From: Candidatus Omnitrophota bacterium
GTDB lineage: Bacteria > Omnitrophota > Gorgyraeia > Tantalellales > Tantalellaceae
NCBI GenBank assembly: GCA_024277375.1
Contig: JAJRVD010000082.1
Coordinates: 1 to 32,058 of the forward strand
DNA: 32,058 nucleotides
Direction: 5' to 3'
The position numbers were made by a program, and so were the translations under genes. This document shows positions 1-32,058 of this stretch, piece by piece (the stretch's first letter is position 1; each line of letters starts with the position of its first letter). The notes under the pieces were generated by a model. That model was given only the letters and a program-made list of their open reading frames with translations, was not told the origin of the DNA and did not search any database.

Positions 1-32
1 ACAAAATGTCTGATTATCAAAAATTATGGATA

Positions 33-139
33 AAAAAGATCTTTCGACTCGTTCGCCTTCCTGCCTTCGGCAGGCGGCTCACTCGCTCAAGATGACAGGG
101 GAGAAGGAACGTATTCGCTTCGGAGAACTGAACTATTAC
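33..139. repeat. REP-like palindromic element, copy 1
   Basis: About 107 bp that recurs almost unchanged 200 bp downstream. It contains a tight hairpin at 60-74 (CCTGCC, loop TTC, GGCAGG) nested between outer segments CTTTCGACTCG and CTCGCTCAAGATGACA. The same outer segments appear in reverse orientation at 30080-30120, so this is a dispersed family and not a simple local duplication. A short reading frame across it (26-295) follows the repeat and is not credible as a gene. Positions 140-232, between the two copies, show nothing recognisable. Confidence 0.85.
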
Positions 140-232
140 AATTTGGCACAATCTTTACAATTGCTCAATTGGTATACTCCTTTTTGTCGGAAGTGTATCA
201 CATTATTTCAGATTTGCAAAAAATATAACCTT

Positions 233-339
233 AAAAAGATCTTTCGACTCGTTCGCCTTCCTGCCTTCGGCAGGCGGCTCACTCGCTCAAGATGACAGGG
301 GAGAAGGAACGTATTCTCTGCGAAGAACTGAACTATTAC
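233..339. repeat. REP-like palindromic element, copy 2
   Basis: Second copy of the element at 33-139, at an exact 200-bp offset and differing only in a few bases near 316-323. The two copies and the spacer form a tandem-like arrangement upstream of the giant gene. The hairpin CCTGCC/GGCAGG lies at 260-274. Confidence 0.85.
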
Positions 340-378
340 CCCTGGGTCATGTTTTGGTTAGAGGGAGCAAAATTTTTA

Positions 379-408
379 TTGACTTAACTAACTTTCTCAT
401 GCTATAAT
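379..408 (+). promoter_or_regulatory. sigma70-type promoter of the giant gene
   Basis: TTGACT at 379-384, an 18-bp spacer, and a perfect TATAAT at 403-408 preceded by TGC (extended -10). Predicted transcription start is near 415, giving a leader of about 70 nt. The only AAGGA in the leader (453-457) is 26 nt from the ATG at 484, and the last 20 nt before the ATG are AT-rich without a Shine-Dalgarno match. Confidence 0.7.
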
Positions 409-483
409 AGCCGAGCATTTGTATATGATAATAGGATTAATATAACTATTTTAAGGAACAAGATACTGTAATAACTATAAATT

Positions 484-3400
484 ATGAACCTTTACACTGG
501 GAAATACAGATTGTTAGTAAGAACGGTATCGTTATGTGTGATATTCGCGTTTTTCGCTAACGATCTTGCGTTTGCTCTCGAAACCAGAGCATCTCGTAGT
601 AGCTTGTATACTTTATCTCCTCCTTCCAACTTTGCCGTCCTCGAGCGTAATGCGGAACAAAAAGAACTGATAACACACTTTAAGGATAATGTAGGGGTTC
701 GCTACATAAGTCGTTTAATAGGGAGTGTTTTGTCCGGCAATGGGACCCGAATTAGCGAAAGAGGTCTGAAAAAAGTCATCGAAAACCATATTAAAGAAGT
801 GCTTACAAGAGATTCGCGTCTTATTTCAGACTTTAAGAGTTTGGATTGGAAGGAGGTATACAAAGAGGATGACACTTTCTGTATTCCCTACAAGCGAGAA
901 GGAGATCCGCGCAGGCATATTCTTCGGTATTATCTTCCGGACAATAAAAGGTCACAGGAATTTCACGCAACCTCAGTGCCGGTTGGGGCGGGAGAGGTTC
1001 GAGTGGACCTGGGGGATAGCTTTAAAAAGCTGCCCGCGCCTGATATGGTAGATGTAGTAGATGTTAGGGGAAATCCTACAGGAGAAGTAAAAACAGAAAA
1101 CGAGATCCATACCGATGGCAAGGGAAGTTTGCATAAAAGCAGTGTCGTTATTGTTTTTAACAGCGAAGGAAAACTTCTGCGTCAGAAAAGAGCGAAAAGG
1201 ATGCGTGTTAACGGAGATAAGTACGATGTATCGGCCGGTGGGCATGCCAAACCGGGGGAATCTGCCAGAGGCTGTGCTGTACGTGAAACGGAGGAAAAAC
1301 TGGGCGTCAGGATACATCCGGACGAGCTTATATCCGTGAAAGAAGAAAATTGGTTCCTTGCGGACGACGACTTTAGCGACAGTGAAATGAACTCCCTGTA
1401 CGTCTATTTTCTTCCCAGGGGGACGAAGGTCACACCAAATAAACGTGAAGTAGAAGAGATTGATTGGGTGGAGTTGGACGATCTTGTGAAAGAGCATAAA
1501 AGTTCCGAGAAAAAGAAATACACCAGAACGCTTGATGCTGTGTGTTCCTGGCCCGGGGTGATGGATGAAATAAAAGAGATCATACGAAAAAGGGACGAAG
1601 AAAAGACTGATCGCAAAGCTGCCGAAGAGGTTAAACGTGACGAGGAACGCAAAGTGGGAGAAAAGTTCCTTACCGTTGTTCTGGCCGCGGGCGAAGGCAA
1701 AAGATTAAAAAAACATTTCTCCGAACCTAAACCGCTCATACCGATTGACGGGAAACCAATAATTCGCCATGTCCTCGATATTTGCCGCGAGATTTCCAGC
1801 AAAACAATTCTTGTTGTTGCCGCCGGTGACGCCAGAATAAAAACCGAGATCAGGCAGTTTGTGGACAAAATAGTTCAATCCGGGCAAGGAACGTTTAGCG
1901 CGGCGATCTCCCCATATGCCTCCGGAGCTCTTAAAAAATTTCCGGATCAAAAAAATATAGTTATCATTCCGGGAGACGCGCTTATCAGAAGCAAAAAAGC
2001 GTTTATCAAGGCCTTGAAAGCGCATGAAAGGAGTCAGGCTCTTTACACACATGTTACCGCGCGTATGTCCAAAGAGTTTATACACGGTCTGGACCGATAT
2101 GTAAGAACAAAAGATGGGAAGTTGTACACTATTGTTACGCAAAAAGAGATAGACTTGATAAAGAGGCGGGGGCGTGCTTTAGAGCTGCCGGACGGAACAA
2201 GTCTTACAGGAGAAGAGCTTGAAGGCATACAAGAAGTATGTACGGACATACACATAAGGAACAGATGGGTATATAGAGCAATAGGGATGTTGCGGCGAAT
2301 TATTCATAAGGATTTCGCCTCATCAAGAGATGAAAAAGAAATAAAAGAAGCCTGGGAAGATGTTGATTGGAAGAGGATCGAAAACAGAGGGAAAATGTGG
2401 AGGTTTTTTATCAAAGTGGGGATCGCTAAGATATATACCGTTAAAGAAGAAAACGCGATCCTGAACTTAAACATAGCAAAGCATGTCAGAGCGGCAAGAG
2501 CGCAGACAAAGGACGGTAGTGAGAAGGCACAAGAAACCCACTTTCAAAACAATATGGCACATATCGGGACCCCGGGGACATATACAAAAGAGTTTAGAGA
2601 GACAAGCCTTGAGCCGTTTATTTTCAATGAGAATAACACCGAAAGTGAGGTTGTTATCTACAATGGAAGGTATCTGCGCTATCCTGAGGAGGGATATAAG
2701 AAATTTGAAGATTGTAGAAAGGCAAAAGCCGTTATAAGGGAGATCAGAAGCCTGAGGGGGCTAAACAAAAGAAGCTCTTTCCTCCTTAAGGATGTTTACG
2801 TCAGGCTTCTTGACGCGGAAAACGACAAACATAGGTTGATAAAAGTGAAGACAGAGGAAGGGGTGTGTGATTATGTTCTCGCGGCGTGTACCCTGGAAAC
2901 AGAACAGCGAATAAAACCCAAGAAAACTATTTATTTGACCAAAGCTTTGTTTAGAGACCTTTCGGTAAAAGTTCTCGCGAAAAGAATTTTTATTCCTAGC
3001 ATGGAACAGCTTATGTGGATGGACAAGGGTAAAGAACCCGCAGGAAACCGGGATAACTTTTACCATAAATTCCATGATATTTTTCAGGGAAATGTTGTCA
3101 GGGAGGTTCGGAGGCACCTTATAAAAAATCTTATCGACAAGATGAGCCATCGGAATAGAGCTATAGAAATAATAAAAACTTTTTCTCGTACAAATGCGAG
3201 AGGAATAACTTCTTATAGTGATCTCTTAAAGTTCGCGATGGAACAAAAAGGGCTTCCAAGAGAAGAGACAGAACTATATCTCAAGATAATGTTATTTTAC
3301 ATAAAAGTTGAAATAGCAATGTGGCCGCTAAAAACAGGACTATACATCTTAGCGGCATTGTTGTCCGTTAGTGCTCCGGCAGCTTCAGGGGGAATACTTG

Positions 3401-6400
3401 TTCTAGCCACCGTGCTGGGGCCAGTGATAAGAGTTTTTACGGTTTTATCACACTGGATATCTTTTCGTTTGAAACATAAAAGAGGTGTACCTCTTTTAAT
3501 AACTCTTTTAACGGCCCCTATCCCACAAGGAGTAGGCATGGTAGGGGTGCCGGCACAGATACTACACAGGACGGGATTCAAAAAGACACTTTCGGATATA
3601 AAATATTTTAGGAGCATAAAAGCAATAGCAGCCAGGCTCTTTGAAGTGATAACTCTCTCGGAATTAAACGAAGCTGAAAAAGCAGAGCTAATAAAAGACC
3701 GATTTTACCTGGCAGATAGCATATTCCGTCTGCAGGAGGAGGGTAAGCTGAAGATCGTAAGCACGTACTATAGTTTTGAAAAGCTGCTTACATTGTCGTC
3801 AGAATATTATGGAGCGGATAATAAAAATAGCGGTATTTTGATCATTGATAACGCCGCTAAGATCAAGCAGATCAGGGAAGACCTCAAGTTTGCCTTAAGC
3901 GATAACAAATCGAAGCTCAAAGTTTTCTACTTTCTAGACATTAAGAAATTTTTGAAAAATAAAAGAAGAGATAGTAATTATATCAAGCGGCTTGAAACGC
4001 CAGCAAAAATGCTTCCCGACGGGTCGCCATATACTATTTTTACGCGTTTAAGAGACAGCTTTAATGGCGAGTTTGTTTCCTTAGAAACAATACGCGTAAC
4101 AACTAAAGGACGCGCGAAGGACAAGCATTTATCAAAAGGTACCGTAGAGAGAGACCTGAACACTTTGTATTTTCTTGGTCTTCTCGAGAAGAAAAAACCG
4201 GGAACAGATATTGTGTATAAAGCATCAGACCTGAGCCCGCCTCAATGGACAATGGTAGAACCAGTGCTTGCTTCTCTTGGAGCGAGGCCTGGAAGCGAAA
4301 AAAGAACGCAAGCCAAGGAAATGATAGCGATAGCATTAGAGTTAAAGAAGGAAGATATACATAAAGAGAAAAAGAATCCTATAAATGTTGATGTGTTTCT
4401 TTTAAGGCTAAAAGGGGTGTTGCTTGGTCGGGGTGCTCTTTTTAGGGCAATCGAAGCTGGCAAGGTAATTAGCTTTAATGTCGCAAAAGCGCTTAAAAAG
4501 CGATGGGAAGATCGGCCGCTTGGAAAAATCCTTAAAAACAATCGATCTGACCTAACGGTTCTTTCTCTCATGGCGTTTATTGAAGGAATTGATGAGACTT
4601 CCGAAGGCTATAAGGAAATGCTCTTTAAGCGGCTTAGCCAGATAGTAGAGGAGAGCAATGGATATCCCGACGAAATACAAGAAATGATAGTGTTTGAAAT
4701 CGAACACAATCCTGAATTCAGAGATGTTGCTGAAAAAGCGGGATTCGAAATAGATGATGCCACAAAAACGCTTATTAAGAAAAACAGACCAATAGCTAAT
4801 CCGCCCTCGACAAACACGCTTAAGGTGATGATCCTGCCAGGGCTAATACCATCCGCCCCCGTACGTATTATTGCTACGCTCTGCGTGTTGATCTATCTGC
4901 TCTCGCCGTACATTAGATACTTTTGGGAAAGAATAACGCAATTAAATTTTTCACGCCTTCAGCTTGCCGATGACCCAGCGATAGTGGCCTACACAACGAT
5001 GTTGAATACAGCGGACAAAGATAGAGGAGGAACAAAACGTATAACATTAAAAATCGCTTCCGAAGATAAAAGCGCCACCTATAGGAGACTTAAGCGAGCA
5101 GAAAATCTTATCAACGAGGGCAAAGGAAATGAATGTTTTGAAGAAATCATAAAGATCTTACAGATATTAGTTGTTAACGTTCAAAAAGATCCCAACATAT
5201 ATGCAATTCGTCAGCTGGTAAGGGAATACGCATCTTCAGAATATTGTCTTCAGGAAAAAGCATACCGAATGGATGAAATTCTGGAGGGAATGAAAGAGTA
5301 TGATAAAAAAACGGAAAGGACAAAACGAACCCTAAAGCCTATGGTTAGGCGGTTGATAATCGCTAAAAAAGAAAAGATCTCCGCAAAGAGGAAAAAGATC
5401 AAGATCGACTTTGGAAGAGGAATAGGGGGAGACAAGGCAGCCATAAACAGCTTGATAAGATCAGGGACAATGATAGAAGAAGCGTTTTCTTCTATTTTCA
5501 AGAGAGAGGACCTGAAGATGGAAGACATTGAAAAAATCAGAGTTACATATTTCGGAGCGGGTGGATTTAAGAGAGTATACAGAGCGTCAATAGCTTTAAA
5601 AGACAGGTCGTATGCTTTTAATTTTTTGATAAAGGTTGTAAAAGAAGATGTTGTGCGGTCAGATTCGGGAAACGTATATGACCTTAAATACGCGAAACGA
5701 TTGCACGCAATAGCGAACAAAGCTAGGGAAAAAGATTTCAGCCTTCATGTTCCTACCGGAGGAGTGTATGAGTATATAGAAGCCTCCGGTAAAGAAAGAA
5801 TAGTTTTTACGGAGGCGCAGCTTGCGAAGACAACGGTAAATCTTCCGGATGAGATAAAAGGGAGGATCATCGTGGCGGCATATCTTCGGTACTGGAAGGC
5901 TTTTGACAGGAGGCTATTTCTTGAGGATCCTAAGCCATCTAACATTGTTATACGAAAATCGCAGGAAACATACATGGCTACGGTTATTGATGTTGATAAC
6001 GTAGTGTTCGATAGGGAGATAATGCCGCATGAGCTTGTAGCCGCGTTCTTAGGGTTTGGGTTTGGGTGTGACGATATCGCCTTGGGAGTGATCGATACCC
6101 TCCCGCGTGAAGATGCCGAAGGGTTTATTAGAAAAGCTTGTGGGGCAATGCGTTTATTTAGAGATAAACGAGGAGAGGACCTTAGACTGTTTTTTGATAT
6201 CGTGCGGGAAGAAGAAGCATATAGGTTGCCGGAGATAATTACTGGATTTGAACGCCCAAATATTTCCATTACTGTAAACGGTAAAGAGATCGAGATCTCC
6301 AGCGGGGCGACTTTGCTGGACCTTATGAATGATTGTTCTGTAGGCGTAAAGGGAACAGCCATAGTGTATAACAGGAATAGAATAAAGGTTGGTAATGATG

Positions 6401-9400
6401 AATCAAAAGAGGGGATTGCTGGATCTATTTTACTGGAAGATGGCGATTTGGTCGAATTTAGAGAAGAGAAACGCGGAAGTATAGTTTTTGGCGATCACGA
6501 TATAACAACAAAAGGAAAGACCCTGAAAGCAATATTCCTACCATGGCTAATACCATCCGCCCCCGTACGTATTATTGCTACGCTATGCGTGTTGATCTAT
6601 CTGCTCTCGCCGTACATTAGATACTTTTGGAAGAGAATACCCGGCTTTTTATTGGCCGACATATATGGTAGGGGCGTATTGCAATACGCCCCTACCGGGG
6701 CTTTCACGAAAGAGAAAGAAAAGACGAAGGGGAACACGTTATTTTTTGAGGGGCGGCACGGTAGATCCGGACGAAATGGGTGGTCCGGACAAAATGGGCG
6801 CGGAAGTTATTCGAACTTGAACTGGGAAGATACAAAAGCAATTCTAAACGACTACAAGGGAAGCGAAGAGCTGATAAACGTAAATAAGGACAATGGGATA
6901 CGAATTTTAAGAAATATTATACGAAAGAATGAAAGAATCGAAGAAGACGACATCAGGATTCTCATTGAGAACGCCAAGGGAGGCAACATGGCGAGCGCGG
7001 CGTTCTTTCTGGCAATGTACCGCGAGTGGGTGGAGACCGTGAGTTCACTGCTGGGGATCTCAGAAAGAAGATTAAAGGCGGCAACAACAGTGCATCTTCA
7101 AAATCTCTCACAATATTTATCGACCTTTAATATGGACAGACCATTTCAGCCCTGGTTATACAAAAAACTCTACTTTTCATTGTACGATATATACGCGGTA
7201 GATGGGAAACTGAAGAAACGTACGTATTATGACGTAAAGAAAGACGGCACAGAGGAGGAGTGGGAGGACTTGCAAGCTCTTTTGCGCAGAGAAATAATTT
7301 TAAATCAGACCAAAGGAAAAATTCCGAACGGCAGGGTTTTGTTAAGCCAGGACGCGAAAGACGCTCCAGTGCTGCAGGAAACTCTGGAAAGCAACGAGTC
7401 AATAAGCGAAGCCTGGTATAGGTTCCAACGAAAGGCCAGAAAAAATATATCCTCAAAATTCATTGACAATAAAATAAGTAAAGAAAAATTTGATCTGGGA
7501 GCTGTGTCTGATGAGGAGTTAGATGTTTTTCTGGAAGGGCACCCGATGATCGAAAGCGTATGTGATGACAGAGGGTTTTACCTGGTCGGAGAAATATTAA
7601 AGGAGATCGAAGCCTGGAAACATGAAGAAGCGTTTGCGGTCATGATGAGGGGCCATCAGGATATAAGCGAAATAGGAATAAACGGTCTAAAGGATCAAGT
7701 ATGGAGTGATCTTATCCATTCTTCGGGAGCGCAGAAGAACGTAAAAACAATAATGCCTGAGATCGAAAAAGCGATAAAGGCGGTTATTGCCCGGACAAAA
7801 GAAAGTTCGGACAACAAAGGAGAGAAAGGGATATCTGTTAATGTTGAGATCGAACAGTCGCTGGGGCAAGGGGATCAAATGCCTAACGATATGAGCGAGG
7901 CCAAAAAAACAAATTTAATAAACGCTATCCGCAAGGACGACGCGTTTTACGGAATAAGTTATTTTATCGGTAAAGTTCTACGTTGTTTCAACGGCAAGAT
8001 AAGCGCTAGAGGGATGAATAAGCTGGTTGGGGAATACATAAGTCTGAATTTTCCCGGAGCCGGAAAAGAAAAGAAAAACTTTAGATTTAATAACGGTTAC
8101 AAAGACGGCGACTCATATTGTCTGCCGTATCGGAAAAAAAGCGAAAGAAGTTGGATCCTGCGGTATTCTTATGAGGAAGATATCCTGACAGATAAGCTGT
8201 TCCGGATAAATATATTCAGAAATTCGTGGGATTCAGGGGAAGAGGTTATCACTATTTTATTGGCCTCGGATAGTTTGGCGAATGAGAAAGAAATAATAGG
8301 TAAAGACAGTATATATAACGCGATAAGAGAAGAGTGGCTCAGCCCGAACGGTCTTTGGGAAGATTCCAAAGACCGCGAAAAAAGATTTATGGTAAACGAA
8401 CTGGCAAGGTTTCTAGGGAAGAGCCCGACCAGAATAGTTGCCAAAGACTTTTTTGTGAAAGTACCGCAGTTCGGGGAGAGAGGTCTCGGGGATTTTCTGG
8501 GATGGGAGGAAGATAAGTTTTATTGCGAAGAGTATGATCGGGAGGTTAAAAAGCTAAAAAAACGATTAAAGATCCAAGATAATTTGATCTATTGTGATGA
8601 CGTGGTAAAGAAGTTCTTAGGGGGAAGACTTACGTGGAAATGGACTACGGACGCGGCAAAATATTATTTAATGGAATATGTGGCCGGATCAAAAGGAAAA
8701 ACACTGGGGTCTTTGAGGCGAAGCGATTTCAACGGCGACAAAAAACGCAAGACCAAAGAGATGATAGGGCTTCTGGAATGGGCAAAGGCTGAATTTAGTT
8801 GTAAGAGCCTCGATGAAGCCTTGTTTGCGTTGAAGAATTATTTTGGCATTGAACATGTAAAGATAGGGAAAGAAGAGATCCTCGGACTGTTTCTAAGCGG
8901 GCGCATTGATTGGGGTGATACAACACTTCCGGCGAAACGTCGAATGCTTATAGAGCTTGCTGATGCTTTAGGGTTAGAAGGCGGACCGGGCGCGTTAAAG
9001 CCAAAACATTTCAGGATGCCCATTCCTCAATGGGGGAGGAAACAATTGCGGTATTTATTGGAACATATGCAGAAGCAATATAAAGATGTAGGTCTTCCTG
9101 GAGCATTGCAAAGGTTAAAAGAAGAAGCGGGGATAATCGACCTTACCATGCCGGAGGCGAGATTTAAATTTATAACAACAGATTGGGGCGTGACTGAAAA
9201 CATTCTGAAAGAACATACAACGTACAGCACGCTGCCGGATAACATTTTGGATATTCTGAAGATAAAAATTGAGAACATTTTTAATAAGAAAAAACGAAAA
9301 ATTATCATAAACAAGTTAGCCGTTAACGCTCAAGACGGGAACCGGGCCAGTTATGCTGTTTTATGGAAATTAGCTAAAAGATCGTATGACGAGCGTATCC

Positions 9401-12400
9401 GGAGGTGGGCAGACAAGAAAGGGGTGCCGGAGGAAAAACTAAAGCGGGGATTTAATGACATTGCGGGGACGCTCAGGTATTGCATAGCAAGATTCAAAGC
9501 CGGGGAGAATTTGTCGTTTTTAGAATATTTGAACCAAACATTATATTGGAGGGTTTATGACGCGGGGGTTGTTCTCGAGGCCTTAAAAGAGGATAAGTCT
9601 GACTCAACTGCCCCCGCCGGTTTTGTTGTTCCCGCGGTATTATATGGTGCGGACAAAATTCACTTGAGCGATGTTGCGTGGATGGCTTTATTGATCTATT
9701 TAGCGACAGCTGTTCAGAACTATTTTCTTAAGGGAATCTTGCCATACTTAAAAGCCAACGCTCCGTCCGGGATAAAAGAGACGTTAATTCTTGTTGGCAG
9801 GAAAATACACGATGACGTAAGATCTCTCTGGAATTATGTCCCCACGATGCTCTCAATTGATACCTACGGTAGGGGCGTATTGCAATACGACCCTACAATA
9901 AAACATAGATACACATCCGAACGCGCAGACCTGAACACATTTTTTAGAAAGAAACAAGAAGGCGTCGGGGCATACGAGCGGAAACAAACAGAAGAAGAGT
10001 ATACTTACGAAATGTTATTGGAGGAGGGGTTCAAGATCACCCTTCCTGAAAAAACAAAAATCAGTAAACATTACGGAATACCTGTTGTAACGGCGAAGGT
10101 TTATCGGAAAGATGGCAGTTTTCAAGGCGGCATCTTGCTATATATCGTAGAAGACTGCAAAACAATAATAATAGATAAATGCGAGCCACAATTTAAAAAG
10201 GAACGCAAGGGAAGGGGAAGAGCATTGTTAAGGCATATTCTTAGTCGTCCCGAATACGCCGAATACAAAGTAATAGTGCGAGCATCAAGTTCGTTTCAAA
10301 AGTCTTTCGCGAGAATGTATGAATATCAACCGGTAACCGAGCATATAAATGGAAGCCGGGCCGTAGCGGATATCATTCAGAAGAACGTGCTGAATAAAAT
10401 AACAGAGCCAAGTCAGCTAATAAGTGTTGGTGAAGCATATAGAGATAAGACGTTTGAGTTATTGCAGGATCACTGCACGCTTGCGACGCTTTATGGGGTA
10501 GTGCCAAGGGAAAATAAAACGAAGAAAACAATAACAAACAGAAACACCGCCGGAGCAAAAAAGCTGATCTCCCCTTCAGGCGATACGTCTGAATTCGTGA
10601 ACATGATCATACCGCTGGCCCTGTACGGACAAGAAGGCATAACAACAGTGGATATAGCGTTTGCGAGTTTATTGGTGGGGTTACTTATCGGATTAAAGAA
10701 TTACTTTCTTAAAGGGATCCTGCCGTACTTGCGCGCCAACGCGCCGTCGGGGATAGAAGAAGTCTTATTTCTCGCCGGTCGAAAAATTTATAAAGACATT
10801 CAAGCCCTTTGGAACAAGATCCCGCAATTAAATTTTTTAGAATTTCAGCCATTTGGCGGAATTCTCCAAAAACATATTTTAAAAGCAAATAAATATGATA
10901 AAGAAGAGAATCTCATGATGTTCAAAAAAGGGACCATCGATACGACAGAAAGCGATGATTACGATAGGCTTTTGCTGGAATATAAGAATGGAGATTTTGA
11001 TAGCTACAAAGTTCTGATTGCGAAAGCCAAAAATATTTTATTAAGACGGTTAGAGCATTGGTCCACAAAGCTAAATGTGCCAGCAGAAGACTTAAGACGA
11101 GAACTTGCATACAACCTCGAAGCTGTAGTGAACAAATGCGCGGAAAATTATAGATCAAATAGATTTAAAGTCTATTTAACGATAGTTATCATCAATGACG
11201 TAAGGAAAGAACTCGAGAAATTGGGTTACACTACTCGTAATGGAAAACGCAAAGTGTTTCCCGATAAAAAAGACAAGCTATCTTCCGTGACAAAAGAGCC
11301 GGAGACTAAACAGAAAGAGATAAAAGATAAAACCGGATCCAGTAGCATAGTTTTCGGGAAGAAAGACGAGCGGCCAGTCGCAAAAAAACCCGCAAAAAAT
11401 CCGACAAGAAAGAAGTCGAAGGGTAAGTCTAAAGCAACAAAACAATATCAAAAAACGCCAAATATTTCACGTAAAGATACAGCTGCAAAAACAGGTAAAC
11501 CCGTTGTTTTAGTGGAAACGCGCAGCAAAAACCTGAAAATGGCAAAAGAACTACAAGGCGATGAAGCGTTCACGGTCCTCAGCCCCTTATTGGCACAGAT
11601 CATAGGCTGTTTTGACGGCAAAATAGGGACAAAGGCTACAAAATTTTTAATGAAAAAACATTTTGAACAACATTTTCCCGACATTGGTCTTGCGAAATTC
11701 AAAATAGATAGTTTATCAAAAAAAGGAAAGACGTATTATCTTTCATATCTGGATCAAAATAAAAAGGAATATACAATCGGATATGACCTGTTTAGTTGTG
11801 AGCAGCTTGGAAGGAGCGGAAAAGTTATTGTTTCGTTTTCCGGGGAAAAAACGACAAAAAGGTATGAGATAAGTTGGAACTCAAGAGGTTTTGGCGAAAA
11901 ATACAACATAATAAGCCCGTACAGTATATTGAGATATTTACCAAAAGAGGGTCTTCTTCCAAGGGATAGCTGGGACAATGTCACCGACGACGAACTGCGA
12001 TTTATTCTTGAAGAAATAGCAGAAGTTGTTGTGGCTACTCCGGCTACATTGAAAGCAAACCCTGTGCGTAATACTCATATTCCCGCGTTTAATAATAGAA
12101 AGTTCGCGGGTTTGATAAAACTGGCGACGAGACGTTATGAGCTTCCGGGCAAATACAGCGCGGCACTGGATTTGCTTAAAGTTGCCCTGGGAATAAAGCT
12201 TAAGATGGAAAATGTTGTTGATTTTTTAAACAGTAAAGATCAATTGGCTCACGGCGACTGGAACTTAATAGTGAATACCCCTGGTGCGGTGTATCATTTG
12301 TTGGAGCTTTTAGTTAAAGCCGTAAATAAGAAGGGTGTAAAAAATATAGATGACTTAACTATCGGTCACTTTAATAAAGGGATTCCGGAGCTTAACGGCA

Positions 12401-15400
12401 AATCAATTATTGGACTTGCGGAATGGGCGAGAAGAACGTTACAGGAGCCCAAAGAAGGTAAGGCGCTGCTGAGGTCGAGTGTGGCGGTGGAGAGGCTAAA
12501 GGAATACGCGAAAAAGACCAGAAGAAAAGAATCTGCAGGTGAAATAAACATGATCATTCCATTTATATCGGTTATGATGAGATCGTATAGCCGGATTGAC
12601 AGGATCGTTGCGGGGCTGATCGTTTATTTTGCTGCCGGTATCGTGCCATACCTGAGGGCTAACGCTCCGTCGAGTATTCGTGAGGCGCTTGAGCTTATGT
12701 TTGAAAAGATCTGTTTCGATCTCCGCGATGTGTATGATATGCTTTCAAATTTCTTTAATTTGATCGCGCGTTTTATTCTCCCTGAACCGCAGATCGTTAC
12801 AACAAACGGTATGATGATGAAAAGTTCGGATGATCACGGTGGATCATCCGACGAGCATGGCGGACGAGCAGAGACCGAGGAAGAGGTAGGGGTGTTCCAG
12901 AGGTGGCAGAAAAATAAGGAAGGATATAGGTTCTGGGTAGACATATCTAAAGATGATCAGCGGGAGATGGTAGATATTTTTATTACCTCTATAAACAAAC
13001 ACAACGCAGACGCAGATAGAAGAGCAAGAAAAAAGACGATACTTGATGTCGAAGAGGAAGATTTTAATCTCGCGATAATGTTTACAGGCGCAGGTGATGG
13101 CAAGAAAAGGACTTTTGAAGATTATCTTGAATATGTAAGGAGATATTTCTTAACCAACGGAGAACGCAAGTATGAAGAAACGGGCGACGCGTTAAGCCGC
13201 AAAGAGGCTGTTTATGCCATCGTGAATTACCATTTAAGTTCCGACAAGGCAGGGCAATATGATGACCCCATAGAGGATGCAGTAGAAATAGACGATCAAA
13301 TCGGGCCAGACAATGTTTTTGATAGATTTAAAGACCTCAAGGGGGGAGAGCCGTTCTGGGGCATGCTGTCAAGAGAGGCTCATAGGGAAATGGTGCATAT
13401 TGTCATACAAAGCTTAAATGATAAAAATAAAAAAGAAGGTAAAAATGACGTTGCAATGGAAATCCTGAACATGAAAAAGAAAAACTATTGCCGTGTTTTA
13501 CTCGATTGTGGGAACGGTAAGATGAAGTCTCTTGACAGATTTTTTGTCTGGGCAAAAAGCTATCTTAATCCGAGTGGAATACGTTCGGGGTACAGGAACG
13601 TGGAGTCCATGTCTGATGAAGAGACCGAGCGCGCTATAAAAATATACTTTCTTGGGGAAGAAGCTGTTTTGGAACATGAAAGGAGGGATAAAGACAGTGG
13701 TGCCGAAAAAATTATAGAAAGTACACACAACAAGTTTAGTATCGCGCGAGACATACAAGATGAAATAAAGCTGGTAAAATACTTCATGGATGACAATAGG
13801 TTTCTTTATTTGGCGAAAACAATATGCGGTCTTTTAGCGAGATCAGGAAGCACAATAAGCAGCAAGGCGATAAAAAAGAGCAGAAAAATCACAAAAGCGA
13901 ATAACGCGCCTCGAAAATATCTTACCGATAAAATATTCGCAGAAGTAAAGATTTTGTTCCTTCCGTGCGTACGAGAGTCTGACGGAAGAGGGATCCTTGT
14001 AAGGTTTTTTGCCTCTAGAAATGAACCGGCAGGATCCGCGGCAAGAATAATAATGTCCACGCCATTCAAGGGTATTTGGATGGCGTGTGAAGTTATAGCT
14101 GAGGGAGTTGACATAGAAAGCGTTTTATCTAAAAAAAGAACACCACAAAAAACGGTCGAGAGTAATAACGATTTCACAATAGTCTCTTCGGGCGCAAGAA
14201 CTAAAATTCAGAAAAAACCCAAAAAATTCGACTACCTTATGCTGGCGCATAAGGCTATTCCATATGTAGTGTATATAAATAAATACGATTATGACGCTCA
14301 TGGGGGGTTTACCTCGACTGCGAGATATTTGGAGTACAAAGAAAACCACAAGGCGTATTTGCAGCTTGAATTTTTTGCTAATTCATTGCGGGAGATCATA
14401 GAGGAAATACTTAAGGAAAATCTGGGAATTAAAGAAGTGCCGCTGAATAAGCTCAATGACGAGCAGAGAGAATATATACAGGTCTGTAAAAATATGCAAT
14501 ACGAGCACCTGGAAGTTCTTAAGAAATGCGTATTAGATGCCCCCGAAGAGGAAGGGCGCCGTTCATTTGATGAGTTTCTGGGGATAAACTTGTTTATAGG
14601 TTTTATGACTAAACTGAAAGAAAGAGGCTATTATCTGGACAATATTGTAGCTGAGGAGAGCTTGCAAGAACTTTTAGACGCGCTTAGGGGCATAGAACGT
14701 GATTTTACAAAAACACCTAAAAAGGGAGGGACGAAACCTCCGGTTTCAGAGGAAGAAACAAAAAAAGCGGTCCCTTCAGAGAAATACTATATGTCTTCAG
14801 TGTCGGAAGATATCGAGATAAGTTTTGATCGAAAGGCTCCGCTGATCTATAAACGAGGAAATAAGAAGGATACAAAAATTAATTTTCTCGCGGAAAAAAA
14901 TACATATCATTACATCAAATGTGTAAATGACAGGGGCAAACAAACGGCATATCTGATAACTTATCCTGACAAGAAAGGTAGGATGAACCTGATTTATGGA
15001 ATAAAGGATTGTGTGGCCTTACCTGAAAGGTTCTCTGACGTATTGGCCGAGAGTAAGCGTAAGGCCGGTGAAAGGATAAACGCTGTCCATTTAAGGAGTA
15101 TGAGCAAAAAGCAGTTAGAGAAAGCGCATATTGTATGGATAGGGGCCATATATCAAGAAGAGTTAACAGAAGATCCGGTAAAACCGTTAGAGGCCTATAT
15201 CGAGACAAAGAAACGGCTGGATCAATATGGAAAGATAAAAGCTTCTCAATTTAAAGCGGAACTGATCAACGCGGGACACAAGGTGGGGTCGCTGAACACA
15301 TACTATGAACTATACAGACATTATTTTGACTTGGAGTTTGATTTAAAAAAACAGTTTGTAAAGATCGCGCAAAAAATGCCGAAAAAGGAAGCATTGGTGA

Positions 15401-18400
15401 TATTGCTTAACGAGGCAAAGGAAAAAGGCGATAATAAGAAGCTTACCATAGCTAACTTGCGAGGAATGTTAAAAGGGTTTGGGGTTTCGTTTGACGAAAA
15501 GAAGGTTCAAAAACAAAGCGCTAAGGAGAGTTTTAAAAAGCCTAAAAAAATATTCAGGGTATACGAAAACGCGAGATCTGTTATCGGTGTCGAGGATATA
15601 GTCGAAATATTATCTACGGAACGGATGACCGGGGAGAAATGGGGAAGAGCCTCCGGTAAGGCTGTGTATCGGGTGTTAGAAATTGTATCAGACTTTGTTG
15701 ACCAGGACATAGAAGACCTTGTGCCTGACGATTTTCGCGAAACGCCACCGGAATTGAGAGGCGCTAGAATTTTTGGGATGATAGACAGAGCTAAAGATGT
15801 TCTTGGGCTTGACGAGCCGGAAGACGCGCTTGAGGCAATAAAGACTGAGTTGGATATAAATGGAACACAAGACTTCTCCTTGCGGGCGGACAGAAGGAAG
15901 AAAGTTTTACTTAAGTATTATTCTGAAGGCTTTTTAGGTCATCTTTCGGATAGAACGACGTTTAATCTTAAACAAAATATAACCGACGACATGGAACTTA
16001 TACGATATTTCACAAAAGACGTAAAAGTGCGATCTCTAATAAAGTTTATAGCGCGCAGAATAAAGAACCATGGAGGGAGAATAAACCTCAGGCGTTTCAG
16101 GAAAATGATCCATGAGGCGGGAGCGAATAAAGTTCCCGAGAAATGTCTTACGGACGCTATATGTGAGGACGCGGCGACCTTATGTCTTCCGTGTGTACGT
16201 GTATCCAGCGGGGAGGGAATTATTTTGAGGGTCTTTATGTCCAGAAAAAACCCCGTAAATTCCAGCTCAAGAGTGTTCCTGAAAACCGAATATTTAGACG
16301 TTTGGGTAGCTTGCGAGGTTGTTGAGAAGAAAGATACTCGGCCAGAAGCCAGGGAGACCGTGAAATCTTTGGCAACAAAGGGGACAAAAAAACAGAATGC
16401 AAACAAAGAAGAACAAATTACTAAAAAGAATGTATTCCGCATTTTGAAAGGAGACGATAACTTCCCTTGGAACACGGTCGCGCGAGATAAAAAGCTCGTA
16501 ATTTTTATGCTGGAAGAGTTAGCGGGTTACATAGACAACAGAAGGGTTCCGGAACTCATCCTGTATGATTTGTGTTATAGAGAAGTGCCTCAGCTGGAAG
16601 GTAATAATTTTACGGGGCTCGTGCAATGGGCATATCTAAACCTTGATAAAGAAGGGAAGCTATTAGATAGGCCCCTGAAAAAGGGCGTAAACCCGAGAGC
16701 AGGGGTTGAGAAATTGTTTCTATATTTAGGCATAAAAAGAGAACGATGTAATAAAGAAAATGTGATTAATAGGCTTATAGAATGGGATTTTTTCCCATGG
16801 AAGGAGGTTGTGAAAAATAAAGAGCTTGTATTGTTTATGCTTGGGGAGCTTGCAGGTTATTTGAAGAAAGATGTTGAAGACCTTGAGATGGGAGGCCTGA
16901 GGAATAAAAAAATACCGCAACTAAAAGGAAAAAGCTTTTATAATTTAACCACATGGATGTATAGGAAACTTGATAATAAAGGCCGTATTGTTACGGCAAA
17001 AACCAGAGAGGAAAAGAAAACCAAAAAGATCAAACAGAAGAAAGGCATGGACAGACTTTTTCTATATCTTGGTATAGAAAGGAAAGGGATAAACGAAACA
17101 AATGCCATGGATAAGTTAAAGAAGCTGAACACCTTTCCATGGTCCAAAGTTACGAAAAATAAAAAACTCTTACTTTTTATGCTTAATGAACTTGCTGGAT
17201 ATTTAAATATCAAAATAGAGGAATTGGAAGTAAAACATTTAAGGAATAGAAAAATACCACAGCTTGAAGGTAGTAGTTTCGGCGGACTTTTGGCATGGGC
17301 ATGTTTAAAGCTTGATAAAAAGGGGCAGGTCGTGTCTGAACCGTTTAAGAAGCCGCTAAAGGAACCGGAAGCCTGTGAGCGCTTATTTTTGTATCTGGAA
17401 GTAAAGACGGTAAGGGTTGCCACCGAAAACATTATTGTTAAATTGAAAGAGTCAGATCGTTTTAGGTGGAGTAAGTACGCGCGGGATGAAGCCCTCCTTT
17501 TTGTTTTGCTTAAATGGCTTGCGGATTATTTTGGAAAGAATCTTGTGGAGCTGGAAACCAGGCATTTTCGCGAAGAAATAACTGAGTTAAATAAAAAGGT
17601 ATATTTGCCTCTGGTGCATTGGGCGGTCGGCAGGCTTGATTCAGAGGGAAGGATAAAACCAAAAAAAGATGGGGAAAAAGTAACGGAAGAAGAAGCGGTA
17701 GAGCGGTTGAAGAGACGCGCATTAACACTTCGGACCAAAACGAAAACACGAACTGTGAACAAGAAGATTAATGTTGAGCTTGAAGATGAAAAGATAAAGT
17801 TTGAGAAAATGGAACCGCTTATTTTCAAGAAGAACACAAAATATGAGTTCGACTTTGTTCCGAGAAATGCTGTGTTTAGAATGATGAAGTGTAAAGATGA
17901 GCAGGGAAACGTGGTAGCGTATCTTGTGACTTATCCAGATGCCCGGGGAGATAGGTGCGTAAGGTATGGTATGCTTTTAGGGGTAGAGGGAAGCCTTCCG
18001 GAGGAGTTTGATTCTCTTCTTAAAGAGTCGAAGCTCTTGAGCGAAGGCAGAGTATTTAAAGACAAAATGTTGCAACCCCGTGCATCTAATCAGGCTCATG
18101 CTATGTGGGGTGGAGCTCTTTATCAAAAACATCGATTGAAGAACCCGGACAGTCCTATGGGAGCTTTTTTGGAGACGTTGGAAGATGTGAGGCAATATGG
18201 CGAAGTAAATCGTTTTAAGCTTTTGAGAGAGCTCATAGGATTTGGGTACGATGTTTATATGGTAAATAAGCTCTATGAAACTTATGATCTTTTAGAGGGT
18301 GAAAAGATTGATCCCAAAACATGGTGCGATGATTTTGCGGAGTCACAGGTAAAGCTCGAAATGATAAAAAATATATCTGAAAAAATAAGTTTGAAGAAAA

Positions 18401-20514
18401 AAGAAGGCAAAGATGTTCTTGCGGAGGCGCTGTATCGACTCCTGATAGGGTTTGGCCATAAAAAAGTGAAAACGTTTTTCAAAGACTACGCAATCTATGT
18501 GCACTGGAAAACGAAAGGAATAGATGTCGCCACCGAATACAAAAGTATCGGATATGACAAAACGGATATACGGGATCTTTCACAGAGGCTTGAAATAATA
18601 GGAGTACCGGAAAATAGCTATATACAGTCGGTTAAGTATTATCTTCACAGGATACTTGATGGGTTAGGAAAATTTGCGGGTGATCCTGACTTTCAATTAA
18701 AGAAAAAAGATGTCCTTAGACAGGTCAGGATGCAAGACGAGGGGATTGGAGAAGAAGAGATTATAAAAAAACTTAAAAAAGGTGAAATTGTTGATTGGAG
18801 AAAAACATCCAAGGCGGGGAAACGTCTCGCTATTGAAGAATACGCGAAAGCTTTTGGGGAGGACCCACTGTGGATCAGTAGAACCGAATACATTAAACCA
18901 ATACCTGGTTCGGTTCTGTTTGATAAGCGGGGAGCAGGCGGGATTACGCTTTGGGCTGAGCAATATCCGGGCAGGGGTAAAAATGAGGATTCTATTACAT
19001 GGCTCAAGAAATATCTCGAAATGGATAAATATACTGAAGAGGAAGAGAGTATAATACACGTTTTTGCTACCGAAGATGATTTTCTTGACACAGCGGGAGA
19101 TGAAGAGAAATATGTGCTAGTTAAAGCTTTAGGCAGAGCAACAGAGAAAAGAATGGGCAATTTACACCCGGTTGATTTCTTTGAAAAAATAGATCTGTTC
19201 GGAGGCAAAGACCTGAGTTTTCTTTTGAAAGAAATAATGGACGAAAATAAAGAGGAATACAATAATTGCGATAAAGCAACCAGGGAACTTAAAAAACGCC
19301 TATCTATAAGAGATGTAACGCTATATGAGGATGACGCTTACAAGCGGTATTCAGATAGTAAAAATGTTAAACTGGACAATATAACGAAGGCAGGAAAGTA
19401 TAATATATGTGATACAGTTTCCAAAGCTTTTGGTGATGACATGTTATTTATAACACAGAATGAATACATGTTTGAGAGCCCAGTTTCAGTATTAAACGGA
19501 AAAACTATAGGCAGTATGTTTAACTGGGCGAAGAGGCAATCGGATCGGGCCGAAAACGTATCACTTGTGGAGTCGTTAGCCAACCATATTGGCATGGACA
19601 AATATACGAATGAAGAAAAAGCTATTTTTAACGTTTTTAAAACAGAAGACGACTTTCTGACAAGTGCCACCGAAGACGAAAAATATGCGCTTCTTAAAGC
19701 ACTTGGTCGCGAGACGAAAAAAGGTATAAGAGCATTATACCCGGATGATTTTTACACAAAAGTAGATGTTTTGGGCGGAAAAGATCTGAGCGGTATTTAT
19801 GAGGAAATTAAGAATAAAAATATTCAAGAGAAAAGCTACTATGACAAAATTATTTTGAAGTTCAGGAAGAAATTCAATATAACAGGAAAAGCGACATCAG
19901 TAGATATGGATGGCGTTTTTGATGCCTTTGCGCAGGACTTATATGACGAAGTGGTAACGGTTATACATCGACCGAAGAACAATCAAATTGCAGCTGACAA
20001 TGATGAGATCCTGATAGGGATCGACATAAGTAAAATACCTGAGATTGTAATGGGGTTAACCGGGACAAGAGCCTTTTTGGATGATATTGAGGAGTTTTTC
20101 AATTCCGAGGGGATAAAAGGGAAAGTCACCTTACGTATAGATGACGATCCTGAAAGGTTGGCAGGAAAGCTCAGGGGTAAGTTTACGGCAAAAGATAGCC
20201 GGATAAAACTTTCAAATGTCATAATTATCGGAGCGGAAGACGTGATCAACGAAGGTTTCTTTGAAGATTTTTACGGCACGGGGGAAGAAACCGGCGCGTT
20301 TTTCGCGAAAGTGCGGTTTCCCGAAAAAATGCATGAGGGGACAAAATACGTGTTTGTGAATTATGTACCATTGATCAAAAAAGCGTTAAGAAAGGCCTTT
20401 GATAGCGAGCAGCAAAGATGGGTAGTCCTGGATGTCCCCGAAGCTGAGATGGTAGAATTTGATGTTTATGGTGTAAGGCTTGGTAGCATGGGAGAAGCGC
20501 TGATACGAGCGTAA
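484..20514 (+). CDS. giant modular exported/membrane protein (6,676 aa)
   Basis: One uninterrupted frame of 20 kb. The start is supported by a good signal peptide: basic N-terminus, hydrophobic stretch about 14-26, A-F-A cleavage site near 29-31, then ETR and an LSPPS motif at 44-48. Domains in order: N-terminal module (58-156), Nudix (188-360), nucleotidyltransferase (393-660), membrane segments (947-1029), winged-helix-like (1168-1251), membrane module A1 (1447-1486), kinase-like (1655-1920), ThiS-like (1926-1998), A2 (2015-2056), sigma-like 1, helical array, sigma-like 2, membrane B1, GNAT-like, B2, sigma-like 3, basic linker, helical array, B3, two C domains, two D domains, more helical arrays, and an alpha/beta C-terminus. 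The signal peptide and repeated membrane segments suggest envelope location, yet Nudix, kinase and sigma-like folds are normally cytoplasmic, so topology is unclear. There is no Shine-Dalgarno near the ATG. Very long genes have been reported in Omnitrophota. Overall function is not recognised; the gene itself is certain. Confidence 0.93.
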   Translation: MNLYTGKYRLLVRTVSLCVIFAFFANDLAFALETRASRSSLYTLSPPSNFAVLERNAEQKELITHFKDNVGVRYISRLIGSVLSGNGTRISERGLKKVIENHIKEVLTRDSRLISDFKSLDWKEVYKEDDTFCIPYKREGDPRRHILRYYLPDNKRSQEFHATSVPVGAGEVRVDLGDSFKKLPAPDMVDVVDVRGNPTGEVKTENEIHTDGKGSLHKSSVVIVFNSEGKLLRQKRAKRMRVNGDKYDVSAGGHAKPGESARGCAVRETEEKLGVRIHPDELISVKEENWFLADDDFSDSEMNSLYVYFLPRGTKVTPNKREVEEIDWVELDDLVKEHKSSEKKKYTRTLDAVCSWPGVMDEIKEIIRKRDEEKTDRKAAEEVKRDEERKVGEKFLTVVLAAGEGKRLKKHFSEPKPLIPIDGKPIIRHVLDICREISSKTILVVAAGDARIKTEIRQFVDKIVQSGQGTFSAAISPYASGALKKFPDQKNIVIIPGDALIRSKKAFIKALKAHERSQALYTHVTARMSKEFIHGLDRYVRTKDGKLYTIVTQKEIDLIKRRGRALELPDGTSLTGEELEGIQEVCTDIHIRNRWVYRAIGMLRRIIHKDFASSRDEKEIKEAWEDVDWKRIENRGKMWRFFIKVGIAKIYTVKEENAILNLNIAKHVRAARAQTKDGSEKAQETHFQNNMAHIGTPGTYTKEFRETSLEPFIFNENNTESEVVIYNGRYLRYPEEGYKKFEDCRKAKAVIREIRSLRGLNKRSSFLLKDVYVRLLDAENDKHRLIKVKTEEGVCDYVLAACTLETEQRIKPKKTIYLTKALFRDLSVKVLAKRIFIPSMEQLMWMDKGKEPAGNRDNFYHKFHDIFQGNVVREVRRHLIKNLIDKMSHRNRAIEIIKTFSRTNARGITSYSDLLKFAMEQKGLPREETELYLKIMLFYIKVEIAMWPLKTGLYILAALLSVSAPAASGGILVLATVLGPVIRVFTVLSHWISFRLKHKRGVPLLITLLTAPIPQGVGMVGVPAQILHRTGFKKTLSDIKYFRSIKAIAARLFEVITLSELNEAEKAELIKDRFYLADSIFRLQEEGKLKIVSTYYSFEKLLTLSSEYYGADNKNSGILIIDNAAKIKQIREDLKFALSDNKSKLKVFYFLDIKKFLKNKRRDSNYIKRLETPAKMLPDGSPYTIFTRLRDSFNGEFVSLETIRVTTKGRAKDKHLSKGTVERDLNTLYFLGLLEKKKPGTDIVYKASDLSPPQWTMVEPVLASLGARPGSEKRTQAKEMIAIALELKKEDIHKEKKNPINVDVFLLRLKGVLLGRGALFRAIEAGKVISFNVAKALKKRWEDRPLGKILKNNRSDLTVLSLMAFIEGIDETSEGYKEMLFKRLSQIVEESNGYPDEIQEMIVFEIEHNPEFRDVAEKAGFEIDDATKTLIKKNRPIANPPSTNTLKVMILPGLIPSAPVRIIATLCVLIYLLSPYIRYFWERITQLNFSRLQLADDPAIVAYTTMLNTADKDRGGTKRITLKIASEDKSATYRRLKRAENLINEGKGNECFEEIIKILQILVVNVQKDPNIYAIRQLVREYASSEYCLQEKAYRMDEILEGMKEYDKKTERTKRTLKPMVRRLIIAKKEKISAKRKKIKIDFGRGIGGDKAAINSLIRSGTMIEEAFSSIFKREDLKMEDIEKIRVTYFGAGGFKRVYRASIALKDRSYAFNFLIKVVKEDVVRSDSGNVYDLKYAKRLHAIANKAREKDFSLHVPTGGVYEYIEASGKERIVFTEAQLAKTTVNLPDEIKGRIIVAAYLRYWKAFDRRLFLEDPKPSNIVIRKSQETYMATVIDVDNVVFDREIMPHELVAAFLGFGFGCDDIALGVIDTLPREDAEGFIRKACGAMRLFRDKRGEDLRLFFDIVREEEAYRLPEIITGFERPNISITVNGKEIEISSGATLLDLMNDCSVGVKGTAIVYNRNRIKVGNDESKEGIAGSILLEDGDLVEFREEKRGSIVFGDHDITTKGKTLKAIFLPWLIPSAPVRIIATLCVLIYLLSPYIRYFWKRIPGFLLADIYGRGVLQYAPTGAFTKEKEKTKGNTLFFEGRHGRSGRNGWSGQNGRGSYSNLNWEDTKAILNDYKGSEELINVNKDNGIRILRNIIRKNERIEEDDIRILIENAKGGNMASAAFFLAMYREWVETVSSLLGISERRLKAATTVHLQNLSQYLSTFNMDRPFQPWLYKKLYFSLYDIYAVDGKLKKRTYYDVKKDGTEEEWEDLQALLRREIILNQTKGKIPNGRVLLSQDAKDAPVLQETLESNESISEAWYRFQRKARKNISSKFIDNKISKEKFDLGAVSDEELDVFLEGHPMIESVCDDRGFYLVGEILKEIEAWKHEEAFAVMMRGHQDISEIGINGLKDQVWSDLIHSSGAQKNVKTIMPEIEKAIKAVIARTKESSDNKGEKGISVNVEIEQSLGQGDQMPNDMSEAKKTNLINAIRKDDAFYGISYFIGKVLRCFNGKISARGMNKLVGEYISLNFPGAGKEKKNFRFNNGYKDGDSYCLPYRKKSERSWILRYSYEEDILTDKLFRINIFRNSWDSGEEVITILLASDSLANEKEIIGKDSIYNAIREEWLSPNGLWEDSKDREKRFMVNELARFLGKSPTRIVAKDFFVKVPQFGERGLGDFLGWEEDKFYCEEYDREVKKLKKRLKIQDNLIYCDDVVKKFLGGRLTWKWTTDAAKYYLMEYVAGSKGKTLGSLRRSDFNGDKKRKTKEMIGLLEWAKAEFSCKSLDEALFALKNYFGIEHVKIGKEEILGLFLSGRIDWGDTTLPAKRRMLIELADALGLEGGPGALKPKHFRMPIPQWGRKQLRYLLEHMQKQYKDVGLPGALQRLKEEAGIIDLTMPEARFKFITTDWGVTENILKEHTTYSTLPDNILDILKIKIENIFNKKKRKIIINKLAVNAQDGNRASYAVLWKLAKRSYDERIRRWADKKGVPEEKLKRGFNDIAGTLRYCIARFKAGENLSFLEYLNQTLYWRVYDAGVVLEALKEDKSDSTAPAGFVVPAVLYGADKIHLSDVAWMALLIYLATAVQNYFLKGILPYLKANAPSGIKETLILVGRKIHDDVRSLWNYVPTMLSIDTYGRGVLQYDPTIKHRYTSERADLNTFFRKKQEGVGAYERKQTEEEYTYEMLLEEGFKITLPEKTKISKHYGIPVVTAKVYRKDGSFQGGILLYIVEDCKTIIIDKCEPQFKKERKGRGRALLRHILSRPEYAEYKVIVRASSSFQKSFARMYEYQPVTEHINGSRAVADIIQKNVLNKITEPSQLISVGEAYRDKTFELLQDHCTLATLYGVVPRENKTKKTITNRNTAGAKKLISPSGDTSEFVNMIIPLALYGQEGITTVDIAFASLLVGLLIGLKNYFLKGILPYLRANAPSGIEEVLFLAGRKIYKDIQALWNKIPQLNFLEFQPFGGILQKHILKANKYDKEENLMMFKKGTIDTTESDDYDRLLLEYKNGDFDSYKVLIAKAKNILLRRLEHWSTKLNVPAEDLRRELAYNLEAVVNKCAENYRSNRFKVYLTIVIINDVRKELEKLGYTTRNGKRKVFPDKKDKLSSVTKEPETKQKEIKDKTGSSSIVFGKKDERPVAKKPAKNPTRKKSKGKSKATKQYQKTPNISRKDTAAKTGKPVVLVETRSKNLKMAKELQGDEAFTVLSPLLAQIIGCFDGKIGTKATKFLMKKHFEQHFPDIGLAKFKIDSLSKKGKTYYLSYLDQNKKEYTIGYDLFSCEQLGRSGKVIVSFSGEKTTKRYEISWNSRGFGEKYNIISPYSILRYLPKEGLLPRDSWDNVTDDELRFILEEIAEVVVATPATLKANPVRNTHIPAFNNRKFAGLIKLATRRYELPGKYSAALDLLKVALGIKLKMENVVDFLNSKDQLAHGDWNLIVNTPGAVYHLLELLVKAVNKKGVKNIDDLTIGHFNKGIPELNGKSIIGLAEWARRTLQEPKEGKALLRSSVAVERLKEYAKKTRRKESAGEINMIIPFISVMMRSYSRIDRIVAGLIVYFAAGIVPYLRANAPSSIREALELMFEKICFDLRDVYDMLSNFFNLIARFILPEPQIVTTNGMMMKSSDDHGGSSDEHGGRAETEEEVGVFQRWQKNKEGYRFWVDISKDDQREMVDIFITSINKHNADADRRARKKTILDVEEEDFNLAIMFTGAGDGKKRTFEDYLEYVRRYFLTNGERKYEETGDALSRKEAVYAIVNYHLSSDKAGQYDDPIEDAVEIDDQIGPDNVFDRFKDLKGGEPFWGMLSREAHREMVHIVIQSLNDKNKKEGKNDVAMEILNMKKKNYCRVLLDCGNGKMKSLDRFFVWAKSYLNPSGIRSGYRNVESMSDEETERAIKIYFLGEEAVLEHERRDKDSGAEKIIESTHNKFSIARDIQDEIKLVKYFMDDNRFLYLAKTICGLLARSGSTISSKAIKKSRKITKANNAPRKYLTDKIFAEVKILFLPCVRESDGRGILVRFFASRNEPAGSAARIIMSTPFKGIWMACEVIAEGVDIESVLSKKRTPQKTVESNNDFTIVSSGARTKIQKKPKKFDYLMLAHKAIPYVVYINKYDYDAHGGFTSTARYLEYKENHKAYLQLEFFANSLREIIEEILKENLGIKEVPLNKLNDEQREYIQVCKNMQYEHLEVLKKCVLDAPEEEGRRSFDEFLGINLFIGFMTKLKERGYYLDNIVAEESLQELLDALRGIERDFTKTPKKGGTKPPVSEEETKKAVPSEKYYMSSVSEDIEISFDRKAPLIYKRGNKKDTKINFLAEKNTYHYIKCVNDRGKQTAYLITYPDKKGRMNLIYGIKDCVALPERFSDVLAESKRKAGERINAVHLRSMSKKQLEKAHIVWIGAIYQEELTEDPVKPLEAYIETKKRLDQYGKIKASQFKAELINAGHKVGSLNTYYELYRHYFDLEFDLKKQFVKIAQKMPKKEALVILLNEAKEKGDNKKLTIANLRGMLKGFGVSFDEKKVQKQSAKESFKKPKKIFRVYENARSVIGVEDIVEILSTERMTGEKWGRASGKAVYRVLEIVSDFVDQDIEDLVPDDFRETPPELRGARIFGMIDRAKDVLGLDEPEDALEAIKTELDINGTQDFSLRADRRKKVLLKYYSEGFLGHLSDRTTFNLKQNITDDMELIRYFTKDVKVRSLIKFIARRIKNHGGRINLRRFRKMIHEAGANKVPEKCLTDAICEDAATLCLPCVRVSSGEGIILRVFMSRKNPVNSSSRVFLKTEYLDVWVACEVVEKKDTRPEARETVKSLATKGTKKQNANKEEQITKKNVFRILKGDDNFPWNTVARDKKLVIFMLEELAGYIDNRRVPELILYDLCYREVPQLEGNNFTGLVQWAYLNLDKEGKLLDRPLKKGVNPRAGVEKLFLYLGIKRERCNKENVINRLIEWDFFPWKEVVKNKELVLFMLGELAGYLKKDVEDLEMGGLRNKKIPQLKGKSFYNLTTWMYRKLDNKGRIVTAKTREEKKTKKIKQKKGMDRLFLYLGIERKGINETNAMDKLKKLNTFPWSKVTKNKKLLLFMLNELAGYLNIKIEELEVKHLRNRKIPQLEGSSFGGLLAWACLKLDKKGQVVSEPFKKPLKEPEACERLFLYLEVKTVRVATENIIVKLKESDRFRWSKYARDEALLFVLLKWLADYFGKNLVELETRHFREEITELNKKVYLPLVHWAVGRLDSEGRIKPKKDGEKVTEEEAVERLKRRALTLRTKTKTRTVNKKINVELEDEKIKFEKMEPLIFKKNTKYEFDFVPRNAVFRMMKCKDEQGNVVAYLVTYPDARGDRCVRYGMLLGVEGSLPEEFDSLLKESKLLSEGRVFKDKMLQPRASNQAHAMWGGALYQKHRLKNPDSPMGAFLETLEDVRQYGEVNRFKLLRELIGFGYDVYMVNKLYETYDLLEGEKIDPKTWCDDFAESQVKLEMIKNISEKISLKKKEGKDVLAEALYRLLIGFGHKKVKTFFKDYAIYVHWKTKGIDVATEYKSIGYDKTDIRDLSQRLEIIGVPENSYIQSVKYYLHRILDGLGKFAGDPDFQLKKKDVLRQVRMQDEGIGEEEIIKKLKKGEIVDWRKTSKAGKRLAIEEYAKAFGEDPLWISRTEYIKPIPGSVLFDKRGAGGITLWAEQYPGRGKNEDSITWLKKYLEMDKYTEEEESIIHVFATEDDFLDTAGDEEKYVLVKALGRATEKRMGNLHPVDFFEKIDLFGGKDLSFLLKEIMDENKEEYNNCDKATRELKKRLSIRDVTLYEDDAYKRYSDSKNVKLDNITKAGKYNICDTVSKAFGDDMLFITQNEYMFESPVSVLNGKTIGSMFNWAKRQSDRAENVSLVESLANHIGMDKYTNEEKAIFNVFKTEDDFLTSATEDEKYALLKALGRETKKGIRALYPDDFYTKVDVLGGKDLSGIYEEIKNKNIQEKSYYDKIILKFRKKFNITGKATSVDMDGVFDAFAQDLYDEVVTVIHRPKNNQIAADNDEILIGIDISKIPEIVMGLTGTRAFLDDIEEFFNSEGIKGKVTLRIDDDPERLAGKLRGKFTAKDSRIKLSNVIIIGAEDVINEGFFEDFYGTGEETGAFFAKVRFPEKMHEGTKYVFVNYVPLIKKALRKAFDSEQQRWVVLDVPEAEMVEFDVYGVRLGSMGEALIRA
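655..950 (+). other. giant protein: N-terminal module, copy 1 of 5
   Basis: Residues 58-156. The pattern is an ISRLIGSVL-type helix, NGTRIS, a helix RGLKKVIE, then FCIPY and ILRYYLP. Related modules lie at about 7897-8180 (YCLPY, ILRY), 11530-11790 (YYLSY), 13750-14050 (LFLPCVR) and 15970-16270 (LCLPCVR). The family is not recognised. Each later copy precedes a helical-repeat array or a D domain, so the module looks like the head of a recurring unit. Confidence 0.6.
1045..1563 (+). other. giant protein: Nudix hydrolase domain
   Basis: Residues about 188-360. The Nudix box runs from G253 to V275: GHAKPGE, seven residues, then RETEEKLGV. The preceding D-V-S-A-G-G-H pattern resembles IDI/YfcD-type Nudix proteins. 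The last Glu of the canonical REUxEE is Lys272 here, which removes one expected metal ligand, so catalysis may be weakened or lost. R267, E268 and E271 are kept. Known members hydrolyse nucleoside diphosphates linked to other groups, or isomerise IPP; the substrate here is unknown. Confidence 0.82.
1660..2470 (+). other. giant protein: sugar-nucleotidyltransferase-like domain
   Basis: Residues about 393-660. The N-terminal signature L-A-A-G-E-G-K-R-L (400-408) followed by PKPL (415-418) is the nucleotide-binding loop of the NTP_transferase/GlmU-N fold. PGD (496-498), after a hydrophobic strand, matches the metal-binding Asp position. The domain lies directly after the Nudix domain, joined by a charged helix (360-392). 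This pairing suggests activated-sugar or nucleotide chemistry, but no substrate can be read from sequence. Confidence 0.75.
3322..3570 (+). other. giant protein: first internal membrane region
   Basis: Residues about 947-1029 contain two to three hydrophobic stretches (for example LYILAALLSVSAP, GGILVLATVLGPVI and LLITLLTAP) separated by a short basic loop. This is the first membrane region after the signal peptide. It has no sequence resemblance to the later A and B membrane modules. Confidence 0.6.
3985..4250 (+). other. giant protein: winged-helix-like segment
   Basis: Residues about 1168-1255. The stretch S-K-G-T-V-E-R-D-L-N-T-L followed by LGLLEKKKPG has the helix-turn-helix plus wing spacing of DeoR/GntR-like winged helices. 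It is read by eye only; a non-DNA-binding winged helix is equally possible. Confidence 0.35.
4841..4926 (+). repeat. near-identical internal DNA repeat, copy 1 (membrane module A1)
   Basis: 86 bp that match 6545-6630 with a single difference (C at 4881, A at 6585). It encodes the membrane segment of module A1, PSAPVRIIATLCVLIYLL then SPYIRYFW. The flanking coding sequence is clearly diverged, so the identity is confined to this block. Confidence 0.9.
5446..6240 (+). other. giant protein: protein-kinase-like domain
   Basis: Residues about 1655-1920. A glycine-rich loop F-G-A-G-G-F-K-R-V-Y starts at 1690. A candidate ATP-binding Lys1717 lies in FLIKVVK. The catalytic-loop match E-D-P-K-P-S-N (1814-1820) keeps the Asp1815 and Asn1820 of the HRDxKxxN pattern. 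D-V-D (1836-1838) stands where DFG would be. All key polar residues are present, so the domain could be active. Choline/aminoglycoside-kinase-like folds share these motifs and cannot be excluded. It is followed directly by a ThiS-like domain. Confidence 0.6.
6259..6474 (+). other. giant protein: ThiS/TGS-like beta-grasp domain
   Basis: Residues about 1926-1998. The pattern ITVNGKEIEIS, then ATLLDLM, a middle segment AIVYNRNRI, and I-L-L-E-D-G-D-L-V-E-F fits the small ubiquitin-like fold of ThiS/MoaD/TGS domains. The protein continues past the end of the fold without a terminal Gly-Gly, so sulphur-carrier activity is not expected. A ligand- or protein-binding role next to the kinase-like domain is more likely. 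Confidence 0.6.
6545..6630 (+). repeat. near-identical internal DNA repeat, copy 2 (membrane module A2)
   Basis: Copy of 4841-4926 with one mismatch in 86 bp. It lies 37 bp upstream of the in-frame palindrome at 6667-6696. Confidence 0.9.
6667..6696. repeat. perfect 30-bp palindrome inserted in frame in the giant gene
   Basis: Each half is GGTAGGGGCGTATTG or its exact complement. The element is read in frame as GRGVLQYAPT (residues 2062-2071), just after membrane module A2. A second in-frame copy is at 9868-9896, and an intergenic relative with a different centre is at 31430-31455. It interrupts no reading frame because it is 30 bp long and has no stop in this frame. Confidence 0.9.
6745..6812 (+). 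other. giant protein: Gly/Arg/Asn-rich linker
   Basis: Residues about 2088-2110 contain repeated G-R-x-G units (GRHGRSGRNG, then SGQNGRG), a low-complexity flexible stretch between the palindrome-derived peptide and sigma-like module 1. No fold is expected. Confidence 0.6.
6928..7500 (+). other. giant protein: sigma-70-region-2-like module 1
   Basis: Residues about 2149-2339. The pattern is A-K-G-G-N-x-x-S-A then a helix, LLGISERRLK, then F-x-P-W-L-Y-K-K-L-x-F-S-L-Y-D, close to the spacing of region 2 of ECF/sigma-70 factors. A later stretch, LLSQDAKDAPVLQETLES, resembles the start of region 3. Modules 2 and 3 are diverged copies. A full region 4 was not seen, so a working sigma factor is unlikely; a borrowed helical fold is the safer reading. 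Confidence 0.4.
8380..9140 (+). other. giant protein: helical-repeat array H1
   Basis: Three units of an unrecognised 65-110-residue repeat. The consensus, built by eye from all arrays, is: W, then L..LA..LGK, L....F, (I/V)PqL.GK, GLl.WA, and a closing A...L...LGI. The array follows N-terminal-type module copy 2 (7897-8180). The Trp before each unit and the IPQ/WA motifs are the best markers. The predicted structure is all helical. Confidence 0.5.
9310..9594 (+). other. giant protein: sigma-70-region-2-like module 2
   Basis: Residues about 2943-3037. AQDGNRASY then a helix, KKGVPEEKLKRGF, and F-L-E-Y-L-N-Q-T-L-Y-W-R-V-Y-D align with module 1 (GGNMASA, GISERRLK, PWLYKKLYFSLYD). It lies directly before membrane module B1. 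Confidence 0.4.
9655..9862 (+). other. giant protein: membrane module B1
   Basis: A hydrophobic helix (VAWMALLIYLATAV) followed by NYFLKGILPYL and ANAPSGI, then an amphipathic helix ending in LWNYVP. Module B2 at about 10600-10840 and module B3 at about 12565-12780 share the PYL(K/R)ANAPS(G/S)I motif. B1 and B2 are closest to each other. Confidence 0.7.
9868..9896. repeat. second in-frame palindrome in the giant gene
   Basis: Same element as 6667-6696, with one change in the core arm (A at 9890). It is read in the same frame as GRGVLQYDPT (residues 3129-3138), directly after membrane module B1. Both in-frame copies sit in the linker following a membrane module and are preceded by Tyr. Confidence 0.9.
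9985..10385 (+). other. giant protein: GNAT-acetyltransferase-like domain
   Basis: Residues about 3168-3300. A strand KTIIIDKCEPQF leads into a basic Gly-rich loop (K-G-R-G-R-A) and a helix LLRHIL, the order of the acetyl-CoA-binding motif A of GNAT proteins. A later strand YKVIVRAS and a segment FARMYEYQPV fit the C-terminal half. The pyrophosphate loop is only a partial match, so the call is tentative. Confidence 0.4.
10600..10840 (+). other. giant protein: membrane module B2
   Basis: A hydrophobic helix (IAFASLLVGLLIGL) followed by NYFLKGILPYLRANAPSGI and an amphipathic helix ending LWNKIPQLNF. Paralogue of B1 without the palindrome insertion. The PQLNF ending resembles the ITQLNF that follows module A1. 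Confidence 0.7.
10957..11535 (+). other. giant protein: sigma-like module 3 and basic linker
   Basis: 10957-11232 is the third sigma-region-2-like copy (YKNGDFDSY then a helix, LNVPAEDLRREL, FKVYLTIVIINDV). 11250-11535 is a Lys-rich, Pro-containing low-complexity linker (for example KKPAKNPTRKKSKGKSK) that would be disordered. An SIVFG motif in it (near 11345) also occurs after the ThiS-like domain (near 6478). Confidence 0.45.
11990..12525 (+). other. giant protein: helical-repeat array H2
   Basis: Two units of the unrecognised helical repeat. The second carries the clearest motif, IPELNGKSIIGLAEWA (near 12385-12430). The array follows N-terminal-type module copy 3 (11530-11790) and precedes membrane module B3 (about 12565-12780, PYLRANAPSSI). 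Confidence 0.5.
12883..13672 (+). other. giant protein: duplicated C domains (C1 and C2)
   Basis: C1 (12883-13245) and C2 (13306-13672) share F.R, a segment FW......D.REMV.I.I.S.N, an LD/MK-containing middle, a G-G-K/N-G-K turn and Y......L...EA. Each is about 120 residues. They follow a short Asp/His/Gly-rich stretch (DDHGG, DEHGG; about 12829-12868) that could bind metal. The family is not recognised. Confidence 0.5.
14785..15340 (+). other. giant protein: D domain copy 1
   Basis: About 185 residues: a beta-rich half (APLIYKRG, YHYIKC, AYLITYPDKKG, YGI) followed by a helical half (LPERFSDVLAESK, WIGAIYQE, DQYGKIKASQFKAELI). Paralogue of 17758-18310. The family is not recognised. Confidence 0.55.
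15590..15870 (+). other. giant protein: helical-repeat unit H3
   Basis: A single unit (EKWGRASGKAVYRVLEI, LVPDDF, PPELRGARIFGM, ALEAIKTELDI) between D domain copy 1 and N-terminal-type module copy 5 (15970-16270). Confidence 0.45.
16430..17720 (+). other. giant protein: helical-repeat array H4 (four units)
   Basis: The best-conserved tandem run, with units starting near 16450, 16780, 17125 and 17455. Shared motifs are FPW, FML.ELAGY, an L followed by R(N)(K/R)(K/E)(I/V)PQLEG, WA(Y/C)LKLDK.G and LFLYLGI. Period is about 110 residues. The high similarity points to recent tandem duplication relative to the other arrays. Confidence 0.6.
17758..18310 (+). other. giant protein: D domain copy 2
   Basis: Paralogue of 14785-15340: EPLIFKKN, FRMMKC, AYLVTYPDARG, YGM, LPEEFDSLLKESK, MWGGALYQ and RQYGEVNRFKLLREL appear in the same order. 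The shared VAYL(V/I)TYPD and QYG motifs define the pair. Confidence 0.55.
18700..19890 (+). other. giant protein: helical-repeat array H5 (two double units)
   Basis: Two tandem blocks of about 280 residues, each made of two diverged helical units. They share DKYT(E/N)EE..I..VF.TEDDFL, EKY.L.KALGR.T, (D/P)DF(F/Y).K.D..GGKDLS and a W-containing segment. This is a higher-order duplication on top of the basic repeat. Confidence 0.6.
19900..20511 (+). other. giant protein: C-terminal alpha/beta domain
   Basis: The last about 200 residues alternate strands and helices (ILIGIDISKIPEIV, KVTLRIDDDPERL, NVIIIGAED, YVFVNYVPLIKKAL, WVVLDVPEAEMVEFDVYG). The family is not recognised. It contains no membrane segment and no sorting motif that I can see. 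Confidence 0.45.
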
Positions 20515-20530
20515 GTTATACCGTTTAATA

Positions 20531-20578
20531 CCGGGGACAGTCCACGCGCTCGCGTTGCTCGCTTGGGACAGTCCCCTG
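20531..20578. repeat. GGGACAGTCC hairpin, copy 1
   Basis: Left arm GGGGACAGTCC at 20533-20543 and right arm GGGACAGTCCCC at 20565-20576 pair with an A-A mismatch. It has no T-run, so a terminator role for the giant gene is only possible. Positions 20579-20670 hold nothing else recognisable. Confidence 0.8.
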
Positions 20579-20670
20579 GGCCGATGGAAAAATAACGTAT
20601 GATAGGGATTCTCTTATGCGTGCAGTACAGGTTTTGGGCCGCCCTATCAGCTTGACCATGAAAAATTAAC

Positions 20671-20698
20671 TTGAAATATATAAATTTCATGGTATACT
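20671..20698 (+). promoter_or_regulatory. promoter of AAA/DUF4143 gene 1, start at the ATG
   Basis: TTGAAA (20671-20676), 16-bp spacer, TATACT (20693-20698). The predicted start falls at about 20705, the A of the ATG, so the mRNA would be leaderless. The spacer contains an inverted repeat TGAAAT/ATTTCA. The stretch ATTTCATGGTATA is identical in the promoter of the second paralogue. Confidence 0.6.
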
Positions 20699-20704
20699 GG
20701 GGGT

Positions 20705-21856
20705 ATGATTGAGCGTAAAAGCATTACAAAGCATATCACCAAAGCACTCAAAAGGGGGCGCATAGTATCGTTACTTGGGCCTCGCCAGTGCGGTAAAACC
20801 ACTTTAGCTCGTAATTTCGCGCAACCCGGGTCGCCTTTATATTTTGACCTTGAGGATCCTGTTGACAGCGTGAAAATGACAGAACCCATAAATGTACTGG
20901 AAGATCTTACCGGAACGGTTGTCGTAGATGAAGTTCAACGCCAGCCGGAATTATTTCCTATTTTGAGAGTTTTAGCTGACAGGGTTCCTTTGCCGGCAAA
21001 ATTTTTGATCCTTGGAAGCTCCTCGCCGGATCTGATCAAACATTCTTCTGAGTCGTTAGCCGGCAGGGTGGAACGCATTAGGATCGGGGGTTTTTCTTTG
21101 GATGAGGTTGGCAAAAGGGAACTTGCGCGTCTTTGGTTGCGAGGGGGGTTGCCGCGGTCATTTCTTGCTAATACTGACGAAGAAAGTTTTACCTGGCGGA
21201 GAGAGTATGTCCAGAGTTTTGTAGAAAGGGATCTTCCTCTGCATGGGGTATCATTGCCGCCGATGACGTTATTAAGGTTTTGGACTATGTTGGCGCATTA
21301 TCACGGGCAGGTTTTCAACGCGAGTGAAATAGCCCGTTCTTTGGGTATAAGTGTGATGACCGTGAAGCGCTACATTGATATCTTAACGGGAGTTTTTATA
21401 ATCAGACAATTACAGCCGTGGTTTGGTAATATTAAGAAACGGCAGGTGAAATCCCCCAAAATCTATTTTTATGATTCGGGTCTTTTGCACGCGCTTTTGG
21501 GTATGCAGACGATGAATGACTTATTAGCGCATCCTAAACACGGGGCGTCTTGGGAAGGGTTTGTGATAGAGGAGGTTATCCGTTCAGTTCAACCAACTGA
21601 TGTTTATTTCTGGGCGACACATCAGGGAGCGGAAAGTGACCTTGTTTTTAATAAAGGCGGACGGATGTACGGAGTCGAGATCAAGCGCGCGGACGCGCCG
21701 GTCATGACTCCGTCAATGCGCAACGCACTCGAGGATCTGGAGCTGGAACGTATTATCGTTATCTATCCGGGCAAACGCCGTTATTCAATTCATAAACAAG
21801 TTGATGTCGTACCGTTCGATGAAATTTCAGGTGGGATGAAGAAGTTGTTTGGATAA
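20705..21856 (+). CDS. AAA ATPase with DUF4143 domain (paralogue 1)
   Basis: 383 aa, of the AAA_14 plus DUF4143 family. Walker A is G-P-R-Q-C-G-K-T-T (25-33), Walker B VVVDE ends at D75-E76, and LILGSSS is a sensor-like strand. A winged-helix segment (NASEIARSLGISVMTVKRYI) lies mid-protein. The C-terminal domain has D312 then E325-x-K327 in VEIK, a PD-(D/E)XK nuclease-like arrangement. The family is widespread and functionally poorly defined, often discussed as defence- or mobile-element-linked. The gene stands alone between two GGGACAGTCC hairpins, with its own promoter placing the transcript start at the ATG. The paralogue at 30119-31282 shares the whole architecture. Confidence 0.88.
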   Translation: MIERKSITKHITKALKRGRIVSLLGPRQCGKTTLARNFAQPGSPLYFDLEDPVDSVKMTEPINVLEDLTGTVVVDEVQRQPELFPILRVLADRVPLPAKFLILGSSSPDLIKHSSESLAGRVERIRIGGFSLDEVGKRELARLWLRGGLPRSFLANTDEESFTWRREYVQSFVERDLPLHGVSLPPMTLLRFWTMLAHYHGQVFNASEIARSLGISVMTVKRYIDILTGVFIIRQLQPWFGNIKKRQVKSPKIYFYDSGLLHALLGMQTMNDLLAHPKHGASWEGFVIEEVIRSVQPTDVYFWATHQGAESDLVFNKGGRMYGVEIKRADAPVMTPSMRNALEDLELERIIVIYPGKRRYSIHKQVDVVPFDEISGGMKKLFG

Positions 21857-21865
21857 AGAAAACAC

Positions 21866-21919
21866 AAAAGGGACAGTCCACGCGTTCGGCCTTCGGCCTC
21901 ACTTGGGACAGTCCCTTTT
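21866..21919. terminator. GGGACAGTCC hairpin, copy 2, probable bidirectional terminator
   Basis: AAAAGGGAC pairs with GTCCCTTTT over 9 bp; after an A-A mismatch, GTCC pairs with GGAC. An inner GGCC-TTC-GGCC mini-hairpin caps it. T-runs are present on both strands. It lies between the convergent ATPase gene (+) and the initiator tRNA (-), as expected for a shared terminator. It is of the same family and orientation as 20531-20578. Confidence 0.75.
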
Positions 21920-21929
21920 GCTAAATAAA

Positions 21930-22004
21930 TGGTTGCGGGGGGAGGAATCGAACCTCCGACCTTGAGGTTATGAGCCTCACGAGCTACCTCTGCTCCACCC
22001 CGCG
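21930..22004 (-). tRNA. initiator tRNA-fMet (CAT)
   Basis: 75 nt including an encoded CCA (21930-21932). The cloverleaf is complete: acceptor CGCGGGG, D-stem GAGC/GCTC, anticodon loop CTCATAA, T-arm GGAGG TTCGATT CCTCC. The unpaired first acceptor position (C1 opposite A72) is the initiator hallmark. The anticodon stem, however, has AGG/CCT next to the loop where most bacterial initiators have GGG/CCC, so one of the three G-C pairs is A-U. The D-loop is short (AGAGGTA). It has its own promoter on the minus strand and ends before a T-flanked hairpin. Confidence 0.93.
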
Positions 22005-22033
22005 ACGGAATATAAACTCGTATTGAAGAACGA

Positions 22034-22062
22034 ATTATAGCAGATACGCCATATGTAAGCAA
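22034..22062 (-). promoter_or_regulatory. promoter of the initiator tRNA
   Basis: On the minus strand: TTGCTT (22062-22057), 17-bp spacer, TATAAT (22039-22034) preceded by TGC. Predicted start is near 22027, giving a leader of about 23 nt to the tRNA. Confidence 0.7.
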
Positions 22063-22077
22063 GCGCTTTTTTGAATG

Positions 22078-22104
22078 TAGGGGTACGGCGCGCCGTGCCC
22101 CTGC
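22078..22104. repeat. GTAGGGG-type palindrome with GC-rich centre
   Basis: GTAGGGGTACGGCG faces an imperfect complement (two wobble-type differences). It shares the GTAGGGG...CCCCT(A/G)C ends of the palindromes in the giant gene, with a different centre. It lies between the divergent tRNA and purB promoters. Confidence 0.75.
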
Positions 22105-22128
22105 CGTTTCATCCTCCACGTTAATGAA

Positions 22129-22157
22129 TTGACACCCAATACCATATATGCTATAAA
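22129..22157 (+). promoter_or_regulatory. promoter of the pur operon
   Basis: A perfect TTGACA (22129-22134), 17-bp spacer, TATAAA (22152-22157) preceded by TGC. Predicted start near 22164 gives a 230-nt leader before purB, carrying the MITE-like element and a hairpin. No purine-riboswitch core was recognised in the leader. Confidence 0.7.
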
Positions 22158-22220
22158 ATGTACTCCAACCAAGGTATTACGTTACATAGAGGATCCTGCA
22201 AAATGGAACTTTCATCATTT

Positions 22221-22337
22221 GGGCTGTGTCGTAATTCGTTTTGCGGATGCCCGCGTATAATTTACTGTAGGGGTTCGATCCATCGAACCCGATATAACGG
22301 GCTTGATGGATCAAGCCCCTGCATTATGACACAGTCT
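22221..22337. repeat. MITE-like element, copy A
   Basis: 117 bp bounded by inverted ends CTGTGTCGTAAT and ATTATGACACAG (one mismatch). It carries a 56-bp core (22267-22322) made of GTAGGGG ends around two inner palindromes (TTCGAT/ATCGAA and CTTGAT/ATCAAG). The inverted copy B is at 27518-27659. There is no coding capacity. It lies wholly inside the purB leader. Confidence 0.85.
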
Positions 22338-22348
22338 GATTGAAAAAA

Positions 22349-22376
22349 ACAGCGTTTTGCATGAGTTTAACGCTGT
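22349..22376 (+). promoter_or_regulatory. hairpin in the purB leader
   Basis: ACAGCGTT (22349-22356) and AACGCTGT (22369-22376) form a perfect 8-bp stem with a 12-nt loop, ending 9 nt before the purB Shine-Dalgarno. No T-run follows, so it is not an intrinsic terminator. It could be an operator or an mRNA structure. Confidence 0.45.
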
Positions 22377-22394
22377 ATAAAGACAGGAGAAAAA

Positions 22395-23693
22395 ATGATA
22401 GAAAGATACACACGCCCCGAAATAGCAAAAATTTGGACAGATAAGAACAAATTCCAGAAAATGCTTGATATAGAGATACTAGCATGTGAGGCATTTGCCG
22501 AACAGGGCATAATGCCTAAAGATGCGGTAAAGGTTATAAGAGAAAAGGCCGCTTTTAGTGTTGAACGCATAAATGAGATAGAACTGAAGACCAATCACGA
22601 CGTTGTCGCTTTTATAAAGAATGTCTCTGAAAACGTCGGTGAAGATGCCGCAAAATATCTGCATTTTGGCCTTACATCCAGTGACATTCTTGATACAGCG
22701 CTTTCGGTTATGATGACCGAGGCGGTCGATATCCTGATAAAAGATACGAAGGAATTTATGGGCACCTTGAAAGCAAAGGCTATTCAGCATAAGAACACTC
22801 CAATGATGGGACGTTCACACGGTGTGCATGCGGAACCTACCTCATTCGGCTTGAAACTGGCGCTTTTTTACAAAGAGACTGAACGCGGGCTCGTGAGATT
22901 GCAGTCGGCGAGAGAAACCATAGCGGTAGGCAAAATATCAGGATCTGTGGGAACATTCGCCAATGTGGATCCCTTTGTGGAAGAATACGTATGTGAAAAA
23001 TTAGGGTTAAAGCCTGCCGGTGTTTCCAGCCAGGTTTTGCAGAGAGACCGGCATGCGGAATATATGAACGCTATCGCTCTTGTAGGGGCGACACTCGAGA
23101 AAATTGCGTTGGAAGTTAGAGGCCTTCAAAAGACCGAAATCGGTGAAGTTCAGGAACACTTTGCTAAAGGTCAGACAGGATCGTCCAGTATGCCGCATAA
23201 AAAGAACCCGATCATTTGCGAGAGGATAACAGGCCTCGCGAGACTACTTCGGGGTAACGCGACAGTCGCGATCGATAACGTGGCTCTTTGGCACGAACGC
23301 GACATTTCACATTCATCAGTCGAGCGCATAATAGTGCCTGACTCTACGATCCTCTTGGATTATATGCTGGCGAAGTCAACGATCTTAATCGAGAACCTCG
23401 TCGTTAATGAAGACAAAATGAAAAAAAATATAGGCGCTACAAAAGGGATAATATATTCGCAGCGCCTTCTTCTGGAGCTTGTTCGTAAGGGGGCTACGCG
23501 TATGGACGCATATGACATTGTGCAGGCTATTTCACTTCAGGCGTATGAAGATGATGTCGAATTCGAAAAAGCCGTCTCAGAAAGTGACCTGGTGCAAAAA
23601 TATATGTCGGCTGAAGATGTAAAAGATTGTTTTAATCTGGAGTATCATTTGCGTCATGTCGACGCGGTATTCAAAAAGATCGGATTGGTATAA
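22395..23693 (+). CDS. purB: adenylosuccinate lyase
   Basis: 432 aa, the usual length for the short bacterial form. The fumarase/aspartase-superfamily enzyme removes fumarate from SAICAR and from adenylosuccinate, serving two purine steps in the cytosol. The signature G-S-S-S-M-P-H-K-K-N-P carries the mobile catalytic Ser loop. TSSDILDT and RSHGVHAEPTSFG are the other two conserved regions. The start is supported by AGGAG at 22385-22389, 5 nt before the ATG. First gene of the operon, 3 nt before purM. Confidence 0.97.
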   Translation: MIERYTRPEIAKIWTDKNKFQKMLDIEILACEAFAEQGIMPKDAVKVIREKAAFSVERINEIELKTNHDVVAFIKNVSENVGEDAAKYLHFGLTSSDILDTALSVMMTEAVDILIKDTKEFMGTLKAKAIQHKNTPMMGRSHGVHAEPTSFGLKLALFYKETERGLVRLQSARETIAVGKISGSVGTFANVDPFVEEYVCEKLGLKPAGVSSQVLQRDRHAEYMNAIALVGATLEKIALEVRGLQKTEIGEVQEHFAKGQTGSSSMPHKKNPIICERITGLARLLRGNATVAIDNVALWHERDISHSSVERIIVPDSTILLDYMLAKSTILIENLVVNEDKMKKNIGATKGIIYSQRLLLELVRKGATRMDAYDIVQAISLQAYEDDVEFEKAVSESDLVQKYMSAEDVKDCFNLEYHLRHVDAVFKKIGLV

Positions 23694-23696
23694 AAT

Positions 23697-24713
23697 ATGG
23701 CAAAAAAAGTAAGCTATAAAAGCGCGGGAGTTGATATAGAGAGGGCCAATCGGCTTATCGCGAGGACCAAAAGCCTTATCAACACTACAAGGGTTAAAGG
23801 AAGCATGGATTCTGTCGGCGGGTTCGGCGGTTTTTTTGACCCGGGAAAAACAGGGCTTAAAGATCCTCTCCTGATTGCCGCGACTGACGGCGTAGGCACA
23901 AAACTAAACATAGCACAGATCGCGGATAAGCACGATACAGTGGGGATAGATCTGGTAGCTATGTCGGTTAACGACATACTTTGTTCCGGCGCGAAACCGT
24001 TATTTTTTCTGGATTATTTTGCTTGTGGAAAGTTGGAAGATAAACAGTGGAGTGAAGTAATAAAAGGCATAGTTAAAGGATGCCGCGAATCAGGATGCGC
24101 GCTGTTGGGTGGGGAAACCGCCGAGATGCCGGGGATGTATCCCAAGGGCGAGTATGATCTGGCAGGGTTTGCCGTAGGGCTGCAGGACAGAAAAAATATC
24201 ATCGATGGTAAAAAAATAAAACCGGGTGATGTTCTGTTGGGGCTGGCGTCATCGGGGTTGCACTCCAACGGATATTCTCTTGTGCGGAAGATCTTTACAA
24301 AAAGAGAAATAAAGAAAGATCATAAGCTTTTCTTGAAACCCACACGCATTTATGTAAAACCGGTGCTGGATGTAGCGAAATACGTAAAACTAAAAGGCGC
24401 CGCGCATATTACCGGCGGCGGGTTTTATGACAATATTCCAAGAATGTTACCGGCTAACACAAAAATTGTAATAAACAAGGGCAGTTGGCCGATACCTGAA
24501 GTGTTTAAACTTATATCCGCTAAAGTCGACATAAAAGAAGGAGAATTGTACCGGACGTTTAATATGGGGATCGGGATGGTGCTTGTTCTTTCAAAAAAAG
24601 ACGCGAAATCCGCACAGAAAAAGCTTGCGAAAAAACACAAACTAAAGAGTTGGATAATCGGCGAGGTTGTTAAAGGCCGCCGTAGCGTAAAGATAGTAAA
24701 GGGAGATAAATGA
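23697..24713 (+). CDS. purM: phosphoribosylformylglycinamidine cyclo-ligase (AIR synthetase)
   Basis: 338 aa. It closes the imidazole ring of FGAM to AIR using ATP. The ATP-grasp-unrelated PurM fold is marked by DGVGTKL near residues 60-70, the GGETAEMPGMY segment and ITGGGFYDNIPRML. Start is 3 nt after the purB stop and its end overlaps purD by 4 nt (ATGA), so translation of the three genes is probably coupled. Nothing is missing against the family. Confidence 0.97.
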   Translation: MAKKVSYKSAGVDIERANRLIARTKSLINTTRVKGSMDSVGGFGGFFDPGKTGLKDPLLIAATDGVGTKLNIAQIADKHDTVGIDLVAMSVNDILCSGAKPLFFLDYFACGKLEDKQWSEVIKGIVKGCRESGCALLGGETAEMPGMYPKGEYDLAGFAVGLQDRKNIIDGKKIKPGDVLLGLASSGLHSNGYSLVRKIFTKREIKKDHKLFLKPTRIYVKPVLDVAKYVKLKGAAHITGGGFYDNIPRMLPANTKIVINKGSWPIPEVFKLISAKVDIKEGELYRTFNMGIGMVLVLSKKDAKSAQKKLAKKHKLKSWIIGEVVKGRRSVKIVKGDK

Positions 24714-25987
24714 ACATACTTGTGATCGGTTCCGGCGGAAGAGAGCATACAATATGCTGGAAATTAAAACAAAGCCCTAAAGTAGAGAACCTATATTGCG
24801 CGCCGGGTAACGGTGGTACTTCACTTGACGCTGTGAACGTTGACTTGGCTGTTGATGAACATTCTCAAATAATTGATTTCTGTAAAGACAAAAACATTGA
24901 TCTGGTCGTTGTGGGACCCGAGGCGCCTTTAGCTTCGGGGATAAGTGACACCCTTGAAGCGGAAGGCATAAACGTGTTTGGACCAGGCTATTCCGCCGCG
25001 CGTTTGGAATCAAGTAAAATATTCGCCAAGGAACTAATGGGCAGATATAATATCCCGACAGCGTCTTTCAGAATATTTGACGATTTTGATAAAGCCGAAG
25101 AATACATCCGTGTCGAAGGCGCACCTATTGTTGTGAAAGCGTATGGGTTGGCGGCGGGGAAAGGTGTTATCGTTGCCGAAGATGTTGAAGAGGCGGTTTG
25201 CGCGGCAAAAGAGATGCTTGTTGAGAAAAAGTTCGGTGCCTCCGGAAGTAAAATAATAGTTGAGGAATTTCTCTCGGGAGAAGAAGCTTCGATCCTTGTC
25301 TTGACCGATGGTGAGAATATAGTGCCTATGGTTTCAAGTCAGGATCATAAAAGAGCTTATGACGACGACAAAGGTCCGAATACCGGAGGAATGGGCGCGT
25401 ATTCGCCGGCACCTATAATTGATGATGTGCTTTTTGACGAGATCATCGAGACGGTAATTCGTCCGACAATAGAAGGTCTTCGAAATGAAAAGATACTTTA
25501 TAAAGGTGTGCTTTATGCCGGGATCATGATGACCGATTCCGGACCTAAAGTGCTCGAATATAATGTGAGGTTCGGTGATCCTGAAACGCAGGTTATTTTA
25601 CCGAGACTAAAGTCAGACTTGGCGGAACTCTTTATGGCAGTTGCCAAAGGTGACCTTACGGGGAAAACAGCTGAGTGGGACGAGCGTGACTATGTATGTG
25701 TTGTATTGGCGGCAGGCGGTTACCCCGGAAGCTATGAAAAGGGAACGTCAATAACAGGTTTGGAAGAAGCCCAAAAAGAAGGTGCTTTGGTTTTTCATGC
25801 CGGAACAAAAGAGAAAAACACTGAAGTAGTTACTTCTGGAGGCAGGGTTCTAGGTGTAGTCGGTATGGGTAATGGAGTTGTTGAAGCTGTAGAGAATACT
25901 TACAAGGCAGTAAACAAAATACAATTTGAAGGGATGCACTACCGCAAAGATATCGCGCATAGAGCGGTCGCGCGCGTTGACAAATAA
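24710..25987 (+). CDS. purD: phosphoribosylamine-glycine ligase (GAR synthetase)
   Basis: 425 aa, normal length. An ATP-grasp enzyme joining phosphoribosylamine and glycine. Visible motifs: GSGGREH at the N-terminus, GPEAPL, KAYGLAAGKGV (ATP-grasp Lys), GGMGAYSPAP, and a metal-binding EYNVRFGDPETQ. Starts inside the purM stop (ATGA). Its glycine substrate is supplied by GlyA, encoded later in the same cluster. The 118 bp downstream contain a palindromic core element before purE. Confidence 0.97.
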   Translation: MNILVIGSGGREHTICWKLKQSPKVENLYCAPGNGGTSLDAVNVDLAVDEHSQIIDFCKDKNIDLVVVGPEAPLASGISDTLEAEGINVFGPGYSAARLESSKIFAKELMGRYNIPTASFRIFDDFDKAEEYIRVEGAPIVVKAYGLAAGKGVIVAEDVEEAVCAAKEMLVEKKFGASGSKIIVEEFLSGEEASILVLTDGENIVPMVSSQDHKRAYDDDKGPNTGGMGAYSPAPIIDDVLFDEIIETVIRPTIEGLRNEKILYKGVLYAGIMMTDSGPKVLEYNVRFGDPETQVILPRLKSDLAELFMAVAKGDLTGKTAEWDERDYVCVVLAAGGYPGSYEKGTSITGLEEAQKEGALVFHAGTKEKNTEVVTSGGRVLGVVGMGNGVVEAVENTYKAVNKIQFEGMHYRKDIAHRAVARVDK

Positions 25988-25998
25988 TTCGGCATGAT

Positions 25999-26054
25999 GT
26001 AGGGGCTTGATTTATCAAGCCCGCTATAACGGGTTCGATGAATCGAACCCCTAC
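25999..26054. repeat. GTAGGGG double-palindrome core, solo copy C
   Basis: 56 bp matching the cores of MITE-like copies A and B but without their CTGTGTC ends. Outer GTAGGGG/CCCCTAC arms enclose CTTGAT/ATCAAG, then CCC...GGG, then TTCGAT/ATCGAA, so it can fold as a branched hairpin. It sits in the purD-purE gap and is readable as a 5' extension of purE, which creates a false upstream start. Confidence 0.85.
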
Positions 26055-26105
26055 ACTATCCCGTACCCGGTGAGTTGTCAGTGCGTTGGCAAAAAGGAGC
26101 TGTTT

Positions 26106-26597
26106 ATGAAAAAACCTTTAGTAAGCATAATAATGGGAAGCGATTCGGATCTTCCGACAATGTCTGAAACCAGCGCGGCGTTGGATAAGTTTGGGATAGC
26201 CTATGAAGTAAAAATACTTTCAGCTCATCGGTCGCCTGAGAAAACAGCTACTTTTGCCAAAGGCGCTAAAAAACGCGGTATTAAAGTGATTATAGCCGGT
26301 GCCGGCGGTGCCGCGCATTTGGCGGGCGTTGTAGCTTCGTTCACAACTTTGCCGGTAATTGGTGTGCCTATGGACACTAAGCTGGACGGCATGGATTCAC
26401 TTTTGTCTATTGTTCAGATGCCTTCGGGTGTTCCGGTCGCGACGGTCGCGGTAGGAAAAGCTGGTGCTATTAACGCCGGGATCCTCGCGGCGCAGATCAT
26501 AGGTACAAGTCAAGCGGCGATATCAAAGAAGATAGAAAGCTTCAAAAAAGAACTTGTTAAAAAGGTCGCAGTGAAGAACCGTAAAATAAAAAAATGA
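26106..26597 (+). CDS. purE: N5-carboxyaminoimidazole ribonucleotide mutase, class I
   Basis: 163 aa from the ATG at 26106, which has AGGAG at 26095-26099 (6-nt spacing). An earlier in-frame ATG at 26007 reads through the palindromic element and is not the start. Motifs: [16 protein letters not shown] and AGAGGAAHL, followed by the class I segment [10 protein letters not shown]-x-G-V-P-V-A-T-V-A. Class I PurE converts N5-CAIR to CAIR and normally needs PurK, which is not in this window. Its stop overlaps the next gene by 4 nt. Confidence 0.96.
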
Positions 26598-27055
26598 AAG
26601 ACATAAAAAGAATTCTCCTTGTATGTACGGGCAACAGCTGCCGGAGCATAATGGCGGAAGCGTATCTTAAGAGCCGTTTTGCCGAAGAAAATATTGACAT
26701 AGAGGTAAAGTCGGCGGGGACATGGGGTAGAGACGGAGAACCTGCTTCAAGAGAGGCGCTGAAGGCCATTAAGGAAGAGGGCATCGACCCGAAAGGTTAC
26801 GAGTCTAACGCTTTAACAAAAGAGCTGATAGATTGGGCGGACGCTATTTTAGTTATGGAGCACATGCACAAAGAATGGATCGTGCGTATGGTTTCAGCGG
26901 CTGAAGAGAAGGTATATTTCCTGAAAGAGTTTGGCGAAGATGACGACGAGTTAAGTATTCCGGATCCTGTGGGTCGAACAATAGCGTTTTACCGGGCCTC
27001 TTTCGGCATAATAAAAAATTCAATAGAGGAGTTTATGGAATGGCTAAAAAAATAG
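26594..27055 (+). CDS. low-molecular-weight protein tyrosine phosphatase
   Basis: 153 aa. The P-loop C11-T-G-N-S-C-R17-S matches the CX5R(S/T) signature, with C11 as nucleophile, and I-P-D-P-V-G near residue 118 supplies the general-acid Asp. The family includes arginine phosphatase YwlE of Bacillus, which is also next to rpiB and glyA, so a protein-arginine phosphatase role is possible. Tyr phosphatase or arsenate-reductase activity cannot be excluded from sequence. Overlaps purE by 4 nt and rpiB by 16 nt. Confidence 0.88.
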
Positions 27056-27504
27056 CGATCGGTTCGGATCACGGTGGATACGCGCTTAAGGAGAAATTAA
27101 TAACAGCTCTGAAGAGGGCGCGCTATAAAGTTGATGATGTGGGGCCATTTTCCGAGGGCGCGTGCGATTATCCTGAATTCGGCTTCCAAGCGGCAAAAAA
27201 AGTAGCGACAAAAAAAGTCGCCAGGGCTATTGTTATATGCAAAACCGGGATAGGAATGGCAGTTGTGGCTAATAAACTCCCGGGCGTGAGGGCGGGCGTG
27301 TGTTCAAACATGGCCGACACGGTGTCGTCTCGCCAGCACAATGACGTCAATGTACTCGTTTTAGCCGCCACGAAAGTGTCATCTAAAAAAGCACAGGAAA
27401 TAGTGAAGGTGTGGCTTAAAACCGAAGCACTTAAAGGCCGCCACGCCAGACGTGTACGACAAATAAAAGCGTTAGAAAAAAAGGTATTTAAGAAAATAAA
27501 ATAG
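27040..27504 (+). CDS. rpiB: ribose-5-phosphate isomerase B
   Basis: 154 aa, standard length. Interconverts ribulose-5-phosphate and ribose-5-phosphate, the precursor of PRPP for the purine enzymes around it. Motifs: GSDHGGYALKE at the N-terminus, CKTGIGM with the catalytic Cys (the usual C-G-T-G-I-G-M has Lys for Gly), SRQHNDVNVLVLAA and GRHARRV. Start overlaps the phosphatase by 16 nt. A LacAB-type isomerase is the only alternative, and the context favours RpiB. Confidence 0.93.
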   Translation: MAKKIAIGSDHGGYALKEKLITALKRARYKVDDVGPFSEGACDYPEFGFQAAKKVATKKVARAIVICKTGIGMAVVANKLPGVRAGVCSNMADTVSSRQHNDVNVLVLAATKVSSKKAQEIVKVWLKTEALKGRHARRVRQIKALEKKVFKKIK

Positions 27505-27517
27505 ATTCCCGTTTTTT

Positions 27518-27659
27518 AGACTGTGTCATGATGTAGGGGCTTGATCCATCAAGCCCGCTATATCGGGTTCGATGAATCGAACCCCTACAGTAAATTGTAT
27601 GCGGCCATCCGCCGGTAAATTGTATGCGGCCATCCACAAAACGAATTACGACACGGCTC
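27518..27659. repeat. MITE-like element, copy B (inverted, with 25-bp internal duplication)
   Basis: 142 bp, the reverse orientation of copy A at 22221-22337, bounded by AGACTGTGTC and GACACGGCTC. The core is at 27533-27588. A 20-bp unit (27591-27610) repeats at 27616-27635 after GCCGG. The resulting 25-bp period is exactly the length difference from copy A. It separates rpiB from glyA. Confidence 0.85.
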
Positions 27660-27689
27660 GTTCGTGGGAATGACAGAACAGGAGACGAT

Positions 27690-28973
27690 ATGAAACATTT
27701 ACAAAAAATTGATCCGGAAGTGTACCAGTCAATTCTAAACGAAACAAAGCGGCAGGAGAATGGTATCGAACTTATAGCAAGTGAAAATTTTGCCAGCCGC
27801 GCGGTAATGAGCGCGGTCTCATCAAGCATGACTAACAAATACGCCGAAGGCTATCCGCACGCGCGCTATTACGGCGGATGCGAATTTGTCGATGTCGCGG
27901 AAGACCTTGCGATCTCTCGAGCTAGAAAGATCTTTGGTGCGGAACATGTCAACGTGCAGCCACATTCGGGGTCGCAAGCTAATATGGCGATCTATTTTGC
28001 TATGCTGAATATAGGAGATACTGTTCTGGCAATGGACTTGGCTTGTGGCGGGCACTTGACTCATGGTCACTTTAAGAATTTCTCCGGAAAATATTACAAC
28101 ATGGTATTCTACGGGGTGAATAAAGAAACAGAAACATTGGATTTTGGTGAAATAAGAAAAAAAGCGTTAGAACATAAGCCTAAAATGATAATTGCCGGAG
28201 CTTCAGCGTATCCGCGCGTTATAGATTTTGAAAAATTTCGTGAAATATGCGATGAGGTTGGCGCTATACTTATGGTAGATATGGCGCATATCGCCGGACT
28301 TGTCGCTGCCGGGTGTCATCCAAACCCTGTCGAAGTATCAGAATTTGTAACTTCAACTACGCATAAAACATTAAGGGGCCCCAGGGGTGGGATGATATTG
28401 TGCAAGGAAGAGTTTGCCAAAAAAATAAATTCAGAAGTCTTCCCGGGCATTCAGGGTGGACCTCTTATGCATGTTATTGCCGGAAAAGCTGTCGCGTTCA
28501 AGGAGATCCTTGAACCGGGATTTAACGAATACCAGGCACAGATAGTAAAGAACGCGGCACAGCTTGCCGATAGGCTTGCGTCCGAAGGATACAGAATTGT
28601 TTCAGGAGGCACGGACAATCATCTTCTTTTAGTCGATCTTTCAAATAAGGGAATTACCGGGAAAGAAGCTGAGATCGCTTTAGATAAAGCGGGGATAACG
28701 GTCAATAAGAACCTGATACCTTTTGACGAGAAAAGTCCGTTTGTTACAAGCGGTATTCGTATCGGTACGCCTGCGGCCACAACAAGGGGTATGGGCACTG
28801 AAGAAATGGTAAAAGTCGGTGAATTTATAGATAGGGCGCTTCAGGCACGTGAGGATGATGCTAAACTCGAAGCCATACGAAAAGAAATAAATGGATACCT
28901 TAAAGACTATCCGCTGTACTCTGAATGGATAGACGAGATGGAAGGTTTGAATAGTGCGGCGCACAAAGTATAA
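27690..28973 (+). CDS. glyA: serine hydroxymethyltransferase
   Basis: 427 aa from the ATG at 27690, with AGGAG 5 nt upstream. An upstream in-frame ATG at 27624 lies inside the MITE-like element and is rejected. The PLP enzyme converts serine and THF to glycine and 5,10-methylene-THF. The PLP-Lys signature is [19 protein letters not shown] and [13 protein letters not shown] near the N-terminus and [13 protein letters not shown] are also conserved. It supplies glycine to PurD and one-carbon units to purine and thymidylate synthesis. Confidence 0.97.
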
Positions 28974-29059
28974 CGTAGGAGCCGACTCCGGCGGCGAACT
29001 CTAAATATGTTCGCGGGCAGCCTGTCCCGAGTGTAGCAGAGGAGATTCCGCTCCTACGG
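28974..29059. repeat. CGTAGGAGC palindromic element, copy 1
   Basis: Outer arms CGTAGGAGC (28974-28982) and GCTCCTACG (29050-29058) enclose an inner segment containing GCCTGTCCCGAGTGTAGC. It starts at the base after the glyA stop codon and ends 14 nt before the dCMP deaminase start. Its inner segment recurs in opposite orientation at 30016-30068. Confidence 0.8.
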
Positions 29060-29072
29060 AAAAAGGAAAAAA

Positions 29073-29567
29073 ATGAGCTCAAATAAAAGCGAAACACGAA
29101 CGACGAACGACGAATCACGGATAAAAAGGCCCAGTTGGGATGAATATTTCTTAAGCATAGCAAAGCTTGTCGCGACGCGTTCAACGTGTATGCGAAGACA
29201 AGTTGGAGCTGTTATAGTTAAAGAGAAGCAGGTGCTAGCGACCGGATATAATGGTGCTCCTAGCGGATTGACTCATTGCGACCAGGTAGGTTGCTTAAGG
29301 GAAGAGCTGGGCATACCATCGGGGGAGAGACACGAATTGTGCCGCGCTCTTCATGCCGAACAGAACGCCTTTTTACAGGCGGCAAAACATGGCATAAGTT
29401 TAGGTGGTTCGATATTGTATATCACAACTCAACCATGCAGCATTTGCGCGAAGATGCTTATTAATACTGGTATTAACAAGGTTGTTATTGAAGGGACGTA
29501 TCCTGATAAGATGGCCCTGGATTTTCTTAAGGAAGCTGAAATAGAATTGGTGGTGATGAAAAAATGA
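29073..29567 (+). CDS. dCMP deaminase (ComEB/dCMP-type cytidine deaminase)
   Basis: 164 aa. Zinc-dependent deamination of dCMP to dUMP, the thymidylate precursor. H94-A-E96 supplies one zinc ligand and the catalytic Glu; P-C122-S-I-C125 supplies the two Cys ligands. The insert C69-D-Q-V-G-C74 with later H and C is typical of the dCMP-specific group, which often binds a second zinc. The first about 18 residues are Ser/Thr/Asn-rich and not conserved. Follows glyA, whose product methylene-THF is used with dUMP, and overlaps nrdR by 4 nt. Confidence 0.92.
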
Positions 29568-30013
29568 AATGTCCGTTTTGTGGTAAAATAGAAGATAAAG
29601 TTATTGATTCTCGCATGAGTACCGAAGGCGTAAATATCCGCCGCAGGCGTGAGTGCCTGGAGTGTGGAAAAAGGTTCACAACATATGAATATGTTGAAGA
29701 CGCGCCGCTCATGGTAGTAAAAAGGGATGGTACCCGTAAAAGGTTCGACCGTGACAGAATACAGACCGGAATAATTAAAGCATGCGAAAAACGCCCCGTT
29801 AGCATGGAAAAGATAGAACAGATAGTTGATGAGATCGAGCGGCAGATCCAGAGAAAAGCCGACAAAGAGATCAAATCCACCGATATCGGAAATATGGTAA
29901 TGGAAAAACTTTATGACCTCGACGAAGTGGCGTACGTCCGCTTCGCTTCAGTATACCGCCGCTTCAAAGATGTATCACACTTCATGAACGAACTCAAAAA
30001 ATTCCTGGAATAA
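29564..30013 (+). CDS. nrdR: transcriptional repressor NrdR
   Basis: 149 aa, typical length. Zinc ribbon C3-C6...C31-C34 at the N-terminus with the RRRREC basic segment for DNA binding, followed by an ATP-cone ([16 protein letters not shown] onward). NrdR senses ATP/dATP and represses ribonucleotide reductase genes by binding NrdR boxes. No reductase gene is in the window, so its targets are elsewhere. Start overlaps the dCMP deaminase stop (ATGA), tying dUMP supply to dNTP control. Last gene of the plus-strand block. Confidence 0.96.
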
Positions 30014-30015
30014 CG

Positions 30016-30068
30016 CGTAGGAGCGGCCTCCCCTCGGCTACGCTCGGGACAGGCTGGCCGCGAACCTA
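30016..30068. repeat. CGTAGGAGC palindromic element, copy 2
   Basis: Begins CGTAGGAGCGGCCTCC and contains CTCGGGACAGGCTGGCCGCGAAC, which matches the reverse complement of the inner part of 28974-29059. Outer and inner modules therefore have opposite relative orientation in the two copies. It lies 2 bp after the nrdR stop. Confidence 0.75.
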
Positions 30069-30079
30069 ATGCATATGCT

Positions 30080-30120
30080 TGTCTTTTTGAGCGAGGCCGG
30101 TCGGCCGAGTCGAAGGATCT
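30080..30120. repeat. REP-like element, third copy (reverse orientation)
   Basis: TGTCTTTTTGAGCGAG ... CGAGTCGAAGGATCT is the reverse complement of the outer segments of 33-139, with a different centre (GGCCG, GT, CGGCC at 30095-30106). It ends within the stop codon of the minus-strand ATPase gene. With 30016-30068 it fills the gap between two convergent genes and may stop transcription, but lacks a T-run. Confidence 0.75.
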
Positions 30121-31282
30121 ATATTTGCTCAGGTTTTATTCTATATAGTTCTTCTGCAGAAACAGCAGTTATTGTATCGCTTAAGGGGTATGACTTTTTT
30201 CCCGGATAGATAACCCAAAGATGCTTGAGGGCGAGTTCTTCAATAGCCGAAGTCATGGATCCTGTAATTTCAGGAGCATCACCGTATTTTACTTCAATAC
30301 CCCAAAGTTTACCGTGTTTTTGAAAAACAAGATCTAATTCAGCGCCAGTATGAACTGCCCAAAAGAAAACCTCTTCTTCATGTAAATTCAAGTATTCTAT
30401 TGCCTGTTCAAGCGCGAAACCCTCCCAAGATGATCCCAACTTTGGGTGTCTCATAACATCTAAAGTTGTTTCCAGCGAAAGAAGGGAGTGTAAGATGCCG
30501 GTATCTCTAAAATATATTTTAGATCTTTTAACTAAACGTTTTTTTGTGTTGTAAAACCAGGGCTGTAATTGTCTGATGAGAAAAGTTCCACTCAATAAAT
30601 CCAGATATCTCTTTGCTGTCTTATCGGATATAGATAAACTGGTGCCAATTTCAGAGGCATTAAATATCTGACCATGATAATGGCTTAACATCATCCAGAA
30701 TTGTCTCAAAGATCTTGGTGGAATATTAAGTCCGAGACTAGGGATATCTCTTTCTAAAAATGTCCGGATTAAGTCCTGACGCCAGGTAAAAGAAGTCGCA
30801 TCGTTTTTAGCTAAAAACGATTTTGTAAACCCTCCCCTTATCCATAGTTTATTAAGGTCTTTCGCGGGAATTTCTTCGATCGCAAAACCTCCAAGCTCTA
30901 TATAACTGATCCTTCCTGCCAAAGTTTCGGAGCTTTGAGCGATAAGATCGCGGGAAGCGCTGCCCAGAATAATATATTTAGCAGAAGGATTCTTGTCTAC
31001 AAGGACGCGTATAGTAGGGAATATTTCAGGTTTTCTTTGGATTTCATCAATAACTATGTATCCGGTCAGGTTTTCCAAAGCCAAAGCCGGGTTGTCGAGG
31101 CGTGAAAGGTCTCTGTAATCTTCAAGGTCAAAAAAATGTACTTGTTCTTTGTTTATAGTGGCTGAGAACTGTTTTGAAAGGGTAGTTTTCCCGCATTGAC
31201 GTGGGCCCAATATGGCTACGACGGGATAGTTTTCCAGTCTTTCGTTGAGAAGGTTGATTTCTTTGATTCTTTTTAGTTCCAT
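30119..31282 (-). CDS. AAA ATPase with DUF4143 domain (paralogue 2)
   Basis: 387 aa. Same architecture as 20705-21856: Walker A G-P-R-Q-C-G-K-T-T (26-34), Walker B YIVIDE, sensor-like LGSAS, a mid-protein winged-helix segment (NASEIGTSLSISDKTAKRYL), and a C-terminal GAELDLVF then IEVK nuclease-like motif. Long runs are shared with paralogue 1 (for example WRGGF/LRGGL, SHYHGQIFNASEI, QLQPWF, SSWEGF). The predicted promoter places the transcript start at the ATG. The stop codon falls inside a REP-like element. A chromosome-maintenance or defence role is possible; function is not readable from sequence. Confidence 0.88.
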   Translation of the reverse strand: MELKRIKEINLLNERLENYPVVAILGPRQCGKTTLSKQFSATINKEQVHFFDLEDYRDLSRLDNPALALENLTGYIVIDEIQRKPEIFPTIRVLVDKNPSAKYIILGSASRDLIAQSSETLAGRISYIELGGFAIEEIPAKDLNKLWIRGGFTKSFLAKNDATSFTWRQDLIRTFLERDIPSLGLNIPPRSLRQFWMMLSHYHGQIFNASEIGTSLSISDKTAKRYLDLLSGTFLIRQLQPWFYNTKKRLVKRSKIYFRDTGILHSLLSLETTLDVMRHPKLGSSWEGFALEQAIEYLNLHEEEVFFWAVHTGAELDLVFQKHGKLWGIEVKYGDAPEITGSMTSAIEELALKHLWVIYPGKKSYPLSDTITAVSAEELYRIKPEQI

Positions 31283-31288
31283 AAATAA

Positions 31289-31316
31289 AATATACCATGA
31301 AATCTCGGAATGTCAA
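31289..31316 (-). promoter_or_regulatory. promoter of paralogue 2 with operator-like inverted repeat
   Basis: On the minus strand: TTGACA (31316-31311), 16-bp spacer, TATATT (31294-31289). The start would fall at about 31282, the first base of the ATG, so the message is probably leaderless. The promoter lies within an inverted repeat GAAATCTCG/CGAGATTTC (31299-31307 and 31319-31327), a candidate operator. ATTTCATGGTATA is shared with the promoter of paralogue 1. Confidence 0.65.
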
Positions 31317-31377
31317 GTCGAGATTTCGCATATGGGTGGGCTCCGTCCCCTTTTGAGGTTAAAGATTAAAAAGGGAG

Positions 31378-31405
31378 TTGACATTCTTGTAGTGTATGTT
31401 AAGAT
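31378..31405 (+). promoter_or_regulatory. possible promoter of the short exported-protein gene
   Basis: TTGACA (31378-31383), 16-bp spacer, TAAGAT (31400-31405; four of six consensus bases). It would give a leader of about 75 nt that includes the palindrome at 31430-31455. Confidence 0.45.
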
Positions 31406-31429
31406 AAGAGCAAGTTATCTGTGTTGTTT

Positions 31430-31455
31430 TAGGGGCGTATCGCGATACGCCCCTA
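31430..31455. repeat. GTAGGGG-type palindrome, intergenic copy
   Basis: A perfect 26-bp palindrome (TAGGGGCGTATCG and its complement), followed by CC. It differs from the copies inside the giant gene only at the centre (TCGCGA for TTGCAA). Confidence 0.85.
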
Positions 31456-31486
31456 CCATGTGGGTTGCAATCAATAGGGGATGCAT

Positions 31487-31765
31487 ATGTTTATGAAAAC
31501 GAAGAGCACATATAAAATAATTTGTATTGTAATTATTTTCACGTTTCTATCCAATCAGGTGAGCTTTGCCTCCGGTGAGACGAGGTCCTGCCTTGCCGCG
31601 CCAAGCGGCTTTAATCCGCCTTGCGTTATAAATTTTGATGAAAACTTGTCTTTACCTCTCGTCGATGACGCGGCGTCGGATATGGAGTTACTTGAAAAGA
31701 CACCGATGGTGTTCTCCTGGTATCTTATTCTGTTCGCCGTCAGCAAAAGTGGGAGTATTAGATAG
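31487..31765 (+). CDS. short exported protein fragment with the giant-protein tag
   Basis: 92 aa from the ATG at 31487, chosen because AGGGG (31476-31480) sits 6 nt upstream; ATGs at 31481 and 31493 are alternatives. The N-terminus is a signal peptide (basic start, IICIVIIFTFL, S-F-A). It is followed by GETRSCLAAPSGF, which lines up with AFALETR...LSPPSNF of the giant protein. The remaining about 50 residues are not recognised and end in a short hydrophobic stretch. The stop lies 7 bp before a long palindrome and a transposase gene, so this may be the surviving 5' end of a larger gene cut by insertion. Confidence 0.55.
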   Translation: MFMKTKSTYKIICIVIIFTFLSNQVSFASGETRSCLAAPSGFNPPCVINFDENLSLPLVDDAASDMELLEKTPMVFSWYLILFAVSKSGSIR

Positions 31766-31772
31766 GTTGTAG

Positions 31773-31863
31773 TTTCAAGGATATTCTCACATGTGAGAAT
31801 ATCCTTGAAATCGCGCGATTTCAGCTCCATAATCGGGATAATATCCCGATTATGGAGCTGAAA
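31773..31863. repeat. three abutting palindromes upstream of the transposase gene
   Basis: A perfect 38-bp palindrome (31773-31810, centre CACA|TGTG), an 8-bp palindrome TCGCGCGA (31811-31818), and a 45-bp hairpin with 21-bp arms and AAT loop (31819-31863). Together they cover 91 bp without a gap. The right arm of the last one includes the GGAG (31854-31857) that precedes the transposase start. The CA|TG centre of the first fits two abutted IS ends of the TG...CA type. Confidence 0.85.
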
Positions 31864-31865
31864 AG

Positions 31866-32058
31866 ATGAAAAAACCGAAAGATGTAGTAAGGCAGGTCCG
31901 CAAGTACACCCGCAGGAAGTTCACCTCCGAGGAGAAGATCCGTATAGTTCTCGAAGGGTTACGTGGCGATGTCCCCGTAACAGATATTTGCCGGAGAGAA
32001 GGTCTAGCTTCGGCAGTGTATTACAAGTGGTCGAAAGAATTCCTGGAAGCCGGCAGGA
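31866..32058 (+). CDS. IS3-type transposase OrfA, 5' part
   Basis: Starts at ATG 31866; 64 codons are visible before the window ends. KYTRRKFTSEEKIRIVLEGLRG, split here as KYTRRKF then TSEEKIRIVLEG, followed by VTDICRREGL and VYYKWSKEFL, is the N-terminal helix-turn-helix of IS3-family OrfA (HTH_Tnp_1). OrfB with the DDE domain would lie beyond the edge. The Shine-Dalgarno is inside a strong hairpin, which could limit translation from read-through transcripts. Confidence 0.85.
   Translation, partial: MKKPKDVVRQVRKYTRRKFTSEEKIRIVLEGLRGDVPVTDICRREGLASAVYYKWSKEFLEAGR

Follow-up and report, generated by a model that had tools for sequence, protein, structure and literature searches.

An in-frame palindrome in a giant gene of a Candidatus Omnitrophota bacterium is very probably a double-foot GTAG REP tolerated in protein linkers

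Results

A 28-bp palindrome with GTAG feet occurs twice in a giant gene

The window, i.e. the whole stretch of 32,058 nucleotides of Candidatus Omnitrophota DNA that was analysed (contig JAJRVD010000082.1), contains a giant gene that codes for N-terminal NUDIX and nucleotidyltransferase domains, the remainder being without Pfam match, and in which membrane modules recur (Table 1). Two of these, modules B and C, are each followed by a palindromic element, as an earlier note on this DNA had described, and both copies indeed share one frame of the open reading frame (ORF) 484-20514 (6,676 amino acids), where they read GRGVLQY(A/D)PT. This peptide, like all others given here, is predicted from the DNA reading frame.

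The first element is a perfect palindrome of 30 bp at 6667-6696, just as the earlier note had it, but the length of the element had to be revised. In the flank statistics of 71 genomic copies, conservation reaches 94% at the base that completes the GTAG/CTAC foot and falls to background at the next, so that the 30th base pair of copy 1 is due to chance and the conserved unit comprises 28 bp, GTAG-GGGCGTATTGCAATACGCCC-CTAC; the 71 copies thus have the GTAG hairpin foot, with CTAC at the other end, that marks REPs. The second element had been said to carry one change in its core. There is one change within the unit, but it is located at 9890 in the right arm (C to A, converting A to D in the peptide) and leaves the core unaffected, and the last base of 9868-9897 differs from copy 1, too. 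The relative outside genes at 31430 was found again, with its span corrected to 31430-31456. The palindromes at 6667, 9868 and 31430 are far above chance, with 0 matches in 100 shuffles of the stretch.

A fourth relative, with another core (22078-22103), and three GTAG-footed inverted dimers (at 22243, 25993 and 27518) are absent from the earlier note. An Rfam search of the stretch returned tRNA only. At 31773-31863 two perfect palindromes of 38 and 45 bp adjoin each other directly 5' of an IS3-like transposase frame that starts at about 31867.

Table 1. Features of the window and REP copies inside genes of the host genome
Feature	Position	Strand	Remarks
Giant gene	484-20514	+	6,676 codons; two REP copies, GRGVLQYAPT and GRGVLQYDPT
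Membrane module A	4832-4935	+	DNA 95% identical to module B; no element after it
Membrane module B	6536-6639	+	Element 1 begins 28 bp further on
Double-foot GTAG REP, copy 1	6668-6695	.	28 bp, exact family consensus; GRGVLQYAPT; within 6667-6696
Membrane module C	9646-9867	+	Followed by element 2; 41-codon offset from anchor, as in B
REP copy 2	9869-9896	.	One change, 9890 C to A; GRGVLQYDPT
Membrane module D	10624-10860	+	Paralogue of C, 62% nucleotide identity over the aligned 37 codons; no element
Sister-family REP copy	22078-22103	.	Intergenic; core ACGGCGCGCCGT
Third GTAG family, inverted REP dimer (REPIN-like)	22243-22337	+	About 95 bp
Same dimer family, partial copy	25993-26058	-	
Same dimer family, copy	27518-27612	-	
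Intergenic REP copy	31430-31456	.	Core TATCGCGATA; left GTAG foot lacks its first base
PyrK, one REP copy			VEAYGNTPLQ
DNA polymerase IV, one REP copy			VGAHCNTPLP
GAF-GGDEF protein (diguanylate cyclase), one REP copy			VGARHAVPLL
Radical SAM protein, YhcC/YtqA family, one REP copy			VGARHAVLLL

The element is dispersed and mostly intergenic in the host genome

In the host genome (2.07 Mb in 108 contigs, 95.7% complete) the core GTATTGCAATAC is present in 28 copies and the sister core ACGGCATGCCGT in 43, each counted with up to 3 mismatches, and a control with the reversed pattern gave 0 matches. The best protein matches of the retrieved stretches, with the top two at 67% and 65%, make Omnitrophota the most likely phylum of this genome. 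The element is thus dispersed, as the earlier note had supposed, and far from confined to the giant gene. Of the two outcomes by which that note would have been refuted, presence at one site in all distant orthologues with ordinary codon evolution and restriction to the giant gene, neither was observed. In the 319 kb of own-genome sequence examined, the REPIN-like dimer (about 95 bp) was counted 36 times, in no case (0/36) within a long ORF.

Almost all of the 78 copies that were examined together with their flanks lie between genes or upstream of them, i.e. are distributed as is typical of REPs, and only six lie inside confident genes, all in frame; these counts are based on ORFs and homologues around the retrieved copies of the own genome. 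With the coding fraction taken as 0.8-0.9, about 62-70 of the 78 would be expected in genes, i.e. in-gene copies are strongly depleted. One of the three REP frames contains TAG and is used by none of the six. Two of the six share one 20-kb gene (P ~0.002), a value to be read in the light of the fact that this gene was picked because it carries them.

The four ordinary genes support the proposal that the palindrome enters genes in frame, since the REP peptide is missing from all aligned relatives (29 sequences for PyrK, 18 for DNA polymerase IV, 8 for the GGDEF protein and 22 for the YhcC-type protein). As 28 bp is not a multiple of three, a clean insertion cannot keep the frame, and each case must have lost neighbouring bases or replaced part of a loop. 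The net gain over the commonest length among the relatives is about 9 residues in PyrK, about 5 in DNA polymerase IV and about 2 each in the radical SAM and GGDEF proteins, and where good orthologues allow a comparison, which is so for four genes, the REP in three of them replaces part of a loop rather than simply lengthening it. The sites are loops or linkers: in PyrK the REP precedes the NAD-binding domain, in DNA polymerase IV it lies within the C-terminal domain, and in the third example it stands before the VSIG-type strand of GGDEF, where the loop that holds the REP also varies among solved structures.

One exact 28-mer is found in many phyla and inside Y1 transposase genes

At least 117 stretches of reference genomes, which represent many phyla, contain the exact 28-mer. 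Among 125 copies examined, several are in frame within conserved genes, long ORFs that resemble spurious antisense frames having been left out of the gene counts: in PheS it lies precisely between the N-terminal and the catalytic Pfam domain, in an oxidoreductase just before the FlpD domain, and further examples are an FdhE-like protein and a SpoU-like methylase. An FdhE-like protein from Planctomycetes (MHYW01000082, L195:3463) contains two different REP peptides, VGAYCNTPLR and VGAGLKPAPT. The exact 28-mer also occurs in five viral contigs (L333-L337). A search of viral contigs for the transposase found none, and plasmid sequences gave no match to the 30-mer.

In at least five cases, from Zixibacteria, Chloroflexi, Syntrophaceae, Nitrospirae and one further bacterium, the exact 28-mer is part of a Y1 transposase gene, in which it immediately follows the HUH motif. 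GTAG palindromes that are perfect or nearly so occupy the same place in L139, L162, L165, L230, L249, L250 and L302-L331, which thereby show an in-frame REP between the HuH and Y motifs, a feature of TnpA-REP subclass 2.4, their likeness to this subclass being judged by gene features; L238, L248 and L249 have variant or decayed palindromes in Y1 transposase genes. In L302-L331, a sample of the same transposase family picked regardless of palindromes, the post-HUH loop of 12 of the 30 genes contains a palindrome that has GTAG feet and 12 or more paired bases, and most others have shorter or split palindromes there, whereas shuffles reach at most 10 paired bases. The cores vary between the transposase genes, some loops of this sample contain whole inverted dimers, and in three of six genomes (G273, G276, G237) the in-gene core is also found elsewhere in the same genome.

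Transposase and REPs are associated in other genomes: among 384 genomes of the phylum, at least three REPs are present in 19 of the 63 with the transposase vs. 15 of the 321 without it (P = 3e-8). The host genome has 34 REPs by the pattern used for this comparison, and no subclass-2.4-like transposase was found in its assembly (95.7% complete). It has six Y1 genes; the three that were tested score 61-66 bits vs. the cut-off of 80 of NCBIfam REP_Tyr, and neither core lies within ~1.5 kb of the host Y1 genes. Either the host has lost this transposase, or the gene is missing from the assembly, or a different Y1 gene takes its role.

Discussion

Taken together, these features suggest that the palindrome is very probably a double-foot GTAG REP, mobile by a transposase of the RAYT/TnpA-REP type, that has landed in tolerant linkers. 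It would be a non-autonomous mobile element of 28 bp, consisting of GTAG, a stem and CTAC, of the kind that is moved by REP-associated HUH/Y1 transposases, which may recognise the GTAG-footed hairpin in single-stranded DNA and move or copy it. New copies would land across the genome and those in genes would mostly be lost, whereas landings in a surface loop or an inter-domain linker that keep the frame could persist as neutral or nearly neutral peptides. As 28 is not a multiple of three, the frame would be kept through a compensating small deletion or replacement, and the giant gene would hold two REPs because they are tolerated in its linkers. The data are explained by such tolerance in loops and linkers, and here the idea of a tolerated, spreading palindrome from the earlier note fits well. 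Several points count against this explanation, namely that no subclass-2.4-like transposase was found in the host, that the host Y1 genes have neither core nearby and the three tested score below the REP_Tyr cut-off, that no empty orthologous site was found for the giant gene (the one relative outside the genome that covers this part is 30% identical, with an alignment that stops before the sites), and that both copies start at the same codon of homologous modules, which would not be expected if they had landed independently and at random.

This offset bears on the history of the two copies, i.e. on how they came to lie in the giant gene. Elements 1 and 2 start exactly 41 codons past the module anchor in B and C, and these modules are homologous (30% amino acid and 42% nucleotide identity, above the 99th percentile of random pairs). 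Judged from the sequences, there may have been two landings at one place, or an older shared element may have been converted. In the latter scenario, a variant of the REP explanation with another history, one old insertion would have been duplicated together with its membrane module and gene conversion would have kept the palindromes alike. The near-identity of modules A and B, 95% over 104 bp of DNA, points to a duplication or gene conversion within the giant gene in the recent past and suggests that such exchange occurs there; it ends 28 bp before the palindrome of B. The similarity between the two REP sites, however, ends within 1-3 bp of the palindrome, and the closest paralogue of each carrier module has no element, which makes this history the less probable one, although it deserves to be kept in mind.

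A further scenario, which we regard as improbable, is that REP sites are re-used, the machinery replacing the palindrome core already in place by a different one. This would explain why different cores occur in one post-HUH loop of transposase genes, why near-identical palindromes are found at the same codon of two homologous giant-gene modules, and why loop residues are replaced in three of four insertions. If it held true, proteins would carry a swappable peptide cassette.

The two copies might alternatively represent a domesticated linker, i.e. the giant protein would use GRGVLQY(A/D)PT after its membrane modules and selection would keep it, in line with the common frame, the common offset and DNA that is identical at 28 of 30 positions between flanks that have diverged. 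We consider this very unlikely, as the peptide is missing from A and D, the most closely paralogous modules, as the same DNA is present tens of times outside genes and is used in another frame in other genes, and as near-identity of the DNA, not of the peptide alone, argues for a recent origin. The use as protein linker that the earlier note had envisaged finds no support, the two frames giving unrelated peptides (GRGVLQYAPT and VGAYCNTPL) in unrelated proteins and loops.

That the palindrome is a transcription terminator or attenuator hairpin translated by chance is hardly credible and was rejected: copy 1 forms a strong RNA hairpin (-37.2 kcal/mol, z -5.2), but no T-run follows it, the fold of copy 2 is no stronger than that of shuffled sequences (z -0.47) and both copies are located deep within a 20-kb ORF.

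Least probable of all is a horizontally acquired Rickettsia palindromic element (RPE). RPEs, too, are short and palindromic and spread in frame through protein genes, and according to the cited passages of PMC10969869 and PMC3733652 they are selfish DNA translated in frame in unrelated proteins, just as the element studied here is in four genes whose relatives do not have it. Hence, the resemblance to Rickettsia noted earlier stands for behaviour, but not for identity. GTAG at both ends is the mark of RAYT REPs, whereas the small intragenic RPE-4 and RPE-6 are CGTC repeats and RPE-1 is longer in what PMC3733652 describes in these passages; there and in those of PMC10969869, the Rickettsia elements, with CGTC repeats or a length of ~150 bp, have another sequence and no GTAG feet, in contrast to the GTAG/CTAC feet found here.

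Closer parallels are known among REPs. In TnpA-REP subclass 2.4 the REP lies within the transposase gene, and this published arrangement (PMC6006769) is what we find in Y1 genes of other phyla, where the palindrome directly follows the HUH motif; unlike in the subclass 2.4 systems, no such transposase was found in the host genome, and the likeness rests on features. A study from 2013 (PMC3733652) reported GTAG REPs within genes, which often were genes of DNA repair: in Opitutus terrae, for instance, most repeats are intergenic and single ones are in frame in ORFs, including those of DNA repair polymerases. In contrast to O. terrae, the cores and hosts differ here and a single gene of 6,676 codons carries the element in two homologous modules, each time at the same offset. 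The third GTAG family of the window is an inverted dimer of REPIN form (PMC3116915), whereas the palindrome in the giant gene consists of one double-foot unit, which might be a dimer that has collapsed, as suggested in PMC6006769.

Given that GTAG REPs inside genes (PMC3733652) and Rickettsia parallels have already been described in the passages cited, our finding is a well-supported new case of GTAG REPs inside genes and a clear case of an already known phenomenon, i.e. the in-frame landing of a REP itself is not new. It extends in-frame REP insertion to a bacterium with a giant gene and to named conserved proteins that have relatives with an empty loop, reveals one exact 28-mer common to genomes of many phyla, and provides transposase genes, sampled without bias, that contain a REP of their own, the cores being many and different. 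Two questions thereby become testable, namely by what route a REP whose clean insertion would break the frame comes to lie in frame, and whether conversion takes place at existing sites.

Other short repeats in genes of the host

The PyrK gene contains a second, unrelated in-frame repeat (GGGGACAGTC...GGGACAGTCCCC), which reads NGDSQRARFSRLRSGQEGQSPG. This repeat family, with GGGACAGTC...GACAGTCCC ends, is in frame both in pyrK (L024:3279-3392, C28) and in the gene of a CheA-like histidine kinase of 757 amino acids (L332:2056-2123, C8). It reads NGDSxRARxxRLRSGQEGQxPG, and the identity of the two copies is 88% across 68 bp. The YhcC-type radical SAM gene (L071:2418-2483, C87), finally, has an in-frame segment, CHPERSEGS, that its relatives do not have and of which short identical pieces are present elsewhere in the own genome. 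Thus, several short repeat families enter genes in the host genome.
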